IMG/VR virus record: IMGVR_UViG_3300030098_001384
Location: 1 to 55,186 of that record
DNA: 55,186 nt
Source of the DNA: a virus
Direction: 5' to 3' (one strand)
Positions 1 through 55,186 of the stretch are shown here, piece after piece; positions within the stretch are counted from its first letter, which is position 1, and each line of letters opens with the position of its first letter. The notes beneath the pieces were generated by a model. The model searched no databases. It had not been told where the DNA came from and saw only the letters and a program-made list of their open reading frames with translations. A program made the translations under genes and the position numbers.

Positions 1-101
1 TTGCAATGGATAGACCACCTGTATGTTTCCTTCTTTCATGGTAAAACTTTTGACCACCAAACACTAAGGTATTGAGACATAGACTACGATATGCACCTAT
101 A
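1..101. repeat. Terminal direct repeat, left copy (assembly overlap)
   Basis: The first 101 bases recur as the last 101 bases of the window (55086-55186). The only difference is position 99 (A) versus 55184 (G). A repeat this short that sits inside a coding frame and reconstitutes an intact gene across the junction is best read as the overlap of a circular assembly. It therefore points to a complete, circularly permuted or terminally redundant genome of about 55,085 bp. A true short direct terminal repeat as in T7 is less likely because it lies inside a reading frame. Confidence 0.93.
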
Positions 102-610
102 AAAGTTTGAAATGCCCATGATCCGTCTAAACTGTTAAATATATCAGTTCTTAATTGTACAATATCCCCATCTTTAACTTTATAATCATGGCTGTTAAAA
201 TGAATTGTTCTCCTTGCTTTTGCACCATTATCCCATGTGGCATCAATAATATCTACATTATCCGTATCAATGTTTTCATTAGCTAATAGTTTTTCTACAT
301 GCTTACTATACAGACTATAATGTGGCACTGTTTTGTACTTAGTAGAATGATTGCCTATAAAGTCTCCTGTATCAGAACGAATAATTGCCTTCTTTCCTTC
401 GGCTACTCTTTCAACCCCTACATCATTTCCATTTATATCTTTACTTTCAAAATAATAATGCAACGGCACTTCCTGTACACCAAAATCAAATAAAGATAAA
501 TCCTTTAAATTTTTATGCACTTTAGTTTCTGGTAGCTCATGAGTAGAAGTACCCATTACCTCATCAACTTGTCTTGTAGTAGTATTATTATTGTTCATTA
601 AATCGTACAT
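1..610 (-). CDS. DUF932-type phage protein, N-terminal part (cut by window end)
   Basis: From ATG at 610 the frame stays open through base 1 and continues in frame from 55149/55085 at the other end of the window. Joined across the 101-base overlap it encodes about 356 residues, ending at 54625. The N-terminus is Asn/Thr-rich (MYDLMNNNNTTTRQ). The centre has the pattern of DUF932 (phage/plasmid-like TIGR03299) proteins: a region reading KAIIRSDTGDFIGNHS, then RRTIHFNSHDYKVKDGD, then SWAFQTFIGAYRSLCLN before FGGQKF. The family is common in phages and plasmids and its biochemical role is unsettled. A good ribosome site (AGGAGAACAAA) precedes the ATG. It is the last large gene of the unit that starts near 2150. 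Confidence 0.85.
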   Translation of the reverse strand, partial: MYDLMNNNNTTTRQVDEVMGTSTHELPETKVHKNLKDLSLFDFGVQEVPLHYYFESKDINGNDVGVERVAEGKKAIIRSDTGDFIGNHSTKYKTVPHYSLYSKHVEKLLANENIDTDNVDIIDATWDNGAKARRTIHFNSHDYKVKDGDIVQLRTDIFNSLDGSWAFQTFIGAYRSLCLNTLVFGGQKFYHERRKHTGGLSIA

Positions 611-634
611 TTTGTTCTCCTATTTTTATTGATT

Positions 635-660
635 AAAAAAACTATTCTTATACAGAATAA
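635..660 (-). terminator. Weak intrinsic terminator candidate
   Basis: On the minus strand a TATTCT / AGAATA stem (654-659 with 643-648) and a 5-base loop are followed by G and then seven T residues (635-641). The stem is only 6 bp, so termination would be partial. It would tune read-through from the 259-residue gene into the DUF932 gene. Confidence 0.4.
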
Positions 661-684
661 GACCAATTGCAAACAAATAATTAA

Positions 685-1464
685 TTATTTTTTATTCTGT
701 ACAGAACTTTTTTTTTCTTTTCCAATATCTCCCACAATATGATGTCGTAAAACTGTTCCGTAAGGTAATTCCTGTACAAAATTATTTAATGTATCTATAT
801 CTTGTTGTGATTGACTGACAATTTTTTGCTGTGGCTGACTGACATTTTTTCTGGTATGTTCCCATTGTAGCCGTACTCTACCATAAGTACCATAACAACC
901 ACCTTGCTCCTCATTGCCTACTAAATCTTTTTTACTGCCATGAGCATGAAACACGATGACAAAATTTCTATCCTTCCTTGCACAAAGATCACAGTCTATA
1001 CAACCAACTTTTTTATTATACTCTGACGGACAACGAACAAATTTTATTTCTTTATGGACAAAGTGTTTTCTGACATTTTTATCGGACAAAGTTACTGTCG
1101 TGGGATAACCTTTATTGTGTACAGCAACAGCATCATTGACATTATCTGTAGAACGATTAATTGTCGTATGCTGTTTACTATCTCTTATTCTGTACAGAAA
1201 GTTAAAGTGAAAGTTTCTATTTTGTTTAAGTGATATATCCTCAAATTTAAAATGAGTATAAGTCCATGATCTACCACCTCGTGGCTTGGCATCTAATACA
1301 GCATCTAGATAATTCCAGTCAATTTGCCCTGTACTGACAGTATCGTTAGGATTCAATGGACAAATTTTAGGGCAAGTACCGAAAACGTCATTTTTGCCAG
1401 AACGATAGGTTACAGCACAATCGGTGGTTTTAATGGCTTGGCTTTTTTTAACTGTTTTTAACAT
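685..1464 (-). CDS. Cys-containing phage protein of unknown function, 259 aa
   Basis: I do not recognise the function. The protein has a cluster VGCIDCDLCARKDRN (around residue 155) followed by a hydrophobic strand and FHAHGSKKDL. The C-x2-C-x2-C plus two His looks like a metal site, and an earlier CPKICPLNP motif lies near residue 31. This layout occurs in phage proteins of unknown role encoded in early regions. The C-terminal quarter is low complexity, with two SQPQQ/SQSQQ-type blocks, and ends in a Lys-rich tail. The ATG at 1464 lies inside the upstream gene, whose stop is at 1448 (17-base overlap), so translation is probably coupled. Confidence 0.7.
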   Translation of the reverse strand: MLKTVKKSQAIKTTDCAVTYRSGKNDVFGTCPKICPLNPNDTVSTGQIDWNYLDAVLDAKPRGGRSWTYTHFKFEDISLKQNRNFHFNFLYRIRDSKQHTTINRSTDNVNDAVAVHNKGYPTTVTLSDKNVRKHFVHKEIKFVRCPSEYNKKVGCIDCDLCARKDRNFVIVFHAHGSKKDLVGNEEQGGCYGTYGRVRLQWEHTRKNVSQPQQKIVSQSQQDIDTLNNFVQELPYGTVLRHHIVGDIGKEKKSSVQNKK

Positions 1465-1648
1465 TAGGGTATCCTCCTACCAAATCCACGTACACTTGTC
1501 CATTAAAATTTGTTTTATTATTATGCTCGTCTTCTACAGATATATAAACTATATCCTCACTGCCATACTCGTGCTGACAACTATTAATTTGTACAATGGC
1601 ATCACTTGGCAATGTTTCTAATGCTTTTATCAATAATTTAACTTGCAT
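1448..1648 (-). CDS. Small phage protein, 66 aa, unknown
   Basis: This short protein begins MQVKLLIKALETLPSDAIVQ. The pattern, a helix followed by 'LP.DA.V', recurs in small phage proteins of unknown function. It overlaps both neighbours: 11 bases with the upstream 56-residue gene and 17 bases with the downstream 259-residue gene. This fits a translationally coupled leftward operon. It has no signal or membrane segment. Confidence 0.7.
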   Translation of the reverse strand: MQVKLLIKALETLPSDAIVQINSCQHEYGSEDIVYISVEDEHNNKTNFNGQVYVDLVGGYPNVKNS

Positions 1649-1808
1649 GTTTCTTTACCTTCTGCTCGGTTATGATTGCTTTACCTTGTACAACCTTAAC
1701 ATCTATTTTCTTTCCTGTACCTAGATGATAACCAATTCGTGCATTTAATTTTATTAGATCAAGATTGTTCTGTACAGTAATAACTTCATGTAATTTAGTT
1801 TTTTTCAT
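1638..1808 (-). CDS. Small basic phage protein, 56 aa, unknown
   Basis: ATG at 1808 follows a clear ribosome site (AAGGAGAATGGGAAA). The product starts MKKTKLHEVITVQNNLDL, ends Lys/His-rich and is basic, unlike most small neighbours. I assign no function. Its stop overlaps the next gene by 11 bases. Confidence 0.65.
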   Translation of the reverse strand: MKKTKLHEVITVQNNLDLIKLNARIGYHLGTGKKIDVKVVQGKAIITEQKVKKHAS

Positions 1809-1830
1809 TTTCCCATTCTCCTTGTCTATT

Positions 1831-1995
1831 TTATTCTTCTTTTATATTTTCTATAATATCACAAATATAAATATCTCCATTCTGTACAGCATTAATTAAA
1901 AATTCTTTATGATCAATAGTGCCATTGTCTAAATTTTCACCTGTTTGTTTATCTACAATTATACTTCCAATGTCTACTATATATCCAGCTACCAT
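1831..1995 (-). CDS. Small acidic phage protein, 54 aa, unknown
   Basis: It begins MVAGYIVDIGSIIVDKQTG and ends in an acidic helix (DIIENIKEE). Two ATGs are possible, at 2001 and 1995. The AAGGAG ribosome site sits 7 bases before 1995 but only 1 base before 2001, so 1995 is the better start. It is the first clear gene after the leader hairpin at 2100-2137. I do not recognise the product. Confidence 0.6.
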   Translation of the reverse strand: MVAGYIVDIGSIIVDKQTGENLDNGTIDHKEFLINAVQNGDIYICDIIENIKEE

Positions 1996-2026
1996 CTCCA
2001 TTCTCCTTGTTTGTACAGAGACACAT

Positions 2027-2083
2027 TTATAATATCTTTAGAAGTGTTTTATTATAATAACAAATATCTTTATAAGTGTTCAT
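2027..2083 (-). CDS. Possible 18-residue leader peptide
   Basis: ATG at 2083 follows a well-spaced AGGAG (AGGAGATACATTT). The peptide is MNTYKDICYYNKTLLKIL, Lys/Tyr-rich. Its DNA holds two near copies of ACACTT(A/C)TAAAGATATT, so it may be a repeat rather than a gene. It sits directly after the 9-bp leader hairpin, so a translated leader is possible. Confidence 0.3.
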   Translation of the reverse strand: MNTYKDICYYNKTLLKIL

Positions 2084-2099
2084 AAATGTATCTCCTATA

Positions 2100-2137
2100 G
2101 TGGCAAGGCTTTCTCTATGCTTACTTTCCCTTGCCAC
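2100..2137 (-). promoter_or_regulatory. Leader RNA hairpin, perfect 9-bp stem
   Basis: GTGGCAAGG (2100-2108) and CCTTGCCAC (2129-2137) are perfect inverted repeats around a 20-base loop. No T-run follows, so it is not a terminator. It lies almost exactly where a transcript from the promoter at 2145-2173 would begin, and just before the AGGAG site at 2092. It may protect the 5' end or control translation. Confidence 0.5.
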
Positions 2138-2144
2138 AACATAA

Positions 2145-2173
2145 ACTAAATCACAACTAAAAATACTTGTCAA
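2145..2173 (-). promoter_or_regulatory. Candidate promoter, leftward (TTGACA-17-TTTAGT)
   Basis: The minus strand has a perfect -35 TTGACA (2168-2173), a 17-base spacer and TTTAGT (2145-2150), four of six consensus bases. It would start the unit running through the 259-residue gene and DUF932. The -35 overlaps the end of the 52-residue gene. Confidence 0.4.
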
Positions 2174-2328
2174 CTATTTTTTCTTTTTTCTAAAATATAA
2201 TCTAAATCATTCTGTGCCTTTTCTTTTGTACTGTACAGAGTAAGGTATTGTTTTGTTTCCGTATTATATATAGCATACATAAAATAATTATTTTGCTCGT
2301 AAGGTAATATTATTAAATCGGCTGACAT
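2170..2328 (-). CDS. Small phage protein, 52 aa, unknown
   Basis: The start is the ATG at 2328 (MSADLIILPYEQNNYFMYAI), just before the stop of the upstream gene and behind a GGAGAA site. The frame is open further upstream only because it runs through that gene. The sequence looks like a small beta-sheet protein with a charged helix at the end (KEKAQNDLDYILEKRKNS). I assign no function. Confidence 0.65.
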   Translation of the reverse strand: MSADLIILPYEQNNYFMYAIYNTETKQYLTLYSTKEKAQNDLDYILEKRKNS

Positions 2329-2329
2329 T

Positions 2330-2560
2330 TTATAAATTATTCTCCCTATGTTCTTTCCATACTTCACTGACAAATTCTTCCAAATACTCCTCTGCATAAT
2401 TAGAGTCAAGTGACAAATCTTTGTATTTATCTGTTGACAAAAGTTTCTCAGCTTGTTTCGTGGCATCGGCAACATCGTCTGACAATTCTTTGACAATTTT
2501 TTCCACAGCTATTTGAAAGTCTATTTCTATCTCTAATATATCTTGCTTGTACTGTGTCAT
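2330..2560 (-). CDS. Small acidic helical protein, 76 aa, unknown
   Basis: ATG at 2560 overlaps the TGA of the upstream gene as ATGA, which decides the start over an upstream alternative. The product (MTQYKQDILEIEIDFQIAVE) is acidic and predicted mostly helical, ending WKEHRENNL. I do not recognise it. Confidence 0.7.
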   Translation of the reverse strand: MTQYKQDILEIEIDFQIAVEKIVKELSDDVADATKQAEKLLSTDKYKDLSLDSNYAEEYLEEFVSEVWKEHRENNL

Positions 2561-3072
2561 AGTTTGTAACCTTCCATTGTAAACCATTTAGGCATAGGCC
2601 TTGACTTTTCCCACTTGGCTATGTCTTTCTTGTCGTTGACATAATATCTCCTGTATGCCCTAACTGCGTTGTTATGGATACGTAACTTAGTAGATTTATA
2701 TTTGTCTGGCATACACTGTGGGTGTGGTGTTTTTTCCGTATCTTGATATTGCAACGTACCCCAATCTGTTTCTCTTAAATCCATAATAACTTGCTGACAT
2801 TTATGTATCTTATTATATCTCCTAGTGTACTCAAAACATAACTCCATGCCATGCTGTACTAACCAACAAAAATTATCAGCACTATCTCCTGCCCATAATG
2901 TACAGGGATGATTTTTATGTACCTCTCTATAAGGCACTAAATGGCCTTGTCCATGTCTATGAAACACAGAACATAACATTTGTGCTGTTTCTAATGGCAT
3001 CTTGACAATGTGCTTGTCACACTGCATTTGTGCTGACTGTACAGGACACTCGTCTAGTACGAATATGTTCAT
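2557..3072 (-). CDS. Conserved phage protein with CDKHIVKM motif, 171 aa
   Basis: It begins MNIFVLDECPVQSAQMQ and contains CDKHIVKMPLETAQML, a signature I associate with a widespread family of phage proteins of unknown function (residues about 18-33). Other likely conserved features are the HKNHPCTLWA segment near residue 52, an aromatic/Cys helix around residue 75 (NFCWLVQHGMELCFEY) and the C-terminal NNAVRAYRRYYVNDK helix. The Cys, His and Asp residues hint at metal binding or catalysis, but none is proven. It ends in an ATGA overlap with the next gene. It is one of the few larger proteins in this tiny-gene block. Confidence 0.75.
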   Translation of the reverse strand: MNIFVLDECPVQSAQMQCDKHIVKMPLETAQMLCSVFHRHGQGHLVPYREVHKNHPCTLWAGDSADNFCWLVQHGMELCFEYTRRYNKIHKCQQVIMDLRETDWGTLQYQDTEKTPHPQCMPDKYKSTKLRIHNNAVRAYRRYYVNDKKDIAKWEKSRPMPKWFTMEGYKL

Positions 3073-3073
3073 G

Positions 3074-3229
3074 TCAATCTCCTTCTAATTCTTCTAAATT
3101 AAAATCTACTCTATCCTCTATACTATTGTCAACCATTACTACATTTCTTATATCGTCTTTAAAAAAACCATAGCACTCTAACTCTTGATTGCATTGTTGT
3201 AGCTTGTGTATTATTTCTTTTACTTTCAT
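3074..3229 (-). CDS. Small acidic protein, 51 aa, unknown
   Basis: ATG at 3229 overlaps the upstream TGA (ATGA). The product MKVKEIIHKLQQCNQELECY has an N-terminal helix and an acidic tail (NLEELEGD). The resemblance to small phage proteins that start MKVKELI.KLQ.. is general only. I assign no function. Confidence 0.6.
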   Translation of the reverse strand: MKVKEIIHKLQQCNQELECYGFFKDDIRNVVMVDNSIEDRVDFNLEELEGD

Positions 3230-3438
3230 TCTACTTTCTCCACTTTAATTTCCCAAGCAAACTCTCCATCATCATTAGAATCTTCAAATGATATGGCATC
3301 ATATACATTGTCATCTCCATAATCATCAATAAAAGTTATGTCTACTTTTAAATGGTGTGGTTTTAAAAGTTTATTAATAACCTCAACACTATTCTCTAAA
3401 GCATTAGATTTATAGCTGTCGTTAAATACTATTTTCAT
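3226..3438 (-). CDS. Small acidic protein, 70 aa, unknown
   Basis: The protein is rich in Asp/Glu, especially in the second half (IDDYGDDNVYDAISFEDSND), and ends IKVEKVE. It overlaps both neighbours: the upstream gene by 17 bases and the downstream one by an ATGA. I do not recognise the function. Its strong negative charge is shared with several genes of this block. Confidence 0.6.
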   Translation of the reverse strand: MKIVFNDSYKSNALENSVEVINKLLKPHHLKVDITFIDDYGDDNVYDAISFEDSNDDGEFAWEIKVEKVE

Positions 3439-3604
3439 AACTCTTTACTCCAAAATAATTTTCCATAACTGTTATCTGATCTTGTATATGTTCTAAATCT
3501 TCTTTCGTTACATCTTCAACTTCATCTAAACAACAGGCAATAGATATACTTGCTTCTTTTACTGCTTCTACTACTTCTGGGGGTGCAATGTAATCTTCGT
3601 TCAT
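3422..3604 (-). CDS. Small acidic protein, 60 aa, unknown
   Basis: It begins MNEDYIAPPEVVEAVKEASI and is acidic, with two adjacent Cys (IACCLDEVEDV). It is probably a small helical bundle. The start overlaps the upstream TGA as ATGA. Confidence 0.6.
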   Translation of the reverse strand: MNEDYIAPPEVVEAVKEASISIACCLDEVEDVTKEDLEHIQDQITVMENYFGVKSYENSI

Positions 3605-3780
3605 AGTTCCACCACCTCCTCTAACTCTGCATCTATATAATCTTGTTTCTCACAACCACACAATTCACCACTGATATGAATGCCACCGTCTTTCACTAAA
3701 ATTTCCCTTGCTTCTTTTTCAGTCTTTGCTTCTATAGTATAGACATAACAGCATGGCACTGTAAAAGTATATTCTTTCAT
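3601..3780 (-). CDS. Small protein with two Cys pairs, 59 aa, unknown
   Basis: The ATG at 3780 has a GGGAGGTGGAACT site and an ATGA overlap with the upstream stop. The product begins MKEYTFTVPCCYVYTIEAKT and later has ELCGCEKQDYIDAE. The CC and CGC clusters could bind a metal. The shape (strand, strand, helix 'TEKEAREIL', strand) resembles a small alpha/beta domain. The function is unknown. Confidence 0.6.
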   Translation of the reverse strand: MKEYTFTVPCCYVYTIEAKTEKEAREILVKDGGIHISGELCGCEKQDYIDAELEEVVEL

Positions 3781-3950
3781 AGTTCCACCTCCCTTAAAAC
3801 TTCTTCCAAATCATCTTCCTCAATTCTATCACATATAAACGAATGGTCAAACTTATATGTGGTTCTCCAATATCTTACCTTTCCATTCTTATCTTCAGTT
3901 TCAAATGTAAGTTCACTCACACATAAACTTGCTAATTCTTCTTTGGTCAT
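3777..3950 (-). CDS. Small acidic protein, 57 aa, unknown
   Basis: The frame MTKEELASLCVSELTFETED continues to a C-terminal run of Glu/Asp (IEEDDLEEVLREVEL). ATGA overlaps link it to both neighbours. It ends VEL like the next gene, whose 3' DNA is similar (GGTGGAACTATGA), which may reflect a local duplication of the ribosome-site/stop region. Confidence 0.6.
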   Translation of the reverse strand: MTKEELASLCVSELTFETEDKNGKVRYWRTTYKFDHSFICDRIEEDDLEEVLREVEL

Positions 3951-4078
3951 TTCCCCTGTCCTCTATATTTTTTCCATAATCTTCTCTTGTTCTTATTCTT
4001 TGGTCTGCTTAAATTGGAATCACCGATAGCTGTTCTTTTTCTAACAGTTTCGTTCCTGTACACAAAGCTACTTCTCAT
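3947..4078 (-). CDS. Very small basic protein, 43 aa
   Basis: This frame runs from ATG 4078 to TGA at 3947 and overlaps the next gene's ATG. The product MRSSFVYRNETVRKRTAIGD is strongly basic (SRPKNKNKRRLWKKYRGQGK), in contrast to its acidic neighbours, so nucleic-acid binding is possible. The coupling supports it as real, but its size leaves doubt. Confidence 0.5.
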   Translation of the reverse strand: MRSSFVYRNETVRKRTAIGDSNLSRPKNKNKRRLWKKYRGQGK

Positions 4079-4250
4079 CTACTTTCTCCTCTAAACTTTG
4101 TAAATAATCTAATACATCATCTATACACTCCCCAATAGTGTAATCTGTACCTTCGTTATCCTTTGGCAATTTTTGTATATCTTTAGGGACACTTCTTTTT
4201 ATATCCCACATATCACAAATTGCAGAAGTTAAATCATTTTTATATATCAT
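4068..4250 (-). CDS. Small acidic protein, 60 aa, unknown
   Basis: The start ATG at 4250 shares a base with the upstream stop (TAATG) and has GGGAG eight bases before it, so it is preferred over the ATG at 4265. The product begins MIYKNDLTSAICDMWDIKRS and ends in an acidic helix. The function is unknown. Confidence 0.6.
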   Translation of the reverse strand: MIYKNDLTSAICDMWDIKRSVPKDIQKLPKDNEGTDYTIGECIDDVLDYLQSLEEKVDEK

Positions 4251-4444
4251 TATACATTCTCCCATTTATCTATCTTCCACAATAAAACTTCAGCAAGTTC
4301 TTTTCTTCCTGCACAGATACCATCACTAATACTTTCTGCTGTATCTTCATCCAAATCGGGATCTGTGTCATCTATCTCTTTCTGTAGATAATCCTTAACT
4401 TTTTGTATTAGCTGATTAGCTAAATCGTCTGGGTTACCTCTCAT
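4250..4444 (-). CDS. Small acidic helical protein, 64 aa, unknown
   Basis: It begins MRGNPDDLANQLIQKVKDYL, followed by a very acidic stretch (EIDDTDPDLDEDTAES) and a final helix. It overlaps both neighbours. I do not recognise it. The charge pattern would suit a DNA-mimic or inhibitor of a host factor, but nothing shows that. Confidence 0.6.
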   Translation of the reverse strand: MRGNPDDLANQLIQKVKDYLQKEIDDTDPDLDEDTAESISDGICAGRKELAEVLLWKIDKWENV

Positions 4445-4607
4445 CTACATTCTCCTCTTTTATATTACTTATTTCCTTATCAGTTAATACTATACCATAC
4501 TCCTCAAGAAATCCATCCTTTACTCCCTGTATGTATTCTTCTTTGTTCTTTGCTGTATAATTATTACCAGACCAACACACAGTTACATCACAATAATATT
4601 CATTCAT
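4434..4607 (-). CDS. Small acidic protein, 57 aa, unknown
   Basis: It begins MNEYYCDVTVCWSGNNYTAK and ends KEISNIKEENVDER. The final ENVDE matches the end of the upstream 67-residue gene (EENVDE), and both share GAGGAGAATGTAGATGA-type DNA. This marks a small duplication that also supplies each ribosome site. Confidence 0.6.
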   Translation of the reverse strand: MNEYYCDVTVCWSGNNYTAKNKEEYIQGVKDGFLEEYGIVLTDKEISNIKEENVDER

Positions 4608-4803
4608 CTACATTCTCCTCTAAATATTTTATATATTTCTCTTGCCAATGTTTACTTAACTCTGTCATAGGAATATACTTATATCCTGTAAGTTTAGCAT
4701 CTTCTTTAACTTCATCTAAATTTCCATAGATTAACCATAAGGCCTGTGTTGGCTTGTTGTTATCATCTACTAAAACATAATCAGTTTCATTTAGTTTAAC
4801 CAT
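4600..4803 (-). CDS. Small protein, 67 aa, unknown; first gene of its unit
   Basis: It starts MVKLNETDYVLVDDNNKPTQ after AAAGGAGAACGGAA. It has a Trp-containing strand (ALWLIYGNLDEVKED) and ends with an acidic helix. It is the first gene after the terminator at 4863-4897, so it needs its own promoter or read-through. The function is unknown. Confidence 0.65.
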   Translation of the reverse strand: MVKLNETDYVLVDDNNKPTQALWLIYGNLDEVKEDAKLTGYKYIPMTELSKHWQEKYIKYLEENVDE

Positions 4804-4862
4804 TTCCGTTCTCCTTTATCTAACCCTTGCACAGCACAAAAACCTTGTCAAGCATTTTTTTC

Positions 4863-4897
4863 AAAAAAAAAAGAGCAGTCTAATTAAAGACCACTCT
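4863..4897 (-). terminator. Intrinsic terminator of the first leftward unit
   Basis: On the minus strand AGAGTGGTCT (4888-4897) pairs with AGACTGCTCT (4872-4881) in a 10-bp stem with two G-T pairs and a 6-base loop, followed by about ten T residues (4863-4871). On the plus strand the same stem has two mismatches, so the signal is oriented leftward. Confidence 0.8.
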
Positions 4898-4960
4898 CTT
4901 TCCTTTGTTGGCATATTTTATACTCCTTGTGTCAATTCACTGAGACAGGTATAATTTTAA

Positions 4961-5076
4961 TCATTTAGCCTGTACTGACATCCTGTGTCCTTTCATGCCT
5001 GAACCAACAAAACTTCCTGAATGAGACTTGACTATACAATGTCTCCAATCAGGAAACTTCTCTATACAGCAAACTC
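4961..5076 (-). other. Protein-like frame without a start codon
   Basis: Just past the winged-helix gene, the +2 frame stays open to TGA at 4961 and has protein-like composition (KFPDWRHCIVKSHSGSFVGS, ending MSVQAK). No ATG, GTG or TTG precedes that stretch. The first ATG (4996) would give only 11 residues. It could be a frameshifted continuation of the upstream gene, a gene with a rare start, or a decayed gene. The remaining DNA from 4898 to 4960 holds only a weak 17-residue frame. Confidence 0.3.
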
Positions 5077-5340
5077 TAGCTGTTCTTCATCCTCTCCATA
5101 TTTACCTTCTTCAAGGCGGTAGTGATATACACCACCAATCCATTTACCAACGACATTTTTTCTGCCGTAAGGTTTTTTTCGTAAACTACGAATACCCGCA
5201 GAAGTTCCTGTTTCTAGATAGCCAATTCTTCTGGATATCTCCTGTACAGAATGCCAACCACCGTCTGCCAATACATCAAGTATTCTTGATGACATTCCTC
5301 TGCGTTTATGGTATGTCTTTTTTTCTTTTTCTTTAGTCAT
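5062..5340 (-). CDS. Putative winged-helix DNA-binding protein, 92 aa
   Basis: The start at 5340 (MTKEKEKKTYHKRRGMSSRI) has an ideal AGGAGAAAGAAG site and overlaps the upstream stop. After a basic tail, residues about 16-75 read as a winged helix: ILDVLADGGWHSVQEISRRI (helix 1 plus recognition-type helix start), GTSAGIRSLRKKPYG (helix 3), then a beta wing ending GGVYHYRL. The tail is acidic. This is a plausible early transcription regulator. I infer the fold from pattern only. It is the last full gene before the terminator at 4863-4897. Confidence 0.6.
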   Translation of the reverse strand: MTKEKEKKTYHKRRGMSSRILDVLADGGWHSVQEISRRIGYLETGTSAGIRSLRKKPYGRKNVVGKWIGGVYHYRLEEGKYGEDEEQLEFAV

Positions 5341-5692
5341 CTTCTTTCTCCTCATATGCGTTAGGGTGTCCATCTCTGACTAAATCTTGCCAAAAGGCTT
5401 TGTGAATTTTTCCTTTATCTTCACCATGCTCTATAGTCATTTGTTGATATTTTAGGTTTGCTTCTTCTATTACTTTGTCATAAGCCCTGTCAAGTTTAGT
5501 TATGGCAGAGTAAGTAACATACTCTACCCCACTTTCGTTAATATCTTGTACAAGAGTTTTGACATGATTTATAAGCAATAGCTGTGCATCAGTAACTTCC
5601 ACCGATTGCACCTTTTCTTTTTTCTTCGCTTTAGCCATATCTTCATTCTCCTTCATTTTTAACTCTTTTTCTAACCATTTTATAAATGACAT
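5333..5692 (-). CDS. Charged helical phage protein, 119 aa, unknown
   Basis: It starts MSFIKWLEKELKMKENEDMA after GGGGAGTAAAATT, and a second possible start (MAKAKKKEK) also has a ribosome site. A Lys-rich segment is followed by long amphipathic helices (LLLINHVKTLVQDI; KLDRAYDKVIEEANLKYQQM) and an acidic tail. The function is unknown. Confidence 0.6.
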   Translation of the reverse strand: MSFIKWLEKELKMKENEDMAKAKKKEKVQSVEVTDAQLLLINHVKTLVQDINESGVEYVTYSAITKLDRAYDKVIEEANLKYQQMTIEHGEDKGKIHKAFWQDLVRDGHPNAYEEKEDD

Positions 5693-5696
5693 AATT

Positions 5697-5858
5697 TTAC
5701 TCCCCTGTCAAATTTTTTTTCTTTTTCTTTTTATAATGATACAATTCATCTGTCAACTCTTTTATTCTTTTGTATGCTTTCCTAAGCTGATCTTGTACTT
5801 CTTTGACATTTTTTCTAAGCAATTCATTTTCATTTACAAGTTTTAAGAGATGTTTCAT
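5697..5858 (-). CDS. Small coiled-coil protein, 53 aa
   Basis: From ATG 5858 the product MKHLLKLVNENELLRKNVKE continues as one heptad-patterned helix into a poly-Lys run (YHYKKKKKKNLTGE). A TTG at 5879 behind GGGG would add seven residues. Probably a short coiled-coil dimer, possibly binding nucleic acid through its basic end. Confidence 0.55.
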   Translation of the reverse strand: MKHLLKLVNENELLRKNVKEVQDQLRKAYKRIKELTDELYHYKKKKKKNLTGE

Positions 5859-5860
5859 GG

Positions 5861-6115
5861 CTATACAGGATCTCCCCAAGGGGTGTACATTTTTATCCTG
5901 TCATCTGGAAGAGTATCTACTTTTACACACAAGCTATTAACAGGCCTAGTTCTTATACGAGGGTTTTCGTCACGAACAGCTTTCGTCATAGTTTCTGTCA
6001 TCAAAAGACACTCTTCCAAATGCAATGGCTCATAGTATACATACTTTGTTAAGTCATCAACAGTAGAACAACTTTTCAAACAAAATGTAATTATGGCGTA
6101 ATAGAAATACTCCAT
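5861..6115 (-). CDS. Small phage protein, 84 aa, unknown
   Basis: It begins MEYFYYAIITFCLKSCSTVD with a hydrophobic, Cys-containing helix that could be a short membrane segment. The C-terminal half is more polar (VNSLCVKVDTLPDDRIKMYT). It meets the upstream gene with a direct start/stop overlap. Not recognised. Confidence 0.55.
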   Translation of the reverse strand: MEYFYYAIITFCLKSCSTVDDLTKYVYYEPLHLEECLLMTETMTKAVRDENPRIRTRPVNSLCVKVDTLPDDRIKMYTPWGDPV

Positions 6116-6363
6116 CAGCTTTTAGTTTCCTCTACAGGAGCATCTTGTGTTCTTTGTCCTTGTAGTGCTTTTATTTGCTTATCTACATTTTCTATATTTG
6201 CCTGTAGAGACTTCTTATGCTCTTCCAATGCTTGTATTCTACTGTCTATCTTCTTATTCATTAACGTATTGTATTCGCTATCTTTCATAACATATACAGT
6301 TGGTGTCTGCATAGTTGTTCGCATGAAAGCTAGGCCTAAGTTGTGCATATCATCCATCCACAT
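6115..6363 (-). CDS. Small coiled-coil protein, 82 aa
   Basis: The N-terminus (MWMDDMHNLGLAFMRTTMQT) is Met-rich. Residues about 35-70 form a strong heptad pattern (SRIQALEEHKKSLQANIENV), then a polar tail. Likely an oligomeric helical protein. The function is unknown. Confidence 0.55.
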   Translation of the reverse strand: MWMDDMHNLGLAFMRTTMQTPTVYVMKDSEYNTLMNKKIDSRIQALEEHKKSLQANIENVDKQIKALQGQRTQDAPVEETKS

Positions 6364-6677
6364 TATATTTCTCCTTCTACATAAATGTTGCCTGTGTTTC
6401 CCACAAAGCGTTTGATTATAGTTTTACCACACCTAATGTCTACGATAGTATTTAAGTTTATATTTCTATATCCTTTATTTTTTAAATCATATACAGTTAG
6501 GTATTTATCTCTGTTATTAAAATTTTTACCGCCTTTGAAATGTTTTGTAACTTGTAGTCTACAATTCATTTCTCGGACTTCTCCGTTCTTTTTTACAAAA
6601 GTAGCTTTAAAAATTTTATGCCCTACAGCTTTCTTAATAGCAGGAGACACTAATGCTTCAGTGTATAGTTTCATCAT
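6363..6677 (-). CDS. WYL_2/DUF2693-like SH3-barrel protein, about 104 aa
   Basis: The segment KATFVKKNGEVREMNCRLQV followed by KYLTVYDLKNKGYRNINLNT matches my memory of small phage proteins with an Sm/SH3-like barrel (DUF2693, WYL_2), where 'F.KKDG..R.M.C' and 'V.D...G.R.....' are typical. Such domains are thought to bind nucleotides or nucleic acid. Four ATGs compete. The one at 6677 has GAGG at 6 bases and is chosen, but 6680 or 6674 fit nearly as well. It overlaps the upstream gene. Confidence 0.55.
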   Translation of the reverse strand: MMKLYTEALVSPAIKKAVGHKIFKATFVKKNGEVREMNCRLQVTKHFKGGKNFNNRDKYLTVYDLKNKGYRNINLNTIVDIRCGKTIIKRFVGNTGNIYVEGEI

Positions 6678-6858
6678 CATTATCCTCTTCATTATATCTG
6701 TCTATCTCAAATACCAATGATATAAATATTCCTGTAAATACGTTTAATATTATACTACATTGATCTACCTTAGATAAACCCAATAACATATACTTATTAC
6801 ATAAGTCAAGTAAATCTTTGGAAAAACTCTCAGTTACCTTTTTATATTTATCGGACAT
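6658..6858 (-). CDS. First leftward early protein, 66 aa, possible membrane segment
   Basis: It starts MSDKYKKVTESFSKDLLDLC after AAGGAAACACTAT and is the first gene behind the consensus promoter at 6885-6913. The middle (IILNVFTGIFISLVFEI) is hydrophobic enough to be one membrane helix. The tail is very acidic (NEEDNDDE). Position argues for strong early expression. The role is unknown. Confidence 0.6.
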   Translation of the reverse strand: MSDKYKKVTESFSKDLLDLCNKYMLLGLSKVDQCSIILNVFTGIFISLVFEIDRYNEEDNDDETIH

Positions 6859-6884
6859 ATAGTGTTTCCTTATAGGGTTACTTA

Positions 6885-6913
6885 TATATAGCGATTGATT
6901 TTCTGGTTGTCAA
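6885..6913 (-). promoter_or_regulatory. Strong sigma70-type promoter, leftward early
   Basis: The minus strand has TTGACA (6908-6913), exactly 17 bases, then TATATA (6885-6890) followed by TAAG. The predicted start lies near 6878, giving a leader of about 20 bases before the ATG at 6858. It lies in the 107-base gap between divergent blocks and is the obvious driver of the leftward early genes. Confidence 0.8.
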
Positions 6914-6938
6914 GTGTTCGGGCAAAAAAAATTTTTGT

Positions 6939-6947
6939 TGACATAAT
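6939..6947 (+). promoter_or_regulatory. Possible extended -10 promoter, rightward
   Basis: TGACATAAT gives a -10 CATAAT (6942-6947, five of six) with an upstream TG. No -35 stands out. Transcription would begin near 6954, leaving a short leader with AAGG before the primase ATG. Some rightward promoter must lie in this divergent gap. Confidence 0.3.
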
Positions 6948-6965
6948 TTTAAAAAGGTATTAGTA

Positions 6966-7805
6966 ATGGACATAGATAGATTTATTAGGAGAACTTATAT
7001 GAACGGAGAGTTTGATGTTGTTGACTTTGTTAAGGCATTATCTTTGCCAAATGAAGAATCATATAGAGGCGATTGCCCTGTTTGTTTTCGTAAAAACACT
7101 TTCAGTGTTACTAATACTTCTGGGAGGATTTTGTATAATTGTTACCACGCTGACTGCTCTGTTGGAGGATCTACAAAGGCGGGGCAACTTATTCAGACAC
7201 AGAATAAACCACAAGTTAAAAAAGCACCTAGAGTAGATTTATCTGTATATGACAAACAATGGGTAGGTTTAGATCGTAGCCAGAGAGCTGTTGACTATTT
7301 ACAGTCTGTACAGAGTTATCATGCCTACAAACATAGACACGCTACTATACGATATGACATTAAGGAAGACAGATGTGTGTTTCTTGTATATGACGGAATG
7401 ACATTAGTTGATGCTGTAGGAAGAGCACTAACTAATATCAAACCAAAATGGAAAAGATATGCATCATCTAAAATACCATTTGTGACAAACAACAAAAGTG
7501 ATTACCTAATAATTGTAGAAGATTGTGCATCGGCTTGTGCTGTGACAATGGCGGATGTACGAGGTATGGCACTCATGGGAACAAATCTCTTGACACAATA
7601 TTTAAAGTATTGTAAGGGATACAAACAGGTTACTATGGCACTTGACAAAGATGCGTCAAAGAAAGCCATGAAGCTTGTCCATGAGTTGTCTATACATGTA
7701 AGAACAAAATTAAAATTATTAGACAGTGATATTAAAACTTGGACAACAGAAAAAATTACAGGAGAATTTGGTTGTCGTGGTTTACCAGATGAGGGGGCAG
7801 ATTAG
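6966..7805 (+). CDS. DNA primase, T7 gp4 primase-like, 279 aa
   Basis: It makes RNA primers for DNA replication together with the helicase encoded next. A zinc-binding domain comes first (C37-P-V-C40 and C59-Y-H-A-D-C64). A TOPRIM-type catalytic core follows, with Glu185 in LIIVEDCASA, a GTNLL turn near 205, and Asp227/Asp229 in MALDKDAS. In T7 the primase and helicase are fused. Here they are two adjacent genes with no space between, the helicase starting right after the primase stop. The ATG follows AAAGG at suitable distance and is the first codon of the rightward block. The family assignment is firm. Primer sequence preference cannot be read. Confidence 0.9.
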   Translation: MDIDRFIRRTYMNGEFDVVDFVKALSLPNEESYRGDCPVCFRKNTFSVTNTSGRILYNCYHADCSVGGSTKAGQLIQTQNKPQVKKAPRVDLSVYDKQWVGLDRSQRAVDYLQSVQSYHAYKHRHATIRYDIKEDRCVFLVYDGMTLVDAVGRALTNIKPKWKRYASSKIPFVTNNKSDYLIIVEDCASACAVTMADVRGMALMGTNLLTQYLKYCKGYKQVTMALDKDASKKAMKLVHELSIHVRTKLKLLDSDIKTWTTEKITGEFGCRGLPDEGAD

Positions 7806-9017
7806 TTGACAATAGAAAAGCAGATATTATCGGCCTGTATGGCTACTGATTTCTTTAAGGAAACAGAGGAGGTTGTTTCTAAAGATATGTTTGCTAATGG
7901 AGTAGGCACAATCTTTGAAACTATTTCGTCTGCACAAAAGAAGTATGATAGTGATATAGATGTAAATACTTTGCTTGAATTACATAGGAGTAAATATCCT
8001 GCGTTGCCTGATTCGTCAAGAGAACCTATAGAAGAAGTTATAAAAGAATTAGATAAGTACAAACCTAGTAACAAAATTATATTAAAAGATCTAATCATTG
8101 ACTTTTGGAAAAAAGACAAAGCTCATAAAATTAGTGACTTATCAGCTGACATTTGGTTAGGCAACAGTGATGACTTTATAGCGTTAAGAACATTGGTAGA
8201 TTCAGCTATAGAAAACACACCTGAAGAAGAAGGAAACTTTCAGGAAGTCAAAGACGATGTACAGGATTACATTAATGGGTGGGATCAAGGTTTTGAATTT
8301 AAATTTGATTTACAATCGTTGGCTGATAAAATTGGTGGTGCGGGTAGAGGTAATCTTGGTATTATCTTTGCTAGACCAGAAACAGGTAAGACAACATTCT
8401 GTACATACTTAGTAGCGGAATATATCCGACAAGGGTTTAAAGTTGCGTACTTTGCAAACGAGGAGCCGGGCCGGCTAGTAAAAGGAAGGGTATTTTCGGC
8501 ATACCTTAAACGGTCTATAGATGAAATGAAACAAAACATAGAACACTCAATGGAGGTGTACAGAAATGAAATAGAACCAAACCTAAAACTTTTAGAAGGT
8601 AGAGGAATAACTTTACAAGAGATAGAAAAATTTGTTGACATCCATAAACCTGATGTGGTAATGGTGGATCAATTAGATAAAGTTGTCATCTCTGGTAATT
8701 TTTCCAGAACTGACGAAAAGTTAAGAGCATTGTACGAAAGCTCTAGAGCCATAGCGAAGAAACAGCAAGTGTTGTTGTGGTCGGTGTCTCAAGCTTCGTA
8801 TGATGCTCAAGGTAGACAGGAAGTAGATTTTAGTATGTTAGAAAATAGTAGGACAGGAAAAGCTGCAGAAGCTGACATTATTATAGGTATAGGAAAGAAC
8901 TACGGTGAAGAAGAAGATTACATCCGTCACCTTTGTGTATCTAAAAATAAACTTAATGGTTGGCATGGTACTGTGACATGTTCTATAGATATACATCGTG
9001 CAAGGTATGAACTATGA
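7806..9017 (+). CDS. Replicative DNA helicase, DnaB/T7 gp4 type, 403 aa (TTG start)
   Basis: Hexameric 5'-3' helicase that unwinds the fork. The start is a TTG immediately after the primase TAG, supported by AGGGGG eight bases before it. Residues 1-140 form a helical N-terminal region. The RecA-type core follows: Walker A ARPETGKTT (189-197), catalytic-type Glu in FANEEPGR (about 219-220), Walker B PDVVMVDQL (Asp288) and the sensor LLWSVSQAS (Gln329). The ARPETGK loop is a slightly unusual P-loop but keeps the GKT. The gene ends in ATGA with the next one. Confident assignment by motifs and order. Confidence 0.92.
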   Translation: MTIEKQILSACMATDFFKETEEVVSKDMFANGVGTIFETISSAQKKYDSDIDVNTLLELHRSKYPALPDSSREPIEEVIKELDKYKPSNKIILKDLIIDFWKKDKAHKISDLSADIWLGNSDDFIALRTLVDSAIENTPEEEGNFQEVKDDVQDYINGWDQGFEFKFDLQSLADKIGGAGRGNLGIIFARPETGKTTFCTYLVAEYIRQGFKVAYFANEEPGRLVKGRVFSAYLKRSIDEMKQNIEHSMEVYRNEIEPNLKLLEGRGITLQEIEKFVDIHKPDVVMVDQLDKVVISGNFSRTDEKLRALYESSRAIAKKQQVLLWSVSQASYDAQGRQEVDFSMLENSRTGKAAEADIIIGIGKNYGEEEDYIRHLCVSKNKLNGWHGTVTCSIDIHRARYEL

Positions 9018-9256
9018 TTCTTATGGCCGATGGATTTGATGATGCGATTTTAGGATTAGGAAGGAGATGTGGACATGGCGATATTCTTGTGTATGACGTT
9101 GATAAATGCATTACTATACTTATAGACAATGATGGTATGACAAGAGAAGAGGCGATAGAGTACTTTGAATTTAATGTAGCGGGAGCATGGATGGGTGAAG
9201 GAACACCTATCTTTTTGTACAGGGGGGTAGAGGATGAAGAGTTATCAATACTTTAA
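9014..9256 (+). CDS. Conserved small phage protein, 80 aa
   Basis: It overlaps the helicase stop (ATGA). The product reads ADGFDDAILGLGRRCGHGDI, then VYDVDKCITILI, DGMTREEAIEYFEFNVAGAW and MGEGTPIFL. I recognise this as a very common small phage family of unknown function, usually annotated hypothetical. Its tight coupling to helicase suggests a replication role, which is inference. Confidence 0.8.
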   Translation: MILMADGFDDAILGLGRRCGHGDILVYDVDKCITILIDNDGMTREEAIEYFEFNVAGAWMGEGTPIFLYRGVEDEELSIL

Positions 9257-9536
9257 AACTAATTCTAAAGGAAATCCTGTATTTAGAAAAAACACTGGTC
9301 AAACTTTATGTGAGGTAGAAATATATTTAAAAGAAAATGATATTACTTATGAGTATAGACTAGAGGCTACTGCATTAAAAATTTATAGTGAAGAAGACAA
9401 ACCTTATATATACTATTTTACTACAGGAAGGTGGAAACCTTATAATGGAAAAAAAGCCCCACATTATCGTAGTGATAATATACAGAATTTTGTTGAAAAA
9501 TATTTAAATAGGAAGTTTGATGATAACCGTTCTTGA
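9234..9536 (+). CDS. Phage protein between helicase and polymerase, 100 aa, unknown
   Basis: It starts MKSYQYFKTNSKGNPVFRKN inside the upstream gene's 3' end and ends inside the polymerase 5' end. It is Lys/Tyr-rich with strands (YIYYFTTGRWKPYNGKKAPH). No known domain is visible. Confidence 0.7.
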   Translation: MKSYQYFKTNSKGNPVFRKNTGQTLCEVEIYLKENDITYEYRLEATALKIYSEEDKPYIYYFTTGRWKPYNGKKAPHYRSDNIQNFVEKYLNRKFDDNRS

Positions 9537-11574
9537 CATAGAAACAACATTTAAAAAAGATGACAGTGGTAAGACAGATGTTGATCCCTATACAGGAAAC
9601 ATGTTAGTTTCCGTTGGTTATAAGAATGATACAGAGAACTACCTATGCTTTAGCCATACAGGAAAACAGCCAACAGAAAATGGTTTTGAAGAATTACAAT
9701 CTGTTCTAGATAATACAGAATTATTAGTAGGGCATAACATAAAGTTTGATTTAAAATGGTTACTGGCGTGTAATTTTAAATATACAGGAAAACTTTGGGA
9801 TACTATGATAGCGGAGTATGTTATACATGGTGGTGACAAAGTGCCATTGTCTTTATCAGAGTGTGTAAAGAGGTATGGCCTAGATCAGAAACGTACAGAT
9901 TTAACAGAGAGGTATATGAAAGATGGAATATCTTTTGACTGTATGCCTTGGCATATTGTAGAGGAATATGGTAGGGCTGACGTAAATATAACAGAACAGC
10001 TGTACAAGAAACAACGAGAGATTATAACAGAAGAATCTGGGTTAGTGCCAACGATAACCATGATGAATGAGATGTGTCAAGTTCTTACCGAAATGGAAAA
10101 TACAGGTATGAAAGTTAGCACAGATTCTTTGACAGAAATAAGAGAACAATATCATAATGAATACAACGAGTTACATGAGTTTCTTAACGAAGAAGTTAAG
10201 AGGGTTATGGGTGACACACCAGTAAATTTGGACAGTCCAGAAGATAGATCAAAAGTTTTGTACAGCAGAGCAGTGGCAAATAAAAAACATTGGGCGTTGA
10301 CATTTAATCTTGGATATGAACAGCGTGGTAGTACAAGAAAAAAGAAAAGAATAAGAAAATATAAGCATGAGGATTTTGTTAGAAAGGTAAGAGCCAATAC
10401 TATCGTGATGCAACAAACAGAGTCACAACGGTGTGGGGATTGTCAAGGTAAAGGATATATTCATCCCTTAAAAAAAGATGGCACAATAGGTAAAGCAAAA
10501 AGAATATGTAAGACTTGTGATGGGCAAGGATTGGTATTTAAACCACTAGGCAAAGTTGGTGGATTTAAACTTGTTCCAAAGGATTCCTATGATGTAAGTA
10601 CACATGGTTTTAAAACAGATAGGCCTACATTGGAAACTCTTGCTTTGTCTGCTAATGATGAACAGAAAAAATTTATTGAGGCGTACATAAAATATAATGC
10701 CATAGGAACATATTTGCGTACTTTTGTTGACGGTATAGAAAAAGGATTAGATAACAAGAGTTTTATACATCCTCATTATATGCAATGTGTTACTGCTACA
10801 GGAAGACTATCTTCTCGTGATCCTAACTTTCAAAACATGCCACGAGGAAATACCTTTCCTGTCCGTGCTTGCGTTATATCCCGTTGGAATAGCGGTAAGA
10901 TACTTGAAGGAGACTATAGCCAATTAGAATTTAGAGTTGCTGGATTTTTAGCAAAAGATCCACAGGTGTATGCAGATGTCACTGACGGATTTGATGTACA
11001 TAAATTTTCAGCAAAAGCATTGGGTGTGTCTAGACAAGAAGCAAAGGCACATACATTTAAACCTTTATATGGAGGAATCTATGGAACAGAAAAAGAAGTC
11101 GCCTACTACGATCTTTTCAAGGCCAGATATTCAGCTATTGCTGAGTGGCACATCGCTTTACAAAATGAAGCGATTAAAGAAAGGAAAATCACCCTACCCT
11201 CAGGCAGGATTTATCACTTTCCTGATGTGCGTAGGGTTTTTCATGGCGGTGCTAGCCATGCTACTGCTATAAAGAACTACCCTGTACAAGGTTTTGCTAC
11301 TGCAGATTTGCTTCCTCTTGCCCTTATAAATTTAAGAAAAATTTTAGTTGACAAGGGTATGAAGTCTGTGATATGTAATACCGTACACGATTCAATTGTC
11401 CTTGACGTGTTTCCTGATGAGGAAAAAGAGGCGATTGAAATTTTAACGGAGTCTATGTTGAGTATTAAGAATGAAGCCCAAAAACGATACGGAATTGAAT
11501 ACGATATGCCAATCGGTATTGAACTTAAAATGGGAAAAGACTGGCTTGACATGGATGAAGTTTTAACACTATAA
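9520..11574 (+). CDS. DNA polymerase A with inserted DnaJ-type zinc motif, 684 aa
   Basis: T7-like family A replicative polymerase. ATG 9520 follows AGGAAGTTTG. The 3'-5' exonuclease domain has D6-I-E8 (LDIETT), D77 (GHNIKFDLKWL) and Y150-x3-D154. The polymerase domain has motif A GDYSQLEFR (D465), motif B in HTFKPLYGGIYG, and motif C VHDSIVLD (D624). Between them sits a zinc motif with two CxxCxGxG units (C305/C308 and C330/C333, CGDCQGKG and CKTCDGQG) as in the DnaJ central domain. From published work I recall this insertion as a hallmark of HMO-2011 phage. It may replace the thioredoxin-binding processivity loop of T7 polymerase in function, but that is inference. Confidence 0.95.
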   Translation: MITVLDIETTFKKDDSGKTDVDPYTGNMLVSVGYKNDTENYLCFSHTGKQPTENGFEELQSVLDNTELLVGHNIKFDLKWLLACNFKYTGKLWDTMIAEYVIHGGDKVPLSLSECVKRYGLDQKRTDLTERYMKDGISFDCMPWHIVEEYGRADVNITEQLYKKQREIITEESGLVPTITMMNEMCQVLTEMENTGMKVSTDSLTEIREQYHNEYNELHEFLNEEVKRVMGDTPVNLDSPEDRSKVLYSRAVANKKHWALTFNLGYEQRGSTRKKKRIRKYKHEDFVRKVRANTIVMQQTESQRCGDCQGKGYIHPLKKDGTIGKAKRICKTCDGQGLVFKPLGKVGGFKLVPKDSYDVSTHGFKTDRPTLETLALSANDEQKKFIEAYIKYNAIGTYLRTFVDGIEKGLDNKSFIHPHYMQCVTATGRLSSRDPNFQNMPRGNTFPVRACVISRWNSGKILEGDYSQLEFRVAGFLAKDPQVYADVTDGFDVHKFSAKALGVSRQEAKAHTFKPLYGGIYGTEKEVAYYDLFKARYSAIAEWHIALQNEAIKERKITLPSGRIYHFPDVRRVFHGGASHATAIKNYPVQGFATADLLPLALINLRKILVDKGMKSVICNTVHDSIVLDVFPDEEKEAIEILTESMLSIKNEAQKRYGIEYDMPIGIELKMGKDWLDMDEVLTL

Positions 11575-11590
11575 CTCGTAGGAGAAAGTA

Positions 11591-12454
11591 ATGATGTCAC
11601 AAGACGTTATGAAGACTAAACCAAGTGCAGTACCTTCTTTGACAAAGATGTCAGTAGAAGAACTAGCTGCATTAACAGGGCAAGACATGCCGAATGCCTC
11701 AGAGAATGCAGGCCTTCCTCGTTTTGCCATAAATCACAGTGAGGAAGACAGTGAGGGGCGAACTATACCCCGTGGTCTATTCTCGTTAAAATTACCGGAG
11801 ACAGGCTCTCATGCTTATGCAAAAGAAGCAGAGCTCAGAATATTCTATCGGCTGTATACTTATAGTCGTTGGGATGTGGAGCAACAAGCTTTTGGCTGTC
11901 AAACTATTCAAGCACCAACATTGTCTGCTGATTTCTATGATACGGAAGGAAACTACCGTTGTGGTAGATTAACAAAAGACGAACTAGCAGGTGTTACGAA
12001 GGGTAGTGCTGAAGAACTGTTACATAAAAGTGTTAAATGTAACCAAGTACTCTATAATACAGTTAAGCTGATTGATCCTGTAGATGCAGAGGGAAATAAG
12101 GTTACCATGCCACAAGAGATTCCTTCTGTATGGTACATACGTGGTTCTAGTTTTCTGCCCGTAAGCGATCACATTAAGACGATAGCTAGACAGAAACAGA
12201 TTATGTGTACCGCATTGAATAAAGTCACAACTGCTAGAAGAAAAATGGGAGGCAATTCTTATTTTGTTCCTATACTATCTGTAATTAAAACTATAGATAT
12301 ACAGGAAGGTGATCAGGAGTTGATGACAAAATTCTTTGAAACTAAAGAGGCTATCAATAATAAGGTAATGACACAATGGCGTGAAGAAAAAGAAAAGAAT
12401 GCCAAAGGTGGAGACTTATCTGATTTTGATGAAGTCTTAGCGACTACAGGATAG
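11591..12454 (+). CDS. Putative single-stranded DNA-binding protein, 287 aa
   Basis: It lies directly after the polymerase and before the exonuclease, the place where T7-like phages keep SSB. ATG 11591 follows GGAGAAAGTA. The N-terminal 40 residues look disordered. A mixed alpha/beta middle follows (FYRLYTYSRWDVEQQAFGCQ; VWYIRGSSFLPVSDH). The C-terminus is GGDLSDFDEVLATTG, an acidic/hydrophobic tail of the kind SSBs use to contact partners. I see no diagnostic motif, so the call rests on position, size and tail. Confidence 0.5.
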   Translation: MMSQDVMKTKPSAVPSLTKMSVEELAALTGQDMPNASENAGLPRFAINHSEEDSEGRTIPRGLFSLKLPETGSHAYAKEAELRIFYRLYTYSRWDVEQQAFGCQTIQAPTLSADFYDTEGNYRCGRLTKDELAGVTKGSAEELLHKSVKCNQVLYNTVKLIDPVDAEGNKVTMPQEIPSVWYIRGSSFLPVSDHIKTIARQKQIMCTALNKVTTARRKMGGNSYFVPILSVIKTIDIQEGDQELMTKFFETKEAINNKVMTQWREEKEKNAKGGDLSDFDEVLATTG

Positions 12455-12458
12455 TCTT

Positions 12459-13364
12459 TTGTTTAATCCTATACTAATGAAAGTTCAGGGATTACTAGAT
12501 CGTGCCATTAAAGAAGGCATTGATCTAGATCCTGAGCTGATAGAAGAATTTAAAACACACTGTGGGGAGGCGTTGGTTAAACAACTCTCTAGAGGCAGAG
12601 GTAAATACTCTTTGCGTATGAGTGGCTTAGGTAGACCTATGTGTCAGCAGTGGCATGACAAAAATGAATCACCAAAAGAAATACAGTATAATTCTATTAT
12701 GCGGTTTTTGTTCGGTGATATTGTAGAGGCTATTGCTATGGTTGTTTTAAAATCTTCTGGTGTTAATGTAGAGTCTGAACAGGAAAGAGTTAATCTAGAT
12801 TTAGGAGTTTGCAATCTAGAAGGAACCCTTGACGTTGTGATAGACGGTAAAGTATGGGATATAAAATCTGCATCTCCCTATGCTTTTTCCAAGAAATTTG
12901 GTGGAGAGTTTGGGGGATACAATAAAGTAAAAGAAGATGATACCTTTGGATATCTTATGCAAGGGTACCTGTATAGCAAAGCAAAGGGCATGGACTTTGG
13001 TGGTTGGATAGTGGTAGATAAAGCTTCTGGTGAGTGGGCGGTCTGTGAGGCACCCGACTACCAGAAAGATGATTCTGATGAACAGCTATCTAAAGCCAAA
13101 GTCAATGCCAAACAAATAGTTAAAGACGCACCGCTGAAAAAAGAATTTAAAGATAAAGAAGAAACTTTCCGTATACAGTATGGCCCACGAAAAGGTGATG
13201 TTGTATCTACAGGAAATAGAGTTATGCATACAGTGTGTAGTTATTGTGATTATAAGCTACAGTGTTGGCCTAATGCTCAGATGTACAAAAGAGTTGGTAC
13301 ACAAGCAACACAACGACCTCTTGTGTGGTATACAAAATTAAAGAAACGAGAGGTGGATATATGA
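12459..13364 (+). CDS. PD-(D/E)XK exonuclease with probable Fe-S cluster, 301 aa (TTG start)
   Basis: RecB/Cas4-like nuclease. Motifs are E90 (FGDIVE), D125 (EGTLDVVIDG), D134-x-K136 (VWDIKS) and a Q168-x3-Y172 (MQGYLYS). Four cysteines, C62 near the N-terminus and C260, C263, C269 near the C-terminus, match the one-plus-three layout that binds a 4Fe-4S cluster in AddB/Cas4-type nucleases. The TTG at 12459 has AGGA at good spacing, while the ATG at 12477 has none. In T7-like phages the exonuclease degrades host DNA and supports recombination and primer removal. It ends in ATGA with the next gene. No cas genes are nearby, so this is a replication/recombination nuclease. Confidence 0.85.
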   Translation: MFNPILMKVQGLLDRAIKEGIDLDPELIEEFKTHCGEALVKQLSRGRGKYSLRMSGLGRPMCQQWHDKNESPKEIQYNSIMRFLFGDIVEAIAMVVLKSSGVNVESEQERVNLDLGVCNLEGTLDVVIDGKVWDIKSASPYAFSKKFGGEFGGYNKVKEDDTFGYLMQGYLYSKAKGMDFGGWIVVDKASGEWAVCEAPDYQKDDSDEQLSKAKVNAKQIVKDAPLKKEFKDKEETFRIQYGPRKGDVVSTGNRVMHTVCSYCDYKLQCWPNAQMYKRVGTQATQRPLVWYTKLKKREVDI

Positions 13365-13753
13365 TTTATCTCTCTACAGAAGTAACTATCGGTGATAGCT
13401 ATCTCAATGAAACAGCATACTTTGCCTATCCAGAATGCGATAAAGTTTTTGGTGGTGATAGTATTGTAAAAGAGTTACGCAATCATCCCTCTGGCATACC
13501 TATCCGCCTAACCTATACGTTTGACCTAGACGAACCGTGGGGGGATGATCGGTATGAAGAGCACATGGAGAAAATAGACAATGACTTAGATACATTATTA
13601 ACACATGCAAAAAAGAGAGATAGCCTTGTAGTACTACACTGGACAGGTATAGAGGAGCAACGAGCTATATTAAAACAATCTGCACCAAAGACTTTCAAAT
13701 ACTTTAACGAGAAGTTTGAAAAGATTCTATACAAACACACACCGAGACAATAA
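13361..13753 (+). CDS. Phage protein, 130 aa, unknown
   Basis: The start at 13361 (MIYLSTEVTIGDSYLNETAY) is set by the ATGA overlap and AGAGGTGG. The middle is acidic (DEPWGDDRYEEHMEKIDND) and a strand LVVLHWTGIEEQ follows. Lying between two nucleases, it may act with them. Not recognised. Confidence 0.7.
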   Translation: MIYLSTEVTIGDSYLNETAYFAYPECDKVFGGDSIVKELRNHPSGIPIRLTYTFDLDEPWGDDRYEEHMEKIDNDLDTLLTHAKKRDSLVVLHWTGIEEQRAILKQSAPKTFKYFNEKFEKILYKHTPRQ

Positions 13754-14118
13754 TGGTACTACGACATCATGGCTACCGATCAGACTTTGAACTGTCTATA
13801 GCTTTAGGATTAAGAAAAAGAAACATAGATTTTGAATATGAAACACATAAAATAGATTATGTTAGACACGCAACATACATACCTGACTTTTGTGTTAATG
13901 ATTTTTTTATAGAAGCAAAAGGTTTATTTAACGCTGCTGATAGAGGAAAACACTTACTTATAAAAAAACAACATCCAGAACTGGACATACGGTTTTTGTT
14001 TATGAAAGCAACAAATAAGCTGTACAAAGGATCTAAAACTACCTATGCAGGGTGGTGTGAACGGTATGGTTTTAAGTGGTGTCAAGGTTTTATTCCACAG
14101 GAGTGGTTAGATGAATAA
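13753..14118 (+). CDS. T7 endonuclease I-like Holliday junction resolvase, 121 aa
   Basis: Cuts branched DNA so that replicating DNA can be packaged. The sequence follows T7 gp3 closely: SDFELSIALGL (catalytic Glu13), YIPDF (Asp45), FFIEAKGL (Glu54, Lys56), then KHLLIKKQHPELDIRFLF, nearly identical to KHLLIREQHPELDIR of T7, and NKLYKGSKTTYAGWCE. All four active-site residues are kept. It is shorter than T7 gp3 (149), lacking mainly the C-terminal basic tail. The ATG overlaps the upstream TAA (TAATG). Confidence 0.95.
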   Translation: MVLRHHGYRSDFELSIALGLRKRNIDFEYETHKIDYVRHATYIPDFCVNDFFIEAKGLFNAADRGKHLLIKKQHPELDIRFLFMKATNKLYKGSKTTYAGWCERYGFKWCQGFIPQEWLDE

Positions 14119-14467
14119 AGAAGATTTATTAAAGCACAGAGATAAACTACCAAAAGATATGTACGTCATTCTTCTTAAACCAGAAGGTGATGACAATATC
14201 AGTTTGGCTATTTTTGACACACATTCAAACACAAAAGTTAGCACTGTAGATTTAGCTTATACATTATCTAGAGGTGTTTTGTCGTATCTTACCAACGACA
14301 TGGAAACTATAAAGGAACGAGGACAAAGTGTTATACTCAGTGAGTTACTAGAGTTTACAAATCTTCCTGTAACTGATCTTCTTATGGATAGGCCAAAGAC
14401 AAAGAAACATAATAAGAAAGATAACATAACTTATCTTTTTGGAAAAGATGAAGATGATAAGCAGTAA
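14111..14467 (+). CDS. Phage protein, 118 aa, unknown
   Basis: It begins MNKEDLLKHRDKLPKDMYVI within the end of endonuclease I. Two beta/helix segments are followed by a basic linker (RPKTKKHNKKDN) and an acidic end. It probably belongs to the replication operon. The function is not recognised. Confidence 0.65.
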   Translation: MNKEDLLKHRDKLPKDMYVILLKPEGDDNISLAIFDTHSNTKVSTVDLAYTLSRGVLSYLTNDMETIKERGQSVILSELLEFTNLPVTDLLMDRPKTKKHNKKDNITYLFGKDEDDKQ

Positions 14468-14732
14468 TAGCATGACAAAAAAAGAATTTAAAACACACGA
14501 TGAAATGATTAGAGATTCTGTAAAAGGAAAGAAAAGACAGGTGGGAGGAAACCACTACATGAATTTTGCAATCATGCCCATAGAATATATTTCTAAAAAT
14601 AATCTTGACTTTCTTGAAGGGAATATTATAAAATATATCTCTCGTCACAAACATAAAAACGGTGCTGAGGACATAAAAAAAGTTATACATTATGCGGAAT
14701 TAATATTAGAAATACAATACGGAGAAAAATAA
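14454..14732 (+). CDS. DUF3310 protein, about 92 aa
   Basis: The DUF3310 signature is clear: RQVGGNHYMNFAIMPIEYIS, LDFLEGNIIKYISRHKHKNG and AEDIKKVIHYAELI. Proteins with this domain are widespread in phages beside nucleotide-metabolism genes and are sometimes called nucleotide kinases, though the domain here is too short for a kinase. The start is uncertain: ATG 14454 is chosen, and 14448 and 14472 are possible. The gene overlaps its upstream neighbour and runs directly into RNR (TAA then ATG). Confidence 0.85.
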   Translation: MISSNSMTKKEFKTHDEMIRDSVKGKKRQVGGNHYMNFAIMPIEYISKNNLDFLEGNIIKYISRHKHKNGAEDIKKVIHYAELILEIQYGEK

Positions 14733-16655
14733 ATGACATCATTAATGGGAAGTAATTATTTACCTACAGAGTATCAGGCATTTATACATATGTCTCGTTA
14801 TTCCCGTTGGTTACCAGAAGAAAATAGAAGAGAAAGTTGGGATGAAACAGTGAGTAGACTTGTTACATTCTTTCGTAGCAGTGTGGAAAACGTAGATGAA
14901 AAAACTTGGGAGGATACACAAGATGCTATTCTTTCTCTACAGGTAATGCCAAGTATGAGAGCTATGATGACAGCGGGTAAGGCATTGGAAAAAGAACACA
15001 TAGCTGGCTATAACTGCTCGTATATACCGATAGATAATCCTAAAGCATTTGATGAAGTGCTGTACATACTTATGAATGGTACAGGTGTAGGATTTTCTGT
15101 AGAGAGACAGTATGCAGATAAGTTACCTACAGTACCAGACAGAGAATTTGAACACACAGAAGATGTTATATCTGTGGTAGACTCTAAGGAAGGTTGGGCA
15201 AAAGGATTTAGAGATTTAATATCTTATTTGTACACAGCAAGGATACCTAAAGTAAATGTATCTAAACTACGACCTGCAGGTGCAAGGTTAAAAACATTTG
15301 GTGGTAGAGCTAGTGGGCCACAGCCATTGGTAGACTTGTTTGACTTTACAATTACAAAGTTTAAAGAAGCAAGAGGTAGAAAGTTGTCTTCTATGGAATG
15401 CCATGATATTGTGTGTAAGACAGGAGAAGTGGTAGTAGTAGGTGGTGTAAGACGATCTGCTCTTATCTCTTTGTCTAACCTATCAGATCAACGTATACGT
15501 AAAGCAAAGATGGGCGAGTGGTGGAATGATAATCCACAGAGAGCATTGGCTAACAACTCTGTAGCCTATACAGAAAAGCCTGATGTTGGTATCTTTATGA
15601 AAGAGTGGTTGTCTTTGTATGAAAGTAAATCTGGAGAGAGGGGCATATTTAGTAGATCTTCTGCACAGGCAAAAGCTGCTGAGAATGGCAGGAGAGATGC
15701 ATCGTGGGCTTTTGGCACAAACCCTTGTAGTGAGATTATATTACGACCTAATCAATTTTGTAATCTTACAGAAGTTGTTGTACGATCTGCAGACACTATG
15801 AAATCATTAACCAAGAAGATACAGATTGCAACTTTTCTTGGTACAGTACAGGCTACATTTACAAATTTTGGTTACCTAAGAAAGAGATGGCAGAACAACA
15901 CTGAAGAAGAGAGGTTGCTTGGTGTGTCTCTTACAGGAATTATGGATAGTCCGTTGATGAATGGCAGAGAAGACGGTTTAGAAAAACGACTGGAAACTTT
16001 GCGTAGTGTTGCTGTAGAAGCTAATAAATATTGGGCAGAGAAATTTGGCATAAACCAAAGTACAGCTATAACCTGTGTAAAACCCTCTGGTACTGTTAGT
16101 CAATTAGTAGACAGTGCAAGTGGCATACATGCAAGACACAATCCATATTACATTAGAACAGTACGAGGGGATAATAAAGATCCCCTTACAGAATTTATGA
16201 TAGATGCTGGTGTACCGAATGAACCAGACTATCTAAAACCAGATCACACAACAGTGTTTTCATTTCCTATGATGGCTCCAAAAGGTTCTGTGTGCAGGCA
16301 CGACATGACTGCTATAGAACAACTGGAGATATGGAAGATATATGCAAAACATTGGTGTGAACACAAACCCTCTGTTACCATATCGGTAAAGGAAGAGGAG
16401 TGGGTACCTGTTGGTGCATGGTGTTGGGAAAACTTCCAGTATCTTAGTGGAGTTTCCTTTCTCCCGTTCTCCGATCACACCTACCAACAGGCACCCTATC
16501 AAGATATTGATGAAAAAGAATACAGAAAACTTGCAAAAAAAATGCCAGACAATATAGACTGGCAAAAGTTACAAGATTTTGAAAAGGAGGATAACACCAA
16601 AGGATCACAAGAACTTGCGTGTACTGCAGGCGTGTGTGAGCTTGTAGATATATAG
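14733..16655 (+). CDS. Class II (B12-dependent) ribonucleoside-triphosphate reductase, monomeric, 640 aa
   Basis: Reduces ribonucleotides to deoxyribonucleotides using adenosylcobalamin, without oxygen or a second subunit, supplying dNTPs for phage replication. Residues match the Lactobacillus-type enzyme: C95 (YNCSYI, for C119), N330-P-C332-S-E334 (for N406, C408, E410) and C343 (QFCNL, for C419). The C-terminal redox pair is C630-x4-C635 (CTAGVC). Spacing between C332 and C343 equals the reference. At 640 residues it is about 100 shorter than the bacterial enzyme. The host must provide or import B12, which is itself a clue to host physiology. Phages related to HMO-2011 carry the same enzyme. 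Confidence 0.93.
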   Translation: MTSLMGSNYLPTEYQAFIHMSRYSRWLPEENRRESWDETVSRLVTFFRSSVENVDEKTWEDTQDAILSLQVMPSMRAMMTAGKALEKEHIAGYNCSYIPIDNPKAFDEVLYILMNGTGVGFSVERQYADKLPTVPDREFEHTEDVISVVDSKEGWAKGFRDLISYLYTARIPKVNVSKLRPAGARLKTFGGRASGPQPLVDLFDFTITKFKEARGRKLSSMECHDIVCKTGEVVVVGGVRRSALISLSNLSDQRIRKAKMGEWWNDNPQRALANNSVAYTEKPDVGIFMKEWLSLYESKSGERGIFSRSSAQAKAAENGRRDASWAFGTNPCSEIILRPNQFCNLTEVVVRSADTMKSLTKKIQIATFLGTVQATFTNFGYLRKRWQNNTEEERLLGVSLTGIMDSPLMNGREDGLEKRLETLRSVAVEANKYWAEKFGINQSTAITCVKPSGTVSQLVDSASGIHARHNPYYIRTVRGDNKDPLTEFMIDAGVPNEPDYLKPDHTTVFSFPMMAPKGSVCRHDMTAIEQLEIWKIYAKHWCEHKPSVTISVKEEEWVPVGAWCWENFQYLSGVSFLPFSDHTYQQAPYQDIDEKEYRKLAKKMPDNIDWQKLQDFEKEDNTKGSQELACTAGVCELVDI

Positions 16656-16663
16656 GAAATGAG

Positions 16664-16882
16664 ATGGCTGAGGCAAATTTGTTTGATTTATCCGTAAAGG
16701 TAAATACAGACGGGAAAGTTGTAACGGAGTTTAATTATATAGAAAAAAACACTCTGGTAGAAGCTTTAAACGAATGGAAAGATGATTACCCAAATACGCA
16801 TATACTAGGAGCCGTGGTAGAATACCTCAAAAAGGTAGGCCATGCTGTAGAGGAAGATGTAGGAAAGTTGTGTAAGTCCTAG
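16664..16882 (+). CDS. Small phage protein at the end of the rightward block, 72 aa
   Basis: It begins MAEANLFDLSVKVNTDGKVV after GGAAATGAG and has a helix-rich second half (TLVEALNEWKDDYPNTHILG). It follows RNR by 8 bases. Its stop (TAG 16880-16882) overlaps the stop of the convergent late gene. The function is unknown. Confidence 0.7.
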   Translation: MAEANLFDLSVKVNTDGKVVTEFNYIEKNTLVEALNEWKDDYPNTHILGAVVEYLKKVGHAVEEDVGKLCKS

Positions 16883-16898
16883 TAGTTGTAAGACTTAC
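16872..16898. terminator. Hairpin spanning two convergent stop codons
   Basis: GTAAGTC (16872-16878) and GACTTAC (16892-16898) form a perfect 7-bp stem with a 13-base loop that contains both stop codons. A T-rich stretch follows on the plus strand (16904 onward). It could act as a bidirectional terminator, though the T-run does not start right after the stem. Confidence 0.4.
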
Positions 16899-17607
16899 CG
16901 TAAGTTTTCTTAACCTTTTTCTTTCTTCTCTTTTTAGTTTTTACTTTGCCTCCATATTTGTAACCTATAGTATCAACACCTAAAGAATATTCCTCTGGAG
17001 CAGGTCTTATATTTATTGGTGCAAACTCAGGATCGTTTTCATAAGCAGATGGGGGAGCATCGTCTACTCTTATAGTAGGTTCTCCTCTTTGATACGATTC
17101 TATATCTCCTCGCCTTCTAGATCCTGCTCTATATATAACATTTTCACCTCTCATAGATAGGTTATCATACCCACGTTGAGGTCTAACTTTCATAAGTCCA
17201 TCGTCTGCTGTAATGTTTATAGGTGCATCTTGGTCTGGAGTGTTGTAGTTTACCATAGTTTGTTCTCTTAACCTATTTGTAACATCCTCGCCTGTAACTC
17301 TTGGAGTCACTGTGCCCATGTTAGCTGCCATCGTATTCTGTATTCTTTGTGCTCTTTCTCCAGCTATTCTACTAACATCATTAGAACTATTTACTACAAC
17401 TTTTTTTACATTGTCTCCTATAACATCTTTTTGGTCACCATCTCTAACTACGGTAGTTTTACCATTGCGAGTTTTTACGACTTTCATGCTTTTGCGTGTG
17501 GCACTGTCTCCCATGAGGTATTTAAATAAATCCCTAACTCCACCATTACCTATTTTGTAATCAGTTACAGGAGATCTACTGCCTTTCAATCTTTCTGACT
17601 CTGCCAT
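16879..17607 (-). CDS. Last late-operon protein, 242 aa, probably virion-associated
   Basis: It begins MAESERLKGSRSPVTDYKIG and is polar, likely largely disordered. The C-terminus carries a KYGGKVK motif and then a strongly basic tail (TKKRRKKKVKKTYGKSYNY). The YGG-x-V type motif recurs in several other late proteins here. The basic tail suggests DNA contact, for example an ejected or DNA-associated virion protein. Not recognised. Confidence 0.65.
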   Translation of the reverse strand: MAESERLKGSRSPVTDYKIGNGGVRDLFKYLMGDSATRKSMKVVKTRNGKTTVVRDGDQKDVIGDNVKKVVVNSSNDVSRIAGERAQRIQNTMAANMGTVTPRVTGEDVTNRLREQTMVNYNTPDQDAPINITADDGLMKVRPQRGYDNLSMRGENVIYRAGSRRRGDIESYQRGEPTIRVDDAPPSAYENDPEFAPINIRPAPEEYSLGVDTIGYKYGGKVKTKKRRKKKVKKTYGKSYNY

Positions 17608-17610
17608 GCT

Positions 17611-17853
17611 CTATGTCCTCACTTTACGAGGGCCATTGCTGTATATAACAGCCCCACCATATTTCATTTGTTTTGTGTCTGGATAGCGTTTTCCAGTCAT
17701 TGGATTAACATTAGATAATTCTATTGCATCCATCATTGGGGTTGGAGGAGCCATCGCTTTTTCTGGCTCTGGTTTTTTTATATCTGGTTTAGCAGACATA
17801 TCAGATCTACCTCCTTCAGCCATCTTTTTGTAGTATCCGTGTTTTCCGGGCAT
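17611..17853 (-). CDS. Small late protein with two GG motifs, 80 aa
   Basis: It begins MPGKHGYYKKMAEGGRSDMS and ends MKYGGAVIYSNGPRKVRT. Both ends carry the AEGG/YGGAV motif found in other late proteins of this genome. The middle is Pro/Lys-rich and probably disordered. It is likely a minor virion or assembly protein. The role is not known. Confidence 0.6.
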   Translation of the reverse strand: MPGKHGYYKKMAEGGRSDMSAKPDIKKPEPEKAMAPPTPMMDAIELSNVNPMTGKRYPDTKQMKYGGAVIYSNGPRKVRT

Positions 17854-17854
17854 G

Positions 17855-20800
17855 TTAGTTTCCTCCCATATTTTGTTGCATTTGTTGTAATAATTCTCTT
17901 TCTCTTATAATTCCCCCTGCTCCTATTGGCGGTATTTGATCATAAAGTTTGCTAGGATTTTGTGAAATATATTCTTTATTTTCTAAATAGTTTTCAAAAA
18001 GAGCCATAGATTCTCCCATTAGTTGTGGGAGCCACACAAGAGCAGGAACATTTACGCTTCCTGATAGTGGTTTTCCTGATTTTATAATGTCGGCTATTTT
18101 TTCTGTAGCTTTAGGATTTAATAATAAACCAGCTATAGAAGCCATTTCATTTGATTTCATTTGCACAACCAATGCTTCTGCACCTATGTATTTAAGACCA
18201 GTACGGCCTTGGGCTACCGCATTAGTTCTACCTACATATGAACCTATTGTAAGTTGAGGAAGTCCACGGGTAGGTGTATCTATCAAAGATGTATCAACAC
18301 CTTTTCGCATTGATGTTAAAGCAGCATTTTCTCCTAAAAGAACAAGGTCATCTACATTTATTCTTTCACCAAAAAGGTCTTTTATAATTTTTTTATTACT
18401 TTTTAAAAATTCCAAACTTTCCATAGATAAATTGTATACATAGCTACTTTCCCCTTTTCTAATCATTAAATCACCTACAGATGCAAATTTATTCATAAAG
18501 CCTTGTACAAATAAAGTATGAACTGCCTCATTAAACTTTTCTAGTTTTTTAGGATTGTTTAAAGAGATGATGTTATCTTGCACATCTTTTAATACACCAG
18601 ATTGTAAATCAGTTAGTAAATTCTGTGGATCAGCTTGATATCTGCTTAATTTTTGTAAATCTCCACCAAGCACTTCATCTTTTAAAAATTTAATTCGGTT
18701 ATCTATTTTTCCTTTTAAAACTTTTTTTGTTTTATTCATTACTGTTTGTGCATCTACTAAATCTTTTGCTAACGTATCCGATTGATCTACAGCTTTCTGT
18801 AACCTAGTGTCAAAATCTCGTGCTTCCATAAAATCAAACCGTTTTCTTTTTGTTACTGGATCTATACTTGCTTCTTCTAATGCGTCTATTATTCTCATTT
18901 TTTTATTAAGGTTTGCTGTTCCTATAGTTGCTGGTTCTTGAAATACTTCTATCACGTCTGTTACATTTACATCATCTGTAGGAACATTTATGGTTTTACC
19001 TGCTAATAATTTTTCAAGATCTCTCGGTGACGCTTCTACAATTTCTTTTTGAACTAATGTAAGAGCATGTAAATTTATTGCTTTTTCAAATTCCGCTTTT
19101 AATTTTGGATCAGCTCCTTGAAATAGAGTATCTATATCTCTATATACACCTGCTGCATCATCGGGATTACTAAATATTTGATCGGCCCATTTTTCAGGTT
19201 GTAAACTATACTCATGTCCACCAATATATTCTGGCTCTGATCTTTGTCTCCCCCTAGTTCCCCAAGTCTTCTTTAAAAGATTACTTTCTAACGCATTATA
19301 ATATTTTACATTAGCTTCGTTAGCTTGATTTAATATCTCTCTATTTAATTTAATGTCTGGATCATCTTCTAGTTTTTTATATTCAATATCCATAGATCGT
19401 TTTATGTCCTGTAATCCAAAATATTGAAAAGCTTTTATATCTTTAATATCAGGTTTAAGTAATCGCATTCTTGCATTTAATCCACTTTCTATATTTCTTA
19501 AATCTTTTGCGGATAAATAAAAAGATGGCATTTTAGATATTCCATCTATACTAATGTTTTTTGCCATTAAAGTTTCTAATATAAAACTTTCGCTTTTCAT
19601 AGCTCGTTCTATTTCAGCAGGTTCCATTTTAGCTTCTTTAAAAACTTCTCTAAGATAATCATTAAATTGTATGTCAGTAAGTCCTTCTTCCTTTTTTATA
19701 AGATTAAAATAATCTTGAGCTGCTTCACCAAACAAATTATCTAAAGCCTTTTGTGTATCACCAATATTATCTCTAAAATCTTGAGATGCACTTCTGTTTA
19801 TTTTATCTTTTAACGCAAAATAGAACCCATTACCATTTACAACTTTATCTAAAGCATTTGCTTCTTTATATAACGTATCTTTTGCATCTTTTAATGCATT
19901 TTTTTGGTCTATTATTATGCTTGCTATATTTTTACTATTAGTAGATTTAGCTTTTATTGGATTTGCATTAAAGGCCTCTTTTGCTATATCATTCATTTCA
20001 GCTGCTGCTTCTATTCTTTTAGCATCATATTTTTCTAAAAATTCTATGGCTCTTTTTTGTCCACTTGTAAGTTTTATACTCGCTATTAAATCTCTTATGC
20101 TATGATCTACTGCAGGGTTTCCTAATACAAAGTTATCTATTTCTAAATTTATAGCATCTTCTAATTTATCCGCACTATCTACAGCTTCATCTGCTAAAGT
20201 TCTTTGCATAAGTTTAAGTTCGTTTACAAAATAACGTACTTCAGTTTGGATAGTTTCTGCTCTACCTTCACCGGTTGTTAATTTTTTGTTTATTCCAGAT
20301 AAAACATCTTGTAAAACTGTATTTAACTGTTCTGCTAATTCTTGTTTCTGTTGAAAATAATCTTCTAAACCCGCTTGAGCTAACATTCCAGTACGAAATG
20401 AACTAGATCGTTTTGCTTTAAATGCAAATAAATCAGGCTCAATACCTCTTAAAACATTTAAATTAAACAAAGTTCCGAGGCTTGTTTCTGGATTTTCTAT
20501 ACCTAAATTCCTAAGACCGTCTACAATCTTTGTAGAATAATCTATAAATTTTAACATACGTGATTGAGACAGTGGAGATAATTCACTGAATGATTTTATG
20601 AATTTTTCTCCTTGCTTTATTTCTTTTGGTGTCAATCCTAAATTTGCTAAATTTTCATCTCCTCGTAAAACTTTTGCAAAACCATCTAAAGATAAACCAC
20701 CCCTAAACTCTTGGATCATTTCTTTTTCAACTCTGCTAAGATCTACTTCATCAGGCTCCACTCCTCCAGTTTCTTTTTTTGCTCTTTGCAACACGGCTTG

Positions 20801-22384
20801 ATCAAAACCTTTTTTTCCTCCATACTCTTTATAGGCTAAATTTGTAGCAGTATTCACATCAAATTTTCCAAAAGGTTTAATAAAAGGATTTATTATATGT
20901 GTAGAAGCAATACCTATACCTCTAGCTAAATTATCTAATGCTCTGTAAATACCTCCAGAAGTAAATGTTGCTACAATTGCTCCAGCAGTGTTTAGGCCTC
21001 CACCCACTTCCCAATCCATAGACCTATCTAAAAGATAAGCTGTACCACCATAAGCACCTTCTGCAAGAGCTGCACCACCCCACCACTGTGGTCGTTCTTT
21101 TCTCATTTGATAAATTTGATCTCTTTTAAATCCACTAAATGATTCTGATAAACGAGTAATTTTATCACCACCCTCTTTTTTTGTTTGAGATAAATCTTTT
21201 AATTTTACTCGGATTGTTTTTGATAACTCATAAATTGTAGGAGCCCTAGTTATGCCCCTTTCTGCCAATTCTCTTCTAACGAGTTTTTCTGATTCAACAG
21301 CAATATCACCAACTTCACCCCACGCTTTTCTGCTTGCCCATAAACCCGCTACAAATCCTGCTGGAAAAGTAACTCCTTCTATAGCTAAATTAATAGCTAA
21401 CAATTTAGCCGGCACATCTTCTCTTCTTCCAAATTTATCAGCAAGATCAGATAGTAATAATGGTTTATAATTTCCTTTTTCATCTGTTATATACTCATGC
21501 ATTTTACCGTCTTGCAAAACCCTTTTTGCAGTTTCTACGTCACCAAAAGTAGCCTTTACTCCTTTCCAAATCCCGACTCTTTGTGCAATATCAGCCCCTT
21601 GAAAAACTTCCTCTGTTGTAGGTATAAAATCATAAAAATGATCTAAACCAAAAGTACCCACTACAGCTGCTCCTCCTACTACTGGGTTAGCTATAATAGC
21701 ACTAGCACCTACAGCGTACTTTATACTTTCTGGACCAAATGTCATATAGTCTGAAAAAATACTTGCTATAGTTGCGGGCCTTCCCTCCGCAGTTCCTAAA
21801 GTTTTTAAATCTAATTCGTTTATGCGATCTCTTGTTGCTCTATATATTTCCTCTAGTCTTTCTTTAGGTATATCAGCACTAACAACATATCTGTCTAAAA
21901 CTTTAGATTTTCCATTTTCATCTGGAGCAGAATATAATTTCATTACATAATTAACTATTTTACCATTATCATCTTTTAAAGCTTTAAATGTTAAGTTAGG
22001 TTTAGATGCTTTTCTAATAGTTTCCTTTGCTCGTTTTTTAAAATACTCTTTACGTATATCTTTTGCATCTTCTGGAGTTACAAATTTTGTAGGTTCAGGA
22101 GCTTCTGCAGCAAACAATATTTCTGCGTCAGATGTAGGTGGTGCGGGTGGTGTTACAGCAGGGGGTGTATCTAATTTTGTATCTAATTGCTCATCCGCTT
22201 GAGCACTATCTATATCTTTGTCTGGATCGTCTTTATAAACCTCTGCAGGAGATACTTTGTTCTCAGCCACCTGTTGGTTTTCTACAGGTACTTCTAACGC
22301 TTTCACCTGTTCATTTAACACGTTGTCTGTAACAACATTGTTATCTACAGCTTCATTTTTATTTAAGTCAGCAATCGTTGCCAT
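17855..22384 (-). CDS. Very large internal virion/ejection protein, 1509 aa
   Basis: The largest gene, near the end of the late operon where podoviruses keep ejected inner proteins. The first 110 residues are acidic and Pro-rich (TPPAVTPPAPPTSDAE). Residues about 220-500 contain Gly/Ala-rich hydrophobic segments (YAVGASAIIANPVVGGAAVV; LAIEGVTFPAGFVAGLWASR; LNTAGAIVATFTSGG) that could insert into membranes. The rest is long, mostly helical and charged. I see no lysozyme or transglycosylase motif. By analogy with T7 gp15/gp16 it probably helps form the channel for DNA entry, which is inference from size, position and membrane-prone segments. Confidence 0.7.
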   Translation of the reverse strand: MATIADLNKNEAVDNNVVTDNVLNEQVKALEVPVENQQVAENKVSPAEVYKDDPDKDIDSAQADEQLDTKLDTPPAVTPPAPPTSDAEILFAAEAPEPTKFVTPEDAKDIRKEYFKKRAKETIRKASKPNLTFKALKDDNGKIVNYVMKLYSAPDENGKSKVLDRYVVSADIPKERLEEIYRATRDRINELDLKTLGTAEGRPATIASIFSDYMTFGPESIKYAVGASAIIANPVVGGAAVVGTFGLDHFYDFIPTTEEVFQGADIAQRVGIWKGVKATFGDVETAKRVLQDGKMHEYITDEKGNYKPLLLSDLADKFGRREDVPAKLLAINLAIEGVTFPAGFVAGLWASRKAWGEVGDIAVESEKLVRRELAERGITRAPTIYELSKTIRVKLKDLSQTKKEGGDKITRLSESFSGFKRDQIYQMRKERPQWWGGAALAEGAYGGTAYLLDRSMDWEVGGGLNTAGAIVATFTSGGIYRALDNLARGIGIASTHIINPFIKPFGKFDVNTATNLAYKEYGGKKGFDQAVLQRAKKETGGVEPDEVDLSRVEKEMIQEFRGGLSLDGFAKVLRGDENLANLGLTPKEIKQGEKFIKSFSELSPLSQSRMLKFIDYSTKIVDGLRNLGIENPETSLGTLFNLNVLRGIEPDLFAFKAKRSSSFRTGMLAQAGLEDYFQQKQELAEQLNTVLQDVLSGINKKLTTGEGRAETIQTEVRYFVNELKLMQRTLADEAVDSADKLEDAINLEIDNFVLGNPAVDHSIRDLIASIKLTSGQKRAIEFLEKYDAKRIEAAAEMNDIAKEAFNANPIKAKSTNSKNIASIIIDQKNALKDAKDTLYKEANALDKVVNGNGFYFALKDKINRSASQDFRDNIGDTQKALDNLFGEAAQDYFNLIKKEEGLTDIQFNDYLREVFKEAKMEPAEIERAMKSESFILETLMAKNISIDGISKMPSFYLSAKDLRNIESGLNARMRLLKPDIKDIKAFQYFGLQDIKRSMDIEYKKLEDDPDIKLNREILNQANEANVKYYNALESNLLKKTWGTRGRQRSEPEYIGGHEYSLQPEKWADQIFSNPDDAAGVYRDIDTLFQGADPKLKAEFEKAINLHALTLVQKEIVEASPRDLEKLLAGKTINVPTDDVNVTDVIEVFQEPATIGTANLNKKMRIIDALEEASIDPVTKRKRFDFMEARDFDTRLQKAVDQSDTLAKDLVDAQTVMNKTKKVLKGKIDNRIKFLKDEVLGGDLQKLSRYQADPQNLLTDLQSGVLKDVQDNIISLNNPKKLEKFNEAVHTLFVQGFMNKFASVGDLMIRKGESSYVYNLSMESLEFLKSNKKIIKDLFGERINVDDLVLLGENAALTSMRKGVDTSLIDTPTRGLPQLTIGSYVGRTNAVAQGRTGLKYIGAEALVVQMKSNEMASIAGLLLNPKATEKIADIIKSGKPLSGSVNVPALVWLPQLMGESMALFENYLENKEYISQNPSKLYDQIPPIGAGGIIRERELLQQMQQNMGGN

Positions 22385-22400
22385 TTATTGAACCTTTCTA

Positions 22401-24323
22401 CTAATCAAAGTTTCCTTTTTTGTAATCTTCAAACAAATCTGCTCCATCTGCACTTGTACTCGGATCATCACTACTCATCATGGTTTGTATTTCTTGCAGG
22501 GTATAACCACTTACAGTATTACCTTTATCACCATCAGTTTTTTCATCTCCGCCTCCTTCTATTATTTCTTCACCCCTTTGTAGTGTATCTAAAGTTTCAC
22601 CAGCAGTGTTTCTGTAGGATGCCCCAATATTTCTATCAGCATGAGTATAAAGATTGTTTAATAATCTTACTGCAGTAATACTTAATTCTCCTTTTCGGTA
22701 ATTACCTTGTTCTCCTACATTATCTAAGTCTCTAATAGTTACACCATAATTTCTAGCAATTTTTGTGCCTATTACATATTCTCTATATATTTGAGCTACT
22801 TTTAAATCGCCTACCGTTATTGCATCTGCAAATAACCGATTTTTTTCATTAATACTATTTAAGAACTTACCAATTTCTTCTAATCTGTGTACAAGAATAT
22901 CACCACTTTGAAATAAACTTTCTCCTAAAGATGCTTTAATATTTTTTACATCCATATCAGAAATAGTTCTACCACCTGTACCTCCTTGTAAAGCAGCAGC
23001 TATTTGGTATGCTATAAATTCTTGATAAACTTCATAGGATGCTCTAAATTCTCCTACATCTCTAATGTAAGTATCAGATAAGATATTTCCCATTTTTGTT
23101 TTAAATCTTTCTTCTGTTCCATCATTTGCAAATTCTATACCAAGAGCAGCTTTAAATAAATCCATTACTTCAACAAGCTGTTGAGCACCACCACCCTTTT
23201 CAATAAAGTTAGCAATTTTACCCATACCTTTTCCTAAAAGACCAAGAGGAACAGCTCTATTTTGATATTTTTTTTGGTATTCTTTTACAAGGCCAATCAT
23301 TTGTACTGTATTATCAAAAGCAGTAGTGGTAGACATATACAAATCTCTTTTACCTTTTATATCATAACTCTTTGACAATTTGTCAAATTCATCTTTTGTA
23401 GTGTCGTAACCCTTTGCTATAGAATTAAAATTATCTATTTTTGCTGAACTAATAACTCTTAGAAAAAATGCATCTCTTTCTTTTTCAGCCTCTACTGTGT
23501 TTTCAGGAAAATACTCATAAGCCTTTTCCATAATAGTATTTGTAGAAGTTGAACCTAAACGGCCAGTATTGACCTCATACTGTAGATTTGTTAAATTTGC
23601 AGCTGTTTCTAAAGCTGCTGGCCCATACATTTCTAATACTGTTTTTACAGCAGTTTCATTACTTATAGGGTTATTGTCTCGCAGTTTTTGCGTATTTATC
23701 ATACTATGATGAGGAATAATTGATTCAGCATAATCTAAAACTGTTTTTCTATCAAAAAATTGGTCTGGGATCATAGTACCTACTATTTGCCCATCTTTAT
23801 TTTGCCCTATTAAATCTTTATTTAAAGGATCAGTTGCATCATTTTTTACACGGTTATTAGGATTATACATATCAGAATTAAAATTAATTTTCATAATATC
23901 GTGTGCATTGAGCATAGGAATTACACTACTATCAGTGACTTTTGTTGTTTGATCTCGTACAAAAGATTGAATAGGTTTAAGTTTAATATTTAATCGTGCC
24001 CTATCACCGGGGTTTAAATTTTTATAATAGTCACTCTCTATTATATCTAATGTTTTGTCTGCGAAAGCTAATGAAGCGGGAAGATTTCCTTTTGCTGATT
24101 CTAAATCCCAATTAATTTTTTTACCATTTAACAGGGGGTATTCCGTCTCTCCATTTTCATTTGTAAAATATAATTTTGGAATTAAAGCATTTGCAGCATC
24201 TGCTTCTGTTTGAACTTTGGCTCTTATTAAAGCTTCATCATATGCTTGTTTCTTAGCAGCAGCGGTATCAGCATTGTAAGCCCTAACCATTCCTCCAGCT
24301 ATTGATATCAACGGATTTATCAT
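22401..24323 (-). CDS. Internal virion protein candidate, 640 aa
   Basis: It begins MINPLISIAGGMVRAYNADT, a Gly-containing hydrophobic start, then Ala-rich helices. The body is helical and polar, with no motif I recognise. The last 40 residues are Asp/Gly/Ser-rich. It lies next to the 1509-residue protein, and the two probably act together during ejection. The start overlaps the upstream stop at 24323. Confidence 0.6.
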   Translation of the reverse strand: MINPLISIAGGMVRAYNADTAAAKKQAYDEALIRAKVQTEADAANALIPKLYFTNENGETEYPLLNGKKINWDLESAKGNLPASLAFADKTLDIIESDYYKNLNPGDRARLNIKLKPIQSFVRDQTTKVTDSSVIPMLNAHDIMKINFNSDMYNPNNRVKNDATDPLNKDLIGQNKDGQIVGTMIPDQFFDRKTVLDYAESIIPHHSMINTQKLRDNNPISNETAVKTVLEMYGPAALETAANLTNLQYEVNTGRLGSTSTNTIMEKAYEYFPENTVEAEKERDAFFLRVISSAKIDNFNSIAKGYDTTKDEFDKLSKSYDIKGKRDLYMSTTTAFDNTVQMIGLVKEYQKKYQNRAVPLGLLGKGMGKIANFIEKGGGAQQLVEVMDLFKAALGIEFANDGTEERFKTKMGNILSDTYIRDVGEFRASYEVYQEFIAYQIAAALQGGTGGRTISDMDVKNIKASLGESLFQSGDILVHRLEEIGKFLNSINEKNRLFADAITVGDLKVAQIYREYVIGTKIARNYGVTIRDLDNVGEQGNYRKGELSITAVRLLNNLYTHADRNIGASYRNTAGETLDTLQRGEEIIEGGGDEKTDGDKGNTVSGYTLQEIQTMMSSDDPSTSADGADLFEDYKKGNFD

Positions 24324-24949
24324 TATATCATACCCTCTTCATCTGTAGTTATTACCATCATACCTTCTTCAGGCATACCTTCTTGATTTTCTAACATGCT
24401 TAAATCTTCTAACATCATGGGTTCTTCTTCTAAAAATCCTTGAGGTTCCATTGGTTGCTCTAACATTTCTGTCATTTCCGCAACTACCTCTGGGTAATTT
24501 TCTCGTAAGCTATCTATTATTTGTTGATCACTTACATCTTGTTTTGGATCGTTATCATTATACATCACAAGTGGATATCCTCGGTCTATAGCCATTGTAG
24601 CAAAGTATGCAGATAGAGGAAACTTGATAATTTCTGCTACATCTGGATTCCACAACCCTTCAGCAAACCCCGTAAATGCTATGGTGTTTACAATACTTTC
24701 TACAGGAGTTCCTGACATTAGAAACTTATCTATGTCATCTTTTGTATCTTGATCATCCTCTATTCTTCCTATAACAAAATCCACAGCATCATCAGGATCT
24801 ACCATTTTAGGTGGTGCATCCCAAGGCCATTTGCCCGGTTCATCGGTAAGAGATTGTCCGGGTACAGGAGCATCAAATGGATCTATTTGTTCAGGAGAAT
24901 TTACAGAACCTTCATTTGCTTGTTGTATTTTTTTTGGGTTTAATAACAT
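24323..24949 (-). CDS. Acidic late protein, 208 aa, unknown
   Basis: Very acidic and Met-rich, especially the end (PMMLEDLSMLENQEGMPEEG). The middle has LPLVMY-like strands and a helical region (VVAEMTEMLEQP). It may be a scaffold or chaperone for the neighbouring internal proteins. No recognised domain. Confidence 0.6.
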   Translation of the reverse strand: MLLNPKKIQQANEGSVNSPEQIDPFDAPVPGQSLTDEPGKWPWDAPPKMVDPDDAVDFVIGRIEDDQDTKDDIDKFLMSGTPVESIVNTIAFTGFAEGLWNPDVAEIIKFPLSAYFATMAIDRGYPLVMYNDNDPKQDVSDQQIIDSLRENYPEVVAEMTEMLEQPMEPQGFLEEEPMMLEDLSMLENQEGMPEEGMMVITTDEEGMI

Positions 24950-24961
24950 GTCGTTTGTCCT

Positions 24962-25636
24962 CTACGCTGTGTATCTATATGCTGGTCTTCTTACTGATAA
25001 ACTACCAGATTCCTTTATACTAATATTTGGGCCTATTCTAGCTACTCCACGAGTTTGTTGGTCTATGTCTCTATAATATCTATCTTGGTATGCTTTGGCT
25101 AAAACTTGAGCAGCAGTTCGGTTAGGGTTAAAAGGATCAGTTCTTCTAGCTGCAGCTATGGCAATGTTTCCAGATGGGCTAATTGGAGCTATAGCACGGT
25201 GAGTGGCTCTAGCACCTCCACCTGTTTGGATTGGTCTTCCGGCTGAGTCTCTAACTAAATTACCAGCTTTATCCGTAAGGTATTTTTTTACAGGATCAGG
25301 TAATACACCTCCAACCGCATCTTTTAATTCATTTTTAAATTTACCAAAAGTAGCTCCCGGTTTTCCCATAAGATAATCATATCCGCTACCAGCAAATGCC
25401 CCGCCTACTTTAAATGGAGCCGATATAAGATCTGCACCTAATCTTTGTACATCTGCTAAAAACCCCGTTTTACCAGCAGTAGGAGCTATAAAATCATAGA
25501 TGTCATCAGTTTCTGGTAAAAATGTATTTTGAAATGCTCCAGCCCTAGATGCAGCACCATAGCCTACCGCACCTATGCCAAGTAACGCAGCCTTACCCCA
25601 GTTTGACCTCCATGCTTTTCTTAAAGTTTTTATCAT
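24962..25636 (-). CDS. Late protein with hydrophobic N-terminus, 224 aa
   Basis: It starts MIKTLRKAWRSNWGKAALLG and continues IGAVGYGAASRAGAF, a Gly/Ala-rich amphipathic or membrane-prone segment. The remainder is Gly/Arg-rich with few hydrophobic cores. It is probably part of the ejected inner-virion set, judging from neighbours. Not recognised. Confidence 0.6.
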   Translation of the reverse strand: MIKTLRKAWRSNWGKAALLGIGAVGYGAASRAGAFQNTFLPETDDIYDFIAPTAGKTGFLADVQRLGADLISAPFKVGGAFAGSGYDYLMGKPGATFGKFKNELKDAVGGVLPDPVKKYLTDKAGNLVRDSAGRPIQTGGGARATHRAIAPISPSGNIAIAAARRTDPFNPNRTAAQVLAKAYQDRYYRDIDQQTRGVARIGPNISIKESGSLSVRRPAYRYTA

Positions 25637-25645
25637 CGTTTACTC

Positions 25646-27043
25646 CTAACTAAATATTTTATTGTATATTGCAGTACCTAAATCCATATACATATTATCT
25701 TTATATTCTGTTTCATACTGATCTCTACTAAATTCATTCTGCTGCGAAGACAAAGCAAAAGCATGGGCACGACTAGCAGCAGACTCTGCTCTTTGCAAAG
25801 ACCACTGTGCTTCATCTCTGTATCTTTGCCACAATTGATTTTGTGCTTGTACAGATAACCCTAAAAGATTTTGTGCGTTTAGTCTTGTAGTTTCATTTTG
25901 TGTTGCAGTGTTTTGTGTATTTATTTGTCTACGCCAATTTGCATTACTCTGATCAATTTGTGCTGCCATATTAGCATTAAATTTATCTCGGCTATCTTCC
26001 ATTTGTGATACAAATCTTGCTGTAGCATTACCTTGGTCAGCGTTAAATTGTCTCATTGCTGCTACCCTTGTTTTATTTGCATTCTCCACCTGTACACCTA
26101 ATTCGTTAAAAAACTCTGTTATTTGGTTTTCAGATTTGGCATTAAATTGTAATGCTGCATTTTGTTGGGCTTGGTTTGTAAATAATTTTTGAATATGCGA
26201 TTGATGAGATAGTGCATTAGCCTGTTGTGCATTGGTTAAATTTTGTGTGTCCATAGTTAAAAAGGACTTTGCGTTGTTTACAGCAGCCTGCATTCTTGCG
26301 TTAAGGTTAGCTTTATCCATAGCAGCATAGGTCATAGCATTTTGCAATGCAGTTTGTTGTGCATTATTTAAATTTTGCATATCCATTGTTGCGTATGTTT
26401 TTGCATCCGCAGCAGCAATTGGAATGCCAGCCTCCATAATAGATTGTGTTATTGCAGCAGCAGCCATAGAGGATGCACCTAAACCTCTTGCTTGCATCTG
26501 TGCAGTTACGTTTCTTACAGCTGGAGCAGCCCATGCTGGTAACTCTTCACCAGTTTTTATACTTTCAAACAATTGTCCAAGCTGATATTTAACTGTTGCC
26601 TTTTCACTTACAGTTCCCTGTGCAGCAGAAGCTACAGCTTCTTGAGATACTGTACCTTGAACATCACCAATTTTAGACTCTTGTGATAAAGTGCCTTGAG
26701 CAGCAATGGCTTCCGGTGTATCAGGCACGGTGTATGCTGTATATTGAGCAGCAGCCGTTGCCTGCGGTTTAGCTACAGATAAATCTGTTTCACTAGCTGT
26801 AGATAATGCAGTAGTAGGTGTTGTTCCTACATCAATAGGATCAATTTGTTCTGTTGGTTGCTCTACAATTGGTGTCGGTGTTACTGTTTCACCTGCTGTT
26901 AATTCTGTTTTTTGAGCAGGAGCAGCTCTTGGCGTTAAACCAAGTGTTCCTGATACAGATTCATCTTTAGCATCGCCACCATCTGCTAACCTTTTCATCT
27001 GACCTTGTTGCATATTTTGTATAATCTTTGGTAATTTTGCCAT
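25646..27043 (-). CDS. Ala/Gln-rich internal virion protein with ~22-residue repeats, 465 aa
   Basis: An N-terminal LADGG motif is followed by a Thr/Pro-rich linker. From about residue 215 three helical repeats follow, each opening with a (Y/F)xxMDxxNL core (YATMDMQNLNNAQQ; YAAMDKANLNARMQ; FLTMDTQNLTNAQQ). A long Gln/Asn/Ala helix region comes next, and the end is aromatic (FSRDQYETEYKDNMYMDLGT). The length is larger than T7 gp14 but the composition (Ala/Gln/Asn helices) resembles podovirus internal protein B. Likely ejected into the host envelope. Confidence 0.6.
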   Translation of the reverse strand: MAKLPKIIQNMQQGQMKRLADGGDAKDESVSGTLGLTPRAAPAQKTELTAGETVTPTPIVEQPTEQIDPIDVGTTPTTALSTASETDLSVAKPQATAAAQYTAYTVPDTPEAIAAQGTLSQESKIGDVQGTVSQEAVASAAQGTVSEKATVKYQLGQLFESIKTGEELPAWAAPAVRNVTAQMQARGLGASSMAAAAITQSIMEAGIPIAAADAKTYATMDMQNLNNAQQTALQNAMTYAAMDKANLNARMQAAVNNAKSFLTMDTQNLTNAQQANALSHQSHIQKLFTNQAQQNAALQFNAKSENQITEFFNELGVQVENANKTRVAAMRQFNADQGNATARFVSQMEDSRDKFNANMAAQIDQSNANWRRQINTQNTATQNETTRLNAQNLLGLSVQAQNQLWQRYRDEAQWSLQRAESAASRAHAFALSSQQNEFSRDQYETEYKDNMYMDLGTAIYNKIFS

Positions 27044-27046
27044 TTT

Positions 27047-27259
27047 CTAAAACCACTTATTCATTAATGTTGATATTGCTGCACCAGCTCCACTTGCCAC
27101 AAGGAGAACTCCTACAAACAGTCCTTTACCCTTGTCCAGCTGGCTCTCTAGTGAATCTAATCTTTTAGATAGTCTGTCTACATCTTTAGAAAGTGTCTCT
27201 ACCGCTTGTATCAGTTTTCCCACCTCTATTGCATCCACTTCAGTTGATTTTTGTGCCAC
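27047..27259 (-). CDS. Coiled coil plus C-terminal membrane helix, 70 aa (holin/spanin-like)
   Basis: Residues 10-45 form a heptad coiled coil (LSKDVDRLSKRLDSLESQLD). Residues about 48-66 form one membrane helix (GLFVGVLLVASGAGAAISTL) ending KWF. Small C-tail-anchored coiled-coil proteins like this occur among phage lysis proteins. It overlaps the exported 116-residue gene upstream, so the two could form an envelope pair. Confidence 0.6.
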   Translation of the reverse strand: MAQKSTEVDAIEVGKLIQAVETLSKDVDRLSKRLDSLESQLDKGKGLFVGVLLVASGAGAAISTLMNKWF

Positions 27260-27590
27260 CTATTGTCTCCTTTAACATTGAATCGTTTCCACCAGTAGCA
27301 GCACAGCCACTTCCGTCTGGATATATTTCAAAGATTGTCCACAAGCCATTGTCTTTGTTCATGTACAATCTTACTATCATTCTACCGTCAGGTACTATTC
27401 CTTCCCAAATAACTTGTTCACCGTGTTTTTTTGTTAAATCTTCGTGAGCAAATTGAAAATCTTTTGCACAAACAAGGTTACGTACTGTTGCTCGTGTTTC
27501 TATTTGTCCTGATAAACTTTGTGCGTACACAATAGGTATAAAAAGAATATATGCAAGAGCAGCTAAAGCTACCCAAAACAGATATTTCAT
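27240..27590 (-). CDS. Exported protein with signal peptide, 116 aa
   Basis: A classic signal peptide (MKYLFWVALAALAYILFIPI, cleavage expected after VYAQ) precedes a roughly 90-residue domain with two Cys (LVCAKDF; GSGCAATGG), which could form a disulfide in the periplasm. Phages rarely export proteins except for lysis, superinfection exclusion or receptor blocking. Function unknown. Neighbours are tail fibre genes on one side and the membrane-anchored coiled coil on the other. Confidence 0.65.
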   Translation of the reverse strand: MKYLFWVALAALAYILFIPIVYAQSLSGQIETRATVRNLVCAKDFQFAHEDLTKKHGEQVIWEGIVPDGRMIVRLYMNKDNGLWTIFEIYPDGSGCAATGGNDSMLKETIGGTKIN

Positions 27591-28276
27591 CTTCTATATC
27601 CTTCTACCCCACTGTCATCAGGCCAGTCGTTGACTTTAGCTATAGTTTTAAGTGTACCGTCACTGTTATACACATTTTCATGCAAAGCAATAAAGGCATC
27701 CATGTCACTGGCATTATCTATGGCTGTACAGATAGAAGCATGTGCTGTTCTCACGGCTGCCATGTAGGTGACCACTGCTGAAGGTATGGCTGTGTCGGCA
27801 GTAACCTTTCGTTGTATTAGCCAGTTAAAACCTTGGCATAGACTATTAGCATCTACATCAGCTTTTTCTTTAGCTAAAGTTTTTAAACCTTTTGTAACAA
27901 TTTGATTTCCATCATTATCTAACTTTGGATCGTTAGCAGATGTGCCGTCTGGTGCTTCACCATCATCTATTTGAGCTTGTGTCCATACTTCGTTTACATC
28001 GGCTAGGTTTTTATCTGCTGCTTTTTGTCCTATAGTTCTAACTACAGAGTTTTTATCTCCAGCTATGGCAAATGATTCATTTTGTTCTATGTAATATTTA
28101 CTATTAAGAGGTGTGCCACTTGTTGTTACTGGTACTATACCAATAGCTTTTCTTTCTGCATCTGTCCACAGAGAAAATAAAGTTCTAGGATGGGTTATTC
28201 CATCTACTGTCATTGTTTTCGGATGTGCAATAATTTCTTCTATTGTATCTTTATCCGAATTTAGTTTAGCCCACAT
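27587..28276 (-). CDS. Tail fibre-associated protein, 229 aa (assembly chaperone candidate)
   Basis: It begins MWAKLNSDKDTIEEIIAHPK and has LFSLWTDAERKAIGIVPV, a pattern seen at the start of phage tail-fibre assembly proteins and related tail tip proteins. A helical C-terminal part follows (GLKTLAKEKADVDANSLCQG; an IP-AVVTYMAAVR segment), similar in layout to DUF4376-type domains. It lies directly downstream of the tail spike gene. A chaperone or tip-attachment role is inferred from context. Confidence 0.55.
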   Translation of the reverse strand: MWAKLNSDKDTIEEIIAHPKTMTVDGITHPRTLFSLWTDAERKAIGIVPVTTSGTPLNSKYYIEQNESFAIAGDKNSVVRTIGQKAADKNLADVNEVWTQAQIDDGEAPDGTSANDPKLDNDGNQIVTKGLKTLAKEKADVDANSLCQGFNWLIQRKVTADTAIPSAVVTYMAAVRTAHASICTAIDNASDMDAFIALHENVYNSDGTLKTIAKVNDWPDDSGVEGYRR

Positions 28277-28286
28277 TGTTTTTCTC

Positions 28287-30854
28287 CTATCTTGCTGTTG
28301 CGTATTTAAATGGGTTATGTGCCATTGCTAAAAATACATAAGTACCATTAGCATTAAAAGTTACATTTGAAGTACGCAGTTTGAATCCATTTGAAAGTAT
28401 ATCTATTGCTCTTGATGCTTGATTTTCTTCATCATAACTTTCATCTGCATATAAAACTGCATTACCAGAACCAGAATCATTATTTTGACCTATTCTTTTA
28501 TTATCATAAATACCCCAACTATCTACTGCTACTTCACGAAGTAACATCCATGCAGGTCTAAATCCTGTATAAACAAATACACCATCATTATCAGCATTTC
28601 CTGTGTATGTCCCTACTTTGATATATCCTTCTATATTTCTAAAACAATAATAAATATAGTCATTTGAATCTAACCAAGTATAATTATATTTAACGGTAAA
28701 TATAGAAGAATTAACAGTTCCCCAACGACCAGATAATTGATTATCAGTTGTATTTAATCGTAATCCATAACCACTTGATAATCCTTCAGACCAGTAAGTA
28801 TCCCAATTAGAAGCAGTATCTAAACTTTTAGCTAAAATACAATCTGGAGCTGCTGACATTCCATGCGTAACAGTTTTATCTCCAGAACCACCATCACCTG
28901 TTGCTTTAACAATACTAAAACCACCACTAGGATCTACTTGATGTATTGATGTTAAATCTCCAGAGCCAGAAGATGTTGTTCCACCATTTGCTCTCCATGA
29001 CCAACCAACATAAGTTCCTGTACCATTCATACCATCTGTATAATTAGTAGGATAAGTTGTATCTGTAGCAAATGTACTACCCATATCTCCATTACTAGAT
29101 TTATCTGCACTAGCAGTATTTTCATTTGATGCTAACATATAATTAGGACCTCTTATTGAATCTCTTACTACATGCCTTTGTGATGTACTTCTACTTTTTG
29201 TCCATACAACATCAGGTTTAAAACCTAATCCATGCGTTATTTGTACAACACCACTACTACTTAAAGTGCCAGTATACAAATTAGTACCAAATAATTTCTG
29301 TGGATAATCGTCATCAGTTTGTGCAGGATCAACTTCATCTGCTACAGATAAATTTGCTGTACATATTGCTGAATAACCAGATGGTACAGCACTATAAAAA
29401 TTACCATAACCATTAGCATCACTATTTCCACCTGCTGTTTTTTCTCCAGCAAAAGTGCCATCTTGTCCAAAATTCATTGTTATTACTGGTGCACTTCCTC
29501 CAGTTGGAGCTGATAAAGGAACCATTCCTGAAGTATATTCACTTGCTGGTGTCCATGTTGCACCTGCTCCAGTTCTACTAGCACCAGAAGTAGGATCACC
29601 TTGAGAACCTCCATCTATTGTTTGGAATGTTCCATTTTTACTAACATAAAAAGCACCATTATCCATGTCAACAGCAATACCCATAACATCACCATTAGAA
29701 CCTCTTGAACCACTATATGTTCCAGATATAGATGTATCTTTATAAACTTTATTGGTATTATTTCCATATACAATGCTACCAGTAGAACCATCACTACCAC
29801 CATCAGCAAAAGTATATTCATTTGGGTCCATTATACCAGCAGCAGGAGAATAATCTCCAGTTCCTCCACCAGCATTTATTAAATATTCAAAATACCATTT
29901 TCCAGATGCAGGTACTTTATGAGTACAACCACAATAAGCATCAGCACTACCACTATAACTATGTTTTAAATTACCTTCGCTTAATACTCCATAAGAAGCA
30001 TCAGATGTTTGATCTCCTCTATATACTGAATTTATAGTACAAAAATTACCACCATTAGAACTAGAGTTGAAGGTAGGACTATCTAGCATTTGATCGTGTG
30101 TTGCTACTGAATTATTTGTCCAATCATTATTATTACCTGAACTATCATTTCCAAGATCAGAACTTGATTCAAAACGTACCCATGTTCCAGTAGTTCCCCA
30201 TGTTAATTCTGATAAATCATCTGGAATCCACACACCATTTTTACTTGTACCAAATGAAGTAGGAGCAAGTTGTGATCCATCTACTAGAGCAAAATTTGCC
30301 ATATAAAAATTACCTATAGTTGTATAAGATGCTCCTGTAAATCTTCCTAAAGCATGTTCTCTACTATTACACCAACCACCTTGATAATCTTGTGAAGGAT
30401 ATGTTTCTGTACTAAAATCAGTTTCTTGTTCTCCATTAATATAAAGTTTAACTCTATTAGCAGCAGTACCTTGAGTTGTATCTACAGCACATACTATATG
30501 CATCCAAGCACTTGTATCTCTAAAAACTCTAGTAGTAATTAAATTTCCAGATACAGTTCCTTTAAAAGCTATTTGTAAATTACCAGTAGAAGAAAATCTT
30601 ATAGAATCTGTATAATTAGTTGTTGAACTTTCTTGAGCATTACATAGTACATCAAAATCAGAAGTTGTTGGAACATGTCTTTTAACCCAAAAAGAAATTG
30701 TATATGTTTTTCTATTTCCTGCACCACTAGGAGTTCTAGTAAAGTAACCAACTCCTGTCATAAACCTAACACTATTAGCTATTTGATACTCATAAAAATC
30801 TGCTGCACCTGCTGCAGATTTAAACATATAAGGATTAGAGAGAGGTCCACTCAT
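28287..30854 (-). CDS. Tail spike/fibre with LamG-like and SPRY-like lectin folds, 855 aa
   Basis: Probable host-recognition protein. Residues about 50-200 look like a concanavalin/LamG jelly roll (TYTISFWVKRHVP; WMHIVCAVDTTQG; VKLYINGEQ). Residues about 310-480 look like a SPRY/B30.2 domain (GKWYFEYLINAGGG; GIAVDMDNGAFYVSKNGTF). The C-terminal 300 residues contain two similar halves, each with 'THGLGFKPDVVWTKS' or 'THGMSAAPDCILAKS' and a final FRPAWMLLREV, ending AMAHNPFKYATAR. That ending is one I know from many marine phage fibre proteins. Very Ser/Gly/Thr-rich. Receptor specificity cannot be inferred. Confidence 0.75.
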   Translation of the reverse strand: MSGPLSNPYMFKSAAGAADFYEYQIANSVRFMTGVGYFTRTPSGAGNRKTYTISFWVKRHVPTTSDFDVLCNAQESSTTNYTDSIRFSSTGNLQIAFKGTVSGNLITTRVFRDTSAWMHIVCAVDTTQGTAANRVKLYINGEQETDFSTETYPSQDYQGGWCNSREHALGRFTGASYTTIGNFYMANFALVDGSQLAPTSFGTSKNGVWIPDDLSELTWGTTGTWVRFESSSDLGNDSSGNNNDWTNNSVATHDQMLDSPTFNSSSNGGNFCTINSVYRGDQTSDASYGVLSEGNLKHSYSGSADAYCGCTHKVPASGKWYFEYLINAGGGTGDYSPAAGIMDPNEYTFADGGSDGSTGSIVYGNNTNKVYKDTSISGTYSGSRGSNGDVMGIAVDMDNGAFYVSKNGTFQTIDGGSQGDPTSGASRTGAGATWTPASEYTSGMVPLSAPTGGSAPVITMNFGQDGTFAGEKTAGGNSDANGYGNFYSAVPSGYSAICTANLSVADEVDPAQTDDDYPQKLFGTNLYTGTLSSSGVVQITHGLGFKPDVVWTKSRSTSQRHVVRDSIRGPNYMLASNENTASADKSSNGDMGSTFATDTTYPTNYTDGMNGTGTYVGWSWRANGGTTSSGSGDLTSIHQVDPSGGFSIVKATGDGGSGDKTVTHGMSAAPDCILAKSLDTASNWDTYWSEGLSSGYGLRLNTTDNQLSGRWGTVNSSIFTVKYNYTWLDSNDYIYYCFRNIEGYIKVGTYTGNADNDGVFVYTGFRPAWMLLREVAVDSWGIYDNKRIGQNNDSGSGNAVLYADESYDEENQASRAIDILSNGFKLRTSNVTFNANGTYVFLAMAHNPFKYATAR

Positions 30855-30872
30855 AAATTACTTACTCCGTTA

Positions 30873-33512
30873 CTATGAAGGTGTTGCAAATGCTAATTGA
30901 GGTGCTCCTAATAATATACTATTTGAAGCATCTACGAAATATGGGATAACATCAACAGCACTAGCAGCTGTAGATATTGTTCCGGCTGTTCCTGCAGGCC
31001 ATTCATAATCAGTGCCTGTTGATAAAGTCCTACTACCTGTACCATCTTGTATTAACACAATTACACCACTTTGTCCAACACTTTCTGTGCTTGGATTAGC
31101 TAAAGTTACATTTCCTGTTGCTGTTAGTACAAAGTTTTGATAGGTGTCAAAGTCTAATGTTGTACTTCCACTAGCATTAGCTGTTTGTGTAGCTCCTACA
31201 GCACCAGCACCAAAGATTGATTTACCAGCAGCAGACATGTCCATTGTTAAGGCTGTTACAGCACTACCACCGTCATCACCTTTGAATATAATGTCTTTGT
31301 CTTGTACACTAGCAGTTATTACAGCATCAGAAGAGCTGTTGCTAAAGTCAAGTATTGATGTACCGGCTGATTTAAATGTTACGTTATTGCCAGCAGCATC
31401 AAGTACAATGTCTGCTCCAGAATCTAATGTTACAGTAGTACCAGCAAGTTCAGCAGTACCATCTGCTGTTATTTGTATGTTACCTGCAGCAGCAGCTGTG
31501 TCGGTTGTTTCTATTGTTAGTGTACCGTTTGTGCCTACAGTAAATACAGCAGTATCATCTGTAGATCCTGTCATAGTCATAACTTTACCGTTAATAGCTA
31601 CATCATCTACAGTCAATGCTGTTAGTGTGCCTAAACTTGTTATGTTAGCTTGTGCAGCAGTAGACAGTGTACCGGCTATATTGCCACCTGATACGTTGAT
31701 ACCTGCACTAAATACAGGTATTTGATTCATGGTTACTACACCATCTGAAGCTATAGCTATTGCATCGGCATCAGAAGCAGAACCAATTTGTCCACCGTCT
31801 GCTATTCTTATATCATGGTTAAATACAGCTGTACCCCCGTCACTACCATCTAGTGTTAAGAAAGTAGTATCTGCACCACCGTCAGTTCCTTTGAAAATGA
31901 TGTCTGTATCATTGCCCTGTGCATCTATAGTTATGTCACCGGCAGAAGTTGCAATAGTTACAGCAGCATCACCAGTAGATAGATCATCAGCTGCAAGACT
32001 AGATACAGATTGAGCACCCCAAGATATGTCTGTTCCGTCAGATTTTAATACCTGTCCATTTGAACCTAGAGCAAGAGCAGCTGGATTACCACTTGAATCT
32101 CCATAGATAATCTTACCTCTTGCAAGACCTGCCATCTTTGCCAATGTAACTTGATCATCAGCAATATGTGCTGTATCTATAGAACCATCAGCATAATGTT
32201 GTGAATCAATAGCATCGTTAGCAATTGTCAAAGCACCATTTGTTGCTATAGAAGCATCTCCAGAAATTACAACAGGATTAAAGTTTGTTCCATCAGCAAT
32301 TAAAGCAGCACCACTTGTATTTGTACCCATAGTAATGTCATCACCGGTAACTGTTAAGTCTCCACCTACTGTTACATCACTGTTAAAAATTGCTTTTCCA
32401 GCTTCACTCATATCTAATGTTAAAGCTGTAATATCTGAACTGCTGTCTGTTCCTTTAAATATAATATCTGCATCACCAGCTTGAGCATCTATAGTTATAT
32501 TACCAGAAGATGTTGCGATTGTTACAGCAGAATCACCAGTAGCTATGTCATCTGCAGCAACAGCAGCACTTACATAAGAGTTAATTTGAGAAGCATTGAT
32601 ATATTTTGTTGTACCACCGTCATCTATTAAAAACTTATCAGTGTCAGCAATAGTAATGCTTGTACCATCTGTACCACTATCAATTTGAATAGCACCACCT
32701 GCAACTTTATCTGCTGTACTAATTGTAGATAATTTACTATCAGCAATTGATCCTGCTAACATAGAATTTTCTACTGAGGTTGCAGCAATTGTTACTGCTC
32801 CAGTAGAAGCCATTGTAACATCTCCAGATATTGCAACTGGATTATAATTTGTACCATCTGCAACTAATATATATCCTGAAGTATTAGTACCCATTGTTAA
32901 ATCATCACCAGAAATTGTTAAATCTCCAGTTACAACTACATTACCACCAAATGTAGCTTTACCAGCATCTGACATATCAAAAGTTAAAGCTGTAACATCA
33001 GAGCCACCATCATTACCTTTAATATATAAATCTTTATCTGATACTTTAGTTTGTATTGTAACGTCACTAGATGAGTTAAATATACGAAGAACTTCTGTAC
33101 CATCGTCTTCATAAATAATACCACTTCCTGCTGTACCTGCATCAAGTGTAATACCACCAGCTGATTCTAAATTAATAGAGTCAACTGCTGTACCATCTGA
33201 TACAATATCTAAATCTCCATCTGCATTAGAATAGATGTATGTTCCAGTATCATTAAACATTAATTTTTCGGTACTATTTAATAACATATCATCAGAAAAT
33301 TTAAAGTAATCTTCGTCTTCCATCCATGTAATAACACCATCTGCTGATTCTCCATCAAATGTCATTACAATGTCTGTGCCAGATGTTCCTACCCCAAATG
33401 TTGGTGCAAGGAATGCTGAAGCTAACTGGTCAAATTCAGCATTTAAATCTGATGCTTCAATTGTACCACCATCTACTATTCCTGATGAACTCTGCCTAGT
33501 ATAAACAGCCAT
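30873..33512 (-). CDS. Long tail fibre with repeated beta segments, 879 aa
   Basis: The N-terminus (SGIVDGGTIEASDLNAEFDQ) is typical of marine phage fibre proteins that attach to the tail. The body repeats a unit with cores such as ITIDAQ...DIIFKGTD, LTLDMSEAGKAIFNSDVTVG and DLTVTGDDITMGTNTSG. At least three copies are visible, which should form a triple beta-helix shaft. The C-terminus is a small beta domain (NFVLTATGNVTLANPSTESV). It lies next to the lectin-type spike. A clear structural role, fibre identity inferred from repeat pattern and place. Confidence 0.75.
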   Translation of the reverse strand: MAVYTRQSSSGIVDGGTIEASDLNAEFDQLASAFLAPTFGVGTSGTDIVMTFDGESADGVITWMEDEDYFKFSDDMLLNSTEKLMFNDTGTYIYSNADGDLDIVSDGTAVDSINLESAGGITLDAGTAGSGIIYEDDGTEVLRIFNSSSDVTIQTKVSDKDLYIKGNDGGSDVTALTFDMSDAGKATFGGNVVVTGDLTISGDDLTMGTNTSGYILVADGTNYNPVAISGDVTMASTGAVTIAATSVENSMLAGSIADSKLSTISTADKVAGGAIQIDSGTDGTSITIADTDKFLIDDGGTTKYINASQINSYVSAAVAADDIATGDSAVTIATSSGNITIDAQAGDADIIFKGTDSSSDITALTLDMSEAGKAIFNSDVTVGGDLTVTGDDITMGTNTSGAALIADGTNFNPVVISGDASIATNGALTIANDAIDSQHYADGSIDTAHIADDQVTLAKMAGLARGKIIYGDSSGNPAALALGSNGQVLKSDGTDISWGAQSVSSLAADDLSTGDAAVTIATSAGDITIDAQGNDTDIIFKGTDGGADTTFLTLDGSDGGTAVFNHDIRIADGGQIGSASDADAIAIASDGVVTMNQIPVFSAGINVSGGNIAGTLSTAAQANITSLGTLTALTVDDVAINGKVMTMTGSTDDTAVFTVGTNGTLTIETTDTAAAAGNIQITADGTAELAGTTVTLDSGADIVLDAAGNNVTFKSAGTSILDFSNSSSDAVITASVQDKDIIFKGDDGGSAVTALTMDMSAAGKSIFGAGAVGATQTANASGSTTLDFDTYQNFVLTATGNVTLANPSTESVGQSGVIVLIQDGTGSRTLSTGTDYEWPAGTAGTISTAASAVDVIPYFVDASNSILLGAPQLAFATPS

Positions 33513-35051
33513 CTATCTTCTCCCTCCCGGTGTAAATTCTAGTTCAAAACCTTTTATAGAAAAAGGAATGTTACTACTTGTATCTGTTATCTTTAATGCT
33601 ACAGCAAAGCCAGAGCCTTCTACAGCTTGTCTCGTTATAGGTAAATCTCCTTGTCCGTATGCTGAAGTACCGTATATACCAGCACCATAATTAGCACCAC
33701 TACCAGATGTTGTTAAAGTAAATACACTTGGCTGTGGTGTTTCTATATCATCATAATTATATTTTAAATACATATTTGCACTAACTTCACCCTCTGGCTT
33801 CCAATTAAGATTTACTCTTTGCATATTTTTTCTAACACCCGGATCTCCCATTGTTATGTCTGGTGATCGGTATGTTGCATCAATATTTGATGTTCCCCCA
33901 GCTCTTGTCCATACATTACCCGAATCTTGTTTGTAAATATATCCATCATACCCACCATGTATAACTGTTTCAACATTACTTATATAATCAGAATCACAGC
34001 AAGATACTTTTAAACCTTTTATATCAGCATACTCAAATCCCATTTGCTGTGAATTTGGATTAATTTTAATTGTGGCAATTAATCCTTTTTGTGATCCTTC
34101 TAAACCTCCTGTTACAGGATAGAACAAACGATACTGTGATTTATCTCTTATTACCAAACTGGTAACATTATCGTAAGTGATGTCATTAATTCTGTCTTGG
34201 ACCTGCTTAGATACAGTTCCAAGTTCCACGTCACCGATTCGTGTAGTACCAGCAATTGTTCTAATTCCGTCAGCAGATAAGAATATAATGTCACCACCAA
34301 GCTCCTGTATTGAATGATTTGCAATAGCACCCACATTTTTAGCAACTTCAGCTAATGCAAAGTTACTTGAACTGGTACCTGTTATTTTATAAATTCGTGT
34401 TTGGCAAAATATAAAAAGCTCGTCACGGAAAACTTTAAGACCTGTAACTACGTCACCAACTTTTATTTCACCAGCATTTGTATCAAAATCATCTTCTGTA
34501 AATGGCCCAGAAAATATTATAGAATGTGTAGAATTAGACATGCCACCGTAGAACATATGGTTAGCAAAAGATTTTACATATTTTGGATTAGTCGGGGCTG
34601 TACCTCCACCGGTAGCATTTATTATATCTTCACTGTAGCTTGTGTCAAGTGTAAAAGCTGCAGCTGCTCCAGTAGCAATGATTATTTTATCTGTACCGTT
34701 ATAATTATATTTATCAAAATCATATGTGTAAGTTGTGCCTTTACTTGTAGCTCTACTTGTCCAACTACCACTTGTTGTTCCTGTGTATACCGTACCTCCT
34801 CGTGCTGCTACAATTACATCATTAAATATTGCAGACATCAAAACTCTTTCATCAGCAGAAGATACTTGAGGTACAATAGTTGAATTATATTTTGTTGTAC
34901 CATTAAGTCTTCTATAACCACCTGTTATATCAGGCTCAAAATTAGATAGTTGTAATGCTTCACCCGGATGCATGGTAAACACATCTTTATTAAGTATTAG
35001 TCCACCAGCACAACTGGCAGTAAACGGTTTTGTATAAGAAGTATCAGGCAT
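33513..35051 (-). CDS. Tail tubular protein B-like/beta-propeller tail protein, 512 aa
   Basis: It directly follows the tail tube A-like gene without a gap. The N-terminus NPxx-type pattern (LSNFEPDITGGYRRLNGTTK) is common at the start of podovirus nozzle proteins. The body is beta-rich with repeated blades (VFRDELFIFCQTRIYKITGT; GDIIFLSADGIRTIAGTTRI) and ends with strands (IPFSIKGFELEFTPGGRR). It would form the tail nozzle below the adaptor. Confidence is moderate because identification is by order and pattern. Confidence 0.65.
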   Translation of the reverse strand: MPDTSYTKPFTASCAGGLILNKDVFTMHPGEALQLSNFEPDITGGYRRLNGTTKYNSTIVPQVSSADERVLMSAIFNDVIVAARGGTVYTGTTSGSWTSRATSKGTTYTYDFDKYNYNGTDKIIIATGAAAAFTLDTSYSEDIINATGGGTAPTNPKYVKSFANHMFYGGMSNSTHSIIFSGPFTEDDFDTNAGEIKVGDVVTGLKVFRDELFIFCQTRIYKITGTSSSNFALAEVAKNVGAIANHSIQELGGDIIFLSADGIRTIAGTTRIGDVELGTVSKQVQDRINDITYDNVTSLVIRDKSQYRLFYPVTGGLEGSQKGLIATIKINPNSQQMGFEYADIKGLKVSCCDSDYISNVETVIHGGYDGYIYKQDSGNVWTRAGGTSNIDATYRSPDITMGDPGVRKNMQRVNLNWKPEGEVSANMYLKYNYDDIETPQPSVFTLTTSGSGANYGAGIYGTSAYGQGDLPITRQAVEGSGFAVALKITDTSSNIPFSIKGFELEFTPGGRR

Positions 35052-36140
35052 TTATATTCTTGTATCCCTCATATAAGATTTTATATTTATGTATTCTGTG
35101 CGTAAAATCTGTATTTGATTTTTATATTCTTCGTAAGCCATTTGAGCAGCTTGTGGATCAGAACGAAGTACATAAGCATAATATTTAGCTCTAGTCGTAA
35201 TAACATCTTTAAATCTATCATCTAAATCTATAGTATCTCCATGTGCAGATAAATCTGTATGAATTTTCCAATATTCATATTGTATTTCATAATTACTTTG
35301 ATCTGGTACAGGAGATAAGCCAAATTTTTTATCTTGTGTAGGATAAACGTAGTCTGGCATTCCTTGTGAAGATTCGGAGTTAGTTAAATCTTTTTCTAAA
35401 TAATTCTTATTCCAATCATCGTAGGAAATATATGTTAATTTTTTTACTGGTATATTTTCAGATATTCTTACATAGTCTACATCTAATTGTACCCCAGATC
35501 CAGTTTCAAAATAAATATATGTAGTTTGTGCTGTTGCAGTAAATGTTGTATCTAAAATAGCACCTTCCCCAAAATCACTTACAGATTTTGTTGTATCTAA
35601 AACTTCTCCTCCACTTGCTGTAGTTCCTACTTTTATAGCTAAAGTACTATCTGAACTATTAGGACTCATAACTCTAACTTGTAATTTATATACTTTATTT
35701 TTCACTGTTGAAATAGATTGATACGCTGCTGCATCATTTAAATTTAGTCTACCATTACCACTGCTAGTATAAGATGGAGAACCATCACCTGTAGTCCATC
35801 CAGTTATATTAGATGTAAACTCTCCGTTTGTTACTAGCTCTTTTGGTACAAGCCTAAATGTATCCCAATCTATTTTTCTGTAAGCTAAATCTCCTGATTG
35901 TGGAGAATTAGAAGAAGGCAAAGCATATGTTCTCTGTCCAGTAGTTGTAATTTGTTTAGTGGCTTTATACAAATCAGGAATTTCAGATAATGAATTATAC
36001 ACTTCATGCATAGCTTTTATCACAAATTTCTTTACAGATGTTTGTATACCTCTGCTACTAGAAAACGTAGAAGATGTTAATTCTGCTTCGTTTAATTCGT
36101 TTAATACATTATTTACTAATGTTAGGTATGTGGTTGCCAT
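35052..36140 (-). CDS. Tail tubular protein A-like adaptor with inserted jelly-roll (CBM-like) domain, 362 aa
   Basis: The ends match T7 gp11-type adaptors: helical N-terminus (YLTLVNNVLNELNEAELTSS) and C-terminus (RFKDVITTRAKYYAYVLRSD...). In the middle, residues about 103-230, lies an inserted beta jelly roll beginning ELVTNGEFTSNITGWTTGDG with strands to LDVDYVRISE, the pattern of CBM4/9-type carbohydrate-binding modules. An exposed carbohydrate-binding insert in the tail ring could help bind cell-surface glycans. The insert is clear, while binding is inferred. Confidence 0.7.
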   Translation of the reverse strand: MATTYLTLVNNVLNELNEAELTSSTFSSSRGIQTSVKKFVIKAMHEVYNSLSEIPDLYKATKQITTTGQRTYALPSSNSPQSGDLAYRKIDWDTFRLVPKELVTNGEFTSNITGWTTGDGSPSYTSSGNGRLNLNDAAAYQSISTVKNKVYKLQVRVMSPNSSDSTLAIKVGTTASGGEVLDTTKSVSDFGEGAILDTTFTATAQTTYIYFETGSGVQLDVDYVRISENIPVKKLTYISYDDWNKNYLEKDLTNSESSQGMPDYVYPTQDKKFGLSPVPDQSNYEIQYEYWKIHTDLSAHGDTIDLDDRFKDVITTRAKYYAYVLRSDPQAAQMAYEEYKNQIQILRTEYINIKSYMRDTRI

Positions 36141-36153
36141 TTAACAATCCTAT

Positions 36154-36327
36154 TTAATCTTTTGTTATATCTGCATCTAATTTTTTTAATATTAAATTTA
36201 AACTTTGTTCTATTGAACGTAATCTAAGTTCGGTAGTATTTACAACTGGTTTAGGCATATCCTTAGGATAAGTTTTTGTTGTAACCAATTTTTCTCGTGC
36301 TTTTGAACCTATTTTATGTACTGTCAT
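36154..36327 (-). CDS. Small basic late protein, 57 aa, unknown
   Basis: Between the adaptor gene and the post-capsid terminator, the frame MTVHKIGSKAREKLVTTKTY runs to TAA at 36154. It ends in a helix (LRLRSIEQSLNLILKKLD). A modest ribosome site (AAAGAAAG) precedes the ATG. Its position suggests a head completion or adaptor accessory role. Confidence 0.55.
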   Translation of the reverse strand: MTVHKIGSKAREKLVTTKTYPKDMPKPVVNTTELRLRSIEQSLNLILKKLDADITKD

Positions 36328-36341
36328 AATTTTCTTTCTTT

Positions 36342-36371
36342 ATAAAAGGCAGGGGAGTTTTTAACCTCCCC
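36342..36371 (-). terminator. GC-rich hairpin downstream of capsid genes
   Basis: On the minus strand GGGGAG (36366-36371) pairs with CTCCCC (36352-36357) around an 8-base loop, followed by TGCCTTTTAT. The GC-rich stem is rare in this AT-rich genome. A partial terminator behind the capsid genes would raise capsid expression over tail genes, as in T7. Confidence 0.65.
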
Positions 36372-36383
36372 CACCAGATAGCA

Positions 36384-36857
36384 TTAAGTAGCAAAAGTTA
36401 CATTTTGTGATTCATTATCACCATGTCCATCACAGTCTGCCACGACTGCAAATACTCTTACCACGCAGTTTACTGATCCTGTTGCATTAGTAAGATCAAT
36501 AGTATCAGCTGCTGCATAATATGCATAGCCTATTGAGGTTGTCCCTAGACTGGAATCTCCAGCTCTAGCTCTAGTTGTTTCTATTCCTGCAGTAGCTGTA
36601 GATGCAGAAACATATCTGTCTACATCAGCTCCATCTCCAAGAGATAAAGTACCGGAGTTTCCAGCACTGTCTGCAGTTAAAACATCATACCCTGCGTATA
36701 AAACTAATGAATTAGCTGGAAGTTCTATAACTTGCACAACATCATTAGTTGTTATTGTAAATTCGCTAAAGTCTACGATTTCACTATAGACTTTAACGGT
36801 AGGTGCATTGGCCGAATGACCAGTTGACCCACCACCTGTTATGGTCCATGTTGCCAT
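36384..36857 (-). CDS. Capsid-associated (decoration?) protein, 157 aa
   Basis: A Thr/Ala/Ser-rich all-beta protein (FSEFTITTNDVVQVIELPAN; GTLSLGDGADVDRYVSAS) encoded right after the major capsid gene and before the terminator. Such proteins are often abundant virion components. It could be a head decoration protein. No motif proves it. Confidence 0.55.
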   Translation of the reverse strand: MATWTITGGGSTGHSANAPTVKVYSEIVDFSEFTITTNDVVQVIELPANSLVLYAGYDVLTADSAGNSGTLSLGDGADVDRYVSASTATAGIETTRARAGDSSLGTTSIGYAYYAAADTIDLTNATGSVNCVVRVFAVVADCDGHGDNESQNVTFAT

Positions 36858-36872
36858 TAATCATTCCTCCAA

Positions 36873-37844
36873 TTATGAGTTAAAGTCTGCGACACCTGCG
36901 AACACGCCTTTAAAGCCTGATCCAGATCCACGCAATACTTTTCTACCAAATACATGAAGTCCACGTACTATGTCAGCAAAACTATCTGGATCACGTATTA
37001 CTTCAGTTTTAGCAATATGTGAAGCAGTTGCTACTGCAGACATATGTCCAAATAGAACATACATCTCACCAGATGTTGATGATGGTCCAAAAGTCGCAGC
37101 TGCTGCTGTTCCTGCTGAACCTACTACCATAGTATTGGATTGATATAAATCAAATCCATGTATTTTTCTATCAGTTATTCTTCCGTTCATCAAAGCGGAT
37201 TGGTTACCTGTAGCTGATGCATCCAATATTGCAGGTGTTCCAGCTGCGTCAGTTTTTGCCAATCTGATTTGTGTCCAGAATTGTGGTGGTGCTACACACC
37301 AACGATTTTCTTCAGGTACATCATTCTCATCAAGAATTTGTTGAGCTGTACTTAGCATGTTTAATGCTTCGTTTACCGCATTGATAGAAACTGCAGATCC
37401 AGCAGTACCTAAATTACTATCGGTAGCTGCGTTATCAGCAATTGCTTTAAGAACATTGTAGTCATAGTTCTTTTTCAATGCGTATGCACCAGAAGAAGTA
37501 GCGAGAGCCTCCCAATTAGTGTGTGCTTGTCTCTCCTCAATGTCATCAACTTTAAATGCAAAGTAATTTCCTTGATCAACAGTTAATTGAATTTGATCAT
37601 CGGAAAGTTCTTGTGTATTTACAGATGTGCCACGAGCATAAGAAGCAACAGTAATGGTAGGTTCTTTTAGTATATTTACAGTATCACCAAAATTCTCAAT
37701 TTCGCCAGCGTAATCGGTATTTGTAATAGCTTCAGCAACCGATGCCCTACGGAAATATTTAAGAACTTTTTGACTGTATATAGCTGGGGCCCAATTTCCT
37801 TTTGCAAGGTTATTATAACCACCAGCTCTTGACATAGTAGCCAT
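36873..37844 (-). CDS. Major capsid protein, HK97-fold type, 323 aa
   Basis: It lies right after the scaffold and before the capsid-associated gene. The length and motifs fit marine podovirus major capsids: NTDYAGEIENFGDTVNILKE (E-loop region), VDQGNYFAFKVDDIEERQAH, the helix NAVNEALNMLSTAQQILDEN with RWCVAPPQFWTQIRL, and the end DIVRGLHVFGRKVL. The pattern 'VNI..P...V..Y..G' followed by 'KYFAF.VDDI...Q' is familiar from this capsid family. No maturation protease gene is seen, as usual in podoviruses with a separate scaffold. Confidence 0.88.
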   Translation of the reverse strand: MATMSRAGGYNNLAKGNWAPAIYSQKVLKYFRRASVAEAITNTDYAGEIENFGDTVNILKEPTITVASYARGTSVNTQELSDDQIQLTVDQGNYFAFKVDDIEERQAHTNWEALATSSGAYALKKNYDYNVLKAIADNAATDSNLGTAGSAVSINAVNEALNMLSTAQQILDENDVPEENRWCVAPPQFWTQIRLAKTDAAGTPAILDASATGNQSALMNGRITDRKIHGFDLYQSNTMVVGSAGTAAAATFGPSSTSGEMYVLFGHMSAVATASHIAKTEVIRDPDSFADIVRGLHVFGRKVLRGSGSGFKGVFAGVADFNS

Positions 37845-37867
37845 ACTATAGTCCTCCCTAGTTTAAG

Positions 37868-38803
37868 TTATGCCTCAAAATCAATACGGCCCTCTTTTTG
37901 AGCAGCATCAATTTCAGCTTCGTTTTTTTCAAATTCCCAAGGTTTCATATGTTGTATTTCAGACATTTTCCATATTCTTCCATCACCACCAACATTAATA
38001 CTTGCTGGATTTGATGTTGTTTTGGACACTGCCTGAGCTGCATCAGATTTCCTCTTGGAAGCTCTTTTTGTTGACGAAATACCCACATCGGCTTTGTATA
38101 AATCAACAGTGCGAATTGCCCATCTAGGATCGGTATTGTTTTTACGAATACCATCAGCTATACTGGCAGGTTGTTCCTCAAGCCATGCTAAAAATTCAGG
38201 AGTAGCCTTGATTTCATTAAAATCAGGGTGGGCTGAAGTTAGCTGCTTATATGCAGACTGAACAATTAACTTTTGCTCTTTTTCGGTAAGTTCAGAGATC
38301 TTAGCCTTTAGATCAGCAGTTTGTTGGTCAGCCATTTTATGTGAAATAGTTTCTACAACTTGATATACGTCTGGGTATTTTTCTCTAAATTGCTCTAACT
38401 CTTCTATAGTCTTTGGAGGAGTATAAGCTTCTCGTTTACTTTCAGCAACTTTTGTTTGAGCTTCCAAAGTTTCTTTTTCTTGTTTCCACTCATTTAGTTT
38501 CTGATCATAATACTTTTTTAAATCATCATACCTTTTCTTAAAATCATGTTCGGCTTTAGGTTCTCTGTAATCACCGACTTTTTCAGTAGGAACTTCCTCA
38601 CTATTAGGAACTGCACTCATATTATTTGAATCCATAAAACCTTGAGGCTCTTGCTGGGTAGCTTCTTCAGTGCCAGCAGCTTCTTGTTCTTCTGGATCGT
38701 CTTTGTATACATCGTCTTTATAAGCTCCTTGATACATCTTTTCTCTTGCATCATCTTTGATGGGTGTATCAGGTTTATTTGTAGTCTTCAGTTTTTTCGT
38801 CAT
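37868..38803 (-). CDS. Capsid assembly scaffolding protein, 311 aa
   Basis: The start at 38803 (MTKKLKTTNKPDTPIKDDAR) has GGAGAGAAGAAC at ideal spacing and is preferred over 38842. The protein is highly charged and helical: an acidic N-terminal third, a long coiled region (DLKKYYDQKLNEWKQEKETL), then a helix-turn DFNEIKATPEFLAWLEEQP and a basic end region. Its position directly upstream of the capsid gene and its composition are typical of podovirus scaffolds. Confidence 0.8.
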   Translation of the reverse strand: MTKKLKTTNKPDTPIKDDAREKMYQGAYKDDVYKDDPEEQEAAGTEEATQQEPQGFMDSNNMSAVPNSEEVPTEKVGDYREPKAEHDFKKRYDDLKKYYDQKLNEWKQEKETLEAQTKVAESKREAYTPPKTIEELEQFREKYPDVYQVVETISHKMADQQTADLKAKISELTEKEQKLIVQSAYKQLTSAHPDFNEIKATPEFLAWLEEQPASIADGIRKNNTDPRWAIRTVDLYKADVGISSTKRASKRKSDAAQAVSKTTSNPASINVGGDGRIWKMSEIQHMKPWEFEKNEAEIDAAQKEGRIDFEA

Positions 38804-38856
38804 GTTCTTCTCTCCATGTGGGGCCTTTTCTAGGGTAGCCACTTCGGTTGTTGTAT

Positions 38857-38911
38857 GTAGGTGCCATTGAAGAAATGGGTAGCCTACGCTATATTTAGTC
38901 CTAAGACTAAA
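38857..38911 (-). promoter_or_regulatory. Two hairpins in the scaffold/capsid leader
   Basis: In the 70-base gap upstream of the scaffold gene, GTAGG (38857-38861) pairs with CCTAC (38883-38887) outside CCATT (38864-38868) with AATGG (38874-38878). A second stem, TTTAGTC (38894-38900) with GACTAAA (38905-38911), has a 4-base loop. No T-run follows either, so these look like RNA processing or stabilising structures rather than terminators. Confidence 0.45.
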
Positions 38912-38914
38912 ACT

Positions 38915-39769
38915 CTATGTAAGACCAGCCATTTGGTCTTGTAATACCGGTGGTGTTTTTTGTTGGGGTGGAGGAGGTGGTGCTTCTTCTTGTTGAGCTA
39001 GTTTTTCCTCTGTTTCCTTCTTACCACGGTTGTTAATTTTTTCTAATCTGTCATACCCAATTATGTTTGCTAGTGCATCTGGTATGACAACTTCTCCATT
39101 TGATACAAGAATGTCTTCTGCATCAGTTGGAACTTTGCCAAAGTTTAATTTTATTCCTTTTTGTTCTGCATACTCTTTTGCAGATTGTATCATTTCATTT
39201 ATATCTTTTAACCCAGCGTGTCTTACTGCTGCTGCGTTTATTACAAATCCATCACTCTTTGCTGGTACATCATCAGCTACACCAGATTCATCTGCTCCGG
39301 CTACATCTACTACACCAACTGGTCCAGCTGCTACATCTCCGGGATTACCTGCGGGTTCTACATTTTCTTGAATAACAGGCGGAACACCTCCCTCAGCCAT
39401 TCTAGGCATTTCTTGAGGCCTTTCAGGAGCATTCTCAGGGGCATTTTCAGGCACTTCCCTCTGTACGGGCTGTAAAGGGGCCTGCATTTGATTTTGACCT
39501 TCTTGGGCTACCTCTATAGCCGGAGACTCTCCAGACCGCAATGCTAGGGCCTCTAATTCACCCGATTTTTGTAACTCCTCTACAGATTTTCCAGTATGGA
39601 CCTTTACCATCAACATATTGTATTCTTCTAACACAGGAATTATTTCTGCCAACCGTTTTTGTTCTTCCGGTGATAAATTCTGCTGAATTAGCCCTGCTAT
39701 GTTTTCAGATTCTGCAGCAGAACTACCTTCTGTCAAAAACTCATGGTCTAGTTCTTCAAAATTAAGCAT
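38915..39769 (-). CDS. Late protein with Pro/Glu linker and GG motif, 284 aa
   Basis: Three parts are visible: an acidic helical N-terminus, a Pro/Asn/Glu linker with tandem ENAPENAPERP and the MAEGGVPPV motif, and a C-terminal domain (FVINAAAVRHAGLKDINEMI...; SNGEVVIPDALANIIGYDRL). This final 'DGFVI...A....GL.....' plus 'V.V.NGEVVIP...A...G...L' pattern recurs in marine phage head-region proteins of unknown role. It ends with a poly-Pro segment (APPPPPQQKT). It overlaps the lysozyme gene. Confidence 0.6.
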   Translation of the reverse strand: MLNFEELDHEFLTEGSSAAESENIAGLIQQNLSPEEQKRLAEIIPVLEEYNMLMVKVHTGKSVEELQKSGELEALALRSGESPAIEVAQEGQNQMQAPLQPVQREVPENAPENAPERPQEMPRMAEGGVPPVIQENVEPAGNPGDVAAGPVGVVDVAGADESGVADDVPAKSDGFVINAAAVRHAGLKDINEMIQSAKEYAEQKGIKLNFGKVPTDAEDILVSNGEVVIPDALANIIGYDRLEKINNRGKKETEEKLAQQEEAPPPPPQQKTPPVLQDQMAGLT

Positions 39770-40199
39770 CTTCTATTAACCCTGTTACATATTTAGCTCG
39801 TCTAGCTGTTTGTTTTGCCCACCGAGAGTTTCGTGCCTCTATAGCAGCTTCTTTAAAACGATTCTCTTTTAGTAATGCAAGAGTTTTTTTAAACTTTAAT
39901 AACCCTGTCATACCCAACTGAAATCTCATGTGCATCAACGCCATCTGTGCTTTTGCTGGTACAGCTCTCCACCAAGGTAAACTGTTGTCTAAACTTTTTG
40001 CACATTCGTCTATATCGTTGTGTAGTAAATAGATGGCTTCATCTTTTGTAATCTTGCCACCTTTTTCTGGATCTATTAATCTTCCTACACCAATTGTAGC
40101 ATAACCTTCACTATCTACATATTGATGAAGTACTAGCCCCTCGTGGTCTATCAACGAGTCTACCAGTTCAGATTTACGAAAACTATCTACTACTGTCAT
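39762..40199 (-). CDS. Endolysin, T4-lysozyme type, 145 aa
   Basis: Muramidase that breaks peptidoglycan at lysis. The start ATG 40199 overlaps the holin TGA as ATGA. The catalytic residues keep T4 lysozyme spacing exactly: Glu20 (LIDHEG), Asp29 (YVDSEG) and Thr35 (ATIGVGR), that is E-x8-D-x5-T. Later parts (NSLPWWRAVPAKAQMALMHM; GLLKFKKTLALLKENRFKEA) fit the family C-terminal lobe. No signal or anchor sequence is present, so release through the holin encoded next door is expected. Confidence 0.93.
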   Translation of the reverse strand: MTVVDSFRKSELVDSLIDHEGLVLHQYVDSEGYATIGVGRLIDPEKGGKITKDEAIYLLHNDIDECAKSLDNSLPWWRAVPAKAQMALMHMRFQLGMTGLLKFKKTLALLKENRFKEAAIEARNSRWAKQTARRAKYVTGLIEDA

Positions 40200-40588
40200 T
40201 TTTTTGCAAACATTTTTGTTGCCCAACGAATACCGAGTGATGCAGATATTGCACCGATAAAGGTGTAACTATACCACTCTGGTGCATTTGCTACATATTC
40301 CCATCCTAACATTACAAACTCTTGTGTCCAAGGAAGGAATGATCCAATAAAAGGCAAAGTTATAACTAGCAATGCAAATTCATCTTTCCAACTGTACTGT
40401 TGTTGACGAAGTGCTTCTATGTCATAATTTATTTCTGATTCAGCTGTTCTTTCTATCTGTCTTATTTGAGCATTTACTTTTGCTTGTTCTACTTTTACTT
40501 TGTTTTCAGCTTTAATAGTGCGTTCTTGCATGTAAGACTTTACAGGTTCGCTGACTAAACTGATAATTGGTCCTAAAAAACTTAACAT
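40196..40588 (-). CDS. Holin of the three-TM type, 130 aa
   Basis: The N-terminal hydrophobic segment (LSFLGPIISLVSEPVKSY) is followed by a charged helix with many Lys/Glu/Gln, and then two membrane helices (EFALLVITLPFIGSFLPW and SYTFIGAISASLGIRWATKM). This matches the Holin_3TMs pattern I know, in which 'K....W......' is typical before the second membrane helix. ATGA coupling with the lysozyme supports a lysis cassette. It would set lysis timing by forming holes in the inner membrane. Confidence 0.8.
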   Translation of the reverse strand: MLSFLGPIISLVSEPVKSYMQERTIKAENKVKVEQAKVNAQIRQIERTAESEINYDIEALRQQQYSWKDEFALLVITLPFIGSFLPWTQEFVMLGWEYVANAPEWYSYTFIGAISASLGIRWATKMFAKK

Positions 40589-40598
40589 TGTTTTTCCT

Positions 40599-42260
40599 TT
40601 AAATTATTGTATATGATCCCGTAAGATTTTTATGTAACATTTCAAATAATGTAGCTGGTCGTTCTCCGTAAGCAACTATATTTTGTGTATGACGACCATG
40701 ATAATCTTTTGGACTATTTGGATCTGGCCTTCCAGTGTCTCTTCTTGTTGTTACTGTAGTGTATTCTCCAGATAGCGGAGTATTTATTCCTGCGCTTACT
40801 GGATCTACTAATCCACCATTTTTATAGGCCATATCTTGATACCTCTTATTAAAATCTTCCATTTTTGCTTTATAATCTTCTTGGCTAGTAATTGGTTGCC
40901 CGTTATACGTTGGAGTTCCTGTAACCAGTCCTTCTGTTTCAAGTATTGCACGGATCATTGTACTAGAATCAGAATACCCAGTTTCTCCCGTGCTATCATA
41001 TCTTGCTAACCGAGGGTTTTCTTGAATAAATTTTTGCCAGCGGTTGCCATTAAATTGTAATCCAAAGTCTTTTACATATTGATTTACATAATCAGCTATA
41101 CTTGCCCCAACAGCCTGTCCACTTTCTTTTCTAAAAGCATTGTAACCATATCCTGCTGTAGTCATTAACTTATTAGAGCTTGCTTTTAGATCAACACCAC
41201 CAAACGCTGGTTTAGGTTTGCTTCCTCCAAAAAGATGACTCAATGCAAATTTTGCTGCGTGTAAAATAGCTATTGGTACAGCTGTTGCAGGATTAATGAG
41301 TGTTATAAGGCTTGTACCAGCTCCAAATAAATCTCCTTTTTTTATACCATCATATATACCATAAGCACTTGCAAGATTTCCTAATGTAGCCCATGTACTA
41401 GACGCTGTAGATTTTGCTTGTCCTGCTAAACCCGTTTGAAAAGGAACATTGCCTGATGCTCCTACGTTAGTAAATGTAGATAATCCTGTTTGTGTTCCAG
41501 CCCGTACACCTAAATTTGCTAATCCTGAAACTGCTCCTGAAGCAAAAGGCATCATAGAAACATTGCCTTGGCCTGCTAAAGATGCCGGTGGAGCAGAACT
41601 TAATCCTACGGAAGATTGTGTTGGGTATGTTCCTAGGTATCCTGTTGAATAAGGTTGGCGATAGCCTCCTTGTGAAATATCATAAGCTCCAGTAGTTTGA
41701 ATTTCTGAAGGTGGATTTGTAAAAAAATCTCTTATAGATTCATAACCTTTTATAGCATACCTTTTTGCTGGATCTACTAATTGTTGTAAGTCTAACTCAC
41801 CTATTGGTGGTGGAGTATCTAAATCTCCTTCAGCAGCTGCTTCGGCAAGTTCTTCTTCTGCTGTTTTTCCTGATATGCCTACAGGTTTTAATGCTGCATC
41901 TGGTCCTGTGCCTCTACCAATATTACTAAACTCTATTGGATCTGTAGTAAAAGGAGAAGAACTTTTAAAAACAGCATCTATTTTATCTGATGCAGATTCA
42001 GCATCTGGATCTTCAAAAGTAGATAAATCTCCAGTAAATAAATCTTTCTTTCTTAAATTTACAGCAATATTACCTTGAAGTTGCACATCTACTTTATTTG
42101 CATCACTAGGTTTTATATCTTCTGGAGTAAGAGACTCTGCAATATCTTTTTGCATCTTCTCAGCCATAGCAGTATCAAATTGACTTTCTGGTATTTTGCC
42201 AAAATTTTCTTGGTCTAAACTTACAGAAGCTGAGTCAAATGTGTTTTGTTCAATTGCCAT
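40599..42260 (-). CDS. Virion-associated protein with GG motif, 553 aa, unknown
   Basis: The N-terminal third is polar and acidic. The middle is Gly/Ala/Ser-rich with repeats of small residues (SVGLSSAPPASLAGQGNVSM) and a hydrophobic part (DLFGAGTSLITLINPATAVP; ILHAAKFALSHLFGG) that could insert in a membrane. The C-terminal part includes FGGVDLKASSNKLMTTAGYG and YKNGGLVDPVSAG. Likely a head/tail or ejected protein, by its position between portal and lysis genes. Not recognised. Confidence 0.55.
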   Translation of the reverse strand: MAIEQNTFDSASVSLDQENFGKIPESQFDTAMAEKMQKDIAESLTPEDIKPSDANKVDVQLQGNIAVNLRKKDLFTGDLSTFEDPDAESASDKIDAVFKSSSPFTTDPIEFSNIGRGTGPDAALKPVGISGKTAEEELAEAAAEGDLDTPPPIGELDLQQLVDPAKRYAIKGYESIRDFFTNPPSEIQTTGAYDISQGGYRQPYSTGYLGTYPTQSSVGLSSAPPASLAGQGNVSMMPFASGAVSGLANLGVRAGTQTGLSTFTNVGASGNVPFQTGLAGQAKSTASSTWATLGNLASAYGIYDGIKKGDLFGAGTSLITLINPATAVPIAILHAAKFALSHLFGGSKPKPAFGGVDLKASSNKLMTTAGYGYNAFRKESGQAVGASIADYVNQYVKDFGLQFNGNRWQKFIQENPRLARYDSTGETGYSDSSTMIRAILETEGLVTGTPTYNGQPITSQEDYKAKMEDFNKRYQDMAYKNGGLVDPVSAGINTPLSGEYTTVTTRRDTGRPDPNSPKDYHGRHTQNIVAYGERPATLFEMLHKNLTGSYTII

Positions 42261-42495
42261 TCCTGTTCATTTCCTTAAAGTTATCCTTCAGTTTGAGGAG
42301 CATTTCCAGTAAACCCGCTTTCCCCTGCAGCCGGTACACCTCCAACTCCGATGGTGCCATTACCAGTGCCGTTAAGGTCTGCTTGTGGAGGTCCTTCAGG
42401 TAGTCCTCCAACACCTGCCATTCCATCTTGTCCTGCCCCAGCAGCGGGGCTAGGGCCTTGAGTGGCTCCTTGAGCTTCTTCAGGTTGTTGGGCAT
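42250..42495 (-). CDS. Overprinted small helical protein inside portal 3' end, 81 aa
   Basis: ATG 42495 has AAGGATTACAAG before it. The frame runs out of phase within the last 215 bases of the portal gene and ends just inside the next gene. The product begins MPNNLKKLKEPLKALAPLLG and contains VLEDYLKDLHKQTLTALVMA and LEVYRLQGKAGLLEMLLKLK, a pattern (W..L..YL......L......E..R.QG....L..LL.L) that I know from small proteins encoded next to phage portals. The portal C-terminus encoded by the same DNA is low-complexity Gly/Pro/Ala/Gln, as expected if this frame carries the selective constraint. Confidence 0.65.
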   Translation of the reverse strand: MPNNLKKLKEPLKALAPLLGQDKMEWQVLEDYLKDLHKQTLTALVMAPSELEVYRLQGKAGLLEMLLKLKDNFKEMNRNGN

Positions 42496-44389
42496 CTTGT
42501 AATCCTTTGAGTATTTCTGCGTAAATTTGTGCTTCATTTACATCATTAACTAAGCTATCTGGATCAATATCCTGTGATATAGCTAGTTCTTTTAATAAAT
42601 TTGGTATTTTAATAAATGGTGCAAGCATAGGGTTGCTTACAGTTTGTAGTAACATAGTTAATCGTTGTGAACGTACTTCTTTTTGCATTACAGAAGCAGC
42701 ACCTTTTGGTTTAATTTCTAAATCACCTATTATATCTGGATTATCATCATTAAACTGCATGTTCCATTGAAAGAAAGCTTCTCCCATAGGTTTTAGTAAA
42801 TAGTCATCTATGTTTTTAATAACAGTTTTTATAGATAATCCTGAAGAACCAAGCAACATAGATAATCCTGCAGCTGTTCTTCCTGTACCAGTTACACCAG
42901 TTTGTCCATGCATGATACTCGGTATACCTGTTTCTTCATCAGCTAATTGCCTTGCTTTATCATACATTTGTATGTTTTCACCAGCGGTACTAGGAAATTT
43001 TATACCGTTTACAGCGGTTCCAGTGACTCCTGATTGCCTTCTAAACACTTTTCCGGGAAAAATATCATAATTCTGTCCGGGTACAAGAGATGTCTCATCT
43101 ACGTCAAATACAAGGTTACCAGCTAGTGCTAAGTTATCTATAGCCATACGTACATGACCATTCATTAACATTTGTGCATCTTCCATGTTTTCTGGAACTC
43201 CTACACCCCATATTTGATAAGGACTAAGTTCATACGGAAATGCATAATATGGCATTCTTTCTGGTGTAAATGGATTAACACAAGCTCGTAAAACTTGTCC
43301 TCCAGAAATCCAGATATTTACTTGTGCTTGATCTAATGGATCTAAATCTTCACAACCCTCTATTCTCATACGTTGAGCAACGGTAGCATCTAACACACCC
43401 CAATATTCAAGTACCTCGTAACGTTCATGTTCATTATATGGTTCATTTTCATCATCACGTATTGTGTCTTCAAAATACTTTTCCATATAATTGCCACCAC
43501 CAGCAATAACTGTTCGTATAGCTTCTGGATCAAACATGGGCATATTCATAAGATTACGTAATTGAGAACGATTCATTTTATGACGTTGTATTACATATTC
43601 ACAATCATGTATGCTTGTTGCAGTTGGATCAGGATATATATCCCAAATACTTACTGCTTCAATACGGGGTACAAGCTTATCATATGGCATATAAGCTCTT
43701 CCTTCTGGTGTATCCTCCCATTTATGAATAGTTTTACCAAAATTAAATGGGCCTTTTATGATTCCTGTACCTAACAACGCTGATTCAAAAATAGAATGAC
43801 GTAAAACATTTACAGCATTAGTATCTGTAAGTTGGTCATGAATTACCTTTTCCATTGCCAATGCAGAAGATTTTGCTGGAGATATCTGCGGTTCACCCAT
43901 TTTAGCTGGACCTTCAGCTACAGGAGCTTCAGGACCAAACTTATTTATCATAGAACCTAAATAGTCTAAATTTTCATCCGCAGCTTCAGTTGCTCCCGGT
44001 GGAAAATCTCTTCCGTCACCCTCAAAACCATATGGATCAAGTATATCATCCGCAGGAGTTTTTAAATGAGCAAATTCTGCAATACCTTCTGGTATAGGTG
44101 TATGATCTACAGTCAATGGAAACTTTTTATTTGCAAATAAAATGTCTACAATTTGACCATAAGCAGCTAGTACTTTTGTCTTTGTTATTTTTATAAATAC
44201 TTTAGACTTTTCAGTACTTGTATACTGTGTAGTAGAATCATAAACTCCACGAAAGTTTTTATACGCTTTTAACCAGCGTTCTTCGTGAGTTTGTCTACCA
44301 TCTTCAGCGATACGCATACGATCTTGAATTAGTCCTATAACTCCAGAACCGTCAGATACTTCTTCTGTTATATCAGTTGGATCAGACAT
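42281..44389 (-). CDS. Portal (head-tail connector) protein, 702 aa
   Basis: Forms the dodecameric ring through which DNA is packaged and ejected. The sequence follows marine podovirus portals: N-terminal RMRIAEDGRQTHEERWLKAY, RSKVFIKITKTKV-type segment, a region of EAVSIWDIYPDPTATSIHDC (common 'v.p.d.y.DP.A....A.yvi.r' motif), YRYEVLEYWG-like strand (ERYEVLEYWGVLDATV), PYYAFPYELSPYQIWGVGVP, and the stem/crown helix with GTGRTAAGLSMLLGSSGLSI. The final 70 residues are low complexity where another gene overlaps. Order with the terminase is standard, except for the intervening recombinase-like gene and a 78-residue gene. Confidence 0.88.
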   Translation of the reverse strand: MSDPTDITEEVSDGSGVIGLIQDRMRIAEDGRQTHEERWLKAYKNFRGVYDSTTQYTSTEKSKVFIKITKTKVLAAYGQIVDILFANKKFPLTVDHTPIPEGIAEFAHLKTPADDILDPYGFEGDGRDFPPGATEAADENLDYLGSMINKFGPEAPVAEGPAKMGEPQISPAKSSALAMEKVIHDQLTDTNAVNVLRHSIFESALLGTGIIKGPFNFGKTIHKWEDTPEGRAYMPYDKLVPRIEAVSIWDIYPDPTATSIHDCEYVIQRHKMNRSQLRNLMNMPMFDPEAIRTVIAGGGNYMEKYFEDTIRDDENEPYNEHERYEVLEYWGVLDATVAQRMRIEGCEDLDPLDQAQVNIWISGGQVLRACVNPFTPERMPYYAFPYELSPYQIWGVGVPENMEDAQMLMNGHVRMAIDNLALAGNLVFDVDETSLVPGQNYDIFPGKVFRRQSGVTGTAVNGIKFPSTAGENIQMYDKARQLADEETGIPSIMHGQTGVTGTGRTAAGLSMLLGSSGLSIKTVIKNIDDYLLKPMGEAFFQWNMQFNDDNPDIIGDLEIKPKGAASVMQKEVRSQRLTMLLQTVSNPMLAPFIKIPNLLKELAISQDIDPDSLVNDVNEAQIYAEILKGLQDAQQPEEAQGATQGPSPAAGAGQDGMAGVGGLPEGPPQADLNGTGNGTIGVGGVPAAGESGFTGNAPQTEG

Positions 44390-44407
44390 GCTGTTTCCTT
44401 TGTGTTA

Positions 44408-44644
44408 TTAACCGTGTTCGCCTTGAGTTACTTTACCTTCTATTTTACCAGCAGCATTTCTGTGATTAGTTTTAGATGATGGAGAATCTTGTGTTTGTTT
44501 AAATTCACCAGAATTTGCTCCCATTATCGTTGGATCTAATCCCTCACGGTGTAATGCACTTTCATTAGCTTCATTCATTGCACCATGTTTTACACTGCGT
44601 GTAATATAGTCGGAACTATAAGCTCCTTGTACTCCTTTTGGCAT
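44408..44644 (-). CDS. Small polar late protein, 78 aa, unknown
   Basis: It begins MPKGVQGAYSSDYITRSVKH after AGGAGGCAATT. It is rich in Ser, Asn, Gly and His, with no hydrophobic core, probably disordered. Similar small proteins precede portals in marine podoviruses. Role unknown. Confidence 0.6.
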   Translation of the reverse strand: MPKGVQGAYSSDYITRSVKHGAMNEANESALHREGLDPTIMGANSGEFKQTQDSPSSKTNHRNAAGKIEGKVTQGEHG

Positions 44645-44670
44645 AATTGCCTCCTTTTGGTTGGTTGTTG

Positions 44671-46311
44671 TTAAAATCCTAGCTCGTTCATAGCTTCAAC
44701 TATACGAGCATCTTGTTCTTCACGTTCTCTTTCTTTTTGCTGTTGTTCTCCTCTTAGAACTCCTTTTCGTATTTCAGCACCACGTGGATTATACCCTTCC
44801 ATCTCAAATAATTCAGAAGCAACAGGAGATGGTTCTAAACCTATGGGTGATAATGCATCTGGAAAATCAAACGGTGCTGCTTCTGTATCAAATACCTCGT
44901 AGCCCACCCCTGTTCCTACAATTGCAGCTACAGGTTTACCTATTTTTGTTCTTGCTATAAGATCTAATACTTTTTGTGAAAGTTTTTTTGGTTTCTTTAA
45001 CATGTCGTCTGTTTGTGCTCTTATCTCTGCAGCCTTTTGTTTTTTTTCTGCAGCAGATAGTTCTTTACGAGCAATATAGTCATCAGCATCAGCTTGCCCC
45101 ATTGCTCTTACAGATTCCGATTGATTTAAATCTATGGTTGCAGGAGAGGATAGTACTGTTCCAGCTGCTGGTAAAGACTCCTTAAATCCTTTTACAAGTT
45201 GTGTTGAGTAGATTTCGTCTGTTAATAAATCTTGTGTAACTGCAATTCTAGCTGTCTTTTCTGATACGTTATCATACCCTAAATTACTTAATAGTTGACT
45301 TACAGAATTTGTTCCTGTATATGCAGCAACTTTAGCAGCTACCATATTACCAGATTGTGTTACTTTATTTTTGTTTGTTCTACTTGTTACATATCCCGCA
45401 CCTTCATCTACACCTGCTCTTCCGGTTGCTATTCTTCTTTCAGAATCTGGTGTTCCTAACTCTACATGCATAGATTCATTTGCATTTCTAAAATTATAAG
45501 AAGTAATGTTTTCTGTAACATATTTTTCTACGTTAGGTTTATATACTTGTACCCCATCTGGAAAAGCTATTTTTAAATTATCATTAATAATTTTTGTAGA
45601 ACCTTTAATGTCAGCAAAAAGTGGTCCAGAAGTACGATTACCTTTTTGTACTCGTAATATATCTAATATAGGATCAGACAAAATTATAGTTTTTTTACCG
45701 CTTTTAGTAGCTGCAGCGTTTATAACACCTGCATTAAAATTTATTTTTTCTATATTTAATCCATCCATATCAGACGGTCTAAATCCTCCAAGAAACATAA
45801 CAGAAGCTAAATTTTTTGCTTCACCATCTAAATTTGCAATAACAGAAGGAACCTTTTTGTAAAAATTATCTGGAAGTTCACTTATTATTTTTCTAGCACG
45901 TCTTTTACTCCAGCCAGATGCATCTTCGTAGGCCTTTGGGCCAACTTCTTTTTCTAATAAAGTAGAAAGATACCCCCCACGTTGTGATAACCCTGCACCT
46001 TCAAATACAGCATTTAATCTTATTATAGATTTAAGAACAGAAGCTTTTCCTCTTTTTGCTAAACTTCCTGTTATAAAAATATTTTTAAGTAACTCACCCT
46101 GTCCTTGAACTTGATTTGGAGTTAATTTAAGAAAAGTAGTCTTTTTTCCTTTACCTAAATTTATAGTATCTAAAGATAACAGTTTTTTTACAGCTGCAAC
46201 TTCCCCTTTATTATTAGGATTTTTTTTAACTTCAAGATCAAGTAACTCATCAAATGTCATATTCATTCTATCAGCTACTGCACTTTTACCTGTAAAATCT
46301 ATTTCAGCCAT
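44671..46311 (-). CDS. Tyrosine-recombinase-fold protein with altered active site, 546 aa
   Basis: Translationally coupled to the large terminase (TGATG). Residues about 60-150 are a helical core-binding-like domain. Residues about 160-320 align with a XerD/lambda-Int catalytic domain: Arg178 (GGFRPSDMDGL), Lys203 (ATKSGKKTIILSD), Tyr272-x2-Arg275 (SYNFRNANESM, in place of His-x2-Arg), Arg298 (ATGRAGVDEGAGY, in place of LGHS.....Y) and Tyr307. Spacings (R to R 97, R298 to Y307 9) are nearly those of XerD (99 and 9). Both His positions are replaced. A C-terminal extension of about 220 residues is helical and charged. It could be a working but modified recombinase or a fold reused in head assembly. 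Position in the packaging block favours a late role. Confidence 0.8.
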   Translation of the reverse strand: MAEIDFTGKSAVADRMNMTFDELLDLEVKKNPNNKGEVAAVKKLLSLDTINLGKGKKTTFLKLTPNQVQGQGELLKNIFITGSLAKRGKASVLKSIIRLNAVFEGAGLSQRGGYLSTLLEKEVGPKAYEDASGWSKRRARKIISELPDNFYKKVPSVIANLDGEAKNLASVMFLGGFRPSDMDGLNIEKINFNAGVINAAATKSGKKTIILSDPILDILRVQKGNRTSGPLFADIKGSTKIINDNLKIAFPDGVQVYKPNVEKYVTENITSYNFRNANESMHVELGTPDSERRIATGRAGVDEGAGYVTSRTNKNKVTQSGNMVAAKVAAYTGTNSVSQLLSNLGYDNVSEKTARIAVTQDLLTDEIYSTQLVKGFKESLPAAGTVLSSPATIDLNQSESVRAMGQADADDYIARKELSAAEKKQKAAEIRAQTDDMLKKPKKLSQKVLDLIARTKIGKPVAAIVGTGVGYEVFDTEAAPFDFPDALSPIGLEPSPVASELFEMEGYNPRGAEIRKGVLRGEQQQKEREREEQDARIVEAMNELGF

Positions 46312-47936
46312 CAGTATCCAAATTCCTCACTAAATGTTGGTTCATATCGTTGTGTTTGTCGTCTACTATAAAACGGTGTGCTTGAATTATGTAAAGATCG
46401 TACCATCATCATATACCGTAACGCATCATATGCGTGATCATCTGCTTTTGTATCTACATCCTCTGGGTTGTGTTTAGATAAAGGTAATGTAGGCAATGTT
46501 CTTACAAGATTAGTGCAATTTTCCATAATACGAACTCTTGGTTGTCCTCGGCTATCACAGGCCAATCGTCTGTGAACTTCTATCTTTCCTGCCAATCTAT
46601 TTCTATCTGCTGGCACCCATCTACACCCTTTTCTATTCATTGTTTCTGCTATACTTGGTCCTAGACCTACTTTATTCCAACAGCTGGAGTCTAGTACATT
46701 GATTTGCATAATTGGATCGTTTCTTTCTAGCTCTAGAACCAAGTCTCCCAATGCTTCTCCGGTTTGATTTTTTATGTATAATTCTCTATAGATCCAGATG
46801 TTGTTATCCCAGTCTATAGCACCCCATAAAATACAAGAAGGGCTGCTGTAACCATAGTCTCCGGAACGTATCCTAGTCCAGCCATCGGGAGGATCAAAGG
46901 TTTCCACCACATGTAAGGTTCTGCTGAACTCTGTAAAGGCTGCTCCTTCTGCAACATCCCAATCTCCTTCTAAAAGTCTTTTTCTTTCTACCTCTGGAAG
47001 TGAAAGCAACATTGCTTCATACTGTCCATCTATAGCAAGATATGGATTATCTGTCAACCTTGCTGGTATAAATTTTTTTAAAAATAACGGTTCGCCTGAT
47101 TTAGTATGACCAACCGGATAACGAATAATTTTATTTGTATCAAAATCCTTAGCCCAAAATGCCTTATTTGGCGGTGAAGGATCTATGTACATCTTCTTTA
47201 CCCACCAACCTCCAACACCACCGGGATTAGCTGTGCACCTCATATATAGGCCAAGCTGTGGATCGGTGCTTCTCAATCTGGATCTTAGGTAATTCCACAC
47301 GTATGGTGTGGGATACTGTGTTATTTCGTCTATACCTATCCAATTAAACGCTTGTCCTTGATATCTTGTTACGTCTCTGTCATCATCTACGTAAGAAAAC
47401 CATATTTTTGCCCCAGATGGAAACTCCCATGTAGATTTTGCCTGTTTAAATACTGCTCCGGGTACAGCTTTTGTATATAATTGCCTACTTTTGTCTATTA
47501 ACTCTGTTAATTCTGGTAAAGTACGTCTTAAAAGCAATCCTCTGTGGTTTGGATTACCTACATCTCTTAAAACATCGGCTAAAAGTGCGTATGATTTACC
47601 CCCTCCAGCTGCTCCACCGTATAATACGTCTCTTTCTGGGCTTTCTAAGAACTCAGACTGTGGTCCATCATTAGCTTTGAATACAACTTCGTTCTCTGCT
47701 ACATGATTTCTTACTTTTTCTGGTAAAGCAAGGAGTTCTTCTTCTGTTATCGGCTCTTTTCCAACCCCTTTAAGAGCTGCATCTATTTTGCCGATGCTTT
47801 CTTGTAGCTTATTTGCCCTGTATCGTGCATTTATAGCACGTTTTGATTGTTTTTTTGCATTTGCTCTAGCGTTAGATAGCTTTGTTGAAATAGACTTTCG
47901 TATCTTTTTACTATCAAGCTTGGCTGTTTTTGCCAT
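46311..47936 (-). CDS. Terminase large subunit, 541 aa
   Basis: ATP-driven DNA packaging motor and nuclease. Walker A is GGAAGGGKS (107-115), Walker B FNWIGIDEITQYP (Asp203, Glu204), with RCTANPGGVGGWWVKKMY (coupling motif region near 235-250). The nuclease domain has Asp360 (RSGDYGYSSP), Asp416 (VLDSSCW) and a late DDHAYDALRYMM Asp pair. The first 55 residues form an unusually basic helical extension (KKIRKSISTKLSNARANAKK). It overlaps the upstream 88-residue gene and the downstream recombinase-like gene, forming a packaging cassette. Confidence 0.95.
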   Translation of the reverse strand: MAKTAKLDSKKIRKSISTKLSNARANAKKQSKRAINARYRANKLQESIGKIDAALKGVGKEPITEEELLALPEKVRNHVAENEVVFKANDGPQSEFLESPERDVLYGGAAGGGKSYALLADVLRDVGNPNHRGLLLRRTLPELTELIDKSRQLYTKAVPGAVFKQAKSTWEFPSGAKIWFSYVDDDRDVTRYQGQAFNWIGIDEITQYPTPYVWNYLRSRLRSTDPQLGLYMRCTANPGGVGGWWVKKMYIDPSPPNKAFWAKDFDTNKIIRYPVGHTKSGEPLFLKKFIPARLTDNPYLAIDGQYEAMLLSLPEVERKRLLEGDWDVAEGAAFTEFSRTLHVVETFDPPDGWTRIRSGDYGYSSPSCILWGAIDWDNNIWIYRELYIKNQTGEALGDLVLELERNDPIMQINVLDSSCWNKVGLGPSIAETMNRKGCRWVPADRNRLAGKIEVHRRLACDSRGQPRVRIMENCTNLVRTLPTLPLSKHNPEDVDTKADDHAYDALRYMMMVRSLHNSSTPFYSRRQTQRYEPTFSEEFGY

Positions 47937-48180
47937 CTAAATACGTTCCTAACTTACTACGTTTTTTTAATCCCTCGTCAGAGATATACCTATCTGTTTT
48001 TGCTAATAACCATTGGCTTGCTTTTCGCCATCCACAAGACTTTGCATAAGTTAATGCTTGATCTAGTGCTTGTAGTTCTTCTGGTATAGGAGATAAATGT
48101 TTTTCATCTTCTGTATCTAACACATACCCAAATGGTATAGTACTGGTTTTTCTTCTTATCTTACCACCGGCTACTTTCAT
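47914..48180 (-). CDS. Small protein with recombinase-like PFGY domain, 88 aa
   Basis: The start at 48180 (MKVAGGKIRRKTSTIPFGYV) follows GGGGAATTTGTTTA and lies within the upstream gene. The pattern, basic strand then PFGYxLD....LSPIPEELQALDQA, a helix with GWRKASQWLLAKT and YISDEGLKKR, resembles the helical 'Recombinase' region that follows the catalytic domain of large serine recombinases, here alone without any catalytic part. A DNA-binding role next to the terminase is plausible, but the separate TerS-like gene at 51438 makes small terminase less likely for this one. Confidence 0.6.
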   Translation of the reverse strand: MKVAGGKIRRKTSTIPFGYVLDTEDEKHLSPIPEELQALDQALTYAKSCGWRKASQWLLAKTDRYISDEGLKKRSKLGTYLDGKNSQA

Positions 48181-48391
48181 TAAACAAATTCCCCTGTTTT
48201 GAATCATATAAATTATCTATTGCTTGTATTTTATCAGTGTTCTCTGCAATAACACCTAACCACTTATCCATTTCTGCTGTAATATCAGAATGTTCTCCAA
48301 TACCTACAGCAGAATGCGATAAAACATCAAGATTAGCCTTAGCTATTTCTATTTCAGCTCCGTACTTTTTTCTTAATGCCTCTAGTCTCAT
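48161..48391 (-). CDS. Small helical late protein, 76 aa, unknown
   Basis: It begins MRLEALRKKYGAEIEIAKAN and is an amphipathic helical protein ending NLFNESSRW. It overlaps the next gene. No domain is recognised. The helical, coiled-coil-prone shape would suit an assembly factor. Confidence 0.6.
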   Translation of the reverse strand: MRLEALRKKYGAEIEIAKANLDVLSHSAVGIGEHSDITAEMDKWLGVIAENTDKIQAIDNLYDSKQGNLFNESSRW

Positions 48392-48394
48392 AGT

Positions 48395-48565
48395 TTAACC
48401 TTTTCTTTCGCCTACAAAGAAGCCAATAGCACCAGCACAACCACAGCAAATCATAACAACACTTTGCCATAGATCATTTGGTACCATTATGCCTAACATT
48501 GCAAATACACCACTAAGTGCTGCATAAGATGAAGGTTCTTTAAATCTATTCATTAATTCAACCAT
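48395..48565 (-). CDS. Small two-TM membrane protein, 56 aa (second holin candidate)
   Basis: ATG 48565 follows AAAGGAGGAAACGATA, a very strong ribosome site. The product MVELMNRFKEPSSYAALSGV continues FAMLGIMVP, then NDLWQSVVMICCGCAGAIGF and FVGERKG. This gives two membrane helices with a short turn and a charged tail, the layout of small phage holins ('PSSY..L.G...LG...P...W......G..G...GE.'). Its start overlaps the Cys-rich gene upstream. It may be a holin or antiholin working with the three-TM protein at 40196. Confidence 0.65.
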   Translation of the reverse strand: MVELMNRFKEPSSYAALSGVFAMLGIMVPNDLWQSVVMICCGCAGAIGFFVGERKG

Positions 48566-48725
48566 TATCGTTTCCTCCTTTAGTTGATGTCATACATGCA
48601 CAAGGATTATCTTCTGTACATGTACAGTTTTCACAGTCACAATTTTCGCATGTACAAGTTTTGTTCTTTTTAGAGTACATGTTGTCGTAGTTTTCGTAGT
48701 TTTCTGTACCTATAGAAATTGCCAT
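48558..48725 (-). CDS. Metallothionein-like Cys-rich protein, 55 aa
   Basis: The frame from ATG 48725 (MAISIGTENYENYDNMYSKK) contains eight Cys within 21 residues, C24 to C44, in the order CxC-x2-CxC-x2-CxC-x5-CxC (residues 24-36 read CTCENCDCENCTC). Such CxC clusters coordinate Zn, Cd or Cu in metallothioneins. It lacks the His-containing zinc-finger fold of SmtA, so it is a short, repeat-type MT-like peptide. It lies among late genes before a membrane protein and overlaps it by 8 bases. Expected to be cytoplasmic or virion-bound, since no signal peptide is seen. Metal binding is inferred. Confidence 0.7.
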   Translation of the reverse strand: MAISIGTENYENYDNMYSKKNKTCTCENCDCENCTCTEDNPCACMTSTKGGNDNG

Positions 48726-48730
48726 ACTCC

Positions 48731-49312
48731 CTATTGTCCTGCTAACGGGTTATTCAATGCTCTTTCTAGCATTGTTCTTAATCTATCCTCTAGCTCTTTT
48801 AATTTAATATCTATCGTTTCTATACGTCTTTGTGCATCAGACTCAATCGCTGTTCGTTTTCCGTCAAAACGATCCTCTGCATGTTGAATTAAACTGCGAA
48901 TATCATTTTCGCTTGTACGTATAGAAGTACGAATCTCTTGTTCCATTGTTCTAGACCGTCTGTCTACCGCAGCTATTTGATCATGTACATCATGTACATC
49001 ACTACGTAAATCAGTTCGTATGGTTCTTGCGTCATCTTGAGCTGCACCTACTAACTCTTTTACTGCAGACATTTCAGTACTTGTGTTTGTTTCTAAACTT
49101 GTTATTCTTTCTTCTAATACATCCAGTTTTAGATTAAAACCAGAAAGATCAGGAGCAACGTATTTATCAATTTTTTCCTCCATAGCTACCCACCGAGCAT
49201 ATCCTTCAAATCCAGCCCAGAGAGCACCACCTAAAGTTCCCAGTAACGGAAGGATTAATAAAAGTTTCCCTCCACGAATTTTTATACCTTTATATTCTAC
49301 CTCGTTAGTCAT
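48731..49312 (-). CDS. Membrane-anchored coiled-coil protein, 193 aa
   Basis: Residues about 15-35 form one membrane helix (LLLILPLLGTLGGALWAGF) after a short basic N-terminus. The remainder is a long, regular coiled coil (LKLDVLEERITSLETNTSTE ... IKLKELEDRLRTMLERALNN). It should project from the inner membrane into the periplasm or stay in the cytoplasm, depending on topology. A spanin-like or membrane-scaffold role is possible. Not recognised. It overlaps the end of the exported 550-residue gene. Confidence 0.65.
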   Translation of the reverse strand: MTNEVEYKGIKIRGGKLLLILPLLGTLGGALWAGFEGYARWVAMEEKIDKYVAPDLSGFNLKLDVLEERITSLETNTSTEMSAVKELVGAAQDDARTIRTDLRSDVHDVHDQIAAVDRRSRTMEQEIRTSIRTSENDIRSLIQHAEDRFDGKRTAIESDAQRRIETIDIKLKELEDRLRTMLERALNNPLAGQ

Positions 49313-50957
49313 ATTGGTCTTGAATCATCCTTTCCATCTGTAAGCTTGATCTAACACTTATATAATTACCTAACGGATCAGGTAAAATTTCATCGGTATA
49401 AATATCTTCTGGAACATACCATGTAGGTTGTATTTGTATAACCTGTGCTTGGTACGTAGATATGTTTGGTCCTAATGCATTTACAAGAGCTAAAGTTGTT
49501 ACTTGTGTTACAGGGTTATAACTATTTGGTAATCCTGCTATTATTTGTTTTGCCTTTTCTTGTTTTTGCTCTTGTTCCTTTGTTGGTTTGTTTTCCGCTA
49601 CTTCCTTTGATTCTTCTTTTGCTTCTTCCTCAACTACTTGCTTTTCTTCTTTTGGTTCTTCTTTTGCTTCTTCCTCAACTACTTGCTTTTCTTCTTTTGG
49701 TTCTTCTTTAGCAACAGGTTTTTCTTCTTGTGCTTCTTCCTGTACTACTTCTTTTTCCTGCGATTCTTCAGTAGCCTCTTCAGCTTCCACTGGACTGCTA
49801 GTAGTTGTTTCTTCTTGTGGTTCAACTTCATTTTTAACTTCGTTCTTAATTTCAGGAGTTGTTTCCATTTCTGTTTCAGCAACTTCTACTGGCTCCTCTA
49901 TATTTTCTTGCATGGATTCTTCTACTACTGGCTGAGATTCCACACTTGGTTGTTCCATTATAGGTTCGGCAATAGGTTCTACTTCCATACCTATTTCTTC
50001 TATCTCTGCCACCATTGTTTCTACTTCTACCATCACTTCATTCATGGACATCTCCCCCATATCCATATCCTGAAACATACCCTCAGAGACACCAATATTT
50101 ACTGTTTCAGGCATACCCTGTTCAAAATCATCTGGTGGCATGGACATATCTGGCATTTCTAAGTCAATTACTGCTATGTCCTCTATCTGTATTTCCTCAA
50201 AACTATCTTCGTTTGGTAGTGTTGTTACACTTGTATAGCTATCCATGATAGTTTGTGTTATTTGTTCTTGTGCCTGTATGGGTTGTAGTATTTCTACCCA
50301 TGTTTCTACAGTTGTAGTTATTACATTATAATTAATAGTGTAGGCCACATTATCAAAAAAGTAATTTTTAGCTCCACCTATTCTTATAAACACCCTATCA
50401 AGATCTCCTGCAAAATCATATGTTCCTGAATATGTTGTTGGAGTTTGATGGTTTTCTAAGGTTATCTGCCCAGTATCCCATTGTAATATGTTATCGTTAT
50501 AACCTTTTGTTTGAAAATACCCTGTTGTATTTGCTTGTGAATGGTGCATTTGTAGTTCCCATTCTAAAGCACCACCTTCAGATATGTGAAACTGAGATAT
50601 ATCCACATACTGATCAAACGTGGTTAAGCTGTTTGATGTTCCCTTACCACATCTTCCACTTCCGAAATAGGATTCACAATTTGGCATACTTGCCGGTCCA
50701 AGTCCTCCCCAATCATAATCCATGTCTCCGTGCTTGGTGTTCCCCACAATACCTGTATCTGCATGGAGGATGTCTTCTGTGGTTTTGTGTTCCACCGTTG
50801 TAGTTGTTTGCGTAACTTCTCTAACATTACCTTGTTCCTCTATTTCCTGTACAACTGTATCGCCTTCGTCTAATAACTGTGCCTTACTATATGAAAAATA
50901 AAATAAGAAGAATAGAGAAGATACCAAGAGCACCTTCATCAGTGATGATTTCTTCAT
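49305..50957 (-). CDS. Exported protein with jelly-roll-like domain and Glu/Lys/Pro spacer, 550 aa
   Basis: A signal peptide (MKKSSLMKVLLVSSLFFLFY..., cleavage likely after SYSKA) is followed by a beta-rich domain (residues about 75-215) with strands such as GGALEWELQMHHSQ, TTGYFQTKGYNDNILQWDT and DLDRVFIRIGGAKNYFF. A Met/Glu/Pro-rich acidic region comes next, then a long E/K/V/P spacer with a perfect 15-residue tandem repeat. The end is a small structured domain (LPNSYNPVTQVTTLALVNAL). The layout resembles a periplasm-spanning or surface protein (like TonB or a fibre). It may act on the host envelope during infection. Not assigned to a family. Confidence 0.6.
   Translation of the reverse strand: MKKSSLMKVLLVSSLFFLFYFSYSKAQLLDEGDTVVQEIEEQGNVREVTQTTTTVEHKTTEDILHADTGIVGNTKHGDMDYDWGGLGPASMPNCESYFGSGRCGKGTSNSLTTFDQYVDISQFHISEGGALEWELQMHHSQANTTGYFQTKGYNDNILQWDTGQITLENHQTPTTYSGTYDFAGDLDRVFIRIGGAKNYFFDNVAYTINYNVITTTVETWVEILQPIQAQEQITQTIMDSYTSVTTLPNEDSFEEIQIEDIAVIDLEMPDMSMPPDDFEQGMPETVNIGVSEGMFQDMDMGEMSMNEVMVEVETMVAEIEEIGMEVEPIAEPIMEQPSVESQPVVEESMQENIEEPVEVAETEMETTPEIKNEVKNEVEPQEETTTSSPVEAEEATEESQEKEVVQEEAQEEKPVAKEEPKEEKQVVEEEAKEEPKEEKQVVEEEAKEESKEVAENKPTKEQEQKQEKAKQIIAGLPNSYNPVTQVTTLALVNALGPNISTYQAQVIQIQPTWYVPEDIYTDEILPDPLGNYISVRSSLQMERMIQDQYD
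49611..49710. repeat. 45-bp in-frame tandem repeat
   Basis: Two identical 45-bp units (49611-49655 and 49656-49700) plus a partial third lie inside the exported 550-residue gene and encode a 15-residue Glu/Lys/Val/Pro unit. Perfect identity shows a recent duplication, so copy number may vary between strains. Confidence 0.9.
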
Positions 50958-51435
50958 TTTTTACATTCTCCTTTACCCATTGATCATAGTCTGGTCTTTT
51001 CTTAGGATTATTCGCCCACTCTTCTGCAGCTTCTATTCCTATCTTACCCATGTATGGACAGGGAGTTCCGGCCATTTCCATCGCTTGAAATACACGGGAA
51101 TCTTGGCAGAGCATGGCTACAGCTCCTACTTTCATTCCCATACGGTACAAAGCACGAGATAACTTTAATCTTTCACAGTTTAAATCTCTTACTGCTGTAC
51201 CACCAGCCAATCCTAGTATTTGTGTTTGTACCGCTGCAGAAGCAGCAAAGCTACATACATCTTGATTGTTTACCACCACCGATGGAGCACTGGCTGTGCC
51301 AACCGTTCTATCTACCGTAGTTGTGCCGGATACTGTACTACTGGTACTTGTCACTGTGTTGGTCTGTGCCAAAGATTCTGTCTGCCAGAAACTTACACAA
51401 GCCAGCACTGTAATAACGAACAACCATTTGTACAT
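50887..51435 (-). CDS. Exported protein with signal peptide and C-terminal membrane helix, 182 aa
   Basis: A signal peptide (MYKWLFVITVLACVSFWQTE, cleavage likely after LAQ) precedes a Thr/Ser-rich stretch. A domain with four Cys follows (DVCSFAASAAVQTQILG; DLNCERLKLSRALYRMGMKV; MLCQDSRVFQ; GTPCPYMGK). The C-terminus is hydrophobic (GALGIFSILLILFFI), a tail anchor. It would be a periplasmic protein tethered to the membrane. The Cys-containing domain is familiar to me from marine phage hypothetical proteins, without known function. It overlaps the start of the 550-residue exported gene, so they may act together. Confidence 0.65.
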   Translation of the reverse strand: MYKWLFVITVLACVSFWQTESLAQTNTVTSTSSTVSGTTTVDRTVGTASAPSVVVNNQDVCSFAASAAVQTQILGLAGGTAVRDLNCERLKLSRALYRMGMKVGAVAMLCQDSRVFQAMEMAGTPCPYMGKIGIEAAEEWANNPKKRPDYDQWVKENVKNEEIITDEGALGIFSILLILFFI

Positions 51436-51437
51436 TA

Positions 51438-51857
51438 CTAATCCTCATCATCAATATCAATTACGTTTGGCATGGGTGCCTTGCTGGGCATCATTACTAT
51501 GCCATGCAAAGCTTTTACATCATGTTCTTGTTTTTCTATTTTTCCTAGGCCAACTCTGTCTAACAACGTCTGAGCAGCCTTTAGTCGTAATTCCTGTCTG
51601 GGGTTTAACCCATCGTCATTCATAGATTCTACTACCCTAGATACAGCAGTAGCCGAATTAACGGCTAGTTCTCGTTTGGATATATCTATGATTTCATCTG
51701 CAAGGGCTTTTACAAGCCAAGTTCTAGAAGAAGGAGCATATCCTGCTGCCTCACAGGCTAAGGCTATATCTCCTCTGTTTACAAACAATGCATCAAGAAA
51801 CTTCTTTTGTTTTTCGGTAACTTCTTTTTTCTTTTCTGGTAGAAGTGCTGAGGTCAT
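51438..51857 (-). CDS. Terminase small subunit, 139 aa
   Basis: The N-terminal helix-turn-helix (TEKQKKFLDALFVNRGDIAL, ACEAAGYAPSSRTWLVKALA) has the classic small-terminase pattern 'T.KQ..FL..L......I..A...AGY'. A helical oligomerisation region follows (DISKRELAVNSATAVSRVVE; NPRQELRLKAAQTLLDRVGL), and the tail is acidic (NVIDIDDED). It recognises viral DNA for packaging by TerL. It is separated from TerL by about 3.5 kb, which is unusual. It is followed upstream by the GG-motif gene through an ATGA overlap. Confidence 0.85.
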   Translation of the reverse strand: MTSALLPEKKKEVTEKQKKFLDALFVNRGDIALACEAAGYAPSSRTWLVKALADEIIDISKRELAVNSATAVSRVVESMNDDGLNPRQELRLKAAQTLLDRVGLGKIEKQEHDVKALHGIVMMPSKAPMPNVIDIDDED

Positions 51858-52222
51858 CCGTAGGTCTGTGCCTTTCTCACCCCGCCACCTTTGGCGTACT
51901 TTTTAACATATCCACCTTTGGCCTTCTTCTTCTTCTTTTTGTCAGCGTCAGCTTTTGATACTTTTTCAGCAGCACTAACCATAGAAGCTGCTTCTCCTGT
52001 TCCAACTGTACGACTTGTCAATTTAGTTATGGCATTTTCAAGTTTTCCTAAAGAAAATGCATTATTTTCTTGTGCTTGTTTAAAGAAAGCATTGTTAGCG
52101 TTTATTCTGTTAGTTTCTTTTTTATTAATATTGCCGTCTTTATCTTTAACTATTACAGGAAGAGCATCCCCTTCCCTTACTGTTGCTCCAAAAAATATAC
52201 CTCTTCTTACTGCTGTACTCAT
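51854..52222 (-). CDS. GG-tail late protein, 122 aa
   Basis: It begins MSTAVRRGIFFGATVREGDA, has a polar helical middle and ends KAKGGYVKKYAKGGGVRKAQ then TYG. The tail is a near copy of the tail of the upstream 89-residue protein. Lys-rich (KADADKKKKKKAKGG). Such GG tails recur in the late proteins here. Probably a minor virion or packaging-related protein, not recognised. ATGA overlaps on both sides couple it to its neighbours. Confidence 0.6.
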   Translation of the reverse strand: MSTAVRRGIFFGATVREGDALPVIVKDKDGNINKKETNRINANNAFFKQAQENNAFSLGKLENAITKLTSRTVGTGEAASMVSAAEKVSKADADKKKKKKAKGGYVKKYAKGGGVRKAQTYG

Positions 52223-52488
52223 CCGTAACTCCTCGCCTTTCTCATTCCTCCACCTTTGGCATAGGTTTTCTTGTGGACTTTGCCACCATGGACCATTTTC
52301 TTTTTAATTTTGCCACCCATTGCTTTTTGTTTAATACCATAGGCTTTTATAAGTCTAGCTATATTTTTTTCTGTCATAGGAGTATCCGGTGCCACTTTTC
52401 TTAAAAAAGCAATAGTGGCTGCCATATCCAATGGTTCTACCGGAACAGCTACACTTTTTGGCTTACCTTTATCGTTATCACCTGCCAT
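52219..52488 (-). CDS. GG-tail late protein, 89 aa
   Basis: The N-terminal helical half (MAATIAFLRKVAPDTPMTEK, NIARLIKAYG) looks like a small helix bundle. The C-terminal half is Lys/Gly-rich with three GG motifs (AMGGKIKKK; HGGKVHKK; YAKGGGMRKARSYG). It is the second gene of the late unit, right behind the pqqA-like gene. Function unknown. The basic Gly tail suggests nucleic-acid or virion contact. Confidence 0.6.
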   Translation of the reverse strand: MAGDNDKGKPKSVAVPVEPLDMAATIAFLRKVAPDTPMTEKNIARLIKAYGIKQKAMGGKIKKKMVHGGKVHKKTYAKGGGMRKARSYG

Positions 52489-52491
52489 CCC

Positions 52492-52572
52492 CTACATCTC
52501 CGCACAAGCGTAGCAGTTTATTTCCAGCCCTACAGATATTTCATTCACTTGTGGTTTATTCCAGTTTCTCAT
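52492..52572 (-). CDS. pqqA: PqqA-like PQQ precursor peptide, 26 aa
   Basis: Peptide MRNWNKPQVNEISVGLEINC, then YACAEM. It matches PqqA, the peptide from which the redox cofactor pyrroloquinoline quinone is made: a W-x-KP start, E-I-x-V-G, then Glu17-x3-Tyr21, the Glu and Tyr that PqqE/PqqD cross-link. The C-terminal half GLEINCYACAE parallels GMEVTSYESAE of methylotroph PqqA as I recall it. The two Cys (20, 23) are unusual. ATG 52572 has AAGGAAG seven bases upstream. It is the first gene of the late transcript behind a consensus promoter. No pqqB, C, D or E lies in this genome, so the host must process it. Confidence 0.75.
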   Translation of the reverse strand: MRNWNKPQVNEISVGLEINCYACAEM

Positions 52573-52775
52573 CGGATCACTTCCTTTCATGTGTGATAAA
52601 GTTACATAGGTATCAGAGAGGGATGGCACATTATGAAAGTTAGCACTTTCCTCCGGAGATAGAATATTTATTAGTATAACCTATCCCCCTCTTCGTGGGA
52701 GTGTAGCGTTTACTCCAAGTCCTCATGTACATACACTTGTTGCAAAACTTTGAGTAGTTTATGTGCTACACTTAC
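52573..52775 (-). promoter_or_regulatory. Structured 5' leader of the late transcript
   Basis: About 200 bases separate the promoter from the pqqA-like ATG. On the minus strand AGTGTAGC (near 52765-52772) can pair with GCTACACT (near 52701), with ACTC/GAGT inside. A second stem, GAAAGT-GCTA-ACTTTC (near 52635-52650), sits directly after a strong GGAGG that has no good gene (only a 14-residue GTG frame). A regulatory leader is likely. No known riboswitch class is recognised. Confidence 0.4.
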
Positions 52776-52781
52776 CTTTAT

Positions 52782-52809
52782 ATTATAGCGTATATAACGA
52801 TGTTGTCAA
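52782..52809 (-). promoter_or_regulatory. Perfect consensus late promoter, leftward
   Basis: The minus strand has TTGACA (52804-52809), a 16-base spacer and TATAAT (52782-52787). Both hexamers are perfect. It faces the whole late region from the pqqA-like gene onward. Between this -35 and that of the divergent promoter lie 18 A/T-rich bases that could serve as UP element for both. Confidence 0.85.
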
Positions 52810-52827
52810 GAAAAAAATAAAAAAAAC

Positions 52828-52855
52828 TTGACAGGTCTGAAATACGGTGTATAAT
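52828..52855 (+). promoter_or_regulatory. Perfect consensus promoter, rightward
   Basis: The plus strand has TTGACA (52828-52833), a 16-base spacer and TATAAT (52850-52855), both perfect. It mirrors the late promoter back to back. It faces a region with no convincing plus-strand gene, which argues for a noncoding or antisense transcript. Confidence 0.85.
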
Positions 52856-52861
52856 GAAGGT

Positions 52862-53105
52862 ACCCCCGTTGGGTTAGATACATATACCTCCCCCTAGCCT
52901 CCCCTACAGGTAACTAATAGCATGGCACACTCTCCAACCAGTGGAAAATCCTCTAAGGTGGGCCTTCTGGTTGGTACCTTAAAGTATGCCCAAAAATTTC
53001 TGGTAGGGTGCCTAAAAAATACACAAAATTGTGCGTGATTGCATACAGTATACCGGGTACCCCCCACTGTCCCTTGCGTGCGGGTAACCCTTTGTTTTTA
53101 TTTAC
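52862..53105 (+). ncRNA. Candidate noncoding RNA, about 240 nt
   Basis: Predicted to start just after the rightward consensus promoter. No plus-strand frame here has a ribosome site and useful length. The DNA is richer in G and C than its surroundings. CCAACCAG (52937-52944) and CTGGTTGG (52968-52975) form a perfect 8-bp helix around an AAGG-TGGG-CCTT hairpin. Near the 3' end, GGGTACC (53056-53062) can pair with GGTAACCC (53085-53092, one bulge), followed by TTTGTTTTTATTT, which would be an intrinsic terminator. The function is unknown. Confidence 0.5.
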
Positions 53106-53299
53106 TTTTACTGTTACTTCCTCAATGATGGAATCACCCCCCAAGATATCCCACAAGATAATATTACAGTTGGATATGAGGTAAAACAAAAGTTCCGCAT
53201 CATGCACACGCAAAAGGTAGGGGCTGACAATTTTTCTAGTTGGCAAACTTTAAGGTTAACTGTAGGGAGTACAAAAGCGTATCTTCTATGGGCGGATAT
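53106..53299. other. Intergenic stretch, no supported feature
   Basis: The bases between the candidate ncRNA and the leftward terminator hold only short frames without ribosome sites. An open minus-strand frame of 97 residues (52953-53246) starts with TTG and lacks a ribosome site, so I do not call it a gene. Confidence 0.4.
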
Positions 53300-53330
53300 A
53301 AAAAAACCCTAGCGGTTAAACTAGGGTTCC
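53300..53330 (-). terminator. Intrinsic terminator of the 54.4-53.35 kb unit
   Basis: On the minus strand AACCCTAG (53321-53328) pairs perfectly with CTAGGGTT (53305-53312) around an 8-base loop and runs into seven T residues (53300-53306). A strong leftward terminator that insulates the ncRNA/late-promoter region from the upstream small-gene unit. Confidence 0.9.
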
Positions 53331-53353
53331 TTTGGGGAAGTTGTGGCTAGTCT

Positions 53354-53647
53354 TTAGTTATACCATTTATCTTTTATTTCTATTTTCCTAATGGCATCTT
53401 TAATATTTACTAACTTGTATTCGTTAGCGTTTACCTTCTGGCGTATCTTGGAGCATGGCACACCCAAAAACTTAGCAAGGTATTTGGAAGTTGTTCTTGA
53501 ATAGTCCCAAGTGTGAGAATCTAACTCTACCAGATCAACTTCAGCTATCCAACGAGCAACCCAACTGTTGTATGACTTAAAATATCTGTCACCGTTGGGC
53601 ATTGTTACGAAAGTTTGATTGTTTGCTATGTTTTCTATTTCTAACAT
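53354..53647 (-). CDS. Small protein with helix-turn-helix-like part, 97 aa
   Basis: The start at 53647 (MLEIENIANNQTFVTMPNGD) follows AAAGGATTAAGACC and is preferred over 53695. Residues about 50-80 (TWDYSRTTSKYLAKFLGVPC, SKIRQKVNANEYKL) look like a helix-turn-helix with Ser/Lys-rich recognition helix, ending KDAIRKIEIKDKWYN. It may be a regulator. It is the last gene before the strong terminator. Confidence 0.6.
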   Translation of the reverse strand: MLEIENIANNQTFVTMPNGDRYFKSYNSWVARWIAEVDLVELDSHTWDYSRTTSKYLAKFLGVPCSKIRQKVNANEYKLVNIKDAIRKIEIKDKWYN

Positions 53648-53706
53648 GGTCTTAATCCTTTCACAGTTATTGTAAATATAACCTAGTATAAACATAAAAG
53701 TTATAT

Positions 53707-53922
53707 TTAGTCAAATTTCTTTAAATCCTCACACTCTGCAAAAGCGTTTAATAATCCTTTGGTTTTTCCGAATGATTGCATAAAAAGATCATAGTTTTTA
53801 TTGTCTAACTTACTTATTGCAGTGTGTAATCTTCCCACCGCATCCGTAATACTATCAGTCCTTGTATCTTTCATTCCAATAGTAGAAAGATATTTTTTAA
53901 ATATTTCATAAGTCATTAACAT
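53707..53922 (-). CDS. Small helical protein, 71 aa, unknown
   Basis: It begins MLMTYEIFKKYLSTIGMKDT and is mostly helical (VGRLHTAISKLDNKNYDLFM; GLLNAFAECEDLKKFD). It ends one base before the next gene's region and belongs to a four-gene unit of small proteins. Not recognised. Confidence 0.6.
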   Translation of the reverse strand: MLMTYEIFKKYLSTIGMKDTRTDSITDAVGRLHTAISKLDNKNYDLFMQSFGKTKGLLNAFAECEDLKKFD

Positions 53923-53923
53923 T

Positions 53924-54178
53924 CTATTTGTCCTTCCTCAATGCTTTTATTATATTTATAGCGTTATTTTCAACTGTGTAATTCTTATCTAAATTATGAT
54001 ATTTCCTATCATGCACCATTCCAGAATGAATCATTAACAAGGTGACACCTACGGCTAATTCAAAAGAAAATACAATAAAGGAAAATAGATCATATACTTC
54101 AGCGTAGACAAAGACACCAAATGCGGTTAAAGCATGTAGACAAGCAACCCACCCAACTATTTTAATAAATGTCATCAT
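53924..54178 (-). CDS. Small two-TM membrane protein, 84 aa
   Basis: Two membrane helices are visible, FIKIVGWVACLHALTAFGVF (residues 4-23) and a second around 33-53 (FIVFSFELAVGVTLLMIHSG). A polar, basic C-terminal tail follows (DRKYHNLDKNYTVENNAINI). An early inner-membrane protein could serve superinfection exclusion or membrane remodelling. No family recognised. Confidence 0.65.
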   Translation of the reverse strand: MMTFIKIVGWVACLHALTAFGVFVYAEVYDLFSFIVFSFELAVGVTLLMIHSGMVHDRKYHNLDKNYTVENNAINIIKALRKDK

Positions 54179-54182
54179 GGTA

Positions 54183-54446
54183 TTAATCCCTTCCTTGTAA
54201 ATATAACTTAGTGTTTAAACCATAGCATACTTTAAATCTTTTATTGCTTAATTCCTCAGTAAAGTATCTTACAGGATTATCCTCACTGTCATGCGAGTGG
54301 TAAGAATTTAAAAACTTAGTCCAGAAGTTTGCACCTTCATAATTTTCCCACCGATTGTCTAATATTTTACTTGTGTTTTCTTTAGTGTTTCCCATTTTAA
54401 TAGTAAATGAGTTTTGTTTTAATTTTATAGTTTCATATACTAACAT
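54183..54446 (-). CDS. Small phage protein, 87 aa, unknown
   Basis: It begins MLVYETIKLKQNSFTIKMGN after AGGAGAACATT. Polar, with aromatic residues (WENYEGANFWTKFLNSYHSH). It is the first gene of the small unit behind the promoter in the 54473-54513 palindrome. Not recognised. Confidence 0.6.
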   Translation of the reverse strand: MLVYETIKLKQNSFTIKMGNTKENTSKILDNRWENYEGANFWTKFLNSYHSHDSEDNPVRYFTEELSNKRFKVCYGLNTKLYLQGRD

Positions 54447-54472
54447 AATGTTCTCCTATATAAGTTAAAAAA

Positions 54473-54513
54473 AAGTTAAGTACATTATATACTTAACTTT
54501 TCTTTTTTGTCTA
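54473..54513 (-). promoter_or_regulatory. Promoter embedded in a perfect palindrome (operator or terminator)
   Basis: AAGTTAAGTA (54473-54482) and TACTTAACTT (54490-54499) are perfect 10-base inverted repeats around 7 bases, with A-runs before and T-rich DNA after, so it can act as a terminator in either direction. On the minus strand TAGACA (54508-54513), 18 bases and TATAAT (54484-54489) form a promoter whose -10 lies in the palindrome centre. A dimeric repressor bound here would block it. Confidence 0.6.
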
Positions 54514-54585
54514 TATTAAAGATAATATTATTATAATTAAAACAATTATCCATGCTATCTTAAATACTGCATTGATTATCTCCAT
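54511..54585 (-). CDS. 24-residue single-TM peptide
   Basis: ATG 54585 follows AAGG at 8 bases. The peptide is MEIINAVFKIAWIIVLIIII, then LSLI, almost wholly hydrophobic with one Lys, a single membrane helix. It lies 40 bases after DUF932 and before the palindromic terminator. Small membrane peptides are often missed. It may act on the host inner membrane. Confidence 0.5.
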   Translation of the reverse strand: MEIINAVFKIAWIIVLIIIILSLI

Positions 54586-54624
54586 AATGTTTGCCTTGAG
54601 TGTTATAAGTTAAAAACATAGCTA

Positions 54625-55186
54625 TTATGCCACCGCTAATTCTTCTAAGTTTTTCCAACTATCAGAATCCAACATGTTACGAACTGCAATCTCTCTTTCC
54701 TTTTGAACATTTGCCTTTTGGCTCCCTTTTCTGCCTGTAGACAATTCTACAACTTCACCTTTTTTGTTGACAGTTTCCCATGTCTCGTCAGTGTGAGTAG
54801 ACCAGTGTGTGACAGCATTGTATAAAGCCCAAAGTGTTTTGCCTAAACTGCCCTGTTCCTGTTCATATCTGTACAGCAAATAATCTGACAGTCTGGTATT
54901 GATATTGGCACTAGTTTTATCTAAGTCTTTTAATGTCTCAACTGTTCTAGATTTTTTATAAGCAACAGTGTCAGCTAATAACTTAGCAACTTGGTTATCA
55001 GTAACCTTAGCATTAGACCAAAGTTTAAACTTATCCCCTTGAGTTTGAAATACATCTAATGTGCCATTAATTTTTGACAAGGCACTTGCAATGGATAGAC
55101 CACCTGTATGTTTCCTTCTTTCATGGTAAAACTTTTGACCACCAAACACTAAGGTATTGAGACATAGACTACGATATGCACCTGTA
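54625..55186 (-). CDS. DUF932-type phage protein, C-terminal part (cut by window end)
   Basis: This is the continuation of the gene that starts at 610. From the overlap the frame reads FGGQKFYHERRKHTGGLSIA, then helices (KVTDNQVAKLLADTVAYKKS; TRLSDYLLYRYEQEQGSLGK), the motif LWALYNAVTHWSTHTDETWE and an end with SDSWKNLEELAVA. An apparent ATG at 55149 is an internal Met. The segment 'LYNA.T.W.TH' is typical of DUF932 proteins. Joined length is about 356 residues. Confidence 0.85.
   Translation of the reverse strand, partial: TGAYRSLCLNTLVFGGQKFYHERRKHTGGLSIASALSKINGTLDVFQTQGDKFKLWSNAKVTDNQVAKLLADTVAYKKSRTVETLKDLDKTSANINTRLSDYLLYRYEQEQGSLGKTLWALYNAVTHWSTHTDETWETVNKKGEVVELSTGRKGSQKANVQKEREIAVRNMLDSDSWKNLEELAVA
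55086..55186. repeat. Terminal direct repeat, right copy (assembly overlap)
   Basis: It repeats bases 1-101, differing only at 55184 (G, against A at 99). Joining the ends here restores an uninterrupted reading frame. The mismatch lies 3 bases from the contig end, where sequencing or assembly errors are common, or reflects a strain variant. Confidence 0.93.

Follow-up and report, generated by a model that had tools for sequence, protein, structure and literature searches.

The marine phage genome considered in this report was found to carry pqqA, the gene for the short peptide that serves as the precursor of PQQ, and the product is confirmed as a genuine member of the PqqA family, with a match far above chance. 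We regard it as probable that the phage uses pqqA as an auxiliary metabolic gene, which would feed the PqqBCDE pathway of the host with a precursor that is used only once. The stretch of DNA analyzed, referred to here as the window, is an entire IMG/VR virus record of 55186 bases. The features of the window needed for the discussion below are the following.

52492..52572, minus strand: pqqA, the 26-residue PQQ precursor peptide MRNWNKPQVNEISVGLEINCYACAEM; assigned from the frame, the profile matches, and codon-level purifying selection relative to contigs L073 and L118
~52578-52587, minus strand: Shine-Dalgarno-like site AAAGGAAGTG on the 5' side of pqqA; assigned from the sequence and the alignment with L073 and L118
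52782..52809, minus strand: sigma-70-type promoter TTGACA-16-TATAAT (12/12), with a leader of ~200 nt before pqqA; both hexamers are kept in L073 and L118
52219..52488, minus strand: the next gene downstream of pqqA, 89 residues, no assigned function; starts 3 nt past the pqqA stop
51438..51857, minus strand: probable terminase small subunit; weak PHROG matches (phrog_51 and phrog_2538), 93% identical and syntenic in contig L386
46311..47936, minus strand: terminase large subunit (TerL), the HMO-2011-type marker; phrog_979
42281..44389, minus strand: portal protein/head-tail adaptor; phrog_332 and phrog_1216

The preliminary description of this DNA had proposed a 26-residue frame with a good ribosome site, and this is borne out by MRNWNKPQVNEISVGLEINCYACAEM and AAAGGAAGTG on the minus strand, a detail that the proposal did not give. 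The frame runs from an ATG at 52572 to a stop whose last base is 52492. Every residue of the signature named at that time is present (W4-x-K6-P7, E11-I12-x-V14-G15, and E17-x3-Y21), and Glu17 and Tyr21 are predicted to be the pair that is cross-linked. The ribosome site is nearly identical in the alignment with L073 and L118, where it reads AAAGGGAGTG. Profile searches were fully in agreement with the assignment. The peptide matched the equivalog model TIGR02107 with an E-value of 3e-9 and 36.5 bits (curated cutoff, 20 bits), and it matched PF08042 with an E-value of 7.4e-6 and 26.3 bits (curated cutoff, 21.1 bits). The PqqA model gave a single match across the entire record and zero matches in 14 control genomes. 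No PHROG family matched the window pqqA, which supports the earlier remark that a frame this short is easily missed; genes of ~25 codons can go unnoticed in this way.

The window peptide shares its length and the W-x-K-P, E-I-x-V-G, and E-x3-Y motifs with the PqqA encoded by pqqABCDE operons, such as that of Methylorubrum extorquens. However, the window gene stands alone in a phage, with pqqB, pqqC, pqqD, and pqqE absent nearby. As had been claimed, no other pqq gene was found in the record: there was no match to the PqqE profile and no significant tblastn match to PqqB-E, nor was there a match to a PQQ-alcohol dehydrogenase. The usual pqqBCDE neighborhood, which is typical of pqqA but not obligatory for it, was not found in the window. 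The gene lies among phage genes (terminase, portal, and polymerase), in a genome with a terminal repeat.

The first 98 bases of the record are repeated at 55086, and the genome is therefore terminally redundant and essentially complete. The annotated genes include those for the terminase, portal, a DnaB-like helicase, a family A polymerase, a Cas4-like exonuclease, and ribonucleotide reductase. TerL shares 46-58% identity with that of HMO-2011-type phages of SAR116, SAR11, and Roseobacter. The closest relative of the DNA polymerase is that of HTVC033P (45%), and the window polymerase contains two CXXCXGXG repeats, at 306 and 331, which are characteristic of HMO-2011-type phages (PMC9038755). 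On the basis of TerL and the polymerase with its two repeats, the window phage is an HMO-2011-type podovirus, and it also shares ribonucleotide reductase with this group. The presence of pqqA sets it apart, since the gene is found in 0/11 of the complete genomes tested and pqq is not mentioned in the description of the group (PMC9038755). The GC content of 36%, together with ribonucleotide reductase, suggests that the phage may belong to the uncultivated subgroup X, for which a GC content of 34.4-39.0% has been reported (PMC9038755). Two other genes of the window deserve comment. An open reading frame of 546 residues (44671-46311, minus strand) lies between the terminase and the portal and weakly matches integrases/tyrosine recombinases (phrog_1, 5e-8; Phage_integrase, 1e-4, below the Pfam cutoff); this is an unusual position for an integrase. 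A DNA repair gene at 2557-3072 (minus strand) encodes a protein that resembles pyrimidine dimer DNA glycosylase (PF03013, 1e-8).

The gene is located at the same place in three related contigs (L073, L118, and L386), where the Glu and Tyr are kept and the changes are mostly synonymous. Over a core of 21 residues, the comparison of the window with L073 and L118 gave 8 changes in 13 synonymous sites and 2 changes in 50 nonsynonymous sites, which indicates purifying selection on pqqA within the sublineage of the window. Both the promoter and the synteny are kept in L073 and L118, and the sequence on the 3' side of pqqA in L073 differs from that in the window. In L386 pqqA is syntenic and TerL is 96% identical, and the gene just 3' of pqqA is 38% identical. 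Synteny among HMO-2011-type genomes had been suggested as a check, and it holds for these three contigs but not for the group at large; a profile search of 11 complete HMO-2011-type genomes (10 cultured isolates and 1 environmental) found pqqA in none. The gene is conserved only inside the sublineage of the window and is not a gene of the HMO-2011-type group. A tblastn search with the window peptide against 50,697 phage records returned nothing, and the same was true of a megablast search of phages with the structural half of the window.

In the window, pqqA is the first recognized gene of a leftward unit in which the probable terminase small subunit, TerL, and the portal follow. The gene had been placed behind the strongest late promoter. 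A perfect consensus promoter is indeed found upstream, but it is one of three perfect TTGACA-16-TATAAT matches in the window (52809-52782, minus; 52828-52855, plus; and 34648-34621, minus), and the earlier wording is amended to that extent because of the two additional sites. The unit is presumably late, judging from the terminase and portal genes downstream. Much of the leader between the promoter and pqqA has diverged in L073 and L118, unlike the two hexamers. A noncoding RNA or riboswitch in this leader was considered and rejected, with no Rfam match and with folding that did not exceed that of shuffled sequences (z = -0.86).

The divergent promoter at 52828-52855 (plus strand) lies 19 bp from the pqqA promoter, and its 28-bp core is entirely invariant in L073 and L118. 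It faces ~500 bp with no recognized plus-strand gene, followed by minus-strand genes; the region of this rightward promoter has no Rfam match and ordinary folding (z = -0.69). Within an otherwise diverged intergenic region, ~100 bp at 52990-53090 are strongly conserved relative to L073 and read GATGCCC...TGCGTGATTGCATACAGT...GGGTACCCCCCA. This stretch is possibly an origin, a packaging site, or a regulatory site.

The peptide is short, and degenerate PqqA codon patterns were used as the search method for other viral copies. Approximately 0.002 chance matches to the degenerate pattern are expected per 1e11 positions. At least 119 stretches with pqqA were found in IMG/VR with this pattern, and all patterns together gave at least 346 viral loci. 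When 30 long viral records were searched in their entirety, each was found to have exactly one pqqA (30/30) and none to have pqqE (0/30), which is present in the host control. No credible match to PqqB, PqqC, PqqD, or PqqE was found near pqqA in 331 viral loci, compared with 19-28 of the 82 host-genome loci. One viral match (21% identity, E = 0.001) was discarded as a generic radical SAM protein. The contigs that carry pqqA fall into ~17 gene-content communities of at least three members, as defined by modularity; single-linkage grouping had merged almost everything. The carriers include podoviruses with a portal and contractile-tailed phages that encode a tail sheath or a baseplate wedge protein. 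The genes adjoining pqqA differ widely among these phages, and thus pqqA was apparently acquired more than once. A third peptide type, GFEVTMY, which resembles that of beta- and gammaproteobacteria, was found in 101 viral stretches. Its carriers (L421-L519 and others) include phages with tail sheath and tail fiber genes, and one copy resides on a 340-kb contig (L432). A record titled Maricaulis sp. MAG IN14 (L121) has a phage-type pqqA and the flanks of a viral group, and it looks like a phage contig that was binned into a bacterial MAG.

The first search pattern fixed the Glu and Tyr codons, and two later scans left both of them free. These scans returned 69 and 73 distinct sequences. Glu and Tyr are present in every one of them, and each residue is encoded by both of its codons in the set. 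Conservation of Glu17 and Tyr21 in related phages, which had been proposed as a check, holds in all cases. Values of pN/pS over all of the pattern-selected phages are biased by the fixed columns of the pattern; recomputed on the free columns, pN/pS is 0.46 overall and 0.24 in columns 11, 17, and 19-21.

Candidate hosts were sought with a strict pattern and one genome per species. This search returned 82 stretches, mostly from HIMB59-type marine single-cell genomes and MAGs. In the HIMB59 order, pqqA is present in 31/32 genomes with up to five copies each; the figure for the class sample is 71/385. One HIMB59 copy heads pqqBCDE, as confirmed by profiles. Among 71 HIMB59 copies, pqqB follows 15 and 49 are orphans; the remaining 7 are too near the end of the locus to be assigned. 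In the HIMB59 genomes (~1-2 Mb; e.g., L140, L141, L158, and L162) the orphan copies are dispersed among unrelated genes, and each copy has its own ribosome site. The large number of orphans indicates that cells, too, have repeatedly resorted to a higher dosage of pqqA. In a second alphaproteobacterial order, 22 of the 28 genomes have pqqA, usually before pqqB, and the peptide ends with NCYACAE[I/L/V] in every locus read. The plausible hosts therefore hold the complementary pathway: pqqABCDE in HIMB59, and PqqE in most of the second-order genomes searched. Most of the hosts that match the phage peptides also encode PQQ-alcohol dehydrogenases, with a strong match in the five HIMB59 genomes searched.

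The viral peptides mirror those of the hosts, with the HIMB59 type ending in NSYACAEK and the second-order type ending in NCYACAE[I/L/V]. Among the viral peptides, those with Ser mostly end in Lys or Gln, and those with Cys end in Ile, Leu, Met, or Val. The peptide MWKSPVVKEVAVGLEINCYACAEI is identical in 8 viral and 3 host loci, for which the DNA similarity between phage and host spans little beyond the gene and its ribosome site. Both the Ser and Cys types are found inside two phage communities, and thus the peptide type appears to be tied to the host more than to the lineage of the phage. The window peptide is of the Cys type, from which the host is predicted to be a PQQ-making marine alphaproteobacterium. 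The preliminary description had also expected a PQQ-making host. Such bacteria with matching peptide types do exist, but the window TerL has no match in 60 genomes of HIMB59 and the second order (0/60).

In the mechanism that we favor, pqqA would be transcribed first in the structural and packaging unit of the phage during infection. The PqqD of the host would bind the phage peptide, and PqqE would cross-link Glu17 to Tyr21. PqqE from M. extorquens joins Glu16 and Tyr20 of PqqD-bound PqqA (PMC10906245). A host protease, PqqB, and PqqC would then finish PQQ, and the cofactor would load host quinoproteins, such as the XoxF-type methanol/alcohol dehydrogenases, for respiration during phage production. 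Since one peptide is spent for each PQQ, a gene of 26 codons would be the cheapest route to a raised or sustained flux, and pqqA would be carried alone because PqqA is consumed one for one whereas PqqB-E are reused. In Acetobacter, PQQ increased by 29% with extra pqqAB and eightfold with the whole operon (PMC7936290). These values indicate that the supply of precursor can matter but is not the sole limit, and the fact that PqqA is not always limiting counts against a feeding function. A methylotroph with five pqqA copies has been described (PMC9851590). Its orphan genes and those of HIMB59 are, like that of the window, solitary, with their own ribosome sites and one PqqBCDE set to feed, but they are chromosomal and the window gene is viral. 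We infer the timing of expression, a limiting supply of PqqA during infection, the rise in PQQ, and the dehydrogenase that is served; the last of these is an assumption because a PQQ-alcohol dehydrogenase was found in 0/16 phage records.

The phage gene might replace rather than boost the host supply. If the phage degrades host mRNA or DNA, the short-lived supply of PqqA would collapse, and the phage pqqA would restore it. The sequence evidence is the same as that for feeding, and a stoichiometric PqqA with catalytic PqqB-E would again explain the carriage of pqqA alone. This version, which differs from feeding in quantity only, is unlikely.

The peptide had also been suggested to divert or decoy the pathway. 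An abundant phage peptide could titrate the chaperone and saturate PqqD and PqqE, lowering host PQQ and halting quinoprotein metabolism, and the phages do lack all of the pathway enzymes. However, a decoy would benefit from the loss of Glu or Tyr, and both are invariant while the synonymous codons vary. A defective decoy is disfavored because a substrate needs both residues, and feeding fits this pattern, although the conservation would also fit a productive substrate that competes for PqqD and PqqE. The phage peptides also match the host types, even letter for letter, as a good substrate should. We consider a decoy or diversion quite improbable.

It is harder still to support recruitment of the peptide to a regulatory or structural function outside of PQQ biosynthesis. 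In the lineage of the window the gene stands first in the terminase/structural operon, and in other lineages it is near portal genes, but its position varies among phages. The residues that are conserved are those of PqqA, among them the Glu and Tyr that take part in the chemistry, and the sequence type goes with the host more than with the lineage of the phage; the probability of such a function is very low. The existence of orphan pqqA in host genomes means that some short IMG/VR contigs may be misclassified host DNA, but an artifact of this kind, or a chance frame, is refuted for the window by its terminally redundant HMO-2011-type genome and is of negligible probability, given that the annotated long pqqA contigs contain phage structural genes and that chance matches to the pattern are so rare.

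The preliminary description knew of no established role for pqqA in phages. This statement requires correction, since a phage pqqA has already been reported once, from Lake Baikal, where PqqA is found beside methanol dehydrogenase on the T4-like methylophage contig VP_266 (PMC7678222). The gene was read there, as it is here, as an auxiliary metabolic gene. VP_266 is a single T4-like contig with a Methylophilaceae host and a methanol dehydrogenase gene, whereas the window is an HMO-2011-type podovirus with a peptide of the alphaproteobacterial type, and pqqA is its sole recognized PQQ gene. Viral pqqA, pqqD, and pqqE have also been listed from reservoir sediments (PMC13188868). In the open-license literature searched, no paper describes how widespread viral pqqA is, that it occurs in the absence of the remaining PQQ genes, or that it matches hosts, and the breadth and host matching of phage pqqA appear to be unreported. 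The case is more general than was supposed at the outset and, as a single gene, less unprecedented.

The products of most known auxiliary metabolic genes are enzymes or proteins that can be used over and over. A precursor peptide encoded by a phage and destroyed with each molecule of cofactor represents a different economy, and it allows a direct test of whether infected cells are limited by PqqA. The sequences suggest that phages commonly supply this consumable precursor so that the infected cell may keep making PQQ. Phage pqqA is a marker of host type for uncultured phages, and it connects viruses with marine PQQ-dependent oxidation. On balance, we lean toward the broader proposal that supply of the precursor alone is a common viral strategy, in which many unrelated marine phage lineages would have independently taken a mobile pqqA of ~90 bp from their hosts and kept it matched to the PqqD and PqqE of the current host, thereby controlling, in the course of infection, PQQ-dependent oxidation, such as the lanthanide-dependent oxidation of methanol, in abundant uncultured Alphaproteobacteria such as HIMB59.
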